Positions 1 through 64,000 of a stretch of DNA of 64,000 bases are shown here, piece after piece. The first letter of the stretch is position 1. Each line of letters opens with the position of its first letter. The DNA lies in assembly GCA_020051695.1 (NCBI GenBank), contig JAGVQM010000023.1, forward strand, positions 1-64,000. Direction: 5' to 3'. Below the pieces are notes generated by a model. It was given only the letters and a program-made list of their open reading frames with translations, made no database searches and was not told the origin of the DNA. The translations under genes were made by a program, and so were the position numbers. This DNA is from Candidatus Zixiibacteriota bacterium. Its GTDB lineage: Bacteria; Zixibacteria; MSB-5A5; WJJR01; JAJRUJ01.

Positions 1-140
1 CCCGTTTGATTTTGCACGAACAGGAAGTCGGCCCGTTCGATGACAAACAGCAAGGCCATGATGTTGTATCTCGCCGGTTCGTGGATCAGCCGGTCGACAT
101 CAGGCAGGTGGTGCGCTCCGGCATTCGTTTCAGCCGACAT
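1..140 (-). CDS. Winged-helix transcriptional regulator, N-terminal part
   Basis: The first 46 residues of a protein that continues off the left edge. The reverse strand reads MSAETNAGAHH then LIHEPARYNIMALLFVIERA, followed by DFLFVQNQT. This matches the first helices of small winged-helix regulators (the MarR/ArsR-like HTH_27 type), where 'LIHEPARxxIMxxL' is a frequent opening. The ATG lies inside the end of the upstream membrane-protein gene, overlapping it by 11 bases, so the two are very probably translated together. The target is unknown. The HTH recognition helix is outside the window, so the family assignment rests on the N-terminus only. Confidence 0.7.
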   Translation of the reverse strand, partial: MSAETNAGAHHLPDVDRLIHEPARYNIMALLFVIERADFLFVQNQT

Positions 141-750
141 ATGGCGCCTCCCGGGATTGCACGGGGTACTTTTTGATGAATCCGCAAAGAAGTGTGGCAC
201 CGTAGGCCACGATTCCCAGGCCCGGCACGCCGAAACTCACCAGGGCATTGAACGGTGTGCCGATGTACTTCAGCAGGAATTCCGCCTCAACCACCCCGGC
301 CAGCAGCAATGCCGCATAAACATACAAGCGCGGATAGTCCATAATAAACACACCGATCGCTGCCAGCGGGGCGACAAAAACAGCGATAGTCATCCAGGCC
401 AGGCCGCCGGGGAGACCGCGAACGATGATCATCGGCACCAGCGGGAGAGTGAGGACTACGATGACCGCGCCGGTCCAGAACAAAAAGTGGCTCCTCGATT
501 TCCGCTTCGGTCCGAATTCCACCGTGCCCAGCCGGGGCATGGTGATATGTCGTTTGCCCAGCCAGGAGACCAGGATCGGAAAAATGAACAGGCCATAGCT
601 GTAGAATCTGGAAATTCCGGCGGTCTCCAAAGCCGGGATCCATGCCAGAATCAAAAAGACCAACCCAAAGGGGATGTCGTAAAGACCGTCGGCAAATGTC
701 GAGCGGTACGCCCGGCGCTCAAGCTCCTCTAGTGAATCTGCTGGTTTCAT
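130..750 (-). CDS. Multi-pass membrane protein, partner of the regulator
   Basis: About 206 residues starting MKPADSLEELERRAYRS. I chose this ATG over one 12 codons upstream because AGAAAGGAAA sits just ahead of it. The first 25 residues are charged and cytoplasmic. About five hydrophobic segments follow, for example around FGLVFLILAWIPAL and LFWTGAVIVVLTLPLVPMII. No enzymatic motif is visible. The stop codon lies within the start of the winged-helix regulator, an arrangement often seen for a small membrane protein and its dedicated regulator. The function is unknown; a sensor or transporter accessory role is only inference from the coupling. Confidence 0.7.
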   Translation of the reverse strand: MKPADSLEELERRAYRSTFADGLYDIPFGLVFLILAWIPALETAGISRFYSYGLFIFPILVSWLGKRHITMPRLGTVEFGPKRKSRSHFLFWTGAVIVVLTLPLVPMIIVRGLPGGLAWMTIAVFVAPLAAIGVFIMDYPRLYVYAALLLAGVVEAEFLLKYIGTPFNALVSFGVPGLGIVAYGATLLCGFIKKYPVQSREAPYVG

Positions 751-1090
751 TTGAATATTTCCTTTCTCTCGGTTTTGCTTTATCAATTACTTTTCGTTGC
801 AAAGTATTCTACGATTCAATTCAGTTAAAGTTGCTGGATAAGTAAATAAAATCGATAAAGAATCTAACAAATTATATACTAATAAGATATGGGATTTGTG
901 GGCGAGCCGCCGGCCGATATAGTGAGAGGATTGTAAACAATATGTGAAATTAGAGCAAATACTTTAGATATGTCCGGAGGGGGCCAATTACTCTGGGCAG
1001 TCTCCCTGATCGGCGCCATCAAATTGGTGGCGTGTGAGCGTTTGTCCGGCATTAATTTACATCAGGAGCGGTTAGACAGGGAGTGGGCCA
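751..1090. other. AT-rich intergenic region between divergent genes
   Basis: About 340 bases without a supported gene, clearly more AT-rich than its flanks. It separates the leftward membrane-protein/regulator pair from the rightward transporter, so it should hold both promoters. I could not pick a convincing -35/-10 pair. The reading frames here have no ribosome binding site and show no family resemblance. Confidence 0.5.
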
Positions 1091-2308
1091 TTGGATTCAT
1101 TGGTCATCGTCACTTTCGCCGTCGTTTACCTGGGCATGATCCTGGGCAAGATTCCCGGTTTGGCGGTTGACCGCACCGGCGTGGCCCTGCTGGGGGCCAT
1201 CACCCTGCTGGCTTTTACCCGGGTTCAGACCGGTGATTTGCTTGATGCCGTCGATGTTCCCACGATTGCCCTGCTGTTCGGGCTGATGGTCGTTTCCGCG
1301 CAGTTCCGGCTGGCCGGGGCTTACTCTCAACTGATCCGCAGAATCGGCCGGTTCGATGTATCTCCGATATTCTTGCTCGCCCTGATTATCAGTGTCGCCG
1401 GTGTTTTCTCAGCCGTACTGATCAACGATATCGTCTGCCTAGCAATGACCCCCATGGTCCTCGAGTTGTGTGCCGCGCGGAAAATGAATCCCAAACCCTG
1501 TTTGCTGGGGCTGGCTTGTGCCTCGAATATTGGCTCTGCCGCGACCCTGATCGGCAATCCGCAGAATATTCTCATCGGTCAGTCATTGTCGCTGAGTTTT
1601 TCGGCCTACCTCCTCGAAAGCACGGCGCCGGTGGTCATCGGTCTCTTCCTGGTCCTGCTGATTCTTGGGCTGCAGTTTCGGCAGCGGTGGGCATACTCCG
1701 GACCGGGCATATCCTCGAATGCGCCGCCGTTCAGTAACTGGCAGGCCGTGAAAGGCACGGTCATTACCGTGCTCCTGATCGTGATTTTTCTTGCCGGATC
1801 GTGGCCCCGGGAGTTGGTGGCTCTCGCTGCTGCCGGAGTCCTCTTGTGTTCCCGGCGTATGCGCTCCCGGGAAATCCTGGGACTGGTCGACTGGCAGCTC
1901 CTGGTCTTGTTCGTCTCCCTGTTCATCGTCAATTTCGCGCTGCGGCAGGCGGGGAGCTATCAAACCTGGATTCAGGGGATCGCCGCCGCCGGATTCGACC
2001 TGCACGACCCCGGATGGCTGTTTATCGCCGGTGTCGTCCTCAGCAATATTGTCTCCAATGTCCCCGCGGTCATGTTGCTGCTGCCCGTGGCCACGCATCC
2101 CTTGGCCGGACCGATTCTGGCACTTTCATCTACGCTGGCCGGGAACCTGCTGATCGTCGGTTCGATCGCTAATATTATCGTCGTTGAACAAGCCGATCGC
2201 TTTGGTGTTCATATCTCATGGCGCGAGCACGCGCGCAGCGGCATCCCCATAACCATCGCCACTTTGACTGTTGCGGCCTTCTGGCTGTGGCTGCGGAGCG
2301 GTTTTTGA
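1091..2308 (+). CDS. ArsB/NhaD/CitMHS-type ion transporter
   Basis: A 405-residue integral membrane protein of the ion transporter (IT) superfamily. The diagnostic stretch GSAATLIGNPQNILIG, near residue 150, is the re-entrant loop typical of ArsB, NhaD and CitMHS-like carriers. A second such loop, SNIVSNVPAVMLLLP, lies in the C-terminal half, giving the usual two-repeat layout with about ten membrane segments. The start is a TTG with AGGGAG a few bases upstream; no better in-frame ATG exists. The substrate (anion or Na+/H+) cannot be told from sequence. A short relic of a paralogous C-terminus lies at 4148-4216. Confidence 0.85.
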   Translation: MDSLVIVTFAVVYLGMILGKIPGLAVDRTGVALLGAITLLAFTRVQTGDLLDAVDVPTIALLFGLMVVSAQFRLAGAYSQLIRRIGRFDVSPIFLLALIISVAGVFSAVLINDIVCLAMTPMVLELCAARKMNPKPCLLGLACASNIGSAATLIGNPQNILIGQSLSLSFSAYLLESTAPVVIGLFLVLLILGLQFRQRWAYSGPGISSNAPPFSNWQAVKGTVITVLLIVIFLAGSWPRELVALAAAGVLLCSRRMRSREILGLVDWQLLVLFVSLFIVNFALRQAGSYQTWIQGIAAAGFDLHDPGWLFIAGVVLSNIVSNVPAVMLLLPVATHPLAGPILALSSTLAGNLLIVGSIANIIVVEQADRFGVHISWREHARSGIPITIATLTVAAFWLWLRSGF

Positions 2309-2399
2309 TAAAATGCCGACAGATGGAGATGTCCGGGCATCAGCGCATAGGCCATGACGATTATGCCTTGGCCGGCGATTCAGTCGTACGCCGCACAAT

Positions 2400-4052
2400 T
2401 TACTTGAGCAAAGTCATCTTGCGCGTATCACTGGCCCCATCCGCACTCAGGCGATACAGATACACGCCGCTGGACACCGCTCTGCCGCCCGTGTCCCGTC
2501 CATCCCACGTAAACGAGTGGGCGCCGGGCGGAAGGTGGTCCTCCATATATGTCATCACGGGTTGACCGAGAATGTCAAAAATCGTCAGCTCAGCCCGTCC
2601 GGGAACCTGAAGGTCGAACCGGATAACCGTTGTTGTGTTGAAGGGATTCGGCACGTTCTGGAACAACCGGAATGTGCCCGGGAGGTCTGGGGCAAGCGGC
2701 TCCAACACCGCCGTCCCGATCGGTTTGCATTTCACGGTCGCAATGTCCTGACCGGTGGCCGGGAGACCGCCGGTCACACTCTCTCCCGTGAGCCACACGT
2801 GATTTTCCCGGCCGACCGCGAGGAACAGGCCTTTATCCTCTTGTCCGGAGGCGTCCCATTCGTACTCCCACTGTTTGGTCCCGGTCAGCGAATCGAACTT
2901 CATGGTCAGGTAATCCCTTACATAGACCGGTGGGTGGAGGCGCCACCCGCCGACGTAGATGTTCCCCACCGAATCCCAGGCCATGTCCCGGGCTTCCTCA
3001 TACGCCGTTGAGCCCTCCCGCGTGGTCCACAATGTGTCCCCATCAGGTGCGTATTTGATGAGAATTACGTCCGTACTTGTGCCACCACCCGTGCTGCTCC
3101 CGGTGACATAAACGTTCCCCGATGAATCGGTATCGAGTGCATATGGGTCGTCCGTGTTATTGATCCCGCCGTCGTAGCGGCGTTCCCAAATAAGATTGCC
3201 CGCCGCGCTGTACTTCAGCACCACAATGTCACTGCCGGTGCCGGAACCCTCGCTTTGGGCCGTAACATAGATATTGCCTTCGACATCCGTGGCGATGTCA
3301 CGCGCATATTCCGCCCCGTTACCGGGGCCGTCGTAAATGCGCCCCCACAGCGTGTCGCCGTCGGGTGAGAACTTGACGGTCAACAAATCAAACTTCCCGC
3401 TGTTAAATGCCGTTCCCACGACGAAAATATTGCCCGCCGCATCGCAATCCATATAACTCCCGTCGTCCATCGTCGACCCATTCCAGTGATATGACCGTGC
3501 CCACAGGGTGTCACCGTCCGGTTCGTATTTGACGACCACCACCGATGTCGGCGATAACCCCTTGCCGACAAGGAGGATATTTCCGTCAGCAAGAATCTTC
3601 ATGTCACGCGATAGTGCCGTAGTGCCTAAATCAAGCCCGCTGGACCAGAGGGTGTCACCGTCCGGGCCGAAGGCAACGGTGAGCAAATCGTAACCGACCG
3701 TTCCTTTTGTACACGTATAACCGGACACGTAGACGCGGCCGTCATCTGAGACGGCCATGGTCGTCGCCCAATCGGTTGAATCACCCGCGCCTTCGTAGCG
3801 CCGCTCCCACATGGCAACCCCGCCGGCGGTGTACCTGGCGACCACAAAATCCCAATCCGTTGACTCGTCGTAACTTAAGCCGGCAACATAACAGTTCGCT
3901 TCCGCGTCAAACCCGATGCCGACCGGGCTGTCTTCATTTTCGCCGGTTCCGGTCAAAACCGCCGACCAATCTGTTTCCACTTGTCCGACAGCCCCGCCGT
4001 CGCTCAGCACAACAAACATAATCACACTTATCGCCATGAATATAGTGCGCAT
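2400..4052 (-). CDS. Secreted SBBP-type beta-propeller protein with FlgD-like C-terminal sorting domain
   Basis: A 550-residue exported protein. The start MRTIFMAISVIMFVVL gives a signal peptide ending near GGAVGQ; AAGGGGG precedes this ATG, so the longer reading upstream was rejected. The body holds about eight repeats of the form 'DGDTLWxRxY...xGNIYVTG', the SBBP/PQQ-like propeller unit. The last 85 residues begin FRLFQNVPNPFNTTTVIRFD and end in a FlgD-Ig-like fold (SSGVYLYRL...KMTLLK). That ending marks proteins sent to the surface in FCB-group bacteria, by a T9SS-like route or an unknown one. The ligand is unknown. A shorter relative is at 18908-19698. Confidence 0.85.
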   Translation of the reverse strand: MRTIFMAISVIMFVVLSDGGAVGQVETDWSAVLTGTGENEDSPVGIGFDAEANCYVAGLSYDESTDWDFVVARYTAGGVAMWERRYEGAGDSTDWATTMAVSDDGRVYVSGYTCTKGTVGYDLLTVAFGPDGDTLWSSGLDLGTTALSRDMKILADGNILLVGKGLSPTSVVVVKYEPDGDTLWARSYHWNGSTMDDGSYMDCDAAGNIFVVGTAFNSGKFDLLTVKFSPDGDTLWGRIYDGPGNGAEYARDIATDVEGNIYVTAQSEGSGTGSDIVVLKYSAAGNLIWERRYDGGINNTDDPYALDTDSSGNVYVTGSSTGGGTSTDVILIKYAPDGDTLWTTREGSTAYEEARDMAWDSVGNIYVGGWRLHPPVYVRDYLTMKFDSLTGTKQWEYEWDASGQEDKGLFLAVGRENHVWLTGESVTGGLPATGQDIATVKCKPIGTAVLEPLAPDLPGTFRLFQNVPNPFNTTTVIRFDLQVPGRAELTIFDILGQPVMTYMEDHLPPGAHSFTWDGRDTGGRAVSSGVYLYRLSADGASDTRKMTLLK

Positions 4053-4147
4053 CAATTCCCCCTTGTGGCGGTTTAATCGAGGTTTTTCCCGGAAGGTTTT
4101 CACGGGCACAATGTATTTTCATTGATTAGTCTGAATGTACAATTTTT

Positions 4148-4216
4148 TTCACACGGCCGGGGATCTTCCTGTTTCTCCAAGCGGCCTTTTGGTGGTGGCT
4201 GCGGAGTGGTTTTTGA
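4148..4216 (+). pseudogene. Relic of a transporter C-terminus
   Basis: Read in one frame, these bases give FTRPGIFLFLQAAFWWWLRSGF then a stop. The transporter at 1091-2308 ends ...ARSGIPITIATLTVAAFWLWLRSGF and stop. The DNA matches closely over about 40 bases, starting GCGGCCTT and ending GGTTTTTGA. There is no start codon or upstream homology, so this is the tail of a lost second copy. The propeller gene lies between it and the intact transporter. Confidence 0.65.
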
Positions 4217-4241
4217 ATAACGACGGCGGTGGGTTGCGTAA

Positions 4242-6248
4242 TTACCGGACGCGTGCCGGAATTATCACCATGGCGTAACCTGCCAGTTGCAGTCGCTTTT
4301 GCAGGGCGTATGCCGTCTGGTTGTGCAGGAATGCCTGGTACCATCGTTCTCTTTCAAAAACGAGTTGTCCGGCAAAATACGTTACATTCGGGAAATCTTT
4401 GGCGGTTTCCAGACACGTCTGTTCCAGAGTGGAAATCACTTCTGTCCCCAGCGACATGCGGTACGCCGAGGGCACCCCCAGCCCTTTGAATTGTTTGACC
4501 CACCGTTTCAATTCGTTCCGCGTTTTGTCTTCCAGTTCTTTAACACCCGCATCGGCTTTCATCACGTTGGAGTCGACGACGCCGACCGAAATAAAAACGA
4601 AATTCTTATAATGTCCCGGAAACATCTGCGAGACTTTCAGCGCAGTATGCAATCCCAATCCCCCATAACTGGAGACCAGCACGGCGGCAGTGGGCTGGCT
4701 CGGGTCGACCGGCCGGGCATGGGCATCGGGCGAGGGAGGAAGATCGGCAAGGCTGGCGTACAACTGTTGGAGTTTCGAATATACTGTGCGGTAGTGGTGT
4801 TTGATCCACATGCACAGCAGCACCACCGAGGCGGTAATGAAAATGGTCATCCAGCCGCCCTGGCTGAATTTTTCCACGACGATCACGATGAATATCGTGA
4901 CACACATCATGAGTCCGAGCACATGGACCGCTATTTGCCTTTTCCAGTCCGGCCGTTTGTGCCTGCTGCCGAACCAGAACCAACACATGCCTGTTTCCGT
5001 CATCGAGAACGTGAGAAAGACGTTGATGCTATACATGATGACCAGGTGCCGGATGTCTCCGCCAGTGTACAATAGGGCGGCCAGCGCCGCTCCGCCCATC
5101 AGGAGAATCCCGTTCCGCGTGGTCAGCCATTCGGACACAGAGGAGAAACGATGGGGCATCCAGGAATCAGCGGCCATGTTGGCCAGGACCCGCGGGCCGT
5201 CGACGAACCCGGCCTGGGCCGCGACAATCAGGAGTGTACCTTCTGAAAGAAGCGTGAGCAAAACGAAAATTTTTCCGACCATTCCCGGGCCCGCAAATGT
5301 TTCGACCAGGACGGCGTTCATCGTCTTGCCCTCGACCGGAGACAAATTCCATAACAGATAACAAAGTATCAACCCGGAGGCGGTGCAGGCCAGTGATACG
5401 GCCATGTACACCATTGTCCGCTTGCCGGTCCGGACACGAGGTTCGCGCATGATCGGCAAACCGTTGGATACCGCCTCAATCCCGGTATAGGTACCGCCGC
5501 CCATCGCATACGCGTGAATGAACAGCAAGAGCATGCCCCCCATGCCGAGAGTGGAAATTCCCATGTCGAATTCGCCATGGATTCTGTCCGCCATTGCGGG
5601 AAATTGCGGCAAATGTGACAGTACGCCGCCGATGATCAGGATGGCATGCGTAAGGAGGAAGAGAATAAATATGGGGAGCAGAATGAGAATCGACTCCTTG
5701 ACACCGCGGATATTTATCGTCGTCAAAAAGAGAATCAGGAGAACTTCGACGGGCAATTTCATGCCGTGCCAGGCGGGGGGCAAAAAACTGAACAAGGCGT
5801 CGCCTGATGCCGCAATTGATACGGCGACGGTCAATACATAGTCTACCAGGAGCGCCGACCCGGAAACGACGCCGGCTTTTTCCCCCAGCATGGTGGTCGC
5901 GACAATGTACCCGCCGCCGCCGTGAGGAAAATGCTCGATCACGCGGCTATAAGCTATGGCGATTGTGGAAACGGTGATCGCTGTTGCCAGCGCCAGCGCA
6001 ATTGCCAGGTATGTATGTGCACCCAGGGTTTGAAATGCCTCTTGCGGGCCGTAGCAGGACGATGATAACCCGTCAGCCCCCAGGCCGACCCATGCGAGAA
6101 ACGCCACCACGGACAAGTGTTGAAAGACCTTCTTGTCAGCCAGATTACGGGGAGCGCCGAAGAGAAGTCGTTTGACCCGATCGCCCAGAGCCGGTTTTTC
6201 GAAGTCCTCGGGGGCCGGATCCACATCCGGCTTAGGCAAATGGCCCAT
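4242..6248 (-). CDS. KimA-like APC-family potassium transporter
   Basis: A 668-residue inner-membrane permease of the APC superfamily resembling Bacillus KimA (YdaO), a high-affinity K+/H+ symporter. Typical segments are AYSRVIEHFPHGGGGYIVAT and VVSGSALLVDYVLTVAVSIA in the first half, then about 12 membrane spans. A cytoplasmic C-terminal domain of about 150 residues contains a USP-like stretch beginning TAAVLVSSYGGLGLHTALK. The start ATG (MGHLPKPD) is preceded by GGAGG at ideal spacing, which is better than an ATG six codons earlier. The gene lies directly downstream of a c-di-AMP riboswitch, which strongly supports a potassium role. It could carry another cation or an amino acid, but the riboswitch argues against that. 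Confidence 0.85.
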   Translation of the reverse strand: MGHLPKPDVDPAPEDFEKPALGDRVKRLLFGAPRNLADKKVFQHLSVVAFLAWVGLGADGLSSSCYGPQEAFQTLGAHTYLAIALALATAITVSTIAIAYSRVIEHFPHGGGGYIVATTMLGEKAGVVSGSALLVDYVLTVAVSIAASGDALFSFLPPAWHGMKLPVEVLLILFLTTINIRGVKESILILLPIFILFLLTHAILIIGGVLSHLPQFPAMADRIHGEFDMGISTLGMGGMLLLFIHAYAMGGGTYTGIEAVSNGLPIMREPRVRTGKRTMVYMAVSLACTASGLILCYLLWNLSPVEGKTMNAVLVETFAGPGMVGKIFVLLTLLSEGTLLIVAAQAGFVDGPRVLANMAADSWMPHRFSSVSEWLTTRNGILLMGGAALAALLYTGGDIRHLVIMYSINVFLTFSMTETGMCWFWFGSRHKRPDWKRQIAVHVLGLMMCVTIFIVIVVEKFSQGGWMTIFITASVVLLCMWIKHHYRTVYSKLQQLYASLADLPPSPDAHARPVDPSQPTAAVLVSSYGGLGLHTALKVSQMFPGHYKNFVFISVGVVDSNVMKADAGVKELEDKTRNELKRWVKQFKGLGVPSAYRMSLGTEVISTLEQTCLETAKDFPNVTYFAGQLVFERERWYQAFLHNQTAYALQKRLQLAGYAMVIIPARVR

Positions 6249-6295
6249 CCAAAACCTCCAGAACACTTCACCTCGGAGAGCGTGCCTCCGCAGAA

Positions 6296-6440
6296 ATCCA
6301 GAGGTTCTCCCCTTCGACGCTTGCGAGGTTAGCTGCCGGGCTTGGGCCGAAAGAGTTGCCCTACGCCTTATGGCGATACGCCCCGGGATTCGGGTCCCCC
6401 GCTTCCGCGTTCAGCGGAATTCAGCGTTTGTCTGGGGTTG
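6296..6440 (-). promoter_or_regulatory. c-di-AMP (ydaO/yuaA-type) riboswitch
   Basis: On the minus strand the leader carries the hallmarks of the ydaO-yuaA aptamer. In order these are CGCTGAATTCCGCT, then GCGGGGGACCC, GGGGCGTATC, GTAGGGCAACTCTTTCGG, CAGCTAACCTCGCAAGCG and GGGGAGA. It ends about 50 bases before the start codon of the KimA-like transporter, the classic target. Possible expression platform (inference): ACCTCG in the aptamer core (6324-6329) can pair with CGAGGT at 6270-6275, and AACCTC (6301-6306) can pair with the GAGGTT containing the ribosome binding site (6253-6258). Binding of c-di-AMP would normally switch the transporter off. Confidence 0.9.
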
Positions 6441-6469
6441 AAATATCGAGCAGAAAAACAATCTGTCAA
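6440..6469 (-). promoter_or_regulatory. Possible promoter of the c-di-AMP riboswitch transcript
   Basis: A perfect TTGACA on the minus strand (6464-6469) is followed after 17-18 bases by a weak -10 (ATATTT or TATTTC). It would start transcription just ahead of the aptamer. The -35 is good and the -10 is poor. Confidence 0.4.
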
Positions 6470-6683
6470 GTGATTTCGATGCAAGTACGTATTGCTCCAT
6501 ATTGACCAATATGCAGCCATCAGAATCGGGCCCAAGTGCTTGTCCACCTGGATGATATTTGACCAATTCCCGTAAACTTCAACCGCAAGTCCGAATGGCG
6601 AGCGAATCCTCCACAAATTCACAAACCTCCTTCCAGGCAATTAGATCTATGTTCGTTTTCGTATGCCGATACTGATTTTGTTC

Positions 6684-6712
6684 TTGACACCGTCTAAATT
6701 TAAAAGCATTCT
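6684..6712 (+). promoter_or_regulatory. Probable promoter of the PerR-type gene
   Basis: TTGACA at 6684-6689 is a consensus -35. The best -10 candidates (ATTCTA, TCTAAT) lie 18-20 bases downstream, overlapping the PerR-like palindrome. The start codon at 6719 follows almost at once and has no Shine-Dalgarno sequence, so the message may be leaderless. Confidence 0.45.
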
Positions 6713-6714
6713 AA
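6700..6714. promoter_or_regulatory. PerR-box-like operator (autoregulatory)
   Basis: TTAAAAGCATTCTAA agrees with the PerR box TTATAATNATTATAA at 11 of 14 positions and keeps the inverted-repeat ends. It lies on the expected -10 region, directly before the start of the PerR-type gene, where binding would repress transcription. Confidence 0.6.
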
Positions 6715-6718
6715 TTAT

Positions 6719-7120
6719 ATGAATGACGCCCTGACCATATTGCGCCGCTGCGGGATAAAACCGACACCGCAACGAATTGCCGTGGTGAACTACGTGCTCA
6801 AAAGCACGACCCATCCCACGGCGGAGGACGTCCTGGACCACTCGCGCAAAAAATGTCCGACCGTCTCGCGGGCTACGGTTTACAATACCCTTAATTTGCT
6901 TGCGGCCAAGGGATTACTCAAGACGCAGGTCTTGAAAGAGGGGACTGTGGTTTTTGATCCGAATGCCAGGCAGCATCACCATTTTATTGACGACGACACC
7001 GGCGTCATTTATGATATCCCCTGGTCATCTTTGGCGGTCTCCGGGAAAGAGAAACTGAGGGACTACGAGGTCCGGGAATACCAGGTCATCCTGAGGGGAC
7101 GCCGCACGAAAAGAAAATGA
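6719..7120 (+). CDS. perR: PerR-type peroxide-sensing Fur-family repressor
   Basis: A 133-residue Fur-family regulator. The winged helix spans about residues 5-75 (TPQRIAVVNYVL, VSRATVYNTLNLL). All five regulatory metal ligands of Bacillus PerR are present at a constant offset of five: His32, Asp80, His86, His88 and Asp99 (PerR His37, Asp85, His91, His93, Asp104). Asp rather than Glu at the last site is the PerR mark. Unlike standard PerR, it has none of the four cysteines of the structural zinc site: where a CxxC is expected it reads IDDDTGVIYD, and the C-terminus ends without cysteine. Catalase follows directly, and similar palindromes precede both genes. The ATG overlaps the promoter and lacks a ribosome binding site. 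Confidence 0.85.
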   Translation: MNDALTILRRCGIKPTPQRIAVVNYVLKSTTHPTAEDVLDHSRKKCPTVSRATVYNTLNLLAAKGLLKTQVLKEGTVVFDPNARQHHHFIDDDTGVIYDIPWSSLAVSGKEKLRDYEVREYQVILRGRRTKRK

Positions 7121-7139
7121 GCTTTTTTTTGTCCAATGA

Positions 7140-7154
7140 TTAAAAGTTGTCTAA
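7140..7154. promoter_or_regulatory. Second PerR-box-like operator, upstream of catalase
   Basis: TTAAAAGTTGTCTAA shares its left half and right end with the palindrome at 6700-6714, and matches the PerR box at about 9 of 14 positions. It lies in the gap between the regulator and katA, 77 bases before the catalase start. A catalase promoter under peroxide control is therefore likely. Confidence 0.5.
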
Positions 7155-7230
7155 AATTGGAAAGAGTCTCGATTGCCGGCCACGGGAGTTATTGCCGCCC
7201 CGGCCTGCATTCGAAAAGCTGGAGGAGCAC

Positions 7231-8667
7231 ATGAAAAAGAAACGGCAGTTGACCACTTCGGCCGGCATTCCGGTGGGCGACAACCAGAACGCCCTGACCG
7301 CCGGGCCGCGCGGGCCGCTCTTGGTCCAGGATTGGCAATTGTTTGAAAAACACGCTCATTTTAACCGTGAGCGTATTCCGGAGCGTGTCGTGCATGCGAA
7401 AGGCTCGGGCGCCTACGGGACGTTGACCGTCAAACATGATATTACCCGGTACACCAAAGCCGGATTATTTGCCAAAATTGGCAAGAAGACCGACTGCCTG
7501 CTGCGCTTTTCCACGGTCGCCGGTGAGCGCGGTGCCGCCGACGCCGAGCGTGATGTCCGCGGTTTCGCGATGAAGTTTTACACGGACGAAGGTAACTGGG
7601 ACCTGGTCGGCAACAACACCCCGGTGTTTTTCGTCAGGGACCCCTATAAATTCCCGGATTTCATCCATACCCAGAAGCGGGATCCGAAAACAAACCTGCG
7701 CAGCAATACCGCCCAATGGGATTTCTGGTCGTTGTCTCCGGAAAGTCTGCACCAGGTCACGATTCTGTTTTCTGACAGGGGCCTCCCGCGCAGTTACCGG
7801 CACATGAACGGCTTCGGCAGCCATACCTACAGTTTCATCAACGCCGACAATGAGCGGTTCTGGGTCAAATTCCATTTCAAGACCGCTCAGGGCATCCAGT
7901 GTCTGACGGGCGCCGAATCGGAAGCCATCATCGCCAAAGACCGCGAGAGTCATCAGCGCGACCTCTTTGAAGCTATCGAACGCGGAGACTATCCCAAATG
8001 GAACCTGAAAATCCAGGTCATGACCGAAAAACAGGCGGGAAAAACGGCATTCAACCCCTTCGATTTGACCAAGGTCTGGCCGCATGGGCAGTTCCCACTG
8101 ATCGATGTCGGAATTCTGGAGTTGAACCGCAATCCCGAAAACTATTTTGCCGAGATTGAACAGGCGGCGTTCTCACCGGCCAATGTCGTCCCCGGCATCA
8201 GCCACAGTCCGGACAAGATGCTGCAATTTCGCGTGGTTTCCTACGCCGATGCGCATCGCTATCGGCTGGGGGTCAATTACGAGAGTCTGCCGGTCAACCG
8301 CCCGAAAGGTGAAGTGAATACCTACCACCGTGACGGGGCAATGCGCTTTGACGGCAATAGTGGGGGGGCGGTCAATTACGAACCGAACAGCTTCGATGGG
8401 CCGGTCGAAGATCCCCAGTACAAAGAACCGCCGCTTAAGATTTCCGGCGATGCCGACAGGTATGATCATCGGGCGGGCAACGACGATTTTACTCAGGCAG
8501 GCAACCTGTATCGGTTAATGTCGGATGGTGAACGGGAGCGCCTGCATCGGGCGATCGCCGGCGCCATGAGCGGGGTGCCGGACAAGATTATCAAGCGCCA
8601 ACTCGAGCATTTCGCCAAAGCCGATCCGGCGTATGCCGCCGGAGTGAAAAAAGCGCTAGGCAAGTAA
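7231..8667 (+). CDS. katA: Monofunctional heme catalase
   Basis: A 478-residue catalase (2 H2O2 to water and oxygen) of the small-subunit class. The distal histidine region is [18 protein letters not shown], the substrate-channel region [17 protein letters not shown], and the heme-tyrosine region [12 protein letters not shown] near residue 330. The start ATG at 7231 has GGAGGAG four bases upstream; an earlier TTG would add a 28-residue tail that catalases do not have. No signal peptide is seen, so it is cytoplasmic. It lies behind the PerR-type repressor and a PerR-like box and ends in a strong terminator. Confidence 0.95.
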
Positions 8668-8690
8668 TCCCGACTCGATTGCACAGGCGA

Positions 8691-8717
8691 AAGGCAGGAT
8701 TCAAAATCCTGCCTTTT
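8691..8717 (+). terminator. Rho-independent terminator of katA
   Basis: A perfect 11-bp stem, AAGGCAGGATT with AATCCTGCCTT, and a three-base loop, followed by TTTT. It lies 24 bases after the catalase stop. Confidence 0.85.
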
Positions 8718-8820
8718 CAATTCGGGTGTGGGGTGTATAGTCTATTAATGGTCAACGAGTTGCGGCACCGGAACTTAGGGATCGAATGCTATGTCTGTTT
8801 TGTAATTTTTCAAAATCAAG

Positions 8821-8832
8821 GATAATGATAAT
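8821..8832. promoter_or_regulatory. Possible Fur-box half site
   Basis: Two direct GATAAT hexamers in the leader of the efflux operon. A full Fur box needs a third, inverted hexamer, which is not evident. The site is suggestive only, although a Fur-family regulator is encoded 1.7 kb upstream. Confidence 0.25.
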
Positions 8833-8933
8833 AGACGCGGGACACAAAGCGGTCTAGCGCCAGCGAAAGTGGCAAAATTGTGTTTATCTCGGAAGACCCG
8901 AAAACGTATACTCCAGTGTTTGAGGTACGAAAT

Positions 8934-9998
8934 ATGGCGAGGACACGTATACATCGGGTATTCACCGGGCTGGTCCTTGTATTGCTTCCCGTGTGGTTCG
9001 TGGCCGGATGCAACCGGGGTAGCAGTCAAACCCCCGGTCGCAGCGGCGGGGGACCAGTTTCGGTTGAAGCGTTGGTGGTCAAACCTCAGCCGCTCGAAAA
9101 TAAAATCTTCACCACCGGCACAATGTTGGCCAATGAAGAGGTGGAATTGCGCCCCGAAATATCCGGCAGGGTCACCGGTGTTTTTTTTGCTGAAGGCCAA
9201 CGGATTCGGCAGGGCGAGGTACTCCTGAAACTCAATGACCGTGAACTGCAAGCCCAACTCAAACGCAAGCAGCTCGAGGAAACACTCGCCGGTGATGAAG
9301 AACGGCGTCAACGGGCGCTCTTCGAAATCAATGGCATTAGCCGGGAAGAGTACGACAAGACGCTCAACAAGCTGAACATGATCAAAGCCGAACGGGAAGT
9401 CATCGAATCCCAGCTTGCCGAAACAGAGATTATCGCGCCGTTCGATGGCGTGGTCGGTCTGCGGTATGTCAGCGAAGGGAGTTACGTTTCGTCGAACACC
9501 ATGGTTGCGGCTATGCAGGATATCGATCCGGTGAAAGCCGAATTTTCCGTCCCCGAGAAATATGCCGGACAGTTATCACGCGGCGCGAAGATCGTAGTCC
9601 AGGTCGGTGACGAACAGAATTCGTACGCCGGAACGATCTACGCAGTGGAAGCGAAAATTGACCCTGGGACGCGGACCCTTAAAGCACGAGCAACCGTCCC
9701 GAATCCAGACGCCCGGCTGCTTCCGGGTTCGTTTGCCAAAGTCGAGATTACTCTTGAAGAACTGCCGGATGCTATTGTGATTCCATCCGGAGCGGTAATT
9801 CCGAGGATTAATGACGAAATCGTTTATGTCTGCCGGAACGGCAAGGCGCAATCCCTTTCGGTCAAGACCGGGATCAGGAACGAAAGAGGTATTCAGATCA
9901 CCGAGGGCTTAACCCCCGGCGATACGTTGATCGTCACCGGTCTGTTGCAGCTGGCCGACGGCAAAGATGTCCGGATCAACGCGTTCCAGAATGATTGA
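8934..9998 (+). CDS. RND efflux periplasmic adaptor (membrane fusion protein), lipoprotein
   Basis: A 354-residue adaptor of the AcrA/MexA type. The N-terminus MARTRIHRVFTGLVLVLLPV ends in the lipobox FVAGC, so it is a lipid-anchored periplasmic protein. The lipoyl halves are visible as ELRPEISGRVTGVFFAEGQR and AETEIIAPFDGVVGLRYV, flanking a short alpha-hairpin. The beta-barrel and membrane-proximal domains follow. The ATG at 8934 has GAGG upstream and gives a clean lipoprotein signal; the longer reading does not. It is followed after 14 bases by the RND pump, so the two form an operon. Confidence 0.9.
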   Translation: MARTRIHRVFTGLVLVLLPVWFVAGCNRGSSQTPGRSGGGPVSVEALVVKPQPLENKIFTTGTMLANEEVELRPEISGRVTGVFFAEGQRIRQGEVLLKLNDRELQAQLKRKQLEETLAGDEERRQRALFEINGISREEYDKTLNKLNMIKAEREVIESQLAETEIIAPFDGVVGLRYVSEGSYVSSNTMVAAMQDIDPVKAEFSVPEKYAGQLSRGAKIVVQVGDEQNSYAGTIYAVEAKIDPGTRTLKARATVPNPDARLLPGSFAKVEITLEELPDAIVIPSGAVIPRINDEIVYVCRNGKAQSLSVKTGIRNERGIQITEGLTPGDTLIVTGLLQLADGKDVRINAFQND

Positions 9999-10012
9999 CG
10001 CCGTCGCACCCC

Positions 10013-13000
10013 ATGAACATTTCCTCCATCAGCATTAATCGCCCGGTGCTTTCCACCGTATTTTCCATCCTGATTGTCCTGTTTGGGGTGATCGGGTTCT
10101 ACTTTTTGGGGATCCGCGAATATCCCAGTGTCGACGCCCCGGTAGTTACTGTCAGCACCAGCTACACGGGCGCCAATGCCGACGTCATCGAATCGCAGAT
10201 CACCGAGCCGCTGGAGGAGTCGATCAACGGCATCGCCGGCATTCGTTCGCTGACCTCCTCCAGCAGCGACGGCAGCAGCCGGATTACGATCGAATTCGAA
10301 CTCGGCATCGACATGGAAGCGGCGGCCAACGATGTTCGGGATCGCGTCTCGCGGGCGATTCACGATCTTCCGTCGGACGCAGATCCTCCCAATATTTCCA
10401 AATCGGATGCCGATGCCGGTCCGATCCTGTTCATGACCGTCGAGAGTTCCCAACGTTCACTTCTGGAACTCTCGGAGATCGCCAACGACGTTTTCAAAGA
10501 GCGTCTGCAGACGATTCCCGGTGTCAGCGAAGTCGCGATCTGGGGCGAAAAAAGATACGCCATGAAGCTGATGCTCGACCCGGCACGTTTGGCGGCCCAT
10601 GGCCTTGCTCCTCTCGATGTGCGCAATGCTTTGGATCGCGAAAATGTCGAACTGCCGTCAGGACGTATTGAAGGCTACAATACCGAATTATCTATCCGGA
10701 CATTCGGGCGGCTTACTTCGGTGGAAGAATTCAGCGAGCTTATTATCAAACAGACTGACGGGGCGGTCGTCAAACTCCGGGATGTCGGCCGGGTCATGCT
10801 GGCGCCGGAGGATGAACGGTCAAGTTTGCGCGGCAATGGTGGGGTTCCGATGGTCAGTGTCGTCCTGATCCCCCAGCCCGGCTCCAATCACATAAACATC
10901 GCCGACGAATTCTACCGCCGTACCGCACAGATGCGGAAAGACCTGCCCGAGGACATCAAATTCAACGTAGCCATGGACACGACGGCCAATATCCGCAAAG
11001 CCATTACCGAAGTCGTCGAAACAATTCTGATTGCGTTTCTGTTGGTCATGCTGGTCATCTTCGTTTTTCTGCGGCATTGGCGGACTACGATCATCCCCAT
11101 GCTGGCCATCCCCATTTCGCTCATCGGTGCTTTCTTTATCATGTATCTTGCCGGTTTTTCGATCAATATTCTCACCCTGCTGGCGATTGTCTTATCCACC
11201 GGGATCGTGGTCGATGATGCCATCGTCGTCCTGGAGAACATTTATAAAAGGATTGAAAAGGGAACCGACCCCGTACAAGCCGGACACCAGGGGTCGCGGG
11301 AGATATTTTTTGCCATCATTTCGACCACAATTACACTGGCATCGGTGTTTCTCCCAGTGATGTTCTTGCAGGGGCTTACCGGTCGTCTATTCCGGGAATT
11401 CGGCGTCGTGGTGGCCGGTTCAGTGCTCATTTCTGCATTTGTCTCGTTGACGCTGACGCCGATGATGAGTGCGCGGATCTTGCAAAAACCCACGCATGAG
11501 AACCGGCTGTTTGCGGCGAGCGAAAGGTGGTTCGGTCGTCTGATCTCCGGATATCAGCGTTGGCTGCGCGCGTTCACGGATCGGCGCTGGCTAGCCCCGG
11601 CAATTATGACGGCGGCCCTGGCGATTATTCTGGGAGTAGGATCACTCCTTCGCTCAGAACTGGCCCCGATGGAAGACAAAAGCCGTTTGATGATCAACTC
11701 CACTGCGCCCGAGGGCACATCATTCGAAGCGATTACCGATTACATGGACAAGATTCTCGCCGCCGTCGACTCATTGCCGGAAAAGGACGTAATTATATCC
11801 ATGATCGGTCGTGGGGGTGGCGTCAACAGCGGTTTTGTCAGAGTCGGTCTCGTGCCGCCCGACGCCAGGGAACGCAGTCAGCAGGAAATCGCCGATGCTC
11901 TCACCGGGGAATTGCGTGATTATACCTTTGCCCGGACGTATGTGACCCAGGAGCAGACTATCGCCGCCCAGCGAGGACGGGCACTTCCCGTGCAATTCGT
12001 GCTCCAGACATCATCTTTCGACAAGCTGCGGGCGGTGATTCCCGGATTCATGGAAAAGGCGCAGGCCAGTCCGGTCTTTGATGTGGTCGACCTGGATCTG
12101 AAGTTCAATAAACCGGAGCTGACCATCGAAATCGAACGTGAGCGGGCCAGGGCTTTGGGCATCACGGTCCGGGATATTGCCTCGACCCTGCAATTGTTTT
12201 TCAGCGGTCAACGCTATGGATACTTCGTTTTTAAGGGCAAGCAATATTCCGTCATCGCGCAGGCCGACCGGACAAACCGCGATGACCCTCTGGATGTCAG
12301 CTCGATTTATGTGCGAAACAGCAGCGGGAAGTTGATTCAACTCGATAATTTGGTGAAATTATCATATCGCAGCAGTCCGCCCCAATTGTATCACTACAAT
12401 CGCTATATGTCGGCGACCATCATGGCCTCGCTGACAAAGGGGTATACCCTGGGGGATGGCATCGATGAGATGGATCGGATCGCCGCTGAAACACTTGATG
12501 AATCCTTTGCCACGAGTCTGGCCGGGTCCGCCAAAGACTATGCGGAAAGTTCCAACACACTGTTGTTCGCGTTTATTCTGGCATTAGTCCTGGTATATCT
12601 GATCTTGTCCGCGCAATTCGAGAGTTTCGGTGATCCGTTGATCATCATGTTCACCGTTCCGCTGGCGCTGGCGGGGGCGGTTCTGTCGCTTTGGCTGTTT
12701 AATCAGACCTTGAATATCTTCAGCCAGATCGGGATTATCGCGCTGATCGGCATCGTGACCAAGAACGGCATTTTAATCGTGGAGTTCGCCAATCAGCGCC
12801 GGGCACATGGTCTGAACGTGAAAGAGGCGGTCATCGACGCAGCCGTCCAGCGATTCCGCCCGATCCTGATGACCAGTCTGGCCACGGTTTTCGGGGTTTT
12901 GCCTATCGCCCTGGCGCTGGGTGCGGCCGCCAAAAGCCGTGTATCCATCGGGATCGTGATTATCGGCGGTCTGTTGTTCTCCCTGGGGTTGACGTTATTT

Positions 13001-13126
13001 GTAATTCCGGCGCTTTATACATACCTGGCATCAAAAAAACCGCGCTTGGCCGTTACACCGGAACCGGCAGTTGAGCCTCCGATTGCGCCCGTGCATCCCG
13101 ATATCAACTGGCCTGAGAAAAAATGA
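10013..13126 (+). CDS. RND multidrug efflux permease, HAE1 family
   Basis: A 1037-residue inner-membrane proton/drug antiporter of the AcrB/MexB type. The N-terminus ISINRPVLSTVFSILIVLFG is the first membrane span. The proton-relay aspartates lie in GIVVDDAIVVLENI, and the partner lysine in IGIVTKNGILIVEFANQ. Two large periplasmic loops and twelve spans fit the family. The start at 10013 opens at the usual MNISSISINRP; no clear ribosome binding site is seen, so translation may be coupled to the adaptor. No outer-membrane TolC-like gene is adjacent, so the channel must be encoded elsewhere. Confidence 0.93.
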   Translation: MNISSISINRPVLSTVFSILIVLFGVIGFYFLGIREYPSVDAPVVTVSTSYTGANADVIESQITEPLEESINGIAGIRSLTSSSSDGSSRITIEFELGIDMEAAANDVRDRVSRAIHDLPSDADPPNISKSDADAGPILFMTVESSQRSLLELSEIANDVFKERLQTIPGVSEVAIWGEKRYAMKLMLDPARLAAHGLAPLDVRNALDRENVELPSGRIEGYNTELSIRTFGRLTSVEEFSELIIKQTDGAVVKLRDVGRVMLAPEDERSSLRGNGGVPMVSVVLIPQPGSNHINIADEFYRRTAQMRKDLPEDIKFNVAMDTTANIRKAITEVVETILIAFLLVMLVIFVFLRHWRTTIIPMLAIPISLIGAFFIMYLAGFSINILTLLAIVLSTGIVVDDAIVVLENIYKRIEKGTDPVQAGHQGSREIFFAIISTTITLASVFLPVMFLQGLTGRLFREFGVVVAGSVLISAFVSLTLTPMMSARILQKPTHENRLFAASERWFGRLISGYQRWLRAFTDRRWLAPAIMTAALAIILGVGSLLRSELAPMEDKSRLMINSTAPEGTSFEAITDYMDKILAAVDSLPEKDVIISMIGRGGGVNSGFVRVGLVPPDARERSQQEIADALTGELRDYTFARTYVTQEQTIAAQRGRALPVQFVLQTSSFDKLRAVIPGFMEKAQASPVFDVVDLDLKFNKPELTIEIERERARALGITVRDIASTLQLFFSGQRYGYFVFKGKQYSVIAQADRTNRDDPLDVSSIYVRNSSGKLIQLDNLVKLSYRSSPPQLYHYNRYMSATIMASLTKGYTLGDGIDEMDRIAAETLDESFATSLAGSAKDYAESSNTLLFAFILALVLVYLILSAQFESFGDPLIIMFTVPLALAGAVLSLWLFNQTLNIFSQIGIIALIGIVTKNGILIVEFANQRRAHGLNVKEAVIDAAVQRFRPILMTSLATVFGVLPIALALGAAAKSRVSIGIVIIGGLLFSLGLTLFVIPALYTYLASKKPRLAVTPEPAVEPPIAPVHPDINWPEKK

Positions 13127-13202
13127 TGGCGGGGAAAGAGCCGCATATCGTGCACTTCAATCAAGACCATTCAAGTCCATGCATATCGAAGAGGAAGTCG
13201 CT

Positions 13203-15539
13203 ATGCGCCAGGCAAACACTAGACCCGTAATGCACTGGGCCCGTTTCGGGCATCACCTGAGCAAGCCCCAGTCATTCACAAAACCGGGTAGGGGTTGGCG
13301 GGTTTTCCACTTTGGCCTTGGTCTGGTGCTGATGCTGGCACTGCCGGTCATGGCCGAAGAACTCTCTATTGAGCGGATTTTCGGTGACCCGGCGCTGTCT
13401 GGTCCCACACCCCGTGGAGTGAAGATTTCCCCTGATGGCCGCCGCGTGGGTTTCCTGCGCGGTCGCAGCGATGACCAGTTCCAGCTCGATTTGTGGGTCT
13501 ATGACCTCGATAAAGGTGAATCTCATCTTCTGGTCGATTCCCGAAAACTGGCTCCGGAGAAACACCTCTCGGATGTTGAGAAGGCACGCCGTGAACGCGC
13601 CCGCACTGCCGCACTGCACGGCATCGTGGATTACCAGTGGGCGCCGGATGGCCGCAAGCTCCTATTTCCCCTGGGCGATGCGCTGTATCTCTGTGATCCG
13701 GACGTCAGAAGTGAGAATACGGTTCGCAAGATCGTGGAGGGAGCGGGTTTGCTGGATCCAAAGATTTCACCGCTGGGTCGTTATGTATCTTTCGTGCGCG
13801 ATCAAAACCTGTTCGTGATCGACGTGGCCGAGGGGATTGAACGGCAGCTCACTGCCGACGGCGGCGGTTTACTCCACAACGCCGAAGCCGAATTCGTTGC
13901 CCAGGAGGAAATGGACCAAAGCAGTGGTTACTGGTGGGCGCCGGATGAAAGCGCGATTGCCTTCAAACAATTCGACGAATCGCCGGTCCCGGTGGTCCGG
14001 CGTATGGAGGTTTATTCGGATCGTACTGAGGTGATCGAGCAACGTTACCCGGCGGCCGGCGATTCAAATGTGATCGTCCACCTGGGTCTGGTTCAACCTG
14101 CCGGCGGAGTTGTCCGGTGGATCGACCTGGGGCCGGATTCGGATGTTTATCTGGCGCGTGTCGATTGGCTGCCGGACGGCAAAATCCTTAGTTATCAACG
14201 CCAAAGCCGCGACCAGAAACGGCTCGACCTGGTTGCGGTTGATGTCGCGACGCTCACCCAGAAAAACTTGTTGACCGAAACCTCCAAGATCTGGATTAAT
14301 CTCAACGACGATTTGCGATTCCTCAAACGACAACCGGCTTTCGTCTGGGCGTCGGAACGCAGCGGATACAAGCATCTGTATCTCTATGGATTGGAGGGCA
14401 CGCTCGTCCGTAACTTAAGCGGCGGAGAGTGGAATATCGACAAGGTGCTGGCCATCGACGAAACTGCAGGACTAATCTATGTTTCCGCCAACGAAAACGC
14501 TGTGATTGATAAACAGGTCTACACTATCCGGCTCGACGGCGAAACCTCGGACCCGCCTGTTCGCGTCAGCATCGGCGACGGTTGGCACGAGGCCACGTTC
14601 GCGCGAGACGCTGCGGAAGTCTCGATGTATGTCGAGACATATTCCGATCCATTAACTCCTCCGCAGACTGCCATTTGCCGACCGGATGGGCGGCGGCTGG
14701 TGTGGCTCGAGAAAAACCCGCTCGACGAAAATCATCCCTACTGGCCATTCCGCGAAACGCACATCACACCGGAATTCGGCACGCTGCAAGCCGAGGACGG
14801 CCAGGCGCTGGCGTATTACCTGTACAAACCGTTGGGTTTCGATCCGGCACATCGTTATCCGGTGTTCATTATTGTATACGGCGGCCCGTGGGGGCAAGTG
14901 GTGACGCGCAGTTGGGGCGATCTTTTCGACCAATATATGGCACGGCAGGGATACATTGTCTTCGCCCTCGACAATCGTGGCTCCGCTCGGCGCGGACGCA
15001 AGTTCTCCGACCCGATCGCCGGCAAACTTGGCGAGGTCGAAGTGCGCGACCAACTGGCCGGTATCCGGTGGCTTAAGCAGCAGCCGTTCGTCGACCCGGC
15101 GCATATCGGCGTCTTCGGCTGGAGCTACGGCGGCTATATGACCATAATGCTGCTGGCCAAAGCTTCCGATCAAATCGCGGCCGGCGTTGCCGTAGCACCG
15201 GTCACGGATTGGCGTCTATACGACACGCATTATACCGAACATTACCTCGGCTCGCCGCAAGCCAATCCCGCCGGTTACGATTCCAGCGCCGTATTCGGCT
15301 CACTTGCGGGCCTCACTGCGCCGTTGCTCTTGGTTCACGGCATGGCCGACGACAATGTGCTATTTTCGAATTCCACGCGACTCATGGCTGCGTTACAGAA
15401 TCAGGGGACCCAATTCCGGCTGATGACCTACCCCGGCGGCAAGCACGGTCTGTCCACCCCGGAGATGAAAAGGCACGTTCATCATCTGATCGCGGATTTT
15501 TTTGACGAAATGCTAAGGCCGAATCAGGACACGCAATAA
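13203..15539 (+). CDS. Dipeptidyl peptidase IV-like serine peptidase (S9B)
   Basis: A 778-residue exported peptidase. After a long basic N-region comes a signal or anchor segment (FHFGLGLVLMLALPVMAEE). Residues 80-520 form the eight-bladed DPP-IV propeller, including the double glutamate in EFVAQEEMDQ that binds the substrate amino terminus. The C-terminal alpha/beta hydrolase has the nucleophile motif GWSYGGY, an aspartate in MADDNVLF and the histidine in GGKHGL. It should release X-Pro or X-Ala dipeptides in the periplasm or outside the cell. The start at 13203 has GAGGAAG upstream. It lies 76 bases after the RND gene but is probably unrelated in function. Confidence 0.9.
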   Translation: MRQANTRPVMHWARFGHHLSKPQSFTKPGRGWRVFHFGLGLVLMLALPVMAEELSIERIFGDPALSGPTPRGVKISPDGRRVGFLRGRSDDQFQLDLWVYDLDKGESHLLVDSRKLAPEKHLSDVEKARRERARTAALHGIVDYQWAPDGRKLLFPLGDALYLCDPDVRSENTVRKIVEGAGLLDPKISPLGRYVSFVRDQNLFVIDVAEGIERQLTADGGGLLHNAEAEFVAQEEMDQSSGYWWAPDESAIAFKQFDESPVPVVRRMEVYSDRTEVIEQRYPAAGDSNVIVHLGLVQPAGGVVRWIDLGPDSDVYLARVDWLPDGKILSYQRQSRDQKRLDLVAVDVATLTQKNLLTETSKIWINLNDDLRFLKRQPAFVWASERSGYKHLYLYGLEGTLVRNLSGGEWNIDKVLAIDETAGLIYVSANENAVIDKQVYTIRLDGETSDPPVRVSIGDGWHEATFARDAAEVSMYVETYSDPLTPPQTAICRPDGRRLVWLEKNPLDENHPYWPFRETHITPEFGTLQAEDGQALAYYLYKPLGFDPAHRYPVFIIVYGGPWGQVVTRSWGDLFDQYMARQGYIVFALDNRGSARRGRKFSDPIAGKLGEVEVRDQLAGIRWLKQQPFVDPAHIGVFGWSYGGYMTIMLLAKASDQIAAGVAVAPVTDWRLYDTHYTEHYLGSPQANPAGYDSSAVFGSLAGLTAPLLLVHGMADDNVLFSNSTRLMAALQNQGTQFRLMTYPGGKHGLSTPEMKRHVHHLIADFFDEMLRPNQDTQ

Positions 15540-15560
15540 ATTGCATGTTCAGGATTTTTG

Positions 15561-15591
15561 GTTGGTGGCCGAGGGGACGTCGGCCACCAAC
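15561..15591. repeat. 12-bp palindromic hairpin after the peptidase gene
   Basis: GTTGGTGGCCGA and its exact complement TCGGCCACCAAC enclose the loop GGGGACG. There is no downstream T-run, so it is not a standard terminator. A related core (GTGGCCG...CGGCCA) recurs in the paired hairpins at 45005-45033, which suggests a small dispersed repeat. Confidence 0.6.
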
Positions 15592-15806
15592 ATTTCGCCG
15601 ACCGAAGAAGTGGGTTGTCCTATTTCTCAGCGCGATTATGACTTGCCGCGTACGTATTGTCCGCCTTTATGCTTCGCTTCAATTCGGCCCTTGACTGGAC
15701 ACGATAATTGGAATATTATTGCCTTTGCCGGAGATAGGGCGAAGCGAATGTTGATGACGTGCCGGATGCTGGAGGTATTCCCGCATGGCGAAAGGAGTAG
15801 TCCGGA

Positions 15807-16544
15807 ATGAACAGATATTCCAGACCTAAATGCCTCATGGTCTCGGTGCTGGTGGCGGCAGTGGTTTTAGTCGGGTGCGGTGATAAATCCACTTCTTCCG
15901 GAAACAACAACCCGCAATGGGATATTGAAGCAGACGGTATCCCCAAATTCGTTACGACCGACTACGTCGACCTGGCCTCGATCAATGGCATTTCCCGGTT
16001 CCGTTCCGCGTATGGACACGATTATTCACATGATGATTACCTCGAGCACTGCCGCAGCATGAAACACTACTTCGCGCCACCCAGCGATGTGATGGGGCAC
16101 CATTATCCGTCATGGACGACCATCCCCATCTCATCCCCGATATCGGGGACTGTCTCACGGGTGTTTGACGAATGGGCCGGGACGCAGGTCTGGATCCGGT
16201 CGCAGGAATATCCGGCGTTCGTGTTTCGCATCTTCCATGTGAACTTGTCGCCTCGTCCCCAGGAAGGCAACTCGGTTGCGGCGGGGCAACTTCTGGGCCA
16301 TCATGCCAGTGACGAGACCATGTCGGACATCGCCGTATGTGTGGCCACACCGCAGGGCTCCAGATTGATTTCGTATTTCGAGGTCATGACTGATTCGCTG
16401 TTTCAGTCGTATCAGGCCCGCGGCGTCAACACCCGGGACCAGTTGATCATCTCCCGGGCCGAACGCGATGCGGATTCGCTGACATGTAACGGCGAGACTT
16501 TCACCGGCAGCGGCAATCTGGAGAATTGGGTCTGGCTCGATTGA
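15807..16544 (+). CDS. Lipoprotein with M23/LytM-like fold, probably catalytically altered
   Basis: 245 residues with a lipobox (VVLVGCGDKST) and AAAGGAG before the ATG. The middle reads ISSPISGTVSRVFDEWAG, then RIFHVNLSPRPQEGNSV and AAGQLLGHHAS. This is the beta-sheet pattern of M23 (LytM, duplicated-hybrid-motif) peptidases, where 'GTVSRV' and 'GNSVAAGQLLG' are recurring elements. The usual HxGxD and HxH zinc motifs are not clearly present; a histidine-rich segment (YGHDYSHDDYLEH, SMKHYF) lies just upstream and may bind metal instead. It may act on, or simply bind, the cell wall. Followed by a terminator. Confidence 0.6.
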   Translation: MNRYSRPKCLMVSVLVAAVVLVGCGDKSTSSGNNNPQWDIEADGIPKFVTTDYVDLASINGISRFRSAYGHDYSHDDYLEHCRSMKHYFAPPSDVMGHHYPSWTTIPISSPISGTVSRVFDEWAGTQVWIRSQEYPAFVFRIFHVNLSPRPQEGNSVAAGQLLGHHASDETMSDIAVCVATPQGSRLISYFEVMTDSLFQSYQARGVNTRDQLIISRAERDADSLTCNGETFTGSGNLENWVWLD

Positions 16545-16585
16545 CATAATGCTCGCCGAGTCTTTTTGTTTTTGGGGGTGGTGCG

Positions 16586-16610
16586 GGGCGCACGACGCGC
16601 CCGTTTTTTT
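16586..16610 (+). terminator. Rho-independent terminator
   Basis: GGGCGC and GCGCCC with a five-base loop, followed by a G and seven Ts. It closes the M23-like lipoprotein gene. Confidence 0.8.
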
Positions 16611-16664
16611 CATCATAGATTGCCAGGTTCATCTGTCCCCACCAGATTTGCCACCGCTGTCCGG

Positions 16665-16970
16665 CTATGGGGATAAAAGCCACAGGAAAAACACGGATTT
16701 TATCGCGTACCCGTTGGGTGCGGCACCAAAGCCACGGTCGGTCTTGACCGTCTTGGACGTTTTCCCGTTCCGAGAGTTGCCGCTGTTCTTGCCTTCCGGC
16801 GCGTGCGGAGGGTAGCCCAGGTGATGGGTCAGCTCCCCGTCCAGGGCGCGCTCGTAGATCCGTTTGGTCAGAGCCGCAAGCAGCCCACCCTCGCCCACAA
16901 TCTCCTCGGGTGTCTTGCCCGCAATCAGCTTATCAATCAACTTGTCCGCTTCGTCCCGCTTGTCGACCAT
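16665..16970 (-). pseudogene. IS256-family transposase, N-terminal fragment
   Basis: The first ~80 residues match mutator-type (IS256) transposases: KLIDKLIAGKTPEEIVGEGG, then RIYERALDGELTHHLGYPPH and NSGNSRNGKTSKTVKTDRG. Intact enzymes have about 400 residues, with three acidic catalytic residues further on. Here the reading breaks off into an unrelated tail after about residue 80. The start has GAGGGA upstream. The fragment cannot transpose. Confidence 0.85.
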
Positions 16971-17032
16971 GAAGTCCCTCCTTGAATCCAATATACCTCA
17001 GGGCCACTTACACAAAAATACTTACACACTCT
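16735..17032 (-). mobile_element. IS256-type insertion sequence remnant (left end)
   Basis: Upstream of the transposase fragment the minus strand reads GAGTGTGTAAGTATTTTTGT followed by GTAAGTGGCCCTGAGG. This resembles the terminal inverted repeats of IS256-family elements ('TGTGTAAGTTTTTGTGTAA'). The outer end is near 17032. The inner boundary, where homology stops, is near 16735. No right-end inverted repeat was seen, so the element was truncated by a deletion. Confidence 0.65.
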
Positions 17033-17241
17033 GACCGCCTATTGAAGCTCGTTTCGCCCATCATGGCCTTCTTGAATCGACGACGAAGCGACCGCCTCAC
17101 TTTCGCCTAAAGAATCACTGATAGCAGTTCTTTTTCTGATTAATGAGCTTTTGGCGGTTCTGCGCAACTGCTGATAACGCCCCTACCGGCGACATCTTTC
17201 ATGAGGGAAGAGGGCCGCGCCGATTGCACGGGCCCCATGAC

Positions 17242-18345
17242 TTACGATCGCGGCAGTGCTATCCGGTATTTGACGATCTTTTTGTCTCCGGCGTCGTTCT
17301 CCTGCACCGCGCAAACGATCCCATGGGCCAGTTGCAGATTATCAGGATTGGAGATATGCCACCCTTCCTCCACCTGAATTCGGCCATAGTACAGATGCCG
17401 ACCATCCGGGGAATAGATATTGACGACCTGCCCCGTCTGAGTGTGGCCAAGACTCTCGGCACTAAACAAATACACCAGACCGTCGACAACCTGGATTCGA
17501 TTGTAGTAAGCCATCCGGTCAGGAAGCGCCGCGATCATCGGAGCCATACGCTCCTCCGGAATGTCGAACTTGGCGAAATGGTTCCGCTTGTCCGTCTCGC
17601 TGACCGCTTGCCGGACCCCGGTGAACAAAAAAGACTCGACCTTGCCTCCGTGGCCGGCGAGCCGGCAGATCACGGTGTCGCTGTTCTTGCCGAAATAGAT
17701 CCGATCGGATTGACGGTCAAAACCCATCTTCATCTGCGGTGTCAGGCCGACAACCACGCCACCTCCGGATGGCTTTTTCTCTTCAGCGGAAAGCGCAAAT
17801 TCGTGGACGATTGTCTCTTTTCCGGACGCCAAATTGACATGCGTCACCACTGCTTTGCCTTCGGGGGCATCACCCAGCGCACCGGGAGCCACCCAGAATT
17901 CGTTCTCGTTTTTGAACGCCAGCGGAAAACGCACAAACGGATTGTTCGGTATGGCCTTGACGAATTGCCCCTGCCTGGTGAAAAAATGGAGTTTGTCCGG
18001 GGCGCAAATCACTACTTGATCACCGGCCGGGAAACAGTTAAAATAGAATGACACTTTGCCCTCGTCGCCACCCTGGGGAGCAAACGTACCGACCAGCTTG
18101 CCGTTGCCGTCAATGATGTAACTCAAATTCCGGTCGAAATCACGGAAATACAGGGTCCCGTCATCAGCAATGCGCGGCTCTGCCGGACGCAACAATTCAT
18201 CTTCCCCGATCTGCTGGATTTCCCAGACCTTTTCCATCTGAAAAACCCACTCCCGTGCTGCCGGGATATCGGTCCCATAAGAATAGCCACTACATATGAT
18301 AGCGATGAACATGGTGACCGGCGCTAACCGTCTCACAATCTTCAT
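17242..18345 (-). CDS. Secreted six-bladed beta-propeller protein
   Basis: 367 residues with a signal peptide (MKIVRRLAPVTMFIAIICSG). The body shows six irregular repeats of the type 'GTLYFRDFDRNLSYIIDGNG' and 'YSPDGRHLYYGRI', as in the 6-bladed, NHL/TolB-like propellers found in FCB bacteria. The start has GAGAGG seven bases upstream. No enzymatic motif is evident and the ligand is unknown. It stands alone, between the IS remnant and a long non-coding stretch. A TGATAATAA-like stretch about 90 bases upstream resembles part of a Fur box, but weakly. Confidence 0.75.
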   Translation of the reverse strand: MKIVRRLAPVTMFIAIICSGYSYGTDIPAAREWVFQMEKVWEIQQIGEDELLRPAEPRIADDGTLYFRDFDRNLSYIIDGNGKLVGTFAPQGGDEGKVSFYFNCFPAGDQVVICAPDKLHFFTRQGQFVKAIPNNPFVRFPLAFKNENEFWVAPGALGDAPEGKAVVTHVNLASGKETIVHEFALSAEEKKPSGGGVVVGLTPQMKMGFDRQSDRIYFGKNSDTVICRLAGHGGKVESFLFTGVRQAVSETDKRNHFAKFDIPEERMAPMIAALPDRMAYYNRIQVVDGLVYLFSAESLGHTQTGQVVNIYSPDGRHLYYGRIQVEEGWHISNPDNLQLAHGIVCAVQENDAGDKKIVKYRIALPRS

Positions 18346-18907
18346 GATAGAACCTCTCCGGTTTAAGTTCCTAAAGCCTTTCCATTATTTTCACGTCTCT
18401 AGTCTAATTCCGTCTCGCCTGGTCAATCTTTCACGGTTATTATCATTTTTGACATCGGCCGGGGTCAACTCATTCATAGATTCGTAAAATCCTTCATTGT
18501 TGAGTACACTACGAAAACCCCGATCTTATGTTCCGGTATTGCGGCGAAAAGCGATTTCAATGCCGGCGAATAGACGATTTCGCAGTTGCCCGCTATTTAG
18601 CATTATGGTAATATGGGTTACAAAAGAAAAAGGGCGCTGTTTCTATCCGCGCCGGAATTCATTGATTCATAATTAATTAATTTACTGGAGGCGGAGAGTG
18701 AATCGAATGGGCCTCAGGCGTACGAGTCCGCAGAGGCGATGCTTCGTTCGCCTCTGGCGGGCCCATCAATTGTCTGCCGGACATTCCAAGCCGGACGGTG
18801 CAAAATGGTGTTGAAAGTGGCGTGTGTCGTACAGAAGTAGCCGCGCCACGCTGAGTTCGGATCGTTCAAACCTGCGATGTTGCCCGACTTTTTGATCGCT
18901 TGGGGTA
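18346..18907. other. 560-base gap with one structured element
   Basis: No protein gene is convincing here. The most notable content is the nested hairpin at 18707-18766, listed separately. A 38-codon frame starting with GTG at 18698 has a good-looking GGAGGCGGAGAG upstream, but its product is basic, of low complexity and overlaps the hairpin, so I do not call it a gene. The 18360-18680 part is AT-rich and otherwise featureless. Confidence 0.5.
18707..18766. other. Nested long hairpin, possible RNA element
   Basis: An outer stem ATGGGCC (18707-18713) pairs with GGCCCAT (18760-18766). An inner perfect stem CAGAGGCGA pairs with TCGCCTCTG around the loop TGCTTCGT. There is no T-run after it. It lies alone in the gap and could be a small RNA, a repeat, or the leader of a short peptide. 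Confidence 0.4.
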
Positions 18908-19698
18908 CTAATCTTCAAATTCCCCGTTTTCGTTGATCTTCATTTGGTAGATGTTGGGTCCTCCTGTACCATACGAACTCGTCGACCCCACCACCATGAA
19001 ATGACCGTCCGCCATCAGGCACATCCCGCAGGCGATGTCATCACCGGTTCCACCCCAGTAGAATTCCACGTCGCTCCAGCCGCCGGTCTTGACCAGGTGG
19101 ATATCGTAATGTCCCGGCATGTCAGTTGTAGCCGGATTATATGCGGAGCCGCCGACCAGATACACGCCTGGTGCGACAGCGGCGATACAGGTCCCGGCTT
19201 GATATTGATAACAACTCCCCAGCGTCCGCTCCCAAAGCCGATTCCCCGATTCATCAATTCCCACCATATACATCTGGGTGCTTGCGGTGCCCGCGACCAC
19301 GAATCCTCCGTCCGGTGCGGCAATTAGCGCGGATCCTTCATCACGGCCGGTGACCCCGAATTCGCTTTCCCACTGGAGATCCCCTGAGCCGTCCGTCTTG
19401 AGCACATATAGCTGCTTGAAGTAAATCGGGTACAGTATCTTCCCGGCATATCCGGTGACGATATATCCGCCGTCACCGGCCTTAATCACCGCATTCCCGC
19501 GATTGGTGAAATCGCTGCCGTATTGTCGCTCCCAGATTATGTCCCCGTCTCCGTCCAGTCGGACGAGAAACACACTGCTGTGAAAACCGTCAACCGTCCT
19601 TTCTCCGGTAACGACGGCGCCGCCGTCATCGGTCGCCGCCGCTCCGCATCCTTCGTCGATGCCGGGATCGCCGAACGTCTTTTCCCATAGAGGGAATC
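18908..19698 (-). pseudogene. SBBP/PQQ-like propeller protein missing its 5' end
   Basis: An open frame with units such as RLDGDGDIIWERQYGS and VLKTDGSGDLQWESEFG, each followed by 'GGYIVTG'-like strands, the same repeat type as the protein at 2400-4052. The homology continues upstream of the first usable start (GTG at 19573): WEKTFGDPGIDEGCG and DDGGAVVTGERTVDGFH are in frame up to about 19690. There it meets a stop and a palindromic repeat (19699-19752). No signal peptide or start codon remains. A C-terminal sorting domain is also absent. It was most likely truncated when the repeat inserted or by an associated deletion. A shortened protein from the internal GTG cannot be excluded. Confidence 0.65.
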
Positions 19699-19752
19699 GT
19701 CGGGTTTCTCATTCCGTCCCGCTTTGCAGCAGGACGAAATTCGGAACCCGAC
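19699..19752. repeat. Palindromic repeat element at the break of the propeller gene
   Basis: Terminal inverted repeats GTCGGGTT and AACCCGAC enclose a second pair (ATTCCGTCC with GGACGAAAT, one mismatch) and a short loop. The compact nested palindrome without coding capacity resembles REP or MITE-like dispersed repeats. It coincides with the point where the adjoining gene loses homology. Confidence 0.6.
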
Positions 19753-19811
19753 CTACGCCACTTATCGGCGGCAAGCTCTTTCGTTTCCGTTAGTAATGTA
19801 TGATCGTGTAG

Positions 19812-20825
19812 TCAAATAAAATTCCCCACGGGCCAGCTGGGTACCGCGACCATCTCCAGGGATGAGTGCCGTCCGGCATCCAGTTCGATCGCGCCACGGG
19901 CGGCGATCATGGCCGCGTTGTCGGTGCAATATTCCGGCGGGGGAGACGAATAGGCCAAACCTGTTTGATCGGCAGCCCGTTTGGTCTGTTGTCGCAGGAG
20001 CGAATTGCAGGCCACGCCGCCGGCCAGCGCGACACCGACAGCATGATGCATCTGCGCGGCAAGGATCAGTTTCTCCACCAACACATCGACGATCGCCGCC
20101 TGAAACGAGGCAAAAAAATCGGGCAGTGATTCCGGGCGGGCGGTGTCGGGATGTTTCTCTAGATACATGGCCGCCGCTGTTTTCACGCCGGAAAACGAAA
20201 AATCGAGACTGTTTTCCTCCAGCCGCGCGCGCGGAAATTTGATCGTCGTGGGATCACCGCCACGCGCCAGTTGATCAATGGCCGCGCCCGCGGGATAGGG
20301 GAGTCCGACCAGTTTGCCGATTTTGTCCAGCGCCTCCCCGGCGGCGTCATCCCGGGTCTGGCCCAGCGTGGTGAATTTTTCCCAGCTTTCGACTCTGACC
20401 AGCGAAGTATGTCCGCCCGAAACAATCAAGGTCACGTGCGGGAAACCGAAATCCGGCGCGGCCAGCCGGTTGGATATTGCATGGCCCTCCAGATGGTTCA
20501 CTCCCACAAACGGCACACGAAGTGCGACCGACAAGCCCTTCGCATAAGCCACACCAACCAGCAGACAACCGATCAACCCCGGGCCACGGGTCACCGCGAT
20601 GCCGTCGATCTCCCTGCTGGTGATGCCGGCCTGCTCCAGCGCGGCGGTGAACAGCGGCTCGAGCCGGCTGAGATGTTCGCGCGAGGCCAGCTCGGGCACA
20701 ACGCCGCCATACTGGGCATGCACGGTCTGCGTGTAAATGATATTGGCTTTGACCCGGACCTGCCCGGCGACTACCGCGACCGCGGTCTCGTCGCAGGAGG
20801 TTTCAATACCGACAATAACCGACAT
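19812..20825 (-). CDS. tsaD: tRNA threonylcarbamoyladenosine transferase TsaD
   Basis: 337 residues, normal length for TsaD (Kae1/YgjD/Gcp). It transfers threonylcarbamoyl from TC-AMP to A37 of ANN-decoding tRNAs, together with TsaB and TsaE. The N-terminus GIETSCDETAVAVV is the family signature. The metal-binding histidines lie in NHLEGH near residue 110, followed by the ATPase-fold motif VTLIVSGGHTSLV. No tsaB or tsaE is nearby. It follows the YbbR-domain gene by four bases, so the two are co-transcribed. Confidence 0.97.
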   Translation of the reverse strand: MSVIVGIETSCDETAVAVVAGQVRVKANIIYTQTVHAQYGGVVPELASREHLSRLEPLFTAALEQAGITSREIDGIAVTRGPGLIGCLLVGVAYAKGLSVALRVPFVGVNHLEGHAISNRLAAPDFGFPHVTLIVSGGHTSLVRVESWEKFTTLGQTRDDAAGEALDKIGKLVGLPYPAGAAIDQLARGGDPTTIKFPRARLEENSLDFSFSGVKTAAAMYLEKHPDTARPESLPDFFASFQAAIVDVLVEKLILAAQMHHAVGVALAGGVACNSLLRQQTKRAADQTGLAYSSPPPEYCTDNAAMIAARGAIELDAGRHSSLEMVAVPSWPVGNFI

Positions 20826-20829
20826 GGGG

Positions 20830-21828
20830 TTAGCGTTGACGGCGCACGTGGACGGTGTCGGGCTGGATATCGATCAAATTGAATTCCGGCGGAATGTCCA
20901 CGAACAACCCGACCGGCCGAGGCCGGCTGTCGAAAGTCAGCGCATCGAGCGCTGCCGAGTCGGGAAATACCGTAACCAGAGTAGTATCGGCCGCCCCGAG
21001 GACGCGGACACCCCCGCCGATTTTGACCGTCACCGTGCGCGGCTCGGCGGAGAGCATGTTTCTGCCGCGCCTGGGCAGTTGGACCGGTACCCCGGGAATG
21101 GTTTTTTCGCCATACTGCTGGACATCCGCGAACAAGCGGCATTCATCAGTGTTCAACGTGACATTGAACATCGTGAACGGGGCGAGCTTTATTTTTGCAT
21201 CGACCGGGCCGGTCAGGTCGCTGAATGTCCGCGGCCGCGCCTGCACGCGCGCGATGTCCTTTACGACCCGGGACGGGCCGGTGACTACCGCGGAGTCCGG
21301 GCTGAGCACCTCCGGCCCGACCCGCAGGTAGCCCTGCCGGGGTTCATATGTACTGGTGGAAACAACCGGCACGGTTTTGCGCTGGAGCCGATCGATGTCG
21401 AGCTGGAAACTGGACAGTCCGGCAATGAACAGGAACTGCACGTTGGCGATGTTCAGCCGGGGGGTGTTATGCGCAAACAATTCGATCCAGGCCGGACCCG
21501 GCGTGGAATCGGTCAGATTGATCGGCCACACTCGTTCCTTGAACAATAGTGTCAGCAGGTTTTTGCCCGTGCCCCGGCAGCGCACGACAATATTATCCGG
21601 CGGCGGGGTGGCCAGGATCAGACTGTCCGCCAGACTTTCATAGATCAGGCGATAGCGTACATCGACTTCGTGTTCTTTTTCGGTGGCCACATGGAACCAC
21701 AGCAGAAAAGCCATCAGGATGGCCAGCAGCTTGATCCAGAAATTTTGCAGCACCCACTTCATAAGACGCCGGCGAAAAAACGGCCCACCACCCACCGGGG
21801 CCGTCCGGTCCAGTCGGATCTCAAGCAT
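20830..21828 (-). CDS. YbbR-domain (CdaR-like) membrane-anchored protein
   Basis: 332 residues. A short cytoplasmic N-terminus precedes one membrane span (FWIKLLAILMAFLLWFHVAT). The outside part carries YbbR repeats, with units such as RKTVPVVSTSTYEPRQGYLR ... VVTGPSRVV. In Firmicutes, YbbR/CdaR binds and regulates the diadenylate cyclase CdaA and is normally encoded beside it. Here no cdaA is adjacent, but the same window has a c-di-AMP riboswitch. The start at 21828 has GGGAG five bases upstream; a second ATG 22 codons later lacks one. The role in c-di-AMP control is inference. Confidence 0.8.
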   Translation of the reverse strand: MLEIRLDRTAPVGGGPFFRRRLMKWVLQNFWIKLLAILMAFLLWFHVATEKEHEVDVRYRLIYESLADSLILATPPPDNIVVRCRGTGKNLLTLLFKERVWPINLTDSTPGPAWIELFAHNTPRLNIANVQFLFIAGLSSFQLDIDRLQRKTVPVVSTSTYEPRQGYLRVGPEVLSPDSAVVTGPSRVVKDIARVQARPRTFSDLTGPVDAKIKLAPFTMFNVTLNTDECRLFADVQQYGEKTIPGVPVQLPRRGRNMLSAEPRTVTVKIGGGVRVLGAADTTLVTVFPDSAALDALTFDSRPRPVGLFVDIPPEFNLIDIQPDTVHVRRQR

Positions 21829-21854
21829 GTTCTCCCGATAATATCGGGCCTTGC

Positions 21855-22046
21855 TTATTTATTCGACCGTTCGACCACCTTTCCGATGGATAATTCGCCG
21901 TTATCAATCCGAATATTGAATCCGCATTCCGGGTTGGAACACACCCACGCCTTGTACCGGATCGTGGCCCCGTCGCGGCCGTAATCGGACAACGGCAACA
22001 AGACACCCTGATGGCATTTTTGGCATTCAGGAAATTGAACGCTCAA
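21855..22046 (-). CDS. Small zinc-ribbon protein
   Basis: 63 residues with two cysteine pairs, CQKC near the start and CSNPEC in the middle. They flank a beta-rich segment (GATIRYKAWV), a rubredoxin-like zinc ribbon. I chose the TTG at 22046 because GGAGGAGGGG lies at the right distance; starting further upstream would add a glycine-rich tail encoded by that same ribosome binding site. The function is unknown. It lies 26 bases upstream of the YbbR gene on the same strand, so it probably leads the ybbR-tsaD transcript. Confidence 0.65.
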   Translation of the reverse strand: MSVQFPECQKCHQGVLLPLSDYGRDGATIRYKAWVCSNPECGFNIRIDNGELSIGKVVERSNK

Positions 22047-22351
22047 CTGAACCCCTCCTCCCAATCCCCAAATCGGGGCTGGCAAACATAATCCTCCACC
22101 GCAAGTATGCTTGTTTCCCCGCGTCAGGTCAACGGTAATCTGGATAAGAGATTATCTTCAAATTCATTCACAGCAAACCGCCGCGGGTACCATAACCTGC
22201 AGCACGATGCATATTCGCCGGGTAAAATCAGGGAATTGCCCAACAGGAACGTGTTTGTAACATGAAGTCCGGTAAGGCGTTGCAAAATATTTTTTCGAAA
22301 TTAGGTTGCAGGCATCGCGTTTGCAAAATGGAAAAACAACAGGAGACGACA

Positions 22352-22525
22352 ATGACGAGGCGAATGATGAATCATCCTCAACCCCAACAGCAGGCTGACC
22401 GGCGGACATTGTGGCTGTTGTGTATCCTGATTGTCGCTGTATTCATGGCCCTGACGTTCGGCGAGGCCGACGGCGCCGGGCAAATAGTCGAGCAAAAAGC
22501 CGTTTTCCCTATTTCCTCCTTGTGA
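22352..22525 (+). CDS. Small single-span membrane protein
   Basis: 57 residues: a polar N-terminus rich in Gln and Arg (MNHPQPQQQADRR), one membrane span (TLWLLCILIVAVFMALTFG), and a short tail. ACAGGAG lies upstream at good spacing, and a strong terminator follows 35 bases after the stop, which together support a real short gene. There is no recognisable family. A regulatory or stress-related membrane peptide is possible but not shown. Confidence 0.5.
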   Translation: MTRRMMNHPQPQQQADRRTLWLLCILIVAVFMALTFGEADGAGQIVEQKAVFPISSL

Positions 22526-22560
22526 GTTACTTATTTTCGTTTCCCTTCCTCCCTGGCGAA

Positions 22561-22596
22561 GCGCCCCGGTAACAACCCGGGGCGCTTTGTTTTTTG
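22561..22596 (+). terminator. Rho-independent terminator
   Basis: A 9-bp stem, GCGCCCCGG with CCGGGGCGC, and a 7-base loop, followed by TTTGTTTTTT. The same stem sequence recurs in the terminator at 25659-25690. Confidence 0.85.
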
Positions 22597-22676
22597 GGTA
22601 AGCGCGGGGCACCGGATTCATGTTTTTCGCCGGCCGGTCGATGATAAGTAAAGAGCGAACGGTAAGGGGGAACATG

Positions 22677-23054
22677 ATGTCAGGGAAACCGGCAGTCGTA
22701 GTTGTCGATAACCACCCGGAAATCAGGGAAGTCCTCTCCGGGGTTTTAGAGGCACTCAGCTACAAAACCTATCGCGCGGACGGCTATGCCGAGGCGTTGC
22801 TGCAGATCGGCAACCCCGATGTGTGTGCGGTGGTTTCCGACGTGGAAATGGAGCCGAAGACGGGCTTTGACCTGCTGGCCACGTGCCGCCACGAGCATCC
22901 CCAGCTGCCGGTGATTCTGGTGTCGTCGTATGCCGACGGGGATATGCGCAAGCGCGCGTTGCTCGCCGGCGCGGCCCGCTTCCTGGCCAAACCGTTTTCC
23001 ATGGAAGAGTTGAACGACGCCTTGAATGAATGCGTACATCCGGTCCTGGCTTGA
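22677..23054 (+). CDS. Stand-alone response regulator receiver protein
   Basis: 125 residues forming one CheY-like receiver domain with no output domain. The acidic pocket is VVVVDNHPE, the phosphorylated aspartate is in VVSDVEMEP, the conserved Ser in LVSSYAD and the Lys in FLAKPFSMEEL. It probably relays a phosphate or binds a partner protein. Two adjacent ATGs follow AAGGGGG; the second has the better spacing. No histidine kinase is nearby. A terminator follows. Confidence 0.85.
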   Translation: MSGKPAVVVVDNHPEIREVLSGVLEALSYKTYRADGYAEALLQIGNPDVCAVVSDVEMEPKTGFDLLATCRHEHPQLPVILVSSYADGDMRKRALLAGAARFLAKPFSMEELNDALNECVHPVLA

Positions 23055-23088
23055 TCCGGCCGGTCGATACCGCCGGGAAAAAATAAAT

Positions 23089-23123
23089 GCCCCGCGGTCC
23101 TCCTGGACCGCTGGGGCTTTTTT
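23089..23123. terminator. Bidirectional terminator between convergent genes
   Basis: GCCCCGCGGTCC pairs with GGACCGCTGGGGC (one bulge) around TCCT, followed by six Ts on the plus strand. On the minus strand it is followed by ATTTATTTTTT, so it can also serve the TolB-like gene. Confidence 0.85.
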
Positions 23124-23141
23124 ATTGGCGGGAGGCCGCAA

Positions 23142-24122
23142 CTATTTGGAAAACGCCGGGAAATAATCGTTTCCCCCAAACGAAATTTGCTTCAATCCCT
23201 GTCCGGTGGTATCCACGACATGGATATTGCCGTCGTAATTGGAAAACGCCAGCCAGGCACCGTCCGGCGACCAGGAGATGGCGTTGGGCCGGGGTTGAAA
23301 GCCGGCGGTCGGGGTGAAGATTTTGCGTTTTTCCCGGGTGTCCGGGGAAACCAGATAAATGCAGTTATCCTCGTTGTGGATATAGGCGATCGTTTTGCCG
23401 TCCGGCGAGAACGCCGGACTGCCTGCGCCCGCGAATTTTGTCGCCTCGATTTCCAGTTCCGCCTGGGTACGGGTGATGCCCGTGCGCGGGACGATGACCA
23501 TCCCGATATTACGGACTTCCGTCGCTTTCTGGCCCTTGCTCAAGTGGATATAGGCCACGGTTTGCTTATCCGGCGACATCGTCGGCTGAATTCCGAGGTA
23601 CTCACCGGGCCCGGCGTTGTCCGGGGCCAGGCAGCGGGCGACCGTGCCGTTCCAGTTGCGGTACCAAATCCGGTACTCGGGCATGACTGAATTGGCTTTG
23701 GCCGCGGCGACATCATGGTGATAAACAAATAGCTGATCGTCCGCCGACCACTCGGCGTACGCCGATCCGAGGTCATCGGTAATGAACCACCAGAACTCCC
23801 GCTGGACCGAGTCGATGTGGGCGACAAAAATATCGTAACATTTGTGCCCGCCGCCGCCGCCGTCGGGATACTTGATGGTCACCTCACCCTGTCGGCTGAA
23901 CGCGATCCGTTGGCCGTCATTGGACCAGGAGACTTTGCCGGAGACATTTTCTCCCTTGAAAATTGGCCGGGGCGCGGTACCGTCGGCGTTCATCACCCAC
24001 AGGTTATTGTCCCGGACAAAGGCTATTTTCCAGGTCGGATCGGGTTTATATTCGCCGTAGGCCGGCAGGGCCAGCGCCAGCAGTACGATACTCAAAACAA
24101 CAATCGGCACCCGTAGTGACAT
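23142..24122 (-). CDS. Secreted TolB-like WD40 beta-propeller protein
   Basis: 326 residues with a signal peptide (VPIVVLSIVLLALALPAYG). At least five PD40/WD40-like repeats are visible, for example NLWVMNADGTAPRPIFKG, VSWSNDGQRIAFSRQGEV, AFSPDGKTIAYIHNEDN and SWSPDGAWLAFSNYDGN. These are the TolB-type blades found in TolB and in S9 peptidase propellers. There is no peptidase domain. The start ATG has GGGAGGAAAT upstream. It is probably a periplasmic binding or scaffold protein; no Tol-Pal genes are near, so it is not tolB itself. Confidence 0.8.
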   Translation of the reverse strand: MSLRVPIVVLSIVLLALALPAYGEYKPDPTWKIAFVRDNNLWVMNADGTAPRPIFKGENVSGKVSWSNDGQRIAFSRQGEVTIKYPDGGGGGHKCYDIFVAHIDSVQREFWWFITDDLGSAYAEWSADDQLFVYHHDVAAAKANSVMPEYRIWYRNWNGTVARCLAPDNAGPGEYLGIQPTMSPDKQTVAYIHLSKGQKATEVRNIGMVIVPRTGITRTQAELEIEATKFAGAGSPAFSPDGKTIAYIHNEDNCIYLVSPDTREKRKIFTPTAGFQPRPNAISWSPDGAWLAFSNYDGNIHVVDTTGQGLKQISFGGNDYFPAFSK

Positions 24123-24146
24123 GATTTCCTCCCGTTTGGCTGTCAC

Positions 24147-24470
24147 AGTTATGCTTGTTGTATCGACCGTTCATATCTGCTCAATCAGGGACGGGCTGCG
24201 CCCTGATCAATCCTAACCCGCTGCGACCGATTGGTTCCCGACCACCCCCTCAGCCGCCGGCGCGGCCTGTATATAGCATCTCCGCATTGCATTTTGCAAG
24301 CGCGGTAGGCGAAATCCCAGATGATTTTAGCGCCGCCCCGGCTTTTCGATGATAGGATGGCCGGTATGTGCATGTTTTCCAAGGTTATAACCGATTTCGT
24401 TCATCTCGGCCCGTTATTTGCAGTAGTCTGCCATGGCCGGGAAGCGGGTTTATAATCTGGAGGTCAGGAA
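24147..24470. other. Intergenic region upstream of the pilin genes
   Basis: About 320 bases between the leftward TolB-like gene and the first pilin. It should contain both promoters. I saw no clear consensus promoter, operator palindrome or small gene. Confidence 0.4.
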
Positions 24471-24923
24471 ATGGGTGCAGGTCGACGAAGATACAGGCCG
24501 GGACAGCGCGGGTTCACACTCATTGAATTAATGATCGTAGTCGTGATCATCAGCATCCTGGCTGCTTTGGCCATCCCGCGGATGATGGCGGTCAGTGTGC
24601 GGGCCAAGCAAGCCGAAGCCAAGGGTATTCTGAAACAGATCTATACCGAACAGCAGGCCTACCGGCAGTTATATGCACGGTATTTTATCCCCGGCGGGGT
24701 CGCCGACAAAAACAATCCGCATGTCTTCGCGCCCCTCTGTGTGGAAATCGCCTGGCCTGCGCGGTATGTCTATTCCATAACCACCGTTGACGCCGGGGTC
24801 GCCACGTTTACTGCGACAGCCACGGTCGCCAACCCCGGTCTGGACAGTGACGCGGCACCAGATACCTGGATCATTGACAATACAGGGATATTGTCCGCCT
24901 CAAGCGATGATGCGATCCAGTGA
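24471..24923 (+). CDS. Type IV pilin / GspG-like pseudopilin (first of two)
   Basis: 150 residues. A basic leader ends at the prepilin peptidase site G|FTLIELMIVVVIISILAALA, with Glu at position 5 of the mature protein. The long N-terminal helix then runs to about residue 70. The C-terminal half is a small beta-sheet with a conserved motif pair (FTATATVANPGLDSDAAPDT). A GGAGG-like site lies before the ATG. It resembles the second pilin downstream in both halves, so the two arose by duplication. No pilus assembly genes are in the window. Confidence 0.88.
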   Translation: MGAGRRRYRPGQRGFTLIELMIVVVIISILAALAIPRMMAVSVRAKQAEAKGILKQIYTEQQAYRQLYARYFIPGGVADKNNPHVFAPLCVEIAWPARYVYSITTVDAGVATFTATATVANPGLDSDAAPDTWIIDNTGILSASSDDAIQ

Positions 24924-25188
24924 TGTTCGAGGTCTTGCAAAATGCGATGTTCATGGCAAAATTCATTTAATCCCGGGAACAGAAAGTATGGTGTGTGTCC
25001 CATCCCGTTGTGCACCTCACCGAACCGGTGGGGGATGGCCATGGCACACAGCAGCTTGCCGGGGCCTTCACACTGCTGAAAAAAAGGACGAGATCACGGC
25101 ACAGGGTTTGCAATAAGCTCAGGCGGGAACAATACAGGGGAAAAGAAAACGAAAATAACCAAACACTAATCAACCTCAAGGAGGAAAG
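24924..25188. other. Spacer between the two pilin genes with a hairpin-rich leader
   Basis: 265 bases without a supported gene. The part from about 24990 to 25052 can fold: GTGTGTCCCATCCC pairs imperfectly with GGGGATGGCCATGGCACAC around a GC-rich inner hairpin. CAGCAG...CTGCTG follows near 25053-25080. It looks like a structured leader of the second pilin, but I recognise no known riboswitch in it. Confidence 0.4.
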
Positions 25189-25629
25189 ATGCTCACCAAG
25201 ATCAACAAACGGCGCAATCAAAAGGGGTTCACCCTTATTGAGTTGATGATCGTCGTGGTCATCATCGGCATCTTGGCTGCGTTGGCGATCCCTCGTTTCA
25301 TGGCCTCGACCACCCGGGCCAAGCAGTCGGAAGCAAAGGAAATTCTCAAACAAATCTATACCATGGAAGCCGCCTACCGGCAGGAATACGACTCCTACTG
25401 GGGTAACGGCATTTCCGCTGATGCGGCCAACCCGACCAACTTTGCCCGTATCGGTGTGGAAATCATGGCGAGTGCCCGGTACACCTATTCGCTGGTTTGT
25501 GCCCAGAACACATTCACGGCAACGGCAACTGTCGCCAACCCCGGCCTCGACGATGACGTCGCGCCGGATACCTGGACGATGGACGAAGGTGGCATTCTTT
25601 CTTGCACGTCGGACGATGCTGTAATCTGA
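25189..25629 (+). CDS. Type IV pilin / GspG-like pseudopilin (second of two)
   Basis: 146 residues with the prepilin site KG|FTLIELMIVVVIIGILAAL, Glu5, and the helix ending near ATRAKQ-like residues. The C-terminal beta part again carries FTATATVANPGLDDDVAPDT. It has an excellent ribosome binding site (AAGGAGGAAAG) and a strong terminator, so it is probably the better-expressed copy. It may be the major subunit of a pilus or of a type II-like secretion pseudopilus; sequence does not decide which. Confidence 0.9.
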   Translation: MLTKINKRRNQKGFTLIELMIVVVIIGILAALAIPRFMASTTRAKQSEAKEILKQIYTMEAAYRQEYDSYWGNGISADAANPTNFARIGVEIMASARYTYSLVCAQNTFTATATVANPGLDDDVAPDTWTMDEGGILSCTSDDAVI

Positions 25630-25658
25630 TGCGCATGTTGGTGTAGTGCCGAAAGAAA

Positions 25659-25690
25659 AGCGCCCCGGAAAATTCCCGGGGCGCTTTTTT
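25659..25690. terminator. Bidirectional terminator between pilin and leuS
   Basis: A 10-bp perfect stem, AGCGCCCCGG with CCGGGGCGCT, with T-rich tails on both sides. It ends both convergent transcripts. The stem core is identical to that at 22561-22585. Confidence 0.9.
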
Positions 25691-25708
25691 ATGCTGTACC
25701 GGCCGGCG

Positions 25709-28189
25709 TCAGCCAACCACAAAATTGATCAGCCGGCGCGGGACAATAATTGTCTGGCGGATTTTTTTACCCTCAAGGTGTTTTTGTATTTTCGGTTCGG
25801 CCAGTGCCAGTTGTTCGAGTTCTTCGCGGCCGATGTCCGGCGCGATGGTCAATTGCGCACGCACTTTGCTGTTGACCTGGCAGACAATAGTCACTGTTGC
25901 CGCCGCAATCGCCGCGCTGTCGAGCACCGGCCAGCCACCAGTGGCAAAGATACTCCCGCCGCGCCCCAAAACCGCAGACCACCATTCTTCGGCCACATGC
26001 GGGGCCAGCGGCGCCAGCAGGCGCACGATATTCCCAGCCAGATGGGCTTGCATGGCGCTGCCGCAGTCGGCGGGCACGGCATTGAGCAGTTCCATAATCG
26101 CCGCGATGTGCGTGTTAAACTGCAGCCGCTCAAAATCGGCGTCGATTTTTTTCAGCGCCAGATGGTACGCCAGATAGGCGGTGCGGTCGCTTTCGTGCAG
26201 TTGTTCCACCGGGAATGTCCGGTCCAGTTCGACTTGTTCGCCGAATTCCGCGGCCCGGATAAACGCATCAGCACGGGATAAAAACCGCTCGGTCCCCGTG
26301 ATTCCGGCGTTGGACCACAGGATTTCCTTATCCGACGGCGAGGCGAACAGCACCGCCAGCCGTACCGGGTCGGGGCCGTACTGCCGCACCAGGTCAATCG
26401 GGGAGACGACATTGCCTTTGGACTTGGACATTTTCTGTCCCTGGGCGTCGTTGACCATTCCGTGATTGAACATGCGGAGATCCGGTTCATCGATATTCAG
26501 CAGGCCCAGATCGTGCAAAAACTTGGTAAAAAACCGGAAATAAATCAGATGCCCCGTGGCATGCTCGATTCCCCCAACATACATATCAATGGGCAGCCAG
26601 GCCGTCGCCTTTTTCGGATCGAAGATGGCCCGGTCGTTCTTCGGGTCAGTGTAGCGCAGAAAATACCAGGATGAACACATGAACGTGTCCATCGTGTCCG
26701 GGTCACGCTGCGCTGCGCCGCCGCATTTCGGGCAGGTGGTATTCATATACTCTGCGGCGTCGGCCAGGGGCGAACGACCGGTCGGGAGGAAATCGATGCC
26801 CTTCCGCGGCAGTTCGACCGGCAGGTCGGTTTCCGACACCGGCACGATCCCGCAGGAGTCACAATGGACCATCGGGATCGGGCACCCCCAGTACCGCTGG
26901 CGGGAGATCAACCAGTCGCGGATTTTATAATTGGTGCGCGCCCGGCCCACTCCCTGTTTTTCGCAGTATTCAATGACCTTGTGGATCGCTTCCCGGCCCA
27001 CCGCGCCGTCGAACGGGCCGGAGTTCATCATTGTGCCATAGGCGGGATCGGCCGCCGGTTTGTCGCGGTAGAAATCATCGCTCCGGCCGGTATTGATGAC
27101 ATATTTGATCTCCAGCCCGTACTTTTTGGCGAAGTCAAAATCTCGTTCGTCATGTCCGGGGACCGCCATCACTGCCCCCGTTCCGTATGACGCCAGCACA
27201 TAATCGCCGATCCACAGCTGGACGCGCTCCCCGTTCAGGGGGTTGATCGCATACCTGCCGGTGAACACGCCGTCTTTTTCGGTCAGGGCCGTGCGATCGA
27301 TTTCAGTTTTGTTGCGGGCCTGTTCGATGTACTCCTCGACCGCGCGCCGCCGTTCGGCGGAAATGCCCAATTGCCCGACCAGCGGCGATTCGGGCGCCAG
27401 GGTCATGAAGGTCACGCCGAAAATGGTGTCGGGCCGGGTGGTAAACACCGGAATTTTGAGGTCACTGCCTTCCAGGACAAAATCGATTTCCACGCCTTCA
27501 GACCTTCCGATCCAGCCGCGCTGGATCGTGCGCAGGTTTTCCGGCCAGCCCTCCAGCGTATCGATCCCGGCCAGCAGCCGCTCGGCATAGTCGGTGATTT
27601 TGAAAAACCACTGCACCAGTTCGCGTTTGCCCACGGGGTTATGACACAGCCAGCACATATCCCCCTCGGCCTGTTCATTAGCCAGCACGGTATTGCAATG
27701 CCCGCACCAGTTGACCGTGGCCGATTTCCGATACGCCAGCCCCCTGTTGTACAACTGGATGAATAACCACTGCGTCCAGCGGTAATAATCAGGCAGGCAG
27801 GAGGTCACCTCGCGCGACCAGTCGAACAGGATGCCGCATGTTTGCAGGGTGGCTTTGGAGACGGCAATATTGCCCAGCGTCCATTCCTCGGGATGCAGCC
27901 CGCGCTTGATCGCTGCCTGTTCGGCGGGAAGGCCGAACGCATCCCAGCCGAAGGGGTGCATGACCTCGTACCCCTCCATCATTTTTTTGCGCGCGATAGC
28001 GTCGGTAATCGAAAAATTGCGAAAATGACCGATATGAATGTCGCCCGAGGGGTAGGCGAACATCGGCATCACAAAATATTTTTTCTTCCCGGGGAACTCC
28101 GGGGCCTCGGCCAGATGAGTTTCGGCCCAGATTTTCTGCCATTTTTCCCCGACGGCAACAAAATCGGTTCGGGCGGTTTTGGTTTCCAT
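25709..28189 (-). CDS. leuS: Leucyl-tRNA synthetase
   Basis: 826 residues, normal for bacterial LeuRS. The class I HIGH motif appears as YPSGDIHIGHFRN near residue 40, the zinc-type cysteines in WCGHCNTVLA...CWLCHNPV, the CP1 editing domain in the middle (TTRPDTIFGVTFM), and KMSKS as GQKMSKSKGNVV. I start at METKTARTD (28189); the upstream in-frame ATG would add an unlikely leader overlapping the asnS stop region. It lies 72 bases downstream of asnS on the same strand, and the two probably form an operon. Confidence 0.96.
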   Translation of the reverse strand: METKTARTDFVAVGEKWQKIWAETHLAEAPEFPGKKKYFVMPMFAYPSGDIHIGHFRNFSITDAIARKKMMEGYEVMHPFGWDAFGLPAEQAAIKRGLHPEEWTLGNIAVSKATLQTCGILFDWSREVTSCLPDYYRWTQWLFIQLYNRGLAYRKSATVNWCGHCNTVLANEQAEGDMCWLCHNPVGKRELVQWFFKITDYAERLLAGIDTLEGWPENLRTIQRGWIGRSEGVEIDFVLEGSDLKIPVFTTRPDTIFGVTFMTLAPESPLVGQLGISAERRRAVEEYIEQARNKTEIDRTALTEKDGVFTGRYAINPLNGERVQLWIGDYVLASYGTGAVMAVPGHDERDFDFAKKYGLEIKYVINTGRSDDFYRDKPAADPAYGTMMNSGPFDGAVGREAIHKVIEYCEKQGVGRARTNYKIRDWLISRQRYWGCPIPMVHCDSCGIVPVSETDLPVELPRKGIDFLPTGRSPLADAAEYMNTTCPKCGGAAQRDPDTMDTFMCSSWYFLRYTDPKNDRAIFDPKKATAWLPIDMYVGGIEHATGHLIYFRFFTKFLHDLGLLNIDEPDLRMFNHGMVNDAQGQKMSKSKGNVVSPIDLVRQYGPDPVRLAVLFASPSDKEILWSNAGITGTERFLSRADAFIRAAEFGEQVELDRTFPVEQLHESDRTAYLAYHLALKKIDADFERLQFNTHIAAIMELLNAVPADCGSAMQAHLAGNIVRLLAPLAPHVAEEWWSAVLGRGGSIFATGGWPVLDSAAIAAATVTIVCQVNSKVRAQLTIAPDIGREELEQLALAEPKIQKHLEGKKIRQTIIVPRRLINFVVG

Positions 28190-28261
28190 GACTGTATTCA
28201 CCACTGAATGTTTTCGGTCCGGCGGGAGACGGGCGGTAATGCGCCGACAGAATCTCACCCG

Positions 28262-29557
28262 TTACGGATAAATTCGGCCGATCGTCCGGGCGAAGGGGAT
28301 CGTCTCCCGAATGTGATGTATCCCGCACATCCAGGCCACTGTCCGTTCGAGGCCAAGTCCGAACCCCGAATGCGGGACCGAGCCGAAACGGCGCAGGTCT
28401 AGATACCATTTGTACGCATCCAGGGGCAGGTTTTCCTCCTTGATCCGGGCGATCAGTTTTTCCGGATCTTCCTCGCGCTGAGAGCCGCCGATGATTTCAC
28501 CATAGCCCTCCGGCGCGAGCATATCGTTGCACAAGACCAGGTCGGCGCGTTCGGGGTGCTGCTTCATGTAAAACGCTTTGACCTTTCGGGGGTAGTTGTA
28601 CACCAGGATCGGCCGGTCGTACATATTGGTCAGCACCGTTTCGTCGTCACCGCCGAAATCGTCGCCATATTTGATATCCGATTCCCCCGAGGCGCGCAGT
28701 TTTTCGACCGCCTCATCGTAGGATACGCGGGGAAACGGCTTTTTGACTTGTTCCAGTTTGGCGATGTCCCGTTCCAAAACCTGCAGCTCGGCGCGGGATT
28801 TGTTCAACACCCACGCGACGATATAACAAATCATCTCTTCCTGCAGGTCCATGTTGTCGTTGTTGTCGTTGAACGCCACCTCCGGTTCCATCATCCAGAA
28901 CTCAGTCAGATGTCGCCGGGTTTTTGATTTTTCGGCGCGGAAAGTCGGCCCGAAACAGTAGACCTTGCCGAAAGCCATCGCGCCCGCTTCGGCGTAGAGT
29001 TGCCCGGTTTGCGCCAGGTAGGCGTTGCCCAAATCGAAATATTCGGTGGCAAACAGGGTCTGGCCCGATTCCCCCACCGAGCCGGTCAGGATTGGCGTAT
29101 CGATCAGGATATAATCGCGCTCATAAAAATACTGCCGGATGGCCATGATCACTTCGTTGCGCACGCGCATGATGGCGTGCTGCCGGCTGGAGCGCAGCCA
29201 CAAATGGCGCAGGTTCATCAGGTAATCGACGCCATGTTCCTTGGGCGTGATCGGGTATTCCTCGGCAATCTGGACGATCTCCAGCCCGGTGACCGTCAGT
29301 TCGTAGCCGCCGGGGGCGCGGGTGTCGGCGCGGATCACGCCGGTAACCTGCAGGGACGATTCCTGATTTAATTTGTCATGCCGGTCAAAGACTTCGTCGG
29401 AAACGTCCCCTTTGGCCAGCACACATTGCACCAGACCGGTGCCGTCCCGCACGACCAGGAAACGGATCTTGCCGGAAGAACGTTTATTGTATAACCAGCC
29501 ACGGACCGTGACCTCTGCGCCCACGTGCTCGCCAAGGTGCTTGATATAACTGAACAT
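28262..29557 (-). CDS. asnS: Asparaginyl-tRNA synthetase
   Basis: 431 residues. An N-terminal OB-fold anticodon domain ([20 protein letters not shown]) is followed by the class II core with motif 2 in [20 protein letters not shown] and motif 3 in [15 protein letters not shown]. The motif-2 loop and [10 protein letters not shown] favour AsnRS over the related archaeal-type AspRS. Its presence suggests direct Asn-tRNA charging. AGGTGAG lies before the ATG. It lies between a tRNA-Ala gene and leuS on the same strand. Confidence 0.93.
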
Positions 29558-29642
29558 CTCACCTGCCCCATCGTTTGGGGTTTATCCCACTACTTTCGTT
29601 TAATTCAACAGGCCGGGCAAACACCCGGCCCGCAAATTGTAA

Positions 29643-29715
29643 TGGAGCTGACGGGGTTCGAACCCGTGACCTCTTGACTGCCAGTCAAGCGTTCTCCCAG
29701 CTGAACTACAGCCCC
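29643..29715 (-). tRNA. tRNA-Ala (anticodon GGC)
   Basis: A 73-base cloverleaf. The acceptor GGGGCTG pairs with CAGCTCC and contains the G3:U70 pair that identifies alanine tRNA. The D arm, the anticodon stem CTTGA/TCAAG with loop CTGGCAG, and the T arm GGGTTCGAACCCC are all present. The anticodon GGC reads GCC codons. The discriminator base is A, and CCA is not encoded. Confidence 0.97.
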
Positions 29716-29815
29716 AATTTCATCCGCGCAATATATCGGCCCGCGCCGGGTTGTCAAGCCCGACCTCCGCCGGCCGCACTTTTTCCTTATCGGCCGCCCC
29801 CGGCCCGAATACAGT

Positions 29816-30625
29816 TTAACCCTCAACTGGTGTTTGGGAGTAATCCAGCTCGGAACCCAGCACACTATGGGGGATCAGGTAGACGGCCAGAGTAATCAGC
29901 GCCGCGGCCAGCACCCAACCCCGCGCGCGGCGGCCTGTGCGCCCCACAAAAAATGCCGCCAGCCAGAAGATGAAGGCAACGAGGGTCTTATTGTCGGTCA
30001 GGTCATGGCCCCAGGGCCAGCCGGTCCAGAAATCCCCAAAGGCGTATTTTTGGACGATCGGCCCCAGAAATAAGCCGCCGACAAACAGCGTGATGACCGT
30101 CCAGAAGACGAATTTCCTCGGGTCGCCCTGCCGGGTCAGGGCTTCCAGCCCGGCCCGGTTCGAAAACAACATGGCCAGCGACATGAACAGGATATGCGCA
30201 TATAAAATCGCCGCTGGTACTTCCCCGGTGAAGCGGATGATAATCGGGTCTCCGGCGGGGGCGATGACTTCCTCGGTCCCGCTTTGCAGCTTGACCCGAT
30301 ATTCCAGCTTCCCGGCAGCGGGCTGCTGTGGCAAATCGCCCCGCAGGTTTTCGCCGTCCCGGACCATGGCGCTCTCGGTCCAGGAGTCATTCGCTTTGTA
30401 CCGGCGATAAGACAAGGTGCCCCGGATTTTGGAGTCGGAGACCCTGATTTTCACCTGATGGTCCGATAACTTACCGTGACTGCGATTGAACCGATAGTCA
30501 AGTTCCTGACCGGCAAGCTCGATGCTCCCCCGTTGGGGATGAGTCGGTCCGGTAACGCGCTGATAGACTGCTGACAGCAGAAAAACGATACAGGCGATCA
30601 GCCACAGTTGCTTGCTTTTGGACAT
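29816..30625 (-). CDS. Uncharacterised membrane protein
   Basis: 269 residues. One N-terminal span (LWLIACIVFLLSAVYQRV) precedes a periplasmic beta-rich domain of about 110 residues, and four spans follow from about residue 140 (AILYAHILFMSLAMLFSN, FWTVITLFVGGLFLG, LVAFIFWLAAFFVG, LAAALITLAVYLIPH). A conserved-looking loop, FWTGWPWGHDLTDNKT, joins two spans; its aromatic and His/Asp residues could form a binding site. The ATG at 30625 has GGAG upstream. I do not recognise a family. It faces the nitrilase-like gene head to head. Confidence 0.65.
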   Translation of the reverse strand: MSKSKQLWLIACIVFLLSAVYQRVTGPTHPQRGSIELAGQELDYRFNRSHGKLSDHQVKIRVSDSKIRGTLSYRRYKANDSWTESAMVRDGENLRGDLPQQPAAGKLEYRVKLQSGTEEVIAPAGDPIIIRFTGEVPAAILYAHILFMSLAMLFSNRAGLEALTRQGDPRKFVFWTVITLFVGGLFLGPIVQKYAFGDFWTGWPWGHDLTDNKTLVAFIFWLAAFFVGRTGRRARGWVLAAALITLAVYLIPHSVLGSELDYSQTPVEG

Positions 30626-30843
30626 CCGGGTTTGCTCCAGTCGATTTCGTGGGCGTGACATTTTCGCCGCCGGCGCCAGCGCCACGAAATAACATTATAC
30701 ATTACGGTCCGGTTGGCGCAACCGTCAAACAAAAGCAGTCAATTTTCCCCCTGATTGGAATCCGGTTGCGGCCGTTCGCGCGCCGTGCGATACTATTCTA
30801 TTATGATGCAGGCGGCGGCCACTTCGGATGAAAGGTCCAGACG

Positions 30844-31659
30844 ATGAAAGTCGGGCTGGTACAACTGGCGCCCGTTTTGGGCAATCCACAGGCCACTCTG
30901 GCCGCCATCGACCGCTTGCTGGCTGGTGTGGCGTTGCCGGAACTTCTGGTGCTCCCCGAATTATGCAATTCGGGATACAATTTCACCTCAATGCAACAGG
31001 CGCGAGACCTTGCCGAACCAATTGGGGACAGCGCTTTTCTTGACCATCTCCAACGGATCTGCAGCCGTGGCGGCTGCCGGATTGTCTGCGGATTTAATGA
31101 ATTGGCGGATAATCAGTTGTACAATACCGCCGTGCTGCTCGGACCTGACGGTGTCATTGGGAAATACCGCAAGCTGCACTTGTTTTTAAACGAAAAAGAC
31201 TATTTCCAGCCGGGGGACCTGGGATTGCCGGTCTTTGATCTGGGATGCTGCCGGGTGGGGTTGCTGATTTGCTTTGATTGGTTTTTCCCCGAAGTTTGGC
31301 GCATCCTGGCGCTCAAAGGCGCCGATATTATTTGCCACCCCGCCAATCTGGTGCTGCCGGGTTTGGCCCAGCGCGGGGTGGAGGTCCACGCGATGACCAA
31401 TCGGGTATTCGTCATTTTGGCCAACCGGACCGGGCGGGAGGGCGATCTGGCCTTTACCGGATTGTCGCGAATCGTCGATCCCCGGGGTGACGTCCTCGCC
31501 AGCGCCGCCGCACAACAGGAGCAAGTACTCATCGCCGACATCGATGTCGGCAAGGCCCGTGCCAAGCACATCACGCCCCGGAACCATGTACTCGATGATC
31601 GCAGACCGGCGGAGTACCGGTTGCTGGCCGAACTGCATGAGCAAAAGAAAGCTGAGTAA
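30844..31659 (+). CDS. Carbon-nitrogen hydrolase (nitrilase superfamily amidase)
   Basis: 271 residues with the Glu-Lys-Cys triad: Glu in LPELCNSGYNF, Lys in GKYRKLHLF, and Cys in VGLLICFDWFFPE. The fold and length fit cytosolic omega-amidase/N-carbamoylputrescine amidohydrolase-type enzymes. The substrate is not determined by the visible residues. An AAAGG site precedes the ATG. It appears to be a single gene; a separate promoter follows for the next operon. Confidence 0.88.
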   Translation: MKVGLVQLAPVLGNPQATLAAIDRLLAGVALPELLVLPELCNSGYNFTSMQQARDLAEPIGDSAFLDHLQRICSRGGCRIVCGFNELADNQLYNTAVLLGPDGVIGKYRKLHLFLNEKDYFQPGDLGLPVFDLGCCRVGLLICFDWFFPEVWRILALKGADIICHPANLVLPGLAQRGVEVHAMTNRVFVILANRTGREGDLAFTGLSRIVDPRGDVLASAAAQQEQVLIADIDVGKARAKHITPRNHVLDDRRPAEYRLLAELHEQKKAE

Positions 31660-31701
31660 TTATATATGTTTCATCATTCCGATATTTTCATCCGGACGGG
31701 A

Positions 31702-31730
31702 TTGACGATCTTTTTACAATAGTGTATTAG
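31702..31730 (+). promoter_or_regulatory. Promoter of the DUF1573 operon
   Basis: TTGACG at 31702-31707, 17 bases, then TATTAG at 31725-31730. Transcription would start about 45 bases ahead of the DUF1573 gene. Confidence 0.6.
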
Positions 31731-31781
31731 TTATCAGGATGAAGTGGTGGACAAACAGACAACGGACCCGGGGATGGGGAG

Positions 31782-32492
31782 ATGATGAAGAAGCGACTTT
31801 TCAGTACCGTGTTGTTGATGATGAGTGTTTTGGCCATGCCGCTTGCGGTATCCGCCGCAACGGACAAAGCCCCACTGGAAAAATGGGACTTCGGGTATGT
31901 GCCGCAAAAGTCGGAAGTCAGTTGGGTGTTTTATGTGAGAAATCCCGGAACGAAGCCGTTGACGGTGACCAATATCAAGGCCGGCTGTTCCTGTACCAGC
32001 GTTTCCAAACTTGACGGACCAATCGCCCCCGGGGACAGCGCCGGGATTACGGTGACCTTCAATTCCGGCCGGTATCAGTCCCGTGTGCAGAAGACAACGC
32101 TCGTGGAGACCGATGTTCCCGAAACACCCAAACTCCGGTACAGCATTCTGGCCAATGTGTACTCGGAAACCGACACGACCGGGTTTATTAATGCCCTGCC
32201 GGGCAAGCTGGTCTGGCCGGCCAAAATTGGACAACAGCAATTTGCGCCGGCAACCGTGGAGTTTACCAACCGGCTGGCCGATTCGGTGCGCATCGAGGTA
32301 TTGAGCATGCCCGATACGCTGCTCAACTGGTCTTTATCCGCAATGGAGCTGGCGCCCGGCGGCAAGGCGTTGTTGCAGGTGACACCGTTGAAAGCCATCG
32401 CCGCGCGAAAAATCACCGATGTCACGGCCACCCTGCGATTTGCCAAAGGCCGGGCGACAATTATCACTATTCCGCTGGAGTTCGAATATTAG
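31782..32492 (+). CDS. Exported DUF1573 protein
   Basis: 236 residues with a signal peptide (LLMMSVLAMPLAVSAAT). The first domain reads WDFGYVPQKSEVSWVFYVRN, then IKAGCSCTSVSKLDGPIAPG, the conserved 'GCsCTs' motif of DUF1573, an Ig-like (ASH/MSP-type) fold. A second, less typical beta-domain follows. DUF1573 proteins are common in the periplasm or surface of Bacteroidetes-like bacteria, with no known activity. Two ATGs follow GGGGAG directly; either may be used. It leads a likely operon with a lipoprotein and an outer-membrane barrel. Confidence 0.85.
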   Translation: MMKKRLFSTVLLMMSVLAMPLAVSAATDKAPLEKWDFGYVPQKSEVSWVFYVRNPGTKPLTVTNIKAGCSCTSVSKLDGPIAPGDSAGITVTFNSGRYQSRVQKTTLVETDVPETPKLRYSILANVYSETDTTGFINALPGKLVWPAKIGQQQFAPATVEFTNRLADSVRIEVLSMPDTLLNWSLSAMELAPGGKALLQVTPLKAIAARKITDVTATLRFAKGRATIITIPLEFEY

Positions 32493-32520
32493 ACTGCTGT
32501 TTGTCACGGAGAAAACCGGC

Positions 32521-32922
32521 ATGAATGTGGTCCGTTGTTTCGTGGTGTTTGTTGCCGCGAGTAGTGTTATGCTGTTGTCCGCCGGGTGCGGGAGTGACGA
32601 TCCTCCGACCGCTTCGGACAATCATCCTCCGACCATTTCCTCAATCACCGCCAATCCGTCAACGTTTCATCTGGGAGATTTGAGCACGATCACGGTTACC
32701 GCGACCGACCCGGACGGCGACGGGCTGCAGTATTACTGGGACCATCGCGGCGAATCGGTGCTCGAATGGTTTTCGAGTACCGGCAATACGGCAATACTCA
32801 CGACCTGTGGCTGCCTGATTGTCGACGATTTGCATACCTGGGTCCTGGCCACGGTAAAAGACGGCAAGGGTGGCGAGGCGACCGACAGCGTGGCGGTAGT
32901 TGTGTTGGCGGGCGAACAGTGA
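32521..32922 (+). CDS. Small lipoprotein with an Ig-like (PKD/cadherin-type) domain
   Basis: 133 residues with a lipobox, VMLLSAGCGSDD. After a Thr/Pro-rich linker the rest is one beta-sandwich (ITVTATDPDGDGLQYYW, SVAVVVLAG) with the 'DPDGDxLxYxW' motif of PKD/cadherin-like folds. A disulfide or metal pair (CGC) lies in a loop. It is probably surface- or periplasm-exposed and binds a partner or glycan. It starts 28 bases after the DUF1573 gene and stops two bases before the barrel-protein gene. Confidence 0.75.
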   Translation: MNVVRCFVVFVAASSVMLLSAGCGSDDPPTASDNHPPTISSITANPSTFHLGDLSTITVTATDPDGDGLQYYWDHRGESVLEWFSSTGNTAILTTCGCLIVDDLHTWVLATVKDGKGGEATDSVAVVVLAGEQ

Positions 32923-32924
32923 GC

Positions 32925-33881
32925 ATGTACCGCATAATCATTCTTGCGGCGCCGGCCGTCCTGTTGCTTGTGTCGGGCGCGGCCCTGGCGCAGAACTGCT
33001 GCTCGCCTGCAGTTTCCCAGCAGGGAGTGCTGGGGGAAACCACCGCGCTGCCGCAGACGCTGGAAGCCGCCCTGCACTATGAGCACCTGCGGTCCCGTGA
33101 TAAATACGAAGGTTCAACAAAGGTCGACGACCCCGAAAAGACTGAAGCCGGTTGGGACCGCGTGCTGTTGACGCTGGCCTATGGCGTCGTGCCACGGGTC
33201 AGTGTCGCGGCGGTAGTGCCGTATGTGCGCAAGGAAAAATCCTGGTACCTGTACCAGCACGACCTGTGGAAAGTGAATCAGACCGAGGGGTTCGGCGACT
33301 GTATTGTCCTGGCCCGGTTTTCGGTGGTGGAACGCACGTTTGTGAATTTTCGCGAAGTGGCGGTGGGGCTGGGGTTCAAAGCGCCGACCGGCTCGACCGA
33401 CAAACGTGATGCCGGTTTATCGATCCCGCTGGAGTTGCAGCCGGGGACCGGGTCGTGGGATTATCTGGGTTCGCTGTCGTTTTATCAGGGATTCAAAAAA
33501 GTGGACCTGATCGCCGGGGCCACCTATGTCCTAACCACCGAATACGAGGGGTACGAATTCGGTGATCAGTTATCGTATCAGGTGACCGCCAATCTGCACG
33601 CGACCGGCCGCCTTGATCTTTCCGCCGGATTATCCGGCATCGTGCGCGGCCGGGACATCGGCCTGTCGGGTGAGGTCTATTCCACTGGCCAGCATCAACT
33701 TTTCGCTGTGCCCGGTGTGCACTATCAGATCATCCCCAAGTTCCTGCGGTTGCAGGCCTTCTTTGAATACCCGGTGTATCAGCACTTCAATGGCCGGCAA
33801 CTGGCCGGGGATTTCAATCTGCGGTTTTCCGCGTCGTTTAGTATTCCCTTCAGCCATGAAGAGGTTATTGACGACGAATAA
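32925..33881 (+). CDS. Predicted outer-membrane beta-barrel protein
   Basis: 318 residues with a signal peptide (IIILAAPAVLLLVSGAALAQ). The rest alternates polar and hydrophobic residues in strands of 8-12, with aromatic girdles (TLEAALHYEHLRSRD, VRKEKSWYLYQHDLW, LRLQAFFEYPVYQHF), and ends near FNLRFSASFSIPF. This pattern fits a barrel of 12-14 strands of the 'transporter/OmpP1-like' type. No specific family can be named. It follows the lipoprotein gene with a two-base gap, so the three genes are co-translated. The operon may build one surface complex. Confidence 0.7.
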   Translation: MYRIIILAAPAVLLLVSGAALAQNCCSPAVSQQGVLGETTALPQTLEAALHYEHLRSRDKYEGSTKVDDPEKTEAGWDRVLLTLAYGVVPRVSVAAVVPYVRKEKSWYLYQHDLWKVNQTEGFGDCIVLARFSVVERTFVNFREVAVGLGFKAPTGSTDKRDAGLSIPLELQPGTGSWDYLGSLSFYQGFKKVDLIAGATYVLTTEYEGYEFGDQLSYQVTANLHATGRLDLSAGLSGIVRGRDIGLSGEVYSTGQHQLFAVPGVHYQIIPKFLRLQAFFEYPVYQHFNGRQLAGDFNLRFSASFSIPFSHEEVIDDE

Positions 33882-33885
33882 CGGT

Positions 33886-34737
33886 CTAATCGAATTTTTT
33901 CAAAACGTGCAGTACCGCGCGGTTCCAGCCGGCCGGGCCAACGGCCCCGGCCAGCCGGGTTTTGATCGCCGCCCGCACTCGTGGGTCGTAACGTCCGTCG
34001 TGACGTTTGACCAATATCGGGATATCCGCGGCCGCAAACAGCGAGATATCGTTGGGTGAATCGCCCAGCCCGATGATGGTCACCCGCGCTCCGGTTTGCT
34101 TTTCATACCACTGCCGCAATCGGTGGATTGCTGTGCCCTTGTCGGTATCGCCGACTAAATGATAGAACCGTCCGCCCTGGATGATCCGCATCCCCCGCCG
34201 TGAGAAATGGCGGCGCATGTCATCGATGGTTTTGGTTGTCGGCGGTTGGGCGAAAATAAACGGTTCATCGAAATCCCGCTGTTTCACCAGCGGCGCAACC
34301 TGCGCGGGAACGGCGCACAGCTTGCCGACCTGTTCAGCCGGCAGATCACCGAAACCGATGATTTCAAGTTTTGCCGTCGTGCGGTACTCGATCAACGCGC
34401 CGCGCAATGTGCGATAGGGCAAGCCCAGGACGATTGCGTACAAGCCGGCCAGTTTCCCGGCGCCTGTCGGTTTTGTCGGGGTATGGGCCGGATGAAACCA
34501 GATGGCCCCGCCGGTCTCGGAAATAAAGGGGTCAGTGAGTCCCATATGCTGTTGCAGTTGTACCACCTCGGCGCGTGTCTTGGAAGTACAAAACACCAGG
34601 GGGATGTGCCGCCGCTTCAACAATCTGATTGCCGGTAATGCGGCTTGCCAGGAATAGGTGTTAAAATCCAGCACGGAACCGTCGAGGTCGGTAACCACCA
34701 TGATCCGGGGTTTGCCGGTTGTTGTATTCGTTGCCAT
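33886..34737 (-). CDS. Mannosyl-3-phosphoglycerate phosphatase-like HAD hydrolase
   Basis: 283 residues of the HAD-IIB (Cof/MPGP) class. Motif I is VVTDLDGSVLD, motif II is FCTSKTR, and motif III/IV is GLGDSPNDISLFAAADIPILV. The ending KRHDGRYDP after it is characteristic of the MPGP group. The usual reaction is dephosphorylation of mannosyl- or glucosyl-3-phosphoglycerate to a compatible solute. No synthase gene is nearby, so the substrate is uncertain. No ribosome binding site is evident before the ATG. Confidence 0.8.
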   Translation of the reverse strand: MATNTTTGKPRIMVVTDLDGSVLDFNTYSWQAALPAIRLLKRRHIPLVFCTSKTRAEVVQLQQHMGLTDPFISETGGAIWFHPAHTPTKPTGAGKLAGLYAIVLGLPYRTLRGALIEYRTTAKLEIIGFGDLPAEQVGKLCAVPAQVAPLVKQRDFDEPFIFAQPPTTKTIDDMRRHFSRRGMRIIQGGRFYHLVGDTDKGTAIHRLRQWYEKQTGARVTIIGLGDSPNDISLFAAADIPILVKRHDGRYDPRVRAAIKTRLAGAVGPAGWNRAVLHVLKKFD

Positions 34738-34797
34738 AGAGCAGGTATACTAGATCGACCGGCAGGATGCACGGAATATTGCCGGGATGAATTTTGC

Positions 34798-34826
34798 TTG
34801 ACAGGTTATTTTGCCGCGTGTTTAAT
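34798..34826 (+). promoter_or_regulatory. Promoter of the cobalamin-riboswitch transcript
   Basis: TTGACA at 34798-34803, exactly 17 bases, then TTTAAT at 34821-34826. It is a near-consensus sigma-70 promoter positioned just ahead of the riboswitch. Confidence 0.75.
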
Positions 34827-34837
34827 GAATTTGCGTT

Positions 34838-35008
34838 CGGAAACGCGCCCAGGCGGCGTGAGGGAAGGCGGTGAGAATCCGCCACAGCCCCGCTGCTGTA
34901 AGCGGCTACAACGACGGTCGTGGGTGTACAACCCGGCCACTGGAGAATATCTCCGGGAAGGCGGATCGTCGAAGGCCAAGTCGCAAGTCAGAAAACCTGC
35001 CGAACGCC
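34838..35008 (+). promoter_or_regulatory. Cobalamin (adenosylcobalamin) riboswitch
   Basis: The conserved core runs GGTGAGAATCCGCCACAGCC, then CGCTGCTGTAAGCGG, GGCCACTGG, CCGGGAAGGCGGAT and AAGTCAGAAAACCTGCC. This is the B12 element, including the final 'AGxCAGxAxACCTGCC' box. It lies ahead of a TonB receptor, with a terminator in between. It should lower expression when cobalamin is plentiful. Confidence 0.95.
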
Positions 35009-35084
35009 CCGTAGTGGGACGACCGCCGATGGTCGGCGGCTCCCGGGCCTTCGCGGGAAGGTCGGGCAAATGAATCGAGCATAC

Positions 35085-35117
35085 TGCCCGTCTTCCCGGT
35101 GAGGCGGGCGATTTTTT
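35085..35117 (+). terminator. Intrinsic terminator in the riboswitch leader
   Basis: GCCCG pairs with CGGGC around a loop from the TCTTCCCGGTGA region, followed by a T-run (35112-35117). It lies 42 bases before the receptor start, so the switch can act by premature termination. Confidence 0.7.
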
Positions 35118-35159
35118 AGACGGTCCCCTGCGGGCACAGACAACCGGCGAGGGGTCCGG

Positions 35160-37328
35160 ATGATGTTTCCCACCAGGTTTCTTTCAGGTCTGTTGTTCAC
35201 TGTTGTCTGCGGCAGCGCCGCCGAGTGCACCGTTGCCGCCGGATTGTCCGGCGTGGTGCTTGATTCGCTGACCGCCGCGCCCGTCGAAAAAGCAAAAGTG
35301 CAGCTTGATGACGGGGAGCAGGTGTGTTTTACCGGCGCAGACGGACATTTTGCCTTTCCCGTTTTGCCCGCCGGCGAATGGGCGTTGACTGTCTCGCGGA
35401 TGGGGTATAAAACCCGGACCGGCGAACATGTGACCGTTGCGGAAGCTGTTCCGCGCGAGCTTGAGATTCAACTGTTACCCTCGGCGATTATCATTCCGGG
35501 GCAGCGGGTCACCGGTACCCGGCTGGACTATGATTTATTTGGTTTGCCGGTGATTGTGCTTACCGGGAGCGAGTTGCTGGCGGCGGGTTATCGTGATCTC
35601 CCGCAGGCGCTGGCCGCAGTGCCCGGGTTGGTGGTCAATACCGGCTATTCAACCTCCGGTACACCGCAGGTAACCGTGCGCGGCGAAGCGGGGAAGCGGC
35701 TGGAATTCACGCTGGACGGTTTGTCGCTGGCTGAAGGCGTTCGTGGCGAGGTCGATTTGTCGGCAATTCCGGTCTCGGCGGTGGAGAATATCGAAATTCA
35801 CCGTGGCGGGCAGTGGGGCGATGCCGCGCTGGGCGGTTCGGTCAACATCAATACCCGCCGGGATTTTTCCTCGGCCAGGGCGGTCTCGTTCGAGTATGGT
35901 TCATTTGATGAACGGAATATTTCCACCACGATTTCCGGGATGGCCGGATCGAATTACGGGTATCTACTCACCGGTGAAATCGCCGACCGCAACAGCGCCT
36001 ACAGCTATGTCGATTCGCTGGGGCAGGATGTCTCCCGCGCCAATTCAGAATTCCAGATCAAAAAAATCTACGGCAAACTGGGTGGTCGTCTGGCCCCCGA
36101 GTGGGATTGGGGTGTGTCGGGCTTGTTGCATGAAAATAATCGCGGGGTCCCGGGTACTATCCTGTATTCCACACCGGCGGCCGAGGTCAAAGAACGCCGG
36201 CGCCTTGCCGGGGGAAATTTGAGCGGTGTTGTCGGTGAACGCTTGTCCGTATCGGTACGTTCATCGCTTTCCGATTTTCGTACGTTGTATCGCGACACAT
36301 TGTCTTATCAATCGCATGCTCAATATGATGAGGCGGCGTATCTGCTTGACGCCGCTGTGTTGTTCAGCCCGTACGAAAATTCTCCGCTTACCGCCTCGGC
36401 GGGCGGGGAGGTGCAGCACCGCCAGTTGACCGGGCAGGATTTCATCGCTGCCCAGCCCGCATTTGATGAAGCCTCACGGACCGCCGAGGCAGTCTGGGGC
36501 CAGGTGCAGGTGCGCCCGCCATACGATCTCCCGGCATGGGCCGGATCCGGCCGGTTGACCGGCGGTCTCCGTTATGATACCGATGACCGAACACCGTCAT
36601 ATCTTGCGCCCCGGCTCGGCGCGGTCTGGGGGTGGGGCGCGCCGCGGGTGGTAAATCTCAGTGGTTCGTGGGGGCGTTCGTTTCGCAGGCCGTTGTTGAC
36701 CTCGTTATTTTGGGAGGATGCTTATACGCGCGGCAACCCGGACCTTCAACCGGAAAAGGCGCGCGAGTGGGATGTCAAAATCGAAATTATTCCACCCCAG
36801 ACGAATCTTATCGTAAGCACGCGCTTTTTCGACCGCAGTTATGACGGTTTCATCGAGTGGGCCGCCGGGGCCGATTGGGTCTGGTCGCCGGTCAACCTCC
36901 CTCGGGCGACACTGGTCGGGCGGGAGGACGGTGTCTCATGGACGGCGTTTAATCAGCGGTTGCGCCTCGAGTTTTTCCATACCCTGTTATGGGCCACGGA
37001 CGAGGCGCCGGGTGAGTATCAGGGGAAATTCCTGGTCGAACGGCCCCGGCATTCTTATCAGGCAAACACGCGGGTCCATTCCCTTGGATTCGATCTGCAC
37101 CTGGCCGCGCGGTGGGAAGATCGTCGCTATACCAATAAAGACAACACAACCTGGCTGCCGCCGTACCGCTGGTTTGACCTGACCCTCCGGCGCACGATCC
37201 CCTGGGAGATGCTTGACCCGGTGTTCACCGTGAAATGCGAAAACCTAACCAACGAAGCGGCGGCGTTGCGTGACGGCTATCCGTTGCCGGGGCGGGCTTT
37301 CAAAGTCGGGATGGAACTGTATTTCTGA
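35160..37328 (+). CDS. TonB-dependent outer-membrane receptor, probably for cobalamin
   Basis: 722 residues. A signal peptide (FLSGLLFTVVCGSAAECTVA) precedes a carboxypeptidase-regulatory-like domain (GVVLDSLTAAPVEKAKVQLD, residues ~28-105). The plug domain (residues ~120-240) shows QVTVRGEAGKRLEFTLDG, NIEIHRGGQWGDAALGGSVN. The barrel ends with ...PGRAFKVGMELYF, a terminal aromatic residue as expected. Control by a B12 riboswitch makes a BtuB-like cobalamin role likely. GAGGGG precedes two adjacent ATGs. No btuCDF genes are near. A MITE-like element follows its stop by 21 bases. Confidence 0.9.
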   Translation: MMFPTRFLSGLLFTVVCGSAAECTVAAGLSGVVLDSLTAAPVEKAKVQLDDGEQVCFTGADGHFAFPVLPAGEWALTVSRMGYKTRTGEHVTVAEAVPRELEIQLLPSAIIIPGQRVTGTRLDYDLFGLPVIVLTGSELLAAGYRDLPQALAAVPGLVVNTGYSTSGTPQVTVRGEAGKRLEFTLDGLSLAEGVRGEVDLSAIPVSAVENIEIHRGGQWGDAALGGSVNINTRRDFSSARAVSFEYGSFDERNISTTISGMAGSNYGYLLTGEIADRNSAYSYVDSLGQDVSRANSEFQIKKIYGKLGGRLAPEWDWGVSGLLHENNRGVPGTILYSTPAAEVKERRRLAGGNLSGVVGERLSVSVRSSLSDFRTLYRDTLSYQSHAQYDEAAYLLDAAVLFSPYENSPLTASAGGEVQHRQLTGQDFIAAQPAFDEASRTAEAVWGQVQVRPPYDLPAWAGSGRLTGGLRYDTDDRTPSYLAPRLGAVWGWGAPRVVNLSGSWGRSFRRPLLTSLFWEDAYTRGNPDLQPEKAREWDVKIEIIPPQTNLIVSTRFFDRSYDGFIEWAAGADWVWSPVNLPRATLVGREDGVSWTAFNQRLRLEFFHTLLWATDEAPGEYQGKFLVERPRHSYQANTRVHSLGFDLHLAARWEDRRYTNKDNTTWLPPYRWFDLTLRRTIPWEMLDPVFTVKCENLTNEAAALRDGYPLPGRAFKVGMELYF

Positions 37329-37349
37329 GCACGGGGACCCCACGATTTA

Positions 37350-37512
37350 GGGCCTATTGAAAAAGTCCCGATATTGTCATTGCGAGCGAAGCGAGCAATC
37401 TTACACGTTGATGGTATCAATGAACTACAAAAAGATCGCGTCGTCGTCCGCCGCGGCGGCGGGACTCCTCGCGATGACATATCCTCTCATATATGGGTTT
37501 TTCAACAGGCCC
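37350..37512. mobile_element. MITE-like element with terminal inverted repeats
   Basis: Ends GGGCCTATTGAAAAAGTCCC and GGGTTTTTCAACAGGCCC are near-perfect inverted repeats, resembling ends of IS families that open with GGSCCTGTTGAAAAA. Inside is a second, very widespread repeat, starting TCATTGCGAGCGAAGCGAGC and ending CTCGCGATGACA. There is no transposase. It sits between the TonB receptor and the DUF4430 lipoprotein. Confidence 0.75.
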
Positions 37513-37559
37513 TTCATGGTGGGTCAGTAAACGGGATCGATTCGCTTACCCACCATGAA
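37513..37559. repeat. 12-bp palindrome abutting the MITE
   Basis: TTCATGGTGGGT (37513-37524) pairs perfectly with ACCCACCATGAA (37548-37559) around a 23-base loop. Next to it GGTGGGCCACC (37562-37572) has its inverted copy GGTGGCCCACC at 38108-38118, on the other side of the DUF4430 gene. Confidence 0.55.
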
Positions 37560-37597
37560 ATGGTGGGCCACCCTGAGGGGTTATTAACAACGAGCGC

Positions 37598-38005
37598 ATG
37601 ATGAACAAACAGATAATCCTGCCGGCTTGTGCCCTGATAGTCCTGCTGGGTTGCGGAACTGAATCTGCGAAACAGGAACGGGCCGCAACAGAAATCCGCG
37701 GGACAATCGACTCGGTTCATCTGTTGATCGATTATGCCACCGACCGGATCGATACGCTGGCAACGGTCATCTCGCGCCATGATTCGCTGGACGTGCTGAA
37801 TTTGTTGATCAATCTGACGCGGCGCGAGAGTATTGCGCTGGTCACGCGCGAGTACGCCGTCGGGACGATGGTCGAGCAAATCGGCGAGCGGCGCAACGGC
37901 GACGGCGGGTACTGGGTGTACACGGTCAACAGCGAGGCGATACCCAGGGCGGCCTCGGCGTATGTCGTGCAGCCGGGGGATACGATTCGATTTTTATTTA
38001 GATAG
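37598..38005 (+). CDS. DUF4430-domain lipoprotein, candidate cobalamin-binding surface protein
   Basis: 135 residues with a lipobox (CALIVLLGCGTESAK). The C-terminal part, RRNGDGGYWVYTVNSEAI and AYVVQPGDTIRFLFR, carries the DUF4430 pattern 'G-YWVYxVNGExx...AYxxxPGDTIxF'. That domain also forms the C-terminal half of mammalian intrinsic factor and transcobalamin. The N-terminal part (~residues 35-90) has two beta strands of the same sandwich. It follows the riboswitch-controlled TonB receptor, though an inserted MITE now separates them. It may capture B12 at the surface for the receptor (inference). The start codon lacks a strong ribosome binding site. Confidence 0.7.
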   Translation: MMNKQIILPACALIVLLGCGTESAKQERAATEIRGTIDSVHLLIDYATDRIDTLATVISRHDSLDVLNLLINLTRRESIALVTREYAVGTMVEQIGERRNGDGGYWVYTVNSEAIPRAASAYVVQPGDTIRFLFR

Positions 38006-38034
38006 ATTTTGTCTGTCCCCAAAAACGGGCACAC

Positions 38035-38080
38035 GCGCCCGCCTCCGGTTCCCCGTTTAACCGGTCGCGGGCGTTTTTTC
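38035..38080 (+). terminator. Rho-independent terminator of the B12 locus
   Basis: A two-part stem: CGCCCGC with GCGGGCG outside, CCGGTT with AACCGG inside, then six Ts. Confidence 0.9.
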
Positions 38081-38281
38081 ATATGTGGCATTTATAAGCA
38101 AAATTCCGGTGGCCCACCCAAAGCGGAAAGTCCGTGCCGCGTCAAGCGGAACGGACTTGAAGCGGCGGGGGGGGTTATTAGATCGATGCCTGCGCGACGG
38201 TATAACCAAAGCGACGGCAAAGGAGCATGGAGCTTATTCACTCACTCGTGGGGGGAGGTGCCGGCCAAAGGTCACATGCCT
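38081..38281. other. Intergenic region at the islet boundary
   Basis: 200 bases without a gene. It holds the inverted copy GGTGGCCCACCC of a motif that also lies at 37562. AGTCCG...CGGACT (around 38129-38155) can form a weak hairpin. Nothing else is evident. Confidence 0.4.
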
Positions 38282-38797
38282 TCACTTGGTTGGCCAGAGG
38301 AGTTCTTTAACGGTGTTGCTGACAATGTCGCTAATTGTATCCTTGAGGACCTTTAAGCCCTCAACGCCAATTTTGCCGGCAGCCTTCTTAAGACGCGTGG
38401 CAGCTAGCTGGGTACGCGGCGATTCTTTAACCAAATCGTCTATACTTCCCGCTAACTTTTCTTTCTCCGCATCTTCGAGACCATCCGTTTCTTGAATAAG
38501 TAATTTGGCAACCTCAATTTTTGATACAATCCACGGGTAAGCAGTACCACATTTTGGGCAATACGCGGGTTGATCAAAAGTAATTAAAGATCCCCCAGGT
38601 CCGGACATAAGACGGTTTCCATTTATATCCGCTTGACACTGTTGGCATTTGTGAATTGTCGGCGCACCACATTTCGAACAACAATTTTGATTGGCCCCCG
38701 GCATTTGCCTCATACCCCGATTGACCACGTGGCCGTTCATGCAAATCTGCGCAATGTCATATTCGACACTCACGTCTCTTCTCCCTCGCAAATTCAT
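38282..38797 (-). CDS. DUF2321 zinc-ribbon protein
   Basis: 171 residues. The N-terminal 90 contain several cysteine pairs: CMNGHVV, CCSKCGAP, CQQC and YCPKCGTAYPW, giving one or two zinc ribbons. This is the DUF2321 arrangement, including 'GGSLITFDQPAYCPKCGTAYPW'. The C-terminal half is a charged helical segment that ends in a weakly hydrophobic helix (GLKVLKDTISDIVSNTV). Two adjacent ATGs follow GGAGGAA; I use the second. No activity is known. The gene is AT-richer than the surroundings and follows the ankyrin gene by 65 bases. Confidence 0.7.
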   Translation of the reverse strand: MNLRGRRDVSVEYDIAQICMNGHVVNRGMRQMPGANQNCCSKCGAPTIHKCQQCQADINGNRLMSGPGGSLITFDQPAYCPKCGTAYPWIVSKIEVAKLLIQETDGLEDAEKEKLAGSIDDLVKESPRTQLAATRLKKAAGKIGVEGLKVLKDTISDIVSNTVKELLWPTK

Positions 38798-38862
38798 CAT
38801 TTCCTCCAAAGAAAAGAAGGATGGGTGGGCCTCCCGACGGAAGCCATCCCGATAATCCAGCA

Positions 38863-39594
38863 TCAAGAATTATTTTTTGCTGTCACAGTTTTAAATAAGA
38901 CCTTCATTTCCTCGTTCTTGCTGGAATACAACAAGTCGATAGGTCGTATACGCTCATAAAATTGCAAGTATAGATTAGCCCCAGCGTTTATAAGGAATTT
39001 CGCACATTCTGAATGCTCATTCATTATGGCATAGACCAATGCAGTGGCGCCTTTGGAGCTGACTTCGTCCTTAAGTTTAAAAGTATATACCAACTGTTTG
39101 ACAGCAAATAGATCACCATTTGAAGCCGCAACGTGCAATGGATTGAATCCAAATTTGTTGATGATTGCTGCGTCCGCTTTTCTTATACGCAATGCATGAA
39201 AAGTCTCACCCCGGGCTTCCTGAGGGTCGATTCCATTAAGGAAGATTCCATCTTGAGGAATTTGGGGACTACTGGATAGAATATTCAAGGGAGTATCGCC
39301 ATCGTTGTTAAGGGCATTTATGTCTGCACCCCAGCATAGTAAGAATTCAACCATCCTGTGCTACCAGCCCATCGCCGCAGCATGCAACATCGTATCGCCT
39401 TCGCTATTGCGATAAGATACGGGGCCACCATCTCTCAGAAATGGAACGACAAAATTCATATCTCCAGCATATGCTGAAATAAGGGGGACATTATCGGAAG
39501 ATTTGTTGTCTTCGGATGTTTGCATATTATCATTATACATTTCTTGCGCCACCCACCCCATGGCGACAGAATTAGGATAATAAATCTGCCCCAT
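38863..39594 (-). pseudogene. Ankyrin-repeat protein interrupted by an amber codon
   Basis: About 243 codons in one frame with a single internal TAG (39361-39363). Upstream of it: GDTMLHAAAMGW; downstream: HRMVEFLLCWGADINALNND, then FNPLHVAASNGDLFAVKQL and GATALVYAIMNEHSECAKFL. These are four or five ankyrin repeats, and the stop falls inside one, so the two halves belong together. Six bases after the TAG is an in-frame ATG, which would allow reinitiation. Otherwise this is a recent pseudogene, or the amber is read through. A strong promoter lies just upstream; the leader is only about ten bases. It is part of an AT-rich islet with the DUF2321 gene. Confidence 0.75.
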
Positions 39595-39610
39595 CAAAAA
39601 ATACGTTCAA

Positions 39611-39639
39611 ATTATAAGATATTTTATTAACGGCCGCAA
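39611..39639 (-). promoter_or_regulatory. Promoter of the ankyrin/DUF2321 islet
   Basis: On the minus strand TTGCGG, 17 bases, then a perfect TATAAT (39611-39616). The start point would lie about ten bases ahead of the ankyrin ATG. Confidence 0.65.
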
Positions 39640-39709
39640 TCATTTTCCCCCCTCTTTTCAAATTGACCTCCGCCCCCTTTCCGCCAATATTCCGGCGGGG
39701 AGCAAGACT

Positions 39710-40252
39710 ATGAGCACCGAGCCATCACGCCGTTTCTGGACCATACCCAATGTCCTCAGTATATCCCGGCTGGCTTTGCTGCCGCTGTTTTTCTGGCTGA
39801 TGTCCCAAGCCGACCGGAGTTATTGGGTTTGGGGCGGAGTGCTGATCGTCTACGGGATAATTTCCGATATTCTGGATGGTTTCCTGGCCCGGAAACTGAA
39901 CCAGATCACCGAAGTCGGCAAATTGCTGGACCCGTTGTCGGATAAAATCACCGCCGGGGCGGTGGCGGTTTTCTGCGTGGTCATGCGCGGGATGCCGCCG
40001 GCCGCGCTGCTGATTGCCGTTGCGCGTGACCTGGCGCTGGTGATCGGTGGACGGCTGGTGTGGAAGAAAGCCGGGACGGTCCCCGGGTCGATGTTTGTCG
40101 GCAAACTTGCTGCGTTGTTCTGGGCCATAAACCTGCTGTGCTGGACATTCGACTGGCAACCGACGGCCGGGCATATTATCTGGCCGGTCGTCATTTTTTA
40201 TGTTATTACCGGCGCACTCTACGCCCGGCGGGTGGTGCACTTGCGCGGTTAA
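39710..40252 (+). CDS. pgsA: CDP-alcohol phosphatidyltransferase (phosphatidylglycerophosphate synthase-like)
   Basis: 180 residues, an inner-membrane enzyme with about six spans. The signature D-x2-DG-x2-AR-x8-G-x3-D-x3-D is present, spread over SDILDGFLARKLNQITEVG and KLLDPLSDK near residues 53-80. It joins CDP-diacylglycerol to glycerol-3-phosphate, or to another alcohol. The N-terminal RRFWTIPNVLSISRLALLPL is typical of PgsA. GGGGAG lies upstream of the ATG. The stop overlaps the end of mtnA by four bases on the opposite strand. Confidence 0.85.
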   Translation: MSTEPSRRFWTIPNVLSISRLALLPLFFWLMSQADRSYWVWGGVLIVYGIISDILDGFLARKLNQITEVGKLLDPLSDKITAGAVAVFCVVMRGMPPAALLIAVARDLALVIGGRLVWKKAGTVPGSMFVGKLAALFWAINLLCWTFDWQPTAGHIIWPVVIFYVITGALYARRVVHLRG

Positions 40253-41274
40253 GTCCGGCCGTCCCAGCGGCCGCCATGCCAAAGGCCCTCATCGGTAATG
40301 ATCGCGGTAATCAGGGCGTTCGGTGTTACGTCGAATGCCGGATTGTATACTCTGGTCCCCTCAGCCGCGATTATCACGCCCCCGGGTTTGATCACTTCCT
40401 CGGGCGCGCGCATCTCGATGGGGATCTGCTCACCGGAAATCAATTGTTGATCGATGGTCGATTGCGGCGCGGCGACGTAAAACGGCACGCCGTGTTTTTC
40501 GGCCAGCACCGCGACATTGTATGTCCCGATTTTATTGGCAACATCGCCGTTTTTGGTGATGCGGTCGGCGCCGACGATGACCGCATCGATTTTCCCGGCG
40601 GCAAACAACGAGCCCGCCGCGTTGTCACAGAGCACTGTCACCTCGATGCCCTCCTGCTGTAACTCCCAGGCGGTCAGCCGGGCGCCCTGCCACAACGGCC
40701 GGGTCTCATCGGCGTACACCCGGATTTTCTTGCCGTGGGCCTGCGCGGCGTAGATTACCGCCAATGCGGTGCCGATTCCGGCGGTCGCCAGCGCGCCCGC
40801 GTTGCAATGGGTCAGGATGGTCGCGCCGTCCGGGATCAACGGCTCACCATTGGCCCCGATCTTCTCGCACATCGTCCGGTCTTCGGCTTCGATGGCCCGC
40901 GCTTCGGTTTCCAGCAGTGTGACCAATTCACCGCAATTATTGGCGGTACTGTTATTCGCCACAGCAATCATCCGGTCAATGGCCCAGGCCAGGTTGACCG
41001 CGGTGGGACGGCAGGATTTCAGGTAATCCCCGGCCTGATTCAACGCGGCCAAAATCCCGGCGCGGGACCGGCAATCCGCGCCCTGGGCGGCGAGGACCAT
41101 TGCGTACCCGGCCGCCACGCCGATGGCGGGCGCGCCCCGCACCACCAGGCTGCGGATGGCGTGAAAAACATCGCTGACCGTCGTGCAATCGAGAAACTGT
41201 TCGGTCCGGGGCAGCTTGGTCTGGTCGAGCAGGCGCAGGGTGCTGCCGGTGAATTCGAGCGTACGAAAGCGCAT
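40249..41274 (-). CDS. mtnA: Methylthioribose-1-phosphate isomerase
   Basis: 341 residues, an aldose-ketose isomerase of the methionine salvage pathway (methylthioribose-1-P to methylthioribulose-1-P). The conserved stretches are VVRGAPAIGVAAGY near residue 45, the catalytic cysteine in LTHCNAGALATAG near 160, and the aspartate in IVGADRITKNGDVANKIGTY near 240. AAGGAG lies at good spacing before the ATG. No other mtn genes are near. The related translation factor eIF2B can look similar, but the RGAPAIG and HCNAG motifs fit MtnA. Confidence 0.93.
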   Translation of the reverse strand: MRFRTLEFTGSTLRLLDQTKLPRTEQFLDCTTVSDVFHAIRSLVVRGAPAIGVAAGYAMVLAAQGADCRSRAGILAALNQAGDYLKSCRPTAVNLAWAIDRMIAVANNSTANNCGELVTLLETEARAIEAEDRTMCEKIGANGEPLIPDGATILTHCNAGALATAGIGTALAVIYAAQAHGKKIRVYADETRPLWQGARLTAWELQQEGIEVTVLCDNAAGSLFAAGKIDAVIVGADRITKNGDVANKIGTYNVAVLAEKHGVPFYVAAPQSTIDQQLISGEQIPIEMRAPEEVIKPGGVIIAAEGTRVYNPAFDVTPNALITAIITDEGLWHGGRWDGRT

Positions 41275-41413
41275 TAGGCACTCCTTTATAGGGCTTTGAC
41301 GATGATATCCTCTTTAAAATGAATGTCAAACATTATCTCCGGCGTGTGGCAGATTGTGGCGTAACGTGTTGGGACCAATAGGATTTTTTTAGACAGGAAT
41401 CCCTAACCTGACC

Positions 41414-41442
41414 TTGACAGCGCCGTGGACGCGAAGTTAAAT
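41414..41442 (+). promoter_or_regulatory. Promoter of the sdh operon
   Basis: TTGACA at 41414-41419 followed after 17 bases by TTAAAT (41437-41442). The -35 is consensus and the -10 is fair. Confidence 0.55.
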
Positions 41443-41486
41443 AGCCCCGTTGTGTAAACTCTATTCGGTGAGGAGAACAGTTCACC

Positions 41487-43205
41487 ATGGCGCAGGTCGC
41501 AACTCATGATGTGATAATCCTGGGGACGGGGCTCGCGGGTTTGCGTGCGGCGGTGGAAATCGCCCGGCAATCCGGCGACAAGATCAACATGGCCCTGGTT
41601 TCCAAAGTGCAGTTGATGCGGGCCCATTCGGTTTGCGCGGAAGGCGGGACAGCGGCAGTACTGCGCGAGGGGGAGGGTGACAGTTTCGACCTCCACGCGT
41701 GGGACTCGCTCAAAGGGTCCGACTTCCTGGCCGACCAGGATGTCATCGACGTGTTCGTCCACAAATGCCCCGAGGAAATCCACTTGTTGGACAGCTGGGG
41801 ACTGCCGTGGTCGCGGCGCGATGACGGTCGCATTCTGCAACGGCCGTTCGGCGGGCACTCCTACCCCCGGGCCACGATGGCCGCCGACAAGACCGGTTTT
41901 TTCGAAATGCAGACGCTCTACGATGAGCTGATGCGTTACACCAATTTCACGCGGTACGAGGAAGTTTTCGCCACCTCGATTATTGCCGAGGACGGCACAT
42001 TCCGCGGGCTGACGATCATCGATATGGCTAGCGGCGAATTGATTACCCTGCGGGCCAGGGCCATGCTGATTTCCTCGGGCGGACTGGGGACGTTGTACGG
42101 ATTTACCACGTACTCGCAGACAGTCAGCGGCGACGGCCAGGCGATGGCCTATCGCGCGGGGATGGCCCTCGAAGACCCCGAATTTGTGCAGTTTCATCCC
42201 ACCGGTCTGGTGCCGTCGGGCATTCTGATGACCGAGGGCTGCCGTGGTGAAGGTGGGTACCTGCGCAACAAAGACGGTGACCGGTTCATGTCGAAGTACG
42301 CCCCGTCCAAGATGGAACTGGGGCCGCGCGATATTATCTCCCGCTCCGAAATCACTGAAATCCTCGAGGGCCGGGGATTTAAAGGCCCCAAGGGGCTGGA
42401 CTATATCCATCTCGACATGACCCACCTGGGCGCGGACCGCATCAATCATGCCCTGCCGTTGATCCGTGAAGTTTGTATGAAATTCAACGGTCTGGACCCG
42501 ATCACCACGCCCATCCCGGTCCGTGCGGTCGCGCATTACTCGATGGGCGGGGTGGAGTGCGATATCACCGGGGCCTGTAAAGTCAAAGGGATCTGGGCCG
42601 CGGGTGAAGTGGCCTGCGTTTCGCTGCATGGCGCCAACCGGCTGGGGACCAATTCCACCGCCGAATGTCTGGTGTGGGGCGGTATTTCCGGGGCGGAGAT
42701 CGTCAAGTTCATCGACAAGAACCCGCCGCTGCTCGATTTGCCCAAGGGCCGTGTTGAGGCCGAGGAAAAGCGGATCTTCGGTGTGCTGCTCAATAAAAAC
42801 GGCGAACAAAATCCCTATCAGATACGCCGTGAACTCCGGGAAGCAGTTGACGAGCACCTCGGCGTGTTTCGCACTGGCGACGAAATGAAAGCCGGCTGGG
42901 AAAAAGTTAAAAAGCTCTCCGCGCGGTTTGAGAAAATCAAAGTGACCGACAAGGGCCGGGTCTACAATTCCAACCTGATCAATGTCCTGGAGATCCAAAA
43001 CCTCCTCGACCAGGCCCATGCCTTCATGGCCGCGGCGATTGCCCGCGAGGAATCGCGCGGCGCGCACGCCCGGCGGGATTTCCCCACGCGCGATGACGAG
43101 AAATGGTTGAAGCATACGCTGGTGTACTACACACCTGACGGGCCGAAACTCGATTATAAACCGGTCACCATGACCAAGTGGAAACCGGTAGAGCGGAAAT
43201 ATTAA
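41487..43205 (+). CDS. sdhA: Succinate dehydrogenase/fumarate reductase flavoprotein subunit
   Basis: 572 residues. The Rossmann dinucleotide motif GTGLAGLRAA is at the start, and the covalent-FAD histidine lies in MRAHSVCAEGGTAAV near residue 48. The active-site histidine and arginine stretches are FVQFHPTGLVPSG, TEGCRGEGGYLRN and VRAVAHYSMGG. The C-terminal helical domain is complete. It oxidises succinate to fumarate, or the reverse, feeding electrons to the Fe-S subunit. It leads a four-gene operon A-C-D-B with short gaps. GAGGAG lies before the ATG. Direction of catalysis cannot be told from sequence. Confidence 0.95.
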   Translation: MAQVATHDVIILGTGLAGLRAAVEIARQSGDKINMALVSKVQLMRAHSVCAEGGTAAVLREGEGDSFDLHAWDSLKGSDFLADQDVIDVFVHKCPEEIHLLDSWGLPWSRRDDGRILQRPFGGHSYPRATMAADKTGFFEMQTLYDELMRYTNFTRYEEVFATSIIAEDGTFRGLTIIDMASGELITLRARAMLISSGGLGTLYGFTTYSQTVSGDGQAMAYRAGMALEDPEFVQFHPTGLVPSGILMTEGCRGEGGYLRNKDGDRFMSKYAPSKMELGPRDIISRSEITEILEGRGFKGPKGLDYIHLDMTHLGADRINHALPLIREVCMKFNGLDPITTPIPVRAVAHYSMGGVECDITGACKVKGIWAAGEVACVSLHGANRLGTNSTAECLVWGGISGAEIVKFIDKNPPLLDLPKGRVEAEEKRIFGVLLNKNGEQNPYQIRRELREAVDEHLGVFRTGDEMKAGWEKVKKLSARFEKIKVTDKGRVYNSNLINVLEIQNLLDQAHAFMAAAIAREESRGAHARRDFPTRDDEKWLKHTLVYYTPDGPKLDYKPVTMTKWKPVERKY

Positions 43206-43216
43206 GGGAGATTGAT

Positions 43217-43654
43217 ATGGCAGATCCCAAGAAATATGACAACCGACTGGGCTTGAAGGGCTGGTGGGGCGGCGGCCGCTGGGGGTTCGAGCGGTACCTG
43301 TATACCCTGCACCGCCTGACCGGCCTGGGAGTGCTCAGCTACTTTGTGCTGCACATCTTTGTTACCTCCTCCCGCGCCTTCGGGTCGGTGGCCTGGGAGC
43401 AGTGGATGGGCACGGTGGCCGGGCCGTTTTTCCGCGTCGGGGAATTTTTGGTAGTCCTGGCGTTCATCTTTCACGCCTTCAACGGCGTCCGGCTGATCTT
43501 GATCGAACTCGGCTTTGCCGTCGGCCCCGCCGAGGAACCGATCTATCCTTACAAAACGTCGTTGAACACGCAACGCCCGCTGATGATCGCGATGATGTTT
43601 TTGGCCGGAGTCGCGGTGATTGTCACCGGGTATGATTTTTGGATGCTGCATTGA
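43217..43654 (+). CDS. sdhC: Succinate dehydrogenase cytochrome b subunit
   Basis: 145 residues with three spans. The first helix, LYTLHRLTGLGVLSYFVLHI, has the conserved His/Arg pair and a candidate heme-ligand histidine; the second, VVLAFIFHAFNGVRLILIE, has another. This is the SdhC-type membrane anchor with a quinone site. AAGGGAG lies before the ATG at 43217, eleven bases after sdhA. The longer reading upstream overlaps sdhA and was rejected. Confidence 0.9.
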   Translation: MADPKKYDNRLGLKGWWGGGRWGFERYLYTLHRLTGLGVLSYFVLHIFVTSSRAFGSVAWEQWMGTVAGPFFRVGEFLVVLAFIFHAFNGVRLILIELGFAVGPAEEPIYPYKTSLNTQRPLMIAMMFLAGVAVIVTGYDFWMLH

Positions 43655-43667
43655 CGAGGGAATCAAA

Positions 43668-44030
43668 ATGCGAGAGACAAAGTTCTGGACCTGGCACTTG
43701 CTGGCGGGCTGCGCGATTTTGATTCTCGGCAGTCTGCATATGATCACCATGCACCTGGACGGCGTGCTGGGATTGTTCAATCCGGCAGGGCCCCATGCGC
43801 TCGACTGGGCCAATGTCGCCGCGCGGGCCAAACAGACCGCTTACGTGGTGATCTACATCCTGCTGTTGGGCACAGCGTTGTTCCACGGTTTTTATGGGCT
43901 GCGCAACATCGTGTTCGAACTGGGGATCGGCAAGGGCGCGCGCTCATTTGTCAACGCGGTACTGGTGATCGGTGGATTGGCCCTGTTTGCCTTCGGCACC
44001 TGGGCCGCAGTTGCCGCACAAGCGGTGTAA
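43668..44030 (+). CDS. sdhD: Succinate dehydrogenase hydrophobic membrane anchor
   Basis: 120 residues with three spans. Histidines in WTWHLLAGCAILILGSLHMI and in TALFHGFYGLRNIVFELG match the heme and quinone-binding pattern of SdhD/FrdD. The start at 43668 has GAGGGA upstream, 13 bases after sdhC. With SdhC it forms the two-subunit membrane anchor, probably holding heme b. Confidence 0.88.
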   Translation: MRETKFWTWHLLAGCAILILGSLHMITMHLDGVLGLFNPAGPHALDWANVAARAKQTAYVVIYILLLGTALFHGFYGLRNIVFELGIGKGARSFVNAVLVIGGLALFAFGTWAAVAAQAV

Positions 44031-44049
44031 TCGGGAGACGGGAAGGTTG

Positions 44050-44895
44050 ATGATGGATAGCCAACACGCAGGCGCCCGCGACATAGTGTATGTCGTCCGC
44101 CGGTACAATCCGGAAACCGACGCTGCGCCGCATAATAAAGAGTTTACCGTCCATGTCGAGCCGGGGATGACCGTGCTGGACGGGCTGCATCAGATTAAAA
44201 GCGAGCAGGATGCGACGCTGGTCTGGCGTTTTTCCTGCCGCATGGGGGTCTGCGGGTCCTGCGGCATGCTGATCAATGGCAAGCCGATGCTGGCGTGCAA
44301 TACCCAGATTATGCATGTCGCCGAGCGGATCCTCACCATCGGGCCGCTGCCGAACTTCGAGATCATCCGCGATCTGGTGCCCGATCTGCGGCCGATGTTC
44401 AATCGGCATATCTCCGGAATGCCGAATATCCGGCGGACCGATGTCGACCCCAAAGCCGTGCCGACCGACGAATATTATCAGACACCCGAGGAGTTGACGC
44501 GGTTTCTGCAGTTTTCCTATTGCATCAAGTGCGGCTGCTGCATGGCGGCCTGCCCGACGATGGCGACGGACAAGGAATACTACGGCCCGATGCCGCTGGC
44601 GCAGTTCCACCGCTATAATGTCGATACGCGTGACGGCGGGTTCGAGCAACGCAAGAAAATCGCGGGTGGTCCCGGCGGCGTGGCGCGGTGCCATTACGCC
44701 GGTGAATGTTCCAATGTCTGTCCCAAAGGTGTCGACCCGGCGCGCGCGATCCAGTTGATGAAACGCAATCTGGTGTTCTCGTACCTGGGATTAATCGGCA
44801 AGAAGAAGCCGTGTGGCACCATTGGGCCCGACCCGCATGCCCAGCGCATGGACGGCGTGCCCGATGCGCCGAAGTATACGATCGAGCAGAAGTAG
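44050..44895 (+). CDS. sdhB: Succinate dehydrogenase/fumarate reductase iron-sulfur subunit
   Basis: 281 residues with all three clusters: [2Fe-2S] ligands in SCRMGVCGSCGML plus ACNT, [4Fe-4S] in YCIKCGCCMAACP, and the third cluster in CHYAGECSNVCPKGVDP. It passes electrons from the FAD to quinone. Two ATGs follow GGGAAGG; the first is used here. It is the last gene of the operon and ends 49 bases before a terminator. Confidence 0.95.
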   Translation: MMDSQHAGARDIVYVVRRYNPETDAAPHNKEFTVHVEPGMTVLDGLHQIKSEQDATLVWRFSCRMGVCGSCGMLINGKPMLACNTQIMHVAERILTIGPLPNFEIIRDLVPDLRPMFNRHISGMPNIRRTDVDPKAVPTDEYYQTPEELTRFLQFSYCIKCGCCMAACPTMATDKEYYGPMPLAQFHRYNVDTRDGGFEQRKKIAGGPGGVARCHYAGECSNVCPKGVDPARAIQLMKRNLVFSYLGLIGKKKPCGTIGPDPHAQRMDGVPDAPKYTIEQK

Positions 44896-44944
44896 TCATA
44901 ATGGCCGGTGCATATCCTCATGCGCCGGTTTCACTAAGAAGAAG

Positions 44945-44971
44945 GGGCGATCGAATGGATCGCCCTTTTTT
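44945..44971 (+). terminator. Terminator of the sdh operon
   Basis: GGGCGATC pairs with GATCGCCC around a five-base loop, followed by six Ts. Confidence 0.92.
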
Positions 44972-44980
44972 AGTTTGCTG

Positions 44981-45033
44981 GTGCACGGGCATCTTGCCCG
45001 TGCACGATGCGTGGCCGGGACGGCCATGCATCG
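44981..45033. repeat. Two tandem palindromic hairpins
   Basis: First hairpin: GTGCACGGGCA with TGCCCGTGCAC, a perfect 11-bp stem and three-base loop. Second: CGATGCGTGGCCG with CGGCCATGCATCG, 13 bp with one G-T pair. They share a boundary base, so the unit folds as a double cruciform. It lies right behind the sdh terminator. The remaining bases to 45171 hold nothing recognisable. Confidence 0.65.
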
Positions 45034-45171
45034 TGATATTGCTTGCTCGTGGGTGAACCCGGCTGATGATCGAGCAGAAAACACAAAGTGAACCTGGATT
45101 CCCCGCCGCGGCGGCCGTGACCCAACTTGGGCTGCGCTTGATTCTTCCTTCCACTCATAGTTTTGCGGCTA

Positions 45172-46551
45172 TCATGCTGTTGTCAACCGACCCAGCAGGG
45201 AAGTGACCTCGGCTGCCGAGGAAATCCGGAATTCCGGGGCGAAAGCGCACAGGCGTCGGATGAGGGCATTGATCTCCACGGCCGGTCCGGCGGTGTCAAG
45301 GGGGAGCTGCCAGAGGAAGTTTTTGCTGCCCAGGAGATCATGGGGTGTTGTATATGGCGGGCGGCCGCACATCGTTTCAAAGATGATGATGCCCAGCGAA
45401 TATAAATCGGAACGGGGTGAGGCATTGGCCGGCGAGGTGAGGACTTCCGGAGCGGTGTACCGCATGTTGAGCAGCCCGTCAATCTGGCCGGCGATGGTCT
45501 GCACGCGGACATCCGCGATGCGGGCGAAATCGAAATTGATGATTTTGACCGTGCCGTTTTCACAGATAACGATGTTTTCGGGTCGCAGGTCCCGGTGGAT
45601 CACACCGTGGCGATGGGCATATTCCAACCCGGCGCACAATTGCTGGAAGATGTTGAGTTTATCCGGGACCGCGAGTGATGTTCCGGTTCCGTCCATCAGC
45701 CCGCGCAGTGAATAGCCGTCGGCCCATTCTGTCGGCAAAACAAACGAATCACCCTCCCAGGGAAAAATGTCGGAGGTCCGGACGATGTTGGGGTGGCCGG
45801 CCAGCATTTTCAGGGCGTTGACATCCCGGAAGATCAATTCCAATTGTTTGTCCCGTTTGTCCGGCTCTTCATACATTTCGAAGCGGTACACTTTCAGCCG
45901 TGTACGCGGCTCGATTTTGACGTAGCGGTGCTCGGCAAGATATTCGGTATACTCCGGTGTTTCCCCCAGTTTTTCCAGGATACGGTACACGCCGATTTCC
46001 CGCCGGGGACGCGGCGGTTCGAATCCGGCAAAGACAGCGCCGCAGATTTTGTCGCGCAGTCCCGCCGTAGAACATTCCGGCGAGGGCAGGCGGGACGGGT
46101 CTGAAAGATACGCAATCAACTCCTCGGCCACAGTGACCCGCTCGGCTTGCGGGTCATTGATCTTGATTTTCGCCCTAGGGGACGATAGATGGACCACCCC
46201 CTGACAAAAAACATCGGCCAGCAGCGGATCATGTTTTTTCAGGTGCGCCGCGACAATGCGGGTCTTGTGATTGACCGCTGGGATCGGGCTGGGAAACACC
46301 GCCCCATTGAACATCAGCCATTCCCGAATGTTGCCCCGGATGTGCCCGGTATAATTCTTCTCTTCGATGACATACACCGCATGGGGGGCGATGACCAGCA
46401 GGTCGATCTCATAGGCGAAACCGGCGGCGGAAACCGTTTCCAGATTGTGGAATACGATATAGCCTTCCGGCAAATGTTCTTTCAACAGCCGGATGGTCTG
46501 CCGCTCGCTTTCCGATTCGGGCCGGCCCACCTGGTGAATGATCGCCACCAA
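45172..46551 (-). CDS. NERD nuclease-like domain fused to a Ser/Thr protein kinase
   Basis: 459 residues. The NERD domain (~residues 10-180) has FAYEIDLLVI and VYVIEEKNYTG, the E-x-D ... E-x-K pattern of this endonuclease-related fold. The kinase (~200-455) has a candidate beta-3 lysine in TRLKVYRFEM, the catalytic loop IHRDLRPENIVI, a DFA in place of DFG (INFDFARI), the APE motif in RYTAPEVLTS, and SDLYSLGIIIFE. The active residues are therefore kept. NERD-kinase fusions are found among bacterial defence proteins such as PglW of BREX-type systems. No other defence gene is nearby. It starts with TTG or GTG after AGAGAGGA. Stress signalling is an alternative role. Confidence 0.8.
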   Translation of the reverse strand: MVAIIHQVGRPESESERQTIRLLKEHLPEGYIVFHNLETVSAAGFAYEIDLLVIAPHAVYVIEEKNYTGHIRGNIREWLMFNGAVFPSPIPAVNHKTRIVAAHLKKHDPLLADVFCQGVVHLSSPRAKIKINDPQAERVTVAEELIAYLSDPSRLPSPECSTAGLRDKICGAVFAGFEPPRPRREIGVYRILEKLGETPEYTEYLAEHRYVKIEPRTRLKVYRFEMYEEPDKRDKQLELIFRDVNALKMLAGHPNIVRTSDIFPWEGDSFVLPTEWADGYSLRGLMDGTGTSLAVPDKLNIFQQLCAGLEYAHRHGVIHRDLRPENIVICENGTVKIINFDFARIADVRVQTIAGQIDGLLNMRYTAPEVLTSPANASPRSDLYSLGIIIFETMCGRPPYTTPHDLLGSKNFLWQLPLDTAGPAVEINALIRRLCAFAPEFRISSAAEVTSLLGRLTTA

Positions 46552-46700
46552 TTTATCCTCTCTCCATGCCGCGCGGCAATATAACTCCGGCCCGTCCCAA
46601 TCCCGACACTATTCCGTCATCGGCAGAAATGCGCCCGGCCCCGAACAACCAATTTGTCGTCCAATCGGGATTTCTTTGACATAACTGTGGCAAAACCCCG

Positions 46701-46728
46701 TTGCATTTTGGCAAATTTTGCGTATTGT
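46701..46728 (+). promoter_or_regulatory. Promoter of the riboflavin operon
   Basis: TTGCAT at 46701-46706, 16 bases, then TATTGT at 46723-46728. It would start transcription about ten bases before the FMN riboswitch. The same TTGCAT-16-TATxxT layout occurs at 51373-51400. Confidence 0.6.
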
Positions 46729-46744
46729 AGGAGTGTTGAATATC

Positions 46745-46898
46745 GCTTTCGGGGCGAGGTGAAATTCCTCGATCGGCGGTTACAGCCCGCGACCCGGGGC
46801 CAAAGCGGTACAGCAGTGCAGTTTCCCCATATGCCCCGGTTGAGCCGGTGGAACTCCGGCGCCGACGGTCACAGTCCGGATGGGAGAAGGCGGTCAAC
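46745..46898 (+). promoter_or_regulatory. FMN riboswitch (RFN element)
   Basis: The conserved blocks appear in order: CTTTCGGGGCGAGGTGAAAT, CCTCGATCGGCGGTTA, CAGCCCGCGA, then TGAGCCGGTGGAACTCCGGC, CGACGGTCACAGTCCGGATG, GGAGAAGG. It stands before ribD and should shut the operon down when FMN is abundant. Confidence 0.97.
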
Positions 46899-46965
46899 GC
46901 GAACGCTGTAGCATGTACGGTGTTAGAGGGGCGAGGTATCGCCTCCGCGTTCCGGCTTATCGCAT

Positions 46966-46997
46966 CCCCGATCCCCTGAGGCGACCGGGGTTTTTTA
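46966..46997 (+). terminator. Terminator in the FMN riboswitch leader
   Basis: CCCCGATC pairs with GACCGGGG (one mismatch) around CCCTGAGGC, followed by six Ts. It ends 26 bases before ribD, fitting control by termination. Confidence 0.85.
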
Positions 46998-47022
46998 TTG
47001 AGCTGTGCAAGCGAGGGATGAT

Positions 47023-48216
47023 ATGACGGGTTTATCTGCTGATACCGGCAGTGAGACAGGGTCGGGAATGAGAGTTTCCTCGGGCCGGCCATCGCTTGAA
47101 GATGATCACCGATTTATGGCGGAAGCCCTGGCGCTGGCAGCGCGGGGCGCCGGGCGCACCAGCCCGAACCCGATGGTCGGGGCCCTCCTGGTCAAGGACG
47201 GACATGTTATCGCCCGCGCCTACCATCAGCGGGCCGGCGGCCCTCATGCCGAAGTCTCGGTGCTTAAATCGGCAGGCCCGGCCGCCGCGGGCGCTACATT
47301 GTACGTCAATCTGGAGCCGTGCTGCCATTACGGCAAAACGCCGCCTTGCACCGATGCCATCCTGCGGGCCGGGATCACCCGCGTGGTGTGCGGCATGCAG
47401 GATCCCAACCCGAAAGTCCGGGGCGAGGGTATCCGCATCCTGCGTTCTCAGAGTGTGGGGGTCAAAGTCGGCGTGATGCAGCAGGAGTCAATCCGGCTGA
47501 ATGAGGCCCACATCAAATATGTCCTGACCGGTTTGCCGCTTGTCGTGCTTAAAATCGCCCAGACGCTTGACGGGAAAATCACCGGGCCGGACGGCAGCCC
47601 GGCCAAAATTACCGGCCCGGAAACGCAGGCCTTTGTTCATCAACTGCGCAACCGCTATGACGCCGTGCTGGTCGGCAAAAATACGGTGCTGGCCGATGAC
47701 CCGCAATTGACTGTCCGGGCCATCAAGGGCCGCGACCCCTTGCGGCTGGTCCTCGATTCCTGGGAAAAAATTCCCTATACCGCCGGTGTGCTGGCGAATA
47801 ACCTGGACAAAAAGACGATCATGGTCAGTCTGGCTATTGCCGGGCGGCCGAATGTATCGGGCGCGGTGGAAAATTTCCGCTGGCGCATCCCTCCCAATGA
47901 ATTCCATCAAATCGATTTGCATCGGCTGCTGGAAATCGCGGGAGAGAACCAGATTACCGGCATCCTGGTCGAGGGCGGCGCGGAGGTCTTCGGATCGTTT
48001 CTCCGCGAACGGCTGGCCGACAAAATACATCTTATTCTGGCGCCCACGTTCTTCGGCGAGGGGAAATCGACATTAGCGGGTTATCGTCTGCGGACTGCGG
48101 GCGGGGCGGTCGAACTGGCTGATACCGATGTCGTCCGGTTGGGCCGGGATTTGATGATTACCGGCTACCCGGTATGGGAAGACAATAACCCGGCGCCACG
48201 GGAACCCGAGGCGTAG
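47023..48216 (+). CDS. ribD: Bifunctional diaminohydroxyphosphoribosylaminopyrimidine deaminase / reductase
   Basis: 397 residues. The deaminase domain (first ~150) has GGPHAEVSVL and the zinc motif PCCHYGKTPPCTDAI. The reductase domain starts near PLVVLKIAQTLDGKITGPDG and holds YDAVLVGKNTVLADDP and GILVEGGAEVFGSFL. It carries out the second and third steps of riboflavin synthesis from GTP. The start at 47023 has GAGGG upstream; a later ATG (47068) is possible. It is the first gene behind the FMN riboswitch. Confidence 0.95.
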   Translation: MTGLSADTGSETGSGMRVSSGRPSLEDDHRFMAEALALAARGAGRTSPNPMVGALLVKDGHVIARAYHQRAGGPHAEVSVLKSAGPAAAGATLYVNLEPCCHYGKTPPCTDAILRAGITRVVCGMQDPNPKVRGEGIRILRSQSVGVKVGVMQQESIRLNEAHIKYVLTGLPLVVLKIAQTLDGKITGPDGSPAKITGPETQAFVHQLRNRYDAVLVGKNTVLADDPQLTVRAIKGRDPLRLVLDSWEKIPYTAGVLANNLDKKTIMVSLAIAGRPNVSGAVENFRWRIPPNEFHQIDLHRLLEIAGENQITGILVEGGAEVFGSFLRERLADKIHLILAPTFFGEGKSTLAGYRLRTAGGAVELADTDVVRLGRDLMITGYPVWEDNNPAPREPEA

Positions 48217-48230
48217 GACAGGACGCGACA

Positions 48231-48869
48231 ATGTTCACCGGCTTGATCAGTGAAATCGGCAAAGTCGAGCGACTCACCCGGACCGGGGTGTTCGGACGGT
48301 TAATAATACATGCCCCCCAAACCGCTGCGCGCGTAAAACCCGGCGACTCAGTAGCGACCGCCGGCGCGTGTTTAACGGTGGAGACGGTCACCGGCGAGCG
48401 GTTCACCGCGACGGTGATCGCCGAAACACTGCGCGCCACACGGCTGGGGAAAATGCGTGCCGGTGACCGGGTAAACCTGGAGCTGCCGGTCGGCCCGCAG
48501 GATGTTTTCGGCGGGCATCTGGTCAGCGGCCATGTGGACATCGTCGGCCGGGTCAAACGAATCCAGCGGGTGGTTGACGGCGGGAACATCACGATCAACT
48601 ACCCGCAGGCGTTCGACCGCTGGGCCGTGGACAAAGGATCGATTGCGATCGAGGGCGTCAGTCTGACTATCGCCGAATTAGGTCGGGGAGAGCTTACTGT
48701 CGGGATCATTCCGACGACTTGGACGGCAACGACGATCGGCGGATTGAGGCCGGGGGATGCCGTGAATCTGGAGTTCGACCAGGCGATCAAGGCCGCGGTC
48801 GACGCGCGCATGCCGGGGGTGGTTGTTTCATCGCTGAGCGAGGACAGCCTGCGCCGCGCGGGGTGGTAA
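48231..48869 (+). CDS. ribE: Riboflavin synthase, alpha chain
   Basis: 212 residues with two lumazine-binding barrels. The start [15 protein letters not shown] is characteristic, with [13 protein letters not shown] in the first half and [15 protein letters not shown] in the second; [13 protein letters not shown] links them. It converts two lumazines to riboflavin and a recyclable pyrimidine. It lies 14 bases after ribD. GGACAGGA is a moderate ribosome binding site. Confidence 0.95.
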
Positions 48870-48898
48870 CGCCCGCCCATCATGGGAAAAAATGCGGT

Positions 48899-48918
48899 GT
48901 TGCGCCGCTTGGCGCAAC
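48899..48918. other. Short perfect hairpin between ribE and ribBA
   Basis: GTTGCGCC pairs with GGCGCAAC around GCTT, 18 bases before the ribBA start. There is no T-run, so it may tune expression or RNA stability within the operon. Confidence 0.5.
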
Positions 48919-48935
48919 AAACTGAGGAATAGCTG

Positions 48936-50231
48936 ATGAGTGGATCGATGAACGGGAACGGAAACGGGGAATTCCACGGCAGGTTCAACACTATCGAGGA
49001 CGCAGTGGCCGATTTTGCCGCGGGGAAAATGCTGATTGTCGTGGATGATGAAAACCGGGAGAATGAAGGCGACCTCATTTTCGCCGCTGAAAAAGTCACG
49101 CCCGAGGCCATCAATTTCATGGCGAAATACGGCCGCGGCCTGATCTGCGTGCCCTTAACCGCCGAACGGCTCCGCGCGCTGGGCCTGCACCCCATGGTTT
49201 CCGACAACACCGCAAAGCTGGGGACCGCGTTCACTGTCTCGGTCGACGCCCGGGAAGGCACAACCACCGGCATTTCCGCGCATGACCGGTGCCTGACCGT
49301 CCAAAGGCTGGTCGATCCGCAGACCGTGCCGCAGGACCTGGAACGTCCGGGGCATATTTTTCCGCTGCGTGCGGCTGACGGAGGCGTGCTCAAACGCGCC
49401 GGGCATACTGAGGCGACGATTGATTTGTGCCGCCTGGCCGGGCTGCGGTCCGCCGGGGTATTATGCGAAATCATGGATGAGGACGGGGAAATGGCCCGGA
49501 CTCTCCAACTGCTGGAATTCGCCGAAAAACACGGCTTGAAAATCATTACCATCGCTGATTTGATTGCCTATCGGCGCCGCACGGAACGGCTGGTCAAGCG
49601 CCTCGCCGAGGCCCGGCTGCCGACTGAATACGGCGAATTTCGTTTGATCATCTATGGCTCCAATGTCGAATCTGCCGAACATGTCGCGCTGGTGATGGGC
49701 GAGGTCGAAGGCAAAAAAAACGTGCTGGTGCGGGTGCACTCGGAATGTCTGACCGGGGATGTCTTCGGCTCACACCGCTGTGATTGCGGCCCCCAGTTGG
49801 GTGGGGCGATGTTGATGATCGCCCGCGAGGGCGCGGGTGTCCTGCTGTATATGCGGCAGGAGGGACGCGGCATCGGCCTGGCCAATAAAATCCGCGCCTA
49901 TCACCTGCAGGAGGAGGGCTTTGATACCGTAGAGGCCAATGTCAAAATTGGCTTTGCTCCCGACCTCCGCGATTACGGCATCGGGGCGCAAATCCTGGTC
50001 GATCTGGGTCTGACATCGATCCGGCTGTTGACCAACAACCCCAAGAAGATCGTAGGGTTGATGGGGTATGGTCTGAAAGTGGTCGAGCGCGTGCCGATCG
50101 AGACCATTCCCACCGCGGACAACATTGAGTATCTGAAGACCAAACGTGACAAAATGGGTCATTTGCTGCATGTGCCGGAGACGCAGCGTGGGCCGGCGCC
50201 CACAGCTGAAATAAAATCCGAAAATGCGTGA
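48936..50231 (+). CDS. ribBA: Bifunctional DHBP synthase / GTP cyclohydrolase II
   Basis: 431 residues. The N-terminal half is 3,4-dihydroxy-2-butanone 4-phosphate synthase, with [18 protein letters not shown] and [14 protein letters not shown]. The C-terminal half is GTP cyclohydrolase II, with the zinc cysteines in [20 protein letters not shown] and the catalytic stretch [14 protein letters not shown]. The two domains supply both precursors of lumazine. GAGGAA lies before the ATG. All key residues of both domains are present, so both should be active. Confidence 0.96.
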
Positions 50232-50271
50232 CGGAAACGAAGAGAAGAGTAATTCAGCGAGGATACCTGTA

Positions 50272-50739
50272 ATGCCGAAAGTGATTGAAGGCGCACTGAC
50301 CGCGGGCGGACTGCGGTTTGCCGTCGTTGTTTCACGGTTCAACCATTTTATTACCGATCGGTTGCTGGAAGGGTGTCTGGATACGTTGTCACGGCACGGC
50401 GCCGATATCGACAAAGGGGTCAGCGTGATCAAAGTCCCCGGCGCTTTTGAACTCCCGGCCGCGGTAAAACGCGCGGCGCAGACCGATGTGGATGCCGTGA
50501 TTGCCATCGGCGCGGTCATCCGGGGCGATACGCCGCACTTCGATTTCATTGCCGCCGAAGTCACCAAGGGTGTGGCCGCGGTTTCTCTGGAAGCGGCGGT
50601 GCCTGTGGTGTACGGGATCATCACCACCGACACGCTGGAGCAGGCAGTCGAACGCGCCGGGACTAAAGCGGGCAACAAAGGCGGCGAGGCCGCACGCTCG
50701 GCCATCGAGATGGCCAATCTCTACCGGCAGCTGGCATGA
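50272..50739 (+). CDS. ribH: 6,7-dimethyl-8-ribityllumazine synthase
   Basis: 155 residues, typical length. [32 protein letters not shown] and [17 protein letters not shown], with the catalytic histidine in the last, identify lumazine synthase. It condenses the RibD-path pyrimidine with dihydroxybutanone phosphate. I start at 50272, which has GAGGA upstream; the ATG at 50224 overlaps ribBA but has no ribosome binding site and adds an odd tail. Its stop overlaps the nusB start. Confidence 0.95.
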
Positions 50740-51203
50740 GCGACGACCGGGGACCGATGTCCACTCCTGCTAAAAAGACCGGCGGCCGGCGCCGCCGCGC
50801 CCGGGTTATTGTCTTGTCGGCGCTGTATGCATTTTACACTGCCGGTGATGACTCCGACGAGGTGTTTGCTGCGGTCTGCGGCAAAGACAGCCCGGCCGCC
50901 GACACCGCTGATTTTGCGCGGCGGCTGTTTGCCTGCGCCATCGACAACGCTGCCGAGATCGATCGTCAGATCCGCGAGGCAGCGGCCAACTGGTCGTTTG
51001 AACGCATCGGGGCTATTGACAAAAACATCCTGCGGCTGGGACTGGCTGAATTACTCTATTTGCGGGAAACACCACCTAAAACGGCAATCAATGAGGCCAT
51101 CGAACTGGCTCGCGAGTATTCCGCCGAGGAATCCACGAAGTTCATCAATGGCATCCTGGATGCCATCTACCGCCGCGAACAGGGTTCACCTCCACCGGCA
51201 TAA
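50736..51203 (+). CDS. nusB: Transcription antitermination factor NusB
   Basis: 155 residues. All-helical NusB fold: [20 protein letters not shown] at the N-terminus, [21 protein letters not shown] in the middle and [19 protein letters not shown] with FINGILDAI at the end. It binds boxA RNA with NusE in rRNA antitermination. The ATGA overlap with ribH couples their translation; ribH-nusB pairing is common in bacteria. A second ATG seven codons later is possible. Confidence 0.95.
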
Positions 51204-51372
51204 TCACGAAGAATTTTCGCTGATTTCGCGGTCATAGCCGCCGGTTATAAAATCGCCGCACGGCCCGTATCCGAGTTGGTCGGACGTCGCTGTATGTGGC
51301 GATAGCCGCGGCAACTGTCAATATTTCAACAGGTTAATCGCGAATAGTCCATAGGGGAGTCGATTTTTCGTT

Positions 51373-51400
51373 TTGCATGGGCCGAATCGGAGCTTATACT
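51373..51400 (+). promoter_or_regulatory. Promoter of the glycosylation locus
   Basis: TTGCAT at 51373-51378, 16 bases, then TATACT at 51395-51400. It lies about 50 bases ahead of the DUF2723 gene. Confidence 0.6.
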
Positions 51401-51453
51401 GTAAGATTTGCGGCAGGTGTATTGGAGCCCGAACAGGGAGTAGCGAAAAACAC

Positions 51454-54174
51454 ATGAAAGAAACAATCGACAGTGTCCCCTTCGAACGCCCGCCGTTGGA
51501 CCGGGTCAATCTGGCCCTCGGGTGGGGCATATTTTTATTCACGCTGGTGATTTATACGCTGACCCGCTCGGCGACGGTGCCGTTCTGGGATTGCGGCGAA
51601 TTTATCGCCTGCTCGTACACGCTAGGAGTTCCCCACCCGCCGGGGACACCATTATTCGTTCTGATCGGCCGGGTGTTCAGCATGATCCCGGGATTTATCG
51701 TTGGTGATATCTCGGCCCGGGTCAACTGGTTGTCCGGTGTCTGCTCTGCCGGTGCGGCCATGGTCGGTTATTTCGTTTTGGCGCGTTTGATTACCGCCTG
51801 GAAATCGGATACCTACACTCCGCAGCGGCTGTCGGTATTTCCGCGGTTGGCGGTCTATGCCGGGAGTGTGGCCGGGGCGTTGTTTCTGGCTTTCTCCGAT
51901 ACCAACTGGGGTAATGCCGTCGAGGCGGAAGTTTACGGCGCGGCCATGTTCTTATTGATGACCCTGATCTGGTTGTCGCTGGTCTGGTACGAACGGCGGC
52001 AGGACCACCGCTCGGACAAATATCTGATCGCGTTGTCGTATATTGCCATTTTGTCGCTGGGGATCCACATGACCACGTTCCTGGCGATGTTTCCTATTTT
52101 CTTCATGGCGTTGCTGGCCTCCCCGCGCCTGCGCCGGGACTGGCGGTTCTGGATTACCGGCATCTGCCTGGCGCTGGTCGTGGGCAGCGTGGAGACTTTT
52201 CTGCTGCCGACGACCATCTGGCTGCTGGCGGCCACCTGCGGACACTACTGGCCGCATATTCGCCGGGGTTGGGTGGCAGTACCATTGGCGTGTATCCTGG
52301 TCGGCGGTTTCTGGTCGCTGAATATCGGCGAATGGTGGCCCATGTATCTCATGGGTTATGCGGCATCACTGGTTTTGTTTGTTGTCTTCCGTATCATGCA
52401 CGAACAGCGTTCCTGGATGCTGGCGCATCTGATCATCCTGGCCGGGCTTACCGGTTATACCGTCCAGGGGTATATTCCGCTGCGCACTGCGCATGACCCG
52501 GTCCTGGATATGAACGACCCGGAGACCTGGCAAACGTTCAAGGGTTTCCTCGAACGCAAACAGTATGGCCAGGAATCGATGTTCGAACGCGCCCTGACCC
52601 GCCGGGGCGAATGGGCCAACCAGTTCGGCCAGCACCGGCGCATGGGGTTCTGGGGTTTCTTCGATCAGCAGTATGGGTACAACGACACCGCGTTTTTGCC
52701 GTTTTTTGTGCTGGGATTGTTCGGCCTGGCCGCTGCGGTCCGGAACAAGTGGAAACAGGGATTGACTGTCTTTCTCATCTTGCTGCTTAGTTCGGTGGGG
52801 CTGATCTGGTATATGAATTTCGCCGATGGGACCAGATATAATCCGTCACGGCAGGATGCCTATCTCGAAGTCCGCGATCGTGATTATTTCTTCACGCCGG
52901 CGTTTATGCTGTTTGGCCTGGCTATGGGTCTGGGGGTGGCCTCATTGGTTGGTTTTTTGGGGAAATCCATAGAGGAGGCGCGCGTGGCGCGGCCGTTGCG
53001 TTACGCCGCCCTGGGGCTCGGAGGCGCCCTGGCCCTGCTGCCCTTGAAAACACTGGCGGTAAATTATCACCCCAACGACAAATCGAATGATTATATCCCC
53101 TGGGATTACGCTTATAACATTCTGCAGACCGCCGACGAAAACGCGGTGTTGTTCACTAACGGGGACAACGATACTTTTCCGGTCTGGTGTCTGCAGCAGG
53201 TGTACGGCATTCGTCCCGATGTCAAAGTGACCAACCTGAGTTTGATCAATACCCAGTGGTATATCAAACAGCTGAAAAACAAACTCGGGGTGCCGATTTC
53301 GTTCAGTGACGAGCAGATCGACCGGCTGGCCCACGTGATGACGCCGGAGGGCGAAATCTACCGGCTGCAGGACAGGATGATCGACGATATCATCACCACC
53401 AACCGTTGGAACCTGCCGGTCAATTTCGCGGTCACCGTTCCGGAATCCAACCGGAGGTATCAGGGGGAGGGTCTGGATGATCACCTGAAAATGATCGGCA
53501 TGGGTTTCCGGGTGGTGCCGGAGACCGGGAAAGACATGGTGGACACCACGCTCATGCATGAGAAATTCTGGAATGTCTTTCAATTCCGTTCGATCAAAGA
53601 CCCGGACCTGTATCAAACCGAGAGTGACCGGCGGTTGATCACCAATTATGCCTCCGGGTTTTTGTTTATCGCCGATGCCAAACGCAAGGCCGGCGATCTG
53701 GCCGGGGCGGTGCGGGAGGCCCGGAAGGCCATGGAGGTTCTGCCGGATGAATGGCAGCCCTATGTCTATCTGGCCCAACTGGCCGTGGACCTCAGATCCA
53801 CCGAGACCCTGGAGACCTTGATGGAAAAGGCCCTGGCCTCGCGGGCCGACATGGCCCAGGTTGTCCCCAACGTCTATTATAGTTATGAGCGGCTCGACCG
53901 GCGTACCCTGGGTCAGGGGATGCTGCGCCGCGTGCTCGAGGTCTACCCGCACAACGAAAAGGCGTTCAAGACCCTGATCAGTTCCTATCATGAGGAACGC
54001 AATTACGACACGCTGATCGCCGCGCTGCGTGAATGGGTCAGGCAAAACCCGGCCGATACCCAGTCGGCGCGGATGTTGTTTGATCTCGAAGCGCAACTGA
54101 GTACGACGGATCTGGATGATACCGCCGGTGATTCGACGCCCCGGAAAGAGGATCTTCCGGGCGATACGAACTGA
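51454..54174 (+). CDS. DUF2723 (GT117-type) membrane glycosyltransferase with TPR-like tail
   Basis: 906 residues. About 11-12 membrane spans lie between residues 20 and 540. The first outside loop has the family motif PFWDCGEFIACSYTLGVPHP then PGTPLF, with an acidic pair as in GT-C enzymes. After the last span comes a soluble region (QTADENAVLFTNGDNDTFPV) and then TPR-like helices near the C-terminus. DUF2723 proteins of Bacteroidetes-like bacteria are assigned to GT117, thought to glycosylate proteins outside the membrane. The ATG at 51454 has GGGAG rather far upstream. Confidence 0.85.
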   Translation: MKETIDSVPFERPPLDRVNLALGWGIFLFTLVIYTLTRSATVPFWDCGEFIACSYTLGVPHPPGTPLFVLIGRVFSMIPGFIVGDISARVNWLSGVCSAGAAMVGYFVLARLITAWKSDTYTPQRLSVFPRLAVYAGSVAGALFLAFSDTNWGNAVEAEVYGAAMFLLMTLIWLSLVWYERRQDHRSDKYLIALSYIAILSLGIHMTTFLAMFPIFFMALLASPRLRRDWRFWITGICLALVVGSVETFLLPTTIWLLAATCGHYWPHIRRGWVAVPLACILVGGFWSLNIGEWWPMYLMGYAASLVLFVVFRIMHEQRSWMLAHLIILAGLTGYTVQGYIPLRTAHDPVLDMNDPETWQTFKGFLERKQYGQESMFERALTRRGEWANQFGQHRRMGFWGFFDQQYGYNDTAFLPFFVLGLFGLAAAVRNKWKQGLTVFLILLLSSVGLIWYMNFADGTRYNPSRQDAYLEVRDRDYFFTPAFMLFGLAMGLGVASLVGFLGKSIEEARVARPLRYAALGLGGALALLPLKTLAVNYHPNDKSNDYIPWDYAYNILQTADENAVLFTNGDNDTFPVWCLQQVYGIRPDVKVTNLSLINTQWYIKQLKNKLGVPISFSDEQIDRLAHVMTPEGEIYRLQDRMIDDIITTNRWNLPVNFAVTVPESNRRYQGEGLDDHLKMIGMGFRVVPETGKDMVDTTLMHEKFWNVFQFRSIKDPDLYQTESDRRLITNYASGFLFIADAKRKAGDLAGAVREARKAMEVLPDEWQPYVYLAQLAVDLRSTETLETLMEKALASRADMAQVVPNVYYSYERLDRRTLGQGMLRRVLEVYPHNEKAFKTLISSYHEERNYDTLIAALREWVRQNPADTQSARMLFDLEAQLSTTDLDDTAGDSTPRKEDLPGDTN

Positions 54175-54241
54175 GCGGGGCCGGTAGTGAGCACGCCGAC
54201 CGGCCTGCGGTCCGGGGCCGGCAGGGGAGGATGGATTTTTT

Positions 54242-55381
54242 TTGGGCTTTCGCATTCTGGCGGTTAATTGGCAGGACCTGAAAAACCCGCTGGCCGGCGG
54301 CGCCGAGGTCCACCTGCAGGAAATACTTTCGCGCCTGGGCCACTGGGGCCACGAGGTGACCCTGTTGTGTTCCGGGTTTGCCGATGCCCCGGCCGAGGAA
54401 ACATATAGCGGGCAGCACATCATCCGCCGCGGCCGGCGGATGAACTTCAACTGGGTCGCGCCATTGCACGCGCGGCGGCTGTTAGCCGAAAGAAAATACG
54501 ATATCATTCTTGAAGATATCAACAAGATCCCTTTTTATCTGCCGCTGTTTTCCGGGGTGCCGCTGCTGGCGATTGTGCCGCACCTGTTTGCCACCACGGT
54601 ATTTCAGGAGATCAACCCGGTCCTGGCCACATACATTTATCTGATGGAGCGGCCGGTCAGTCTCGTTTATAAAGAATCGCCTTGGATGGTCATCTCGGAG
54701 AGCACCCGGGATGATCTGGTTGCGCGGGGTGTGCCGTCCGATAACATCACGGTGGTCCATTGCGGAATCGACCATCAGGTGTATCGCCCCGATCCGGACG
54801 GCGCACGGTTTGCCCAACCGACTATCGTATACCTGGGCCGCCTGAAAAAATATAAAAGCGTAGATCACATTATCCGTGCCGCCTCCTGTCTGCCCGATTC
54901 GGTCGGTGATTGGCGCCTGGTGATCATCGGTGAGGGGGATGACCGGCCGCGGCTGGAAGGCCTTACCCGTGAACTAAAGCTTACGCAGCGAATCACATTT
55001 ACCGGCTTCGTCGATCAGCAGACCAAGGTCGATTATCTGCGCCGCGCACATATTGCCGTGTGCGCGTCGTTGAAAGAGGGCTGGGGCCTGACGAATATCG
55101 AAGCCAATGCCTGCGGCACGCCGGTGGTCGCCGCCGATGTCCCCGGGTTGCGCGATTCGGCCCGTGACGGCGAGACCGGGTTGTTGTTTCCCCATGGGGA
55201 CATCGAGGCCTTGCGCGAGCGGCTGACGCGGCTGTTGACCGACCGGGGATTGTGGGAAAAACTATCGCGGGGCGGTCTGGCCTGGGCGGCATCATTTCAC
55301 TGGGACGAAACGGCGCGGGCGACCGAGGCCCTGATTGGACGCATTGTTGCCGGCCGGACGGGACAGGGCGCATCAGCATGA
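54242..55381 (+). CDS. GT4-family glycosyltransferase
   Basis: 379 residues with the GT-B fold. The N-terminal half has NPLAGGAEVHLQEILSRL, the acceptor side. The C-terminal half has TIVYLGRLKKYKSVDHII and the nucleotide-sugar motif ASLKEGWGLTNIEANACGTP, with the E-x7-E glutamates. The start appears to be a TTG preceded by GGGGAGG at a slightly long distance; an ATG at 54231 in the middle is out of frame. A run of eight Ts spans the start region. It is cytoplasmic, and its ATGA overlap with the next gene shows an operon. Confidence 0.88.
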   Translation: MGFRILAVNWQDLKNPLAGGAEVHLQEILSRLGHWGHEVTLLCSGFADAPAEETYSGQHIIRRGRRMNFNWVAPLHARRLLAERKYDIILEDINKIPFYLPLFSGVPLLAIVPHLFATTVFQEINPVLATYIYLMERPVSLVYKESPWMVISESTRDDLVARGVPSDNITVVHCGIDHQVYRPDPDGARFAQPTIVYLGRLKKYKSVDHIIRAASCLPDSVGDWRLVIIGEGDDRPRLEGLTRELKLTQRITFTGFVDQQTKVDYLRRAHIAVCASLKEGWGLTNIEANACGTPVVAADVPGLRDSARDGETGLLFPHGDIEALRERLTRLLTDRGLWEKLSRGGLAWAASFHWDETARATEALIGRIVAGRTGQGASA

Positions 55382-56469
55382 GAAAAAAAGCGATCATTGG
55401 CGCGGTCATCTCGCTGGCCATTCTGGCGGCGATGCTGATGGTCGTGGATTACGGCCAGCTCTGGACGGCTTTGCGACGGGCGCAGTATGTGTATCTTGTG
55501 CCGTTTGTCGGCATTGTCATTTTCAGTATGGTCCTGCGCGCCTGGCGCTGGCGGCTGATTGTCTCGCCGCTGGGGCGGGTGCCGATGGCCCGGTTGTATG
55601 CCTCGACGATGATCGGCTTTATGGCCAACAATATCCTGCCCGCCCGGCTGGGCGAGGCGGTGCGGGCCTATTCGCTGGGCGCGCGCACGGGGATTTCCCG
55701 TTCGGCGTTGTTCGGCACGATTATTGTTGAGCGGGTCTATGATTCGTTCACGCTTTTGGTTATGCTGTGGATTGTTTTTTTGTTTTCCCGGGCGGCAAAT
55801 ACCACCGATGCGGCGGCGATCAAATCTTTTGGGTATATATTTCTAGTGATCAATATCGGGTTGTTGCTATTGCTGGTCCTGTTGCAGCGAAAGACTGAGG
55901 CGACCCTCAACTGGCTGGGGCGCCTGTCTCACTGGCTGCCTAAGAAAGTCCGTACCCCCGCGCGGGAAATCGCTGAAAAATTCGCCCGCGGGCTGACTCT
56001 CGCGCCGGGTGTCAAAAATACCATCGGCATCATTTTTTCCTCGCTGGTGCTGTGGACGGTCATGGCGTTGTCCAATTACCTGATTTTCCTGGCGTTTGGT
56101 TATGGCCCGTCGCCGAGCGACGGCGCGCATTATTTGCCGATCGAAGCTTCGTTTGTCGTACTGGTGGTGGTGTCGTTGGCCATTACCGTGCCGTCGACTC
56201 CGGGTTATTTTGGTGTGTTCCACGCCGGGTGCGTATTGGCGTTGAAGGTGTATCTGGATGTTCCCGCCGGGAGTTTCGTCAGCGAGGCGGCGGCCATTGC
56301 CATCGTGATGCATGCCGCACAATACCTGCCGATCACCCTGCTGGGTTTTTATCATCTCAAGAACGAGCATCTCAGGTTCAGCACCACCGATGGCCGGATC
56401 GAAATCGAAACTGAAAAAGCTGCCGAGGGCCTGCCGCCCGGCGGCGGTGAAGCAGGCAGCGCCCCCTGA
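55378..56469 (+). CDS. Lysylphosphatidylglycerol synthetase-like integral membrane protein (UPF0104)
   Basis: 363 residues with about eight spans. VLRAWRWRLIVSPLGRVPMA, NNILPARLGEAVRAYSLG and TPGYFGVFHAGCVLAL are typical of the UPF0104/AglD-MprF transmembrane domain. Only the membrane part is present; the aminoacyl-transferase domain of MprF is absent. Such proteins may flip or transfer lipid-linked groups, but the role is not settled. Its start lies in the ATGA overlap with the GT4 gene. Confidence 0.85.
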   Translation: MRKKAIIGAVISLAILAAMLMVVDYGQLWTALRRAQYVYLVPFVGIVIFSMVLRAWRWRLIVSPLGRVPMARLYASTMIGFMANNILPARLGEAVRAYSLGARTGISRSALFGTIIVERVYDSFTLLVMLWIVFLFSRAANTTDAAAIKSFGYIFLVINIGLLLLLVLLQRKTEATLNWLGRLSHWLPKKVRTPAREIAEKFARGLTLAPGVKNTIGIIFSSLVLWTVMALSNYLIFLAFGYGPSPSDGAHYLPIEASFVVLVVVSLAITVPSTPGYFGVFHAGCVLALKVYLDVPAGSFVSEAAAIAIVMHAAQYLPITLLGFYHLKNEHLRFSTTDGRIEIETEKAAEGLPPGGGEAGSAP

Positions 56470-56485
56470 TTCGCGGCGGTACGCT

Positions 56486-58717
56486 ATGCGGACGATGTTT
56501 TCCCCCAACCTGCCGTCACGCGCTGCGGCCCTCTTCCGGCGCCCCATTTTCTGGATCGTTGTATTCTGTTTTGTCGTCCGGTTAATCTTCATTTTCCGGG
56601 GCACGCTGCCGCCCGTGCAATTCGACGCGCGAATTTATGTTTCCTGTGCGCTGGCGCTGCCCGTCGCGGTCACCCACCCGATGATATTATTCGATGAACA
56701 CGCCCGGAAAAATATCAGTTACGATCTGCTATATGGCGATGTCCTGCGCGGGGAGACGGTCCACTGGCTGTACTACACGCCCCCGAGTTTTGATGAAGCC
56801 CTGGAAAGTGTGTTTTTTGCCGGGCCGGTATATCCAGCGGTGCTGAGTGTGTTGTTCTGGCCTGACTGGTGGCAGGATTTTGCCGCCGCGCGGGTGGCCA
56901 ATGCGGTCTTTGACGCGGTGACCTGCGCGCTGCTGTTTTGGTTGTTGCTGATGACCGTGGGCAAAGTCACCGCCCATGCGGGGGCGGCGCTGTTGGCAGT
57001 CTATCCGGGGTATATTATCAAATGCGGCGAGCTTAACCTCGAACCGATCTCCGGGATGCTTACTATTTTGGCGGTCACGTTGGCGGTCTCGGCCATAGTC
57101 CACGAACGGCCGCGGCGGTTTGCCGCAGCCGGGGCAGTGCTGGGGCTTTTATTGCTGACCAGGGCGGCTGCGGCGGGATTAGTCGTCTTTTTAGCGGCAG
57201 GCATCGCCCTGGCTTTGTGGCGCGAACGGGCGCGGATCATTCCGGCGCTTGTCCGACTGGGTGTGGGGTTTGCCGTACCGGTGTTGCCGTGGGTCATCCT
57301 GGTCTGGGTGTATTATGGGGTCCCGGGGGTCCGCGATCCCGAATACGGCGCCGCAAATTTCCGTTCATCCAACATGCTGCCGAACCGGGGATACGACCTC
57401 GATCATGCGCGCGCGGATTTTTGGACGTATCCGGTAGGGCAGGCGATGGTGTCGCAACCCGGCGAATATTTTAAGTTGTATGTTGAAAAATTTTATCGCC
57501 TCTGGAACCGCTCTTACAACGATTATCGCAATTCCCTGCTGGTGGGCGTGACCGCGCAAACGTGGTCTCACCGTTTGTTGGTTTTGCTGGCGATCATCGG
57601 TTTGTTCTTCTGGCCGACGCAATTCAACCGCCACGCGGCGCTGGTGGCAATTGCGGTAATTGCGTATGTCTCGGTCCTGCACACGATCTGGCATTCACTC
57701 ACGCGGTATGCCCTGCCGGTGATCCCGCTGGTCATCGGCGCGGCGGTGGTCGGCGTTGCCGTACTCGGGCGGCGATTGAATGCGCATCTGTCATTTTCCC
57801 GCTGGTGGCCCTTGGGCGCCGCAGCCATCCTCACTTATCTTGTCTGGGGCCGGCTGGATGTCGGCATGCTGTTGGGTGTTGCCGGTTCCTTGGCGCCGCA
57901 CACCGTCCAGGTGCTGGTGGTAACGGCTCGGGCAGTGGTCCTGCTGGGTGATATATTTCTGGTGTGCCGGTGGCTGGGCTGGTCGCGGCGTACGGTATGG
58001 CTGTTTGGCGGTGCTTTGCTGGCCGGTCAGGTGTTATTATGGGTCAAAGCGATGGCGCCTGAATGTTGGGTGGAATGGTCGACAAAATTGTATCACGAAT
58101 CGCAGGTAGCCGAACGGGTGATCAGGGTACCCCAGGACTATGATTGGGGGGAATTCAAAAGCGTATTCCTCGCGTTGGACATTCAATCAGGTGGGGGGAC
58201 GGATTTTACCTTGTATGTCCAGGCCGATTCCACGGTGTTTGCGTTCCCCGGAGGGGAGTTCACCGGGTTTTTTTATGCCAAGCCGACGTACCAGCCGTTT
58301 TTACGGGCGTATGGCAAGCGGCAGGATGAAATCCGGCAGTGGGTTAACGTAGTAGTCAGCAGTCCCCAGGTCACCTCGCTGAGCGAAAAGGGAGAATTGC
58401 TGGTGCGGGTCTGGGTCAGCGGCGGGGACGCCGAGAAAAACTATGTCCGGCTGTTTGGCGATTACCGGGCCGCTGACCAGTGGGACCGCTGGCCGGGCCC
58501 GACGTTTTTCAATACTTCGGTCGAACGGTTGTATGAAGAAGACGACCCGCGCATCTGGGAACCGATTCCGCGGGCCCTGGCCGGCGCCACCAACCGCCGC
58601 CGGGGGCCGGAGGGGTTGGAGCCGCTCGATTTGTCGGAAACGCCCGGTCTGCAAAACGGCGATTATCGCATACTCATCCTGGGAGCGATCAGCCCGGACG
58701 CTCACGTATATTTCTAA
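56486..58717 (+). CDS. GT39-like (PMT/ArnT type) membrane glycosyltransferase
   Basis: 743 residues. The first outside loop has an acidic residue in PVQFDARIYVSCALALPV, as in GT-C glycosyltransferases, and about ten spans follow to residue ~535. The last ~200 residues are a soluble beta-rich domain outside the membrane. The enzyme should use a lipid-phosphate sugar to modify an external acceptor. The start at 56486 lies 16 bases after the UPF0104 gene, with only a weak ribosome binding site. The donor and acceptor are unknown. Confidence 0.8.
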   Translation: MRTMFSPNLPSRAAALFRRPIFWIVVFCFVVRLIFIFRGTLPPVQFDARIYVSCALALPVAVTHPMILFDEHARKNISYDLLYGDVLRGETVHWLYYTPPSFDEALESVFFAGPVYPAVLSVLFWPDWWQDFAAARVANAVFDAVTCALLFWLLLMTVGKVTAHAGAALLAVYPGYIIKCGELNLEPISGMLTILAVTLAVSAIVHERPRRFAAAGAVLGLLLLTRAAAAGLVVFLAAGIALALWRERARIIPALVRLGVGFAVPVLPWVILVWVYYGVPGVRDPEYGAANFRSSNMLPNRGYDLDHARADFWTYPVGQAMVSQPGEYFKLYVEKFYRLWNRSYNDYRNSLLVGVTAQTWSHRLLVLLAIIGLFFWPTQFNRHAALVAIAVIAYVSVLHTIWHSLTRYALPVIPLVIGAAVVGVAVLGRRLNAHLSFSRWWPLGAAAILTYLVWGRLDVGMLLGVAGSLAPHTVQVLVVTARAVVLLGDIFLVCRWLGWSRRTVWLFGGALLAGQVLLWVKAMAPECWVEWSTKLYHESQVAERVIRVPQDYDWGEFKSVFLALDIQSGGGTDFTLYVQADSTVFAFPGGEFTGFFYAKPTYQPFLRAYGKRQDEIRQWVNVVVSSPQVTSLSEKGELLVRVWVSGGDAEKNYVRLFGDYRAADQWDRWPGPTFFNTSVERLYEEDDPRIWEPIPRALAGATNRRRGPEGLEPLDLSETPGLQNGDYRILILGAISPDAHVYF

Positions 58718-58729
58718 ATTGAGGAGCAT

Positions 58730-59740
58730 ATGATCAATCTTGGCATTATTGGTGCAGGGTACTGGGGGCCAAACCTGGTCCGGAATTTTAACGCGCACCG
58801 GGATTGTACCGTGCTGGCAGTGGCCGACGCCAAACCCGACCGGCGCGAGTTTATCCAGGGGCAGTACCCGGCGGTGAATGTCATCGCCGACGGTTTCGAA
58901 TTGATCGGCAATACCAGGATCGACGCGGTGGTCATTGCCACACCCGTCGGATTGCATTACGATCTGGCAAAGTGCGCACTGCAGGCGGGCAAACATGTCC
59001 TGCTGGAAAAACCAATGACCGCCTCCGCGGCCCAGGCGCGGGAATTAATCGACCTGGCCGAGCAGAAAAACCTGCGGCTGATGGTCGATCACACTTTTAT
59101 CTACAACGGCGCGGTGCGCAAAGTCCGCCAACTGATCGACAAGGGCGAAATCGGCGATGTGTTGTATTTCGATTCGGTGCGTGTCAACCTCGGGTTGTTT
59201 CAGCACGACGTAAATGTCATCTGGGACCTGGCGCCGCATGATGTGTCGATCATGGACCACCTGATGGCCGATAAAGCAATCGCCGTCTCGGCCATCGGCC
59301 GAAAACATTTCAGCGAAACGCTGGAGGATATGGCCTATCTGACCGTATTGTTCGACTCGACGGCCATTGCTCATTTTCATGTCAACTGGATCGCGCCGGT
59401 GAAAGTGCGCACTACGCTGATCGGCGGCACCCGGAAAATGGTCGTCTATGATGATATGGAATCCTCCGAGAAGATCAAAGTGTACGACAAGGGTGTCGAG
59501 CTGCTGACCGATGAGGAAGCCCGGCGCAAAATCCTGGTCGAGTACCGCGTGGGGGACATGACCGCGCCGAAAATCGACAGTACCGAGGCGCTGCGGCTGA
59601 TGTCGCGCGAATTTTTGGACGCAATTGCCGAGGGCCGCGCGCCGCTGACCGACTGCCACGCGGGATACCGGGTGGTGCAGATACTGGAAGCCGCCAACCG
59701 GTCACTGGCCGATAACGGCAAGATGATCCCACTGGCCTGA
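58730..59740 (+). CDS. Gfo/Idh/MocA-family sugar dehydrogenase (WbpB-like)
   Basis: 336 residues. N-terminal NAD-binding motif LGIIGAGYWGPNLVRNF, then VVIATPVGLHYDLAKCAL and the EKP motif KHVLLEKPMT, whose lysine is catalytic. The C-terminal domain has DLAPHDVSIMDHLM with its histidine. The closest well-known type oxidises UDP-GlcNAc or UDP-GlcNAcA at C3 (WbpB) in the synthesis of di-acetamido sugars. GAGGAG lies right before the ATG. The acetyltransferase two genes downstream supports that reading, but an aminotransferase is missing here. Confidence 0.85.
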   Translation: MINLGIIGAGYWGPNLVRNFNAHRDCTVLAVADAKPDRREFIQGQYPAVNVIADGFELIGNTRIDAVVIATPVGLHYDLAKCALQAGKHVLLEKPMTASAAQARELIDLAEQKNLRLMVDHTFIYNGAVRKVRQLIDKGEIGDVLYFDSVRVNLGLFQHDVNVIWDLAPHDVSIMDHLMADKAIAVSAIGRKHFSETLEDMAYLTVLFDSTAIAHFHVNWIAPVKVRTTLIGGTRKMVVYDDMESSEKIKVYDKGVELLTDEEARRKILVEYRVGDMTAPKIDSTEALRLMSREFLDAIAEGRAPLTDCHAGYRVVQILEAANRSLADNGKMIPLA

Positions 59741-59794
59741 TATCCGGCGTACCCCGGACTGAGGCAATCCGGGTTGGTGTCCGTGGGCAAGAAT

Positions 59795-60526
59795 ATGACT
59801 GAACGTACCGGCGAACACCTGCGGGCTTTGGCCGCAATCGTGGTCTACAACGAAGGCGAAAAACTGCGCCGGACGTTGCAGACCATCCCCGAGCGGCGTT
59901 CGTATGATGTGCTCATTGTCGATGATGCCTCGACCGACGGCATCGGGAAGGTCCTCGCGGAATTTCCCTACCCCCATATCTCGCACGAACGGAACGGCGG
60001 AGTCGGCCGGGCGATCAAGACCGCCATCGCCTATGCGTTGGCGCACGACTACGATATCCTGGCCATCGCAGCGGGCAACGGCAAAATGCAGCTTGAGGAA
60101 ACCGATTCTCTGCTCGCGCCGATCCGTGCCGAGGGGGTCGATTATGTTCAGGGGTCGCGCTATTTATCCGGCGGGCGGTATGAAAACCTGCCGTTGTTCC
60201 GGCGCATCACCATCCCGATTTTCACAAAGCTGGTCTGGTTCCTGACCGGATACAAAGGCACCGACGCCACCTGCGGTTTTCGGGCTTATCGGCTGGACCT
60301 GGTGCGGCGGCCGGAGGTCAATGTCGAACAGGACTGGCTCGACAAGTATGAACTGGAATTCTATTTGCATTATTACGCGACCAAACTCGGCCTGAACATC
60401 AAAGAAGTGCCGATTTCGATGATTTATCCGCCGAGTATGAAGAATTATTCGAAAATCAAAGCCATTACCGGCTGGTGGAGCATGCTGCGCCCCTGGGTCT
60501 ACCTGAAGCTGGGTTTGCGCAGGTAA
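59795..60526 (+). CDS. GT2-family glycosyltransferase (dolichyl-phosphate mannose synthase-like)
   Basis: 243 residues with the GT-A fold: AAIVVYNEGEKLRRTLQTIP, the nucleotide site VLIVDDASTDG, the metal-binding area AIAAGNGKMQ, and GSRYLSGGRYENLPLFRR. Such enzymes make polyprenyl-phosphate sugars, the donors needed by GT39-type enzymes like the one upstream. The D-x-D is replaced by a less usual GNGKMQ stretch. Earlier TTG and GTG codons could also serve as starts. The Gfo/Idh gene ends 54 bases before. Confidence 0.85.
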   Translation: MTERTGEHLRALAAIVVYNEGEKLRRTLQTIPERRSYDVLIVDDASTDGIGKVLAEFPYPHISHERNGGVGRAIKTAIAYALAHDYDILAIAAGNGKMQLEETDSLLAPIRAEGVDYVQGSRYLSGGRYENLPLFRRITIPIFTKLVWFLTGYKGTDATCGFRAYRLDLVRRPEVNVEQDWLDKYELEFYLHYYATKLGLNIKEVPISMIYPPSMKNYSKIKAITGWWSMLRPWVYLKLGLRR

Positions 60527-60571
60527 CGTCGATCGTCATTCAACGCCACAGTGCAAAAAACGGAGTCTCGT

Positions 60572-61069
60572 GTGTCGCAACAAAAGATAACCGCTGATTT
60601 TTCACGTATTGCCCCGGATGTCCGCTTCGGCCGGGATGTCAAAGTGTTCGGGTTTGTGAACCTGTATGGCTGTGAAATCGGCGACGAATCGAAAATCGGC
60701 TGCTTTGTCGAAATTCAGAAAAACGCGAAAATCGGCCGGCGGGTCAAAGTGTCCAGCCATACGTTTATTTGTGAGGGCGTGACCATCGAAGATGAGGTCT
60801 TTATCGGGCATGGCGTGATGTTTATCAATGACCGCTACCCGCGCGCCGCGACCGCCGGCGGCTTGCAGACCGAAGCCGACTGGTCGGTCGTGCCTACCTT
60901 CATCCGCAAAGGGGCTTCCCTCGGCAGTGGGGCGGTGATCATGTGCGGGGTCACTGTCGGCGAACGGGCGATCATCGGCGCGGGCGCGGTGGTCACCAAA
61001 GATGTGCCGCCGGATGCGATCGTGGCCGGGGTCCCGGCCCGTGTACTGCGCAAAAGTGAGGGTGTATAG
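60572..61069 (+). CDS. Hexapeptide-repeat acyltransferase (WbpD-like)
   Basis: 165 residues forming a left-handed beta-helix: [59 protein letters not shown]. It ends in the standard tail [20 protein letters not shown]. The [17 protein letters not shown] and NDRYPRA stretch is common to sugar N-acetyltransferases such as WbpD. A GTG at 60572 with GGAG six bases upstream is the best start; a GTG seven codons earlier lacks one. It ends the glycan gene set. Confidence 0.85.
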
Positions 61070-61193
61070 CCCGGCTGAGTACCGCTCGGAATGACAACGG
61101 GTGAATGGACCCGACGAAAAGGCGTAGCGCCAGGGGCGGATATCGGTTATACTATTGCGCTATGATTTGAGAGTCAGGTAACAGGGGGAGACG

Positions 61194-61976
61194 ATGCATA
61201 TCGTTGTGTGTATAAAGCAGGTCCCGGAAATCGAACGGGTGAAAGTGGATAGCGGCACGGGAAAAGTGATTGTCCCGGAAGATTCGTCGATGATTAATCC
61301 CTTTGATGAGTACGCCATCGAGGAAGCGCTGCGGATCAAGGAAAAGCACGGCGGGACGGTCACGGTGCTGACCATGGGACCGGCGAGCGCCGCAGAGGCC
61401 TTGCGTTCAGCGCTGGCCCTCGGGGCGGACGAGGCAGTGCACCTGATGGACCCCGCATTTGACGGTTCGGATGCGGCGGCCACGGCCACGCTCCTGGCGG
61501 CGGGCATCGGCAAACTGGATAAGGTCTCGCTGGTGTTGTTTGGCCGGAACGCGGTAGACACCGACGCCTCCAGCGTCCCGGGGTATGTCGCCGGCCGGCT
61601 GAATTGGCCGCAGGTATTGTTTGTCCGCAAGTTCGTGGAGCTTTCGGCGGATAAGTCCAAAGTCGAACGGATGACTGAGGACGGATATGACACCTGCGAA
61701 ATCCCGCTCCCCGGCGTGGTGTCGGTGGTCAAGGAGATCAACGAGCCCCGGTTGCCCTCGCTCAAGGGCAAAATGAGAGCCAAAAAGGCACCGATTGCGA
61801 CTTTTTCCGCCGCCGCTTTGGGCGTGGACACGGCGAAAGTGGGGCCGAATTCCCCGACGACGATTGTCCGGTCGCAACCGCCGCCCACCCGGAAAAAGGG
61901 CGAAATCCTTGAAGGTGAACCCGACGACGTGGCGGCAAAACTGTTTGATAAACTCCGGGCCGACCAGATTATCTAA
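61194..61976 (+). CDS. etfB: Electron transfer flavoprotein, beta subunit
   Basis: 260 residues. HIVVCIKQVPEIERVKVD at the start, NPFDEYAIEEALRIKEKHGG and the nucleotide-binding LGADEAVHLMDPAFDG then LVLFGRNAVDTDASSVPGY are the EtfB pattern. EtfB works only as a dimer with EtfA, carrying electrons from acyl-CoA dehydrogenases. No etfA lies within the 2.2 kb downstream still visible or anywhere in the window. GGGGGAGA lies at good spacing before the ATG. The C-terminal PPPTRKKGEI stretch is the usual tail. Confidence 0.92.
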   Translation: MHIVVCIKQVPEIERVKVDSGTGKVIVPEDSSMINPFDEYAIEEALRIKEKHGGTVTVLTMGPASAAEALRSALALGADEAVHLMDPAFDGSDAAATATLLAAGIGKLDKVSLVLFGRNAVDTDASSVPGYVAGRLNWPQVLFVRKFVELSADKSKVERMTEDGYDTCEIPLPGVVSVVKEINEPRLPSLKGKMRAKKAPIATFSAAALGVDTAKVGPNSPTTIVRSQPPPTRKKGEILEGEPDDVAAKLFDKLRADQII

Positions 61977-62116
61977 TAGAGCATAACGGGTTAACGTTGC
62001 CGGGAAGGGCCGGACGGCCCCGATGGGCGCCCTGGATCGCGGGGTGGTCTGATTTTAATCCCCGCGCCGGGAAACCGCAAAAAGACATACTGCGGTCTGG
62101 TTTAAGCCATCAGTAG

Positions 62117-62144
62117 TTGACTTTCGGCGGTTTTTTCGTATACT
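62117..62144 (+). promoter_or_regulatory. Promoter of the EF-G-like gene
   Basis: TTGACT at 62117-62122, 16 bases, then TATACT at 62139-62144, ahead of the GTG start at 62196. Confidence 0.65.
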
Positions 62145-62195
62145 CACAACTTTGTGTTTTAGTTGGATGTGGGAGAATGAACAAAGGAGCAGACG

Positions 62196-64000
62196 GTGAA
62201 AGAATTTAGCACCGAGAACATCCGCAATATCGGGCTGTTTGGGCACGGCGGAGTGGGAAAAACCTCTTTGGCGGAAGCCATTCTGTTTGCTGCCGGTATG
62301 ACCAACCGCCTGGGAAAACCGGATGACGGCACCACCGTCTCGGATTATACCGAAGAGGAAATCGGACGCAAGCTCTCCATTTCATCGGCGTTATTGCACG
62401 CGGAGTGGAAAAATCATAAAATCAATGTCATCGACACGCCCGGTTATGCGGATTTTTCCGGGGAAGTAGTCAGCGCGCTGCGGGTCGTCGATTTGGCGCT
62501 GGTCCTGATCTCAGCGTCCTCCGGGATTGAAGTCGGGACGGAACAGGTGTATGAGACGATCAGCAAACAGGATGGCCCGCGGGCGTTCTTTGTCAATAAA
62601 ATGGAAAAAGAACACGCTGATTATCAAAAATGCATCGATCAGCTGCGCGAGACTTTTTCGCCCCATGCCGTGGCGGTATCCTGGCCGATCGGCGAGGCCG
62701 CCGAGTTCAAGGGCGTGGTCGACCTAGTGAAAATGAAAGGGTACACTTTCGATGCCAAAGGCAAACCGCAGGAAGCTGCCATCCCCGCCGACGTTAAAGA
62801 GGCCGCGGAAGACGCCCGCGCCACGTTGATGGAGGCCGCGGCCGAGGCCGACGATGCGCTGCTGGAAAAGTTTTTCGAAGCCGGCGAGCTTTCTGAAGAG
62901 CAAATCATCACTGGGTTGAAAAAGGGCATTGCCTCAGGCGTGGTCTCTCCGGTTTTTGCCGGGTCGGCCGCTCAGAATGTCGGTGTGTCCACTTTCCTGG
63001 ATTTTGCGGTCAACTTTTTCCCCTCGCCGCTGGATCGCCCGGCGATTGTGGGGAAAAAACCGCGTTCGGAAGAGGATGTCGAATGTCCGGCCAACCCGCT
63101 GGCCCCTCTCTGCGCTTTCGTGTTTAAAACCGTCTCCGAACAGCATGTCGGGGAACTGTCGTTCTTCCGCGTCTACTCCGGGACGATGACTGCCGGGATG
63201 GAGGCCTATAACGCCACCCAGGACGAAAACGAGCGGATCGGACAGGTTTTCTCGATGAACGGCAAGGAACGCACGGATATCGGCAAGCTGATACTGGGTG
63301 ATATCGGCGCGGTGGTGAAATTGAAAAACACGCATACCGGCGATACACTATGCGAGAAAAAAATGCCCGTGGTGTTGCCCCCGATCGACTTCCCGGCGCC
63401 GATTTTCGAAATGGCTGTCCGTTCAAAGGCCAAGGGCGATGAGGACAAAGTGGCTACCGGGTTGTCGCGGCTGCACGATATTGATCCCACATTTTCGCAC
63501 AAAGTGTTTCCCGACCTGCGGCAGACGATCCTGTACGGCCAGGGGGAGATGCATTTCGATGTGATGGTCAGCAAGCTGAAAAAGCGTTTCGGCGTGGATG
63601 TCGAACTGGAAAAACCGCGCATCCCCTACCGCGAAACGATCAAAGGCAAAGCCGAGGTCCACTATAAGTATAAAAAACAGACCGGCGGCCGCGGGCAATA
63701 CGGCGACGTGCACCTGCGAATGAAACCGTTGCCGCGCGGCGGGCAGTTCGAGTTTGTCGACGCCATTGTCGGCGGCGTCATTCCCTCGAAGTTTATCCCC
63801 TCGGTGGAAAAAGGCGTGGTCGAGGCAATGCTGGCGGGCACGCTGTCGGGGCATCCGGTGGTCGATATTTCTGTCGAGTTGTTTTACGGCTCCTACCACG
63901 ATGTCGACTCGTCCGACATGGCGTTCAAGGTCGCCGGCTTGATGGGTTTCCGCGAAGCTTTTGCCAAGAGCACCCCGGTGCTGCTGGAACCGATTTATAT
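62196..64000 (+). CDS. Elongation factor G-like GTPase (EF-G type 2), partial
   Basis: 601 codons, then off the right edge. GTG start with AAAGGAGC upstream. GTPase motifs: P-loop GHGGVGKTS near residue 20, switch II region DTPGYADFSG near 80, and NKME near 130 in place of the usual NKxD. Domain II follows (GELSFFRVYSGTMTAGMEAY), then the domain III-IV part (RQTILYGQGEMHFDVMVSKL, YKKQTGGRGQYGDVHLRM). The missing NIGI-start of true EF-G (NIGLFGHGG) and the short G' region match the EF-G-like (FusA2) group, whose role is unclear. It has its own promoter. Confidence 0.88.
   Translation, partial: MKEFSTENIRNIGLFGHGGVGKTSLAEAILFAAGMTNRLGKPDDGTTVSDYTEEEIGRKLSISSALLHAEWKNHKINVIDTPGYADFSGEVVSALRVVDLALVLISASSGIEVGTEQVYETISKQDGPRAFFVNKMEKEHADYQKCIDQLRETFSPHAVAVSWPIGEAAEFKGVVDLVKMKGYTFDAKGKPQEAAIPADVKEAAEDARATLMEAAAEADDALLEKFFEAGELSEEQIITGLKKGIASGVVSPVFAGSAAQNVGVSTFLDFAVNFFPSPLDRPAIVGKKPRSEEDVECPANPLAPLCAFVFKTVSEQHVGELSFFRVYSGTMTAGMEAYNATQDENERIGQVFSMNGKERTDIGKLILGDIGAVVKLKNTHTGDTLCEKKMPVVLPPIDFPAPIFEMAVRSKAKGDEDKVATGLSRLHDIDPTFSHKVFPDLRQTILYGQGEMHFDVMVSKLKKRFGVDVELEKPRIPYRETIKGKAEVHYKYKKQTGGRGQYGDVHLRMKPLPRGGQFEFVDAIVGGVIPSKFIPSVEKGVVEAMLAGTLSGHPVVDISVELFYGSYHDVDSSDMAFKVAGLMGFREAFAKSTPVLLEPIY

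What the first reader, a model, noticed from the sequence alone, without database searches (positions are those of the whole stretch)
38282..39640. AT-rich islet of ankyrin protein plus DUF2321 zinc-ribbon protein
Base composition shifts clearly from the GC-rich flanks, the pair has one strong promoter and a near-leaderless start, and it sits next to mobile-repeat DNA. Ankyrin and zinc-ribbon proteins of unknown function transferred together might form a defence, effector or immunity pair.
Basis: partly seen in the sequence, partly recalled or inferred. Interest (0 to 1): 0.5.

Follow-up and report, generated by a model that had tools for sequence, protein, structure and literature searches.

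The report
AT-rich insertion with two unrelated genes
A small stretch of foreign-looking DNA sits between two ordinary genes of an uncultured bacterium and carries a broken ankyrin gene and an intact gene of an uncharacterised, probably zinc-binding family that temperate phages also carry; the two genes were not seen together in the other genomes examined, so they are probably not a working pair.

Summary
Window 38282-39594 (minus strand) holds an ankyrin-repeat gene with one in-frame amber codon and, 65 bp downstream, an intact DUF2321 (PF10083) gene. G+C is 44.7% against 56.2% for 400 kb of the host genome. It is an insertion: in 6 of 8 relatives of the same family or order the matches to the flanking lipoprotein and pgsA-like genes lie only 41-207 bases apart. 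The promoter and 'mobile repeat' claims are weak.

The proposed ankyrin-DUF2321 pair is not supported. In 49 loci fetched as DUF2321-bearing (partly redundant) no ankyrin neighbour was detected, and the one relative with DUF2321 has no match to this ankyrin.

DUF2321 is the interesting half. Eight predicted zinc ligands are invariant in 36 aligned homologues, and a confident model shows a zinc-ribbon part plus a five-helix bundle. Staphylococcus and Lactobacillus phages carry it on the strand opposite the lytic genes, mostly ending over a small convergent zinc-ribbon ORF. Some chromosomal copies lie beside defence-type genes, but controls did not show enrichment. Most likely this is acquired cargo: an accessory zinc protein beside a decaying ankyrin passenger.

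The parts
38863..39594 (-). ankyrin-repeat protein gene, about 243 codons, interrupted by one amber codon
   Evidence: translation; PF12796, PF00023 and PF13637 over cut-off
39358..39360 (-). in-frame TAG that splits the ankyrin frame; an in-frame ATG follows closely (39354), so restart is conceivable
   Evidence: 1 TAG inside
38282..38797 (-). DUF2321 (PF10083) gene, 171 aa, predicted zinc-ribbon part plus five-helix bundle; intact
38803..38807 (-). Shine-Dalgarno GGAGG, 5 nt before the DUF2321 ATG
   Evidence: read from the sequence
38828..38845 (-). 7-bp GC-rich hairpin in the gap between the two genes, with a pyrimidine-rich run some bases further on; possible terminator or attenuator
   Evidence: z = -1.97, 8 of 200 shuffles fold as well; the terminator scan found none
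39611..39639 (-). promoter-like TTGCGG-17-TATAAT upstream of the ankyrin gene, weak
   Evidence: read from the sequence; not called by the scan
38006..39709 (.). slot between lipoprotein and pgsA-like genes that holds the insertion
   Evidence: synteny
38107..38173 (+). palindromic element; second copy (87%) next to another AT-rich islet
37598..38005 (+). left flanking gene, small lipoprotein (name by eye) found in all 8 same-family or same-order relatives
39710..40252 (+). right flanking gene, pgsA-like CDP-alcohol phosphatidyltransferase (name recalled from the sequence, not from a family scan)
   Evidence: matches in 20 of 20 genomes

Best explanation
The islet is a small horizontally acquired cargo insertion in a lipoprotein-pgsA gene slot of a Zixibacteria-like bacterium. 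It holds two functionally independent genes. (1) DUF2321 is an intact, probably soluble zinc-binding protein: eight invariant ligands (C-H-C-C and C-C-C-C) would form two zinc sites, and a five-helix bundle follows. The family is an accessory gene of temperate phages (on the strand opposite the lytic genes) and of chromosomal cargo loci. It most likely works as a small adaptor or inhibitor, made from the prophage or island state, that interferes with competing phages or mobile elements. (2) The ankyrin gene is an unrelated passenger scaffold gene that is decaying by an amber codon. Shown: gene content, composition, insertion, phage carriage of the family, no pair recurrence in the loci examined. 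Inferred: zinc binding, the adaptor role, the anti-phage action.
For: Composition outlier. Matches to the flanking genes lie 41-207 bases apart in 6 of 8 same-family or same-order relatives, while G001 has a different gene of normal G+C in the slot. Patchy distribution, 2 of 98 genomes. Eight ligands invariant in 36 of 36 aligned sequences. Model at mean pLDDT 92.2. DUF2321 in phiRS7, phi879 and Lj928 and in 15 IMG/VR contigs; both nearest ORFs on the opposite strand in 11 of 19 phage-side loci. No ankyrin neighbour below E = 1 in 49 loci although the controls are found.
Against: An anti-phage action is not shown by any computation here. PADLOC families matched by adjacent genes (92 families, 98 genes) are not clearly more than for genes farther out in the same loci (80, 88 genes) or sampled host genes (72, 97 genes), although the kinds of match differ. 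8 of the 19 phage-side loci do not show opposite strands on both sides. The window copy has no phage-type genes around it that I could see in the ORF list and no convergent zinc-ribbon partner. Both islet genes share strand and a low G+C, so co-transfer of the two cannot be excluded.
Confidence: 0.6

Rival explanations
1. Ankyrin and DUF2321 form a two-gene defence or effector-immunity pair that moved as a unit.
For: Same strand, 65-bp gap, shared low G+C.
Against: No recurrence in 49 loci; the other DUF2321-bearing relative lacks a match to the ankyrin; the ankyrin is interrupted while DUF2321 is intact; a hairpin lies between them.
Confidence: 0.07
2. DUF2321 is a general housekeeping-type zinc adaptor (for example in translation or transcription) that is only patchily kept, and its presence in phages is incidental.
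For: In some chromosomes it sits beside core genes: rlmN in L010, threonine-synthesis-like genes in L012 (named by eye), a groEL-like gene in L030 (by eye; Pfam found one Cpn60 member among the neighbours).
Against: Rarity (2 of 98 relatives; 0 of 14 control genomes) and the opposite-strand position in phages.
Confidence: 0.25
3. The ankyrin amber is an assembly or sequencing error and the gene is functional, or translation restarts at the ATG just after the stop.
For: Only one internal stop; the repeats on both sides are recognisable; the window comes from a 43-contig assembly.
Against: No reads are available; nothing suggests that TAG is read as sense: three of nine neighbouring genes looked at end in TAG.
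Confidence: 0.3

Closest known systems
PF10083 DUF2321 / phrog_16447
   Same: Near full-length match, all eight ligands, similar length.
   Different: The window copy lies in a chromosomal insertion without evident phage genes and without the convergent zinc-ribbon ORF seen in phages.
Ankyrin-repeat proteins (PF12796) of bacteria
   Same: Canonical repeats over cut-off.
   Different: Interrupted; no other Pfam domain found; only weak likeness to Legionella Ank effectors, far below their cut-offs, and repeat-region matches to PADLOC ankyrin models.
Phage 'moron' / lysogeny accessory genes
   Same: Single gene opposite in strand to the surrounding early genes in phiRS7, phi879 and Lj928.
   Different: In the window there is no evident prophage; expression and phenotype are unknown.

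Membership tests
PF10083 DUF2321 | match over Pfam's curated cut-off across the model | tested here: met
   155.4 bits against 24, positions 2-155 of 157
PF10083 DUF2321 | conserved zinc ligands | tested here: met
   C19, H23, C40, C43, C51, C54, C80, C83 invariant in 36 of 36 aligned sequences (incomplete frames and near-copies were not put in)
Ankyrin-repeat protein | two or more ankyrin repeats over cut-off | tested here: met
   PF12796 77.4 bits, PF00023 70.1 bits, read through the TAG as X
Ankyrin-repeat protein | intact reading frame | tested here: not met
   one in-frame TAG
Two-gene defence or effector-immunity system | conserved neighbour pair across genomes | tested here: not met
   0 of 49 loci, flanks up to 6 kb and often cut by contig ends
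Two-gene defence or effector-immunity system | match to a known defence family | tested here: not met
   DUF2321: 0 PADLOC families at E <= 1; ankyrin: only partial matches to PDC-M72A (3.5e-16), Ankyrin (4.6e-6) and MzaA (0.03)
Defence-island gene | enriched next to defence genes | tested here: inconclusive
   92 families in 98 genes, 80 in 88, 72 in 97; individual defence-type neighbours exist
Phage moron | lone gene on the strand opposite to lytic genes in phages | tested here: met
   for the family in three annotated phages and 11 of 19 phage-side loci; not for the window copy
Phage moron | expressed in the lysogen | not testable with these tools
   needs RNA-seq
Harmonin-homology domain (helical part of DUF2321) | same fold | tested here: inconclusive
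   best rows 7de7_A and RTEL1 HHD2, Z 6.7-7.4, below the level the tool calls meaningful for helical bundles; the zinc part was barely tested; best Foldseek E in PDB 0.48

The most novel reading that the evidence does not exclude
In Bacillota temperate phages DUF2321 and a small convergent zinc-ribbon protein form a conserved conflict pair. DUF2321 would be made from the lysogeny strand and block competing phages, and the lytic-strand zinc ribbon, whose gene ends on top of DUF2321, would switch it off when the phage itself induces. The chromosomal copies, including the window's, would be captured DUF2321 without the antidote.
Probability: 0.12. Interest if true: 0.6.

Novelty: new member of a known kind. 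Interest (0 to 1): 0.25.

Why it matters
The finding as given is ordinary: an acquired islet with a decaying passenger. It points to an uncharacterised family (PF10083) whose phage carriage, opposite-strand placement and recurrent convergent zinc-ribbon neighbour give a concrete, testable hypothesis for a prophage accessory function. My full-text search for the family name found one paper, a fungal genome paper (listing only). The search for its accession found five: that same paper and four bamboo papers in which the string looks accidental, judged from titles and abstract starts.

Tried and rejected
Ankyrin-DUF2321 pair: rejected for lack of recurrence. Bounding direct repeats or target-site duplication: none found. 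Prophage or plasmid origin of the window islet: no phage-type genes recognised by eye in the ORF list of 33-45 kb; the window's other genes were not scanned against families. Defence enrichment: three PADLOC scans give no clear excess; only the first 25 families of each are visible, and the ten proteins (6 of 10 with a match at E <= 1e-5) were picked because they looked suspicious, so no statistic is claimed. Solved relatives of DUF2321 by sequence: best E 0.07, to proteins with no plausible link. By fold: no match at E <= 0.001 in PDB or BFVD; weak harmonin-homology-like rows for the helical part only. Coding signature of the phage zinc-ribbon ORF: of six pairs compared by codon position, one (L045/L040: 14, 16, 31 differences) shows a clear third-position excess and the others do not, which counts against calling it firmly coding, although the two CxxC motifs recur. 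Literature, listings only: 'DUF2321' 1 paper; zinc ribbon + moron + prophage + defence 0; ankyrin repeat + anti-phage + zinc 4, not relevant by title; phiRS7 4; Lj928 with lysogenic conversion 0; ankyrin repeat + Zixibacteria 2; at least two of phage moron, superinfection exclusion, zinc ribbon 23, 10 listed; PF10083 5. No paper was opened. The first genome scan with the single protein found nothing. Single-protein scans of viral contigs gave 2, 0, 1 and 1 loci, and the phage-type alignment gave 11, of which L136 and L137 are new contigs.

Full report
What is there. The minus strand of 38282-39594 holds an ankyrin-repeat gene (start ATG 39594 or TTG 39597, stop at 38863) with a single in-frame TAG at 39358-39360, then 65 bp, then a DUF2321 gene with a good Shine-Dalgarno site (GGAGG, 5 nt before the ATG at 38797). 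Pfam confirms both. Composition differs from the host: 44.7% G+C against 56.2% in 400 kb of the same genome, with 47 of 3740 windows as low, and third-position G+C 0.45 and 0.42 against 0.67-0.78 in six neighbouring genes. Patches of similar depth exist elsewhere (parts of L104, L105, L107, L110, L111 and L119 come within 0.02 or lower), so the islet is unusual but not unique. The consensus scan does not support a strong promoter.

It is an insertion. The host genome (3.53 Mb, 43 contigs) lies in the same class as genome G037, whose DUF2321 locus appears to be the same as a contig titled Candidatus Zixiibacteriota (L002 and L010). The genes on either side of the islet are old neighbours: the matched stretches of the lipoprotein and the pgsA-like gene lie 41, 67, 77, 94, 94 and 207 bases apart in G004, G003, G008, G005, G007 and G006. 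G001, of the same family, has a 1.2-kb gap filled by a different gene (330 aa, minus strand, normal G+C), and G002 has the two genes on different contigs. So 6 of 8 relatives of the same family or order show the empty site. I read the slot's ORFs only in G001; the others rest on match coordinates and, for four relatives, the DNA alignment. No bounding repeats were found.

The two genes are not a recurrent pair in what I could search. I collected DUF2321 loci from genomes (26), viral contigs (15), one relative (L002) and phage and plasmid records (seven loci). A search with the ankyrin protein against 2436 ORFs of these 49 loci gave nothing below E = 1, while the window's own halves and the second ankyrin of the host genome were found in the same run; a wider six-frame run over all loci then held found only the host's ankyrins and those fetched as ankyrin matches. 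In 48 of the 49 a DUF2321 profile matches an ORF (L032 does not). The loci are partly redundant and many are cut by contig ends. DUF2321 occurs in 2 of 98 genomes and 2 of 132 of the phylum sample, own included in both, whereas ankyrin matches occur in 28 of 98; G037, the other DUF2321 carrier, has none.

What DUF2321 is. In the 36 sequences aligned, C19, H23, C40, C43, C51, C54, C80 and C83 are invariant, which fits two zinc sites; metal binding itself was not tested. An AlphaFold2 model from 30 sequences has mean pLDDT 92.2, pTM 0.80, short strands over residues 12-63 and five helices over 88-167. No confident fold relative was found.

Where it lives. In phiRS7, phi879 and Lj928 it is a lone gene on the strand opposite the surrounding early genes, near DUF771, RecT, repressor or antirepressor genes. 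Among 19 phage-side loci (copies L034, L047 and L050 left out) both nearest ORFs are on the opposite strand in 11, by mechanical ORF picking. In 12 of 15 viral contigs (L038-L048 and L050), in the three phages (L006-L008), in a phage-like Lacticaseibacillus plasmid (L003) and in a Mammaliicoccus sciuri genome contig (L034), a small ORF of 54-81 codons with two CxxC motifs runs convergently and overlaps the DUF2321 stop by 8-30 nt. L036, L037 and L049, the other 24 genome loci listed, and L002, L004, L005 and L009 lack it. A profile of 12 of these ORFs also found one in L136, not used to build it, at E = 6e-4, but there, by eye, the zinc ribbon is at the other end. L137 has none; the convergent gene there is a different one. 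The window has none. Several of these loci are copies of one another, and the codon-position test is weak.

Defence links. Defence-type neighbours named: ZorA (L028), a TIR/ThsB-like protein (L026), PDC-S31 (L015), a PD-Lambda-3_A-like protein (L011), and Mrr-like nucleases (L016, weakly L019); the other 4 of the 10 picked proteins had no match. Pfam reports Mrr_cat in 3, MmeI domains in 1 and DUF559 in 1 of 98 neighbours; by size and sequence I assign the last two to L037 and L013. AbiE genes lie near the Klebsiella copy. Numbers of PADLOC families matched by neighbours (92, 98 genes from 26 loci), by farther genes (80; I gave 88 of 115) and by sampled host genes (72; 97 of 98) do not differ clearly, so no enrichment is claimed. 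Farther genes also include defence systems (ZorB, ZorC, PD-Lambda-1, type IIG enzymes), whereas the host sample is dominated by kinase-type models.

Judgement. Acquired cargo is well supported. The proposed pair is not. The most likely working model is a phage-associated zinc adaptor with an anti-competitor role, next to a decaying ankyrin passenger; the step to function is inference.

Noticed in passing
L006:6452-6628, L007, L008, L003, L034, L038-L048, L050 (convergent to DUF2321): A small zinc-ribbon ORF converges on and overlaps the DUF2321 stop by 8-30 nt in phage-type loci; not found in the window or in the other 24 genome loci examined.
   Followed up: partly
window 38107-38173 and L107:13976-14042: A palindromic element of about 67 bp (87% identical); the two copies found at E <= 1e-3 each lie about 110 bp from a gene in an AT-rich islet. 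The second islet encodes a 502-aa ATPase that looks HerA-like (name recalled, not scanned).
   Followed up: partly
window 37350-37515: Dispersed host repeat, 9 other matches of 40 bases or more across contigs, containing a motif that resembles known GCGAGCGAAGCGAGCAA-type repeats (recalled).
   Followed up: partly
L096:2317-3309: The relative G001 carries an unrelated 330-aa minus-strand gene (dockerin-like repeats by eye) in the same lipoprotein-pgsA slot, so the slot is a variable site.
   Followed up: partly
L019:3465-3944 and 6778-7281: Two DUF2321 genes in opposite orientation within 4 kb of one genome contig.
   Followed up: no
L021:5944-6447, L027:5995-6279, L035, L049:5947-6300: DUF2321 frames that are split or end early, so the gene also seems to decay in some genomes.
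   Followed up: no
G000:C37:178638-179138: A second ankyrin-repeat protein (234-aa open frame, no stop inside) elsewhere in the host genome.
   Followed up: no
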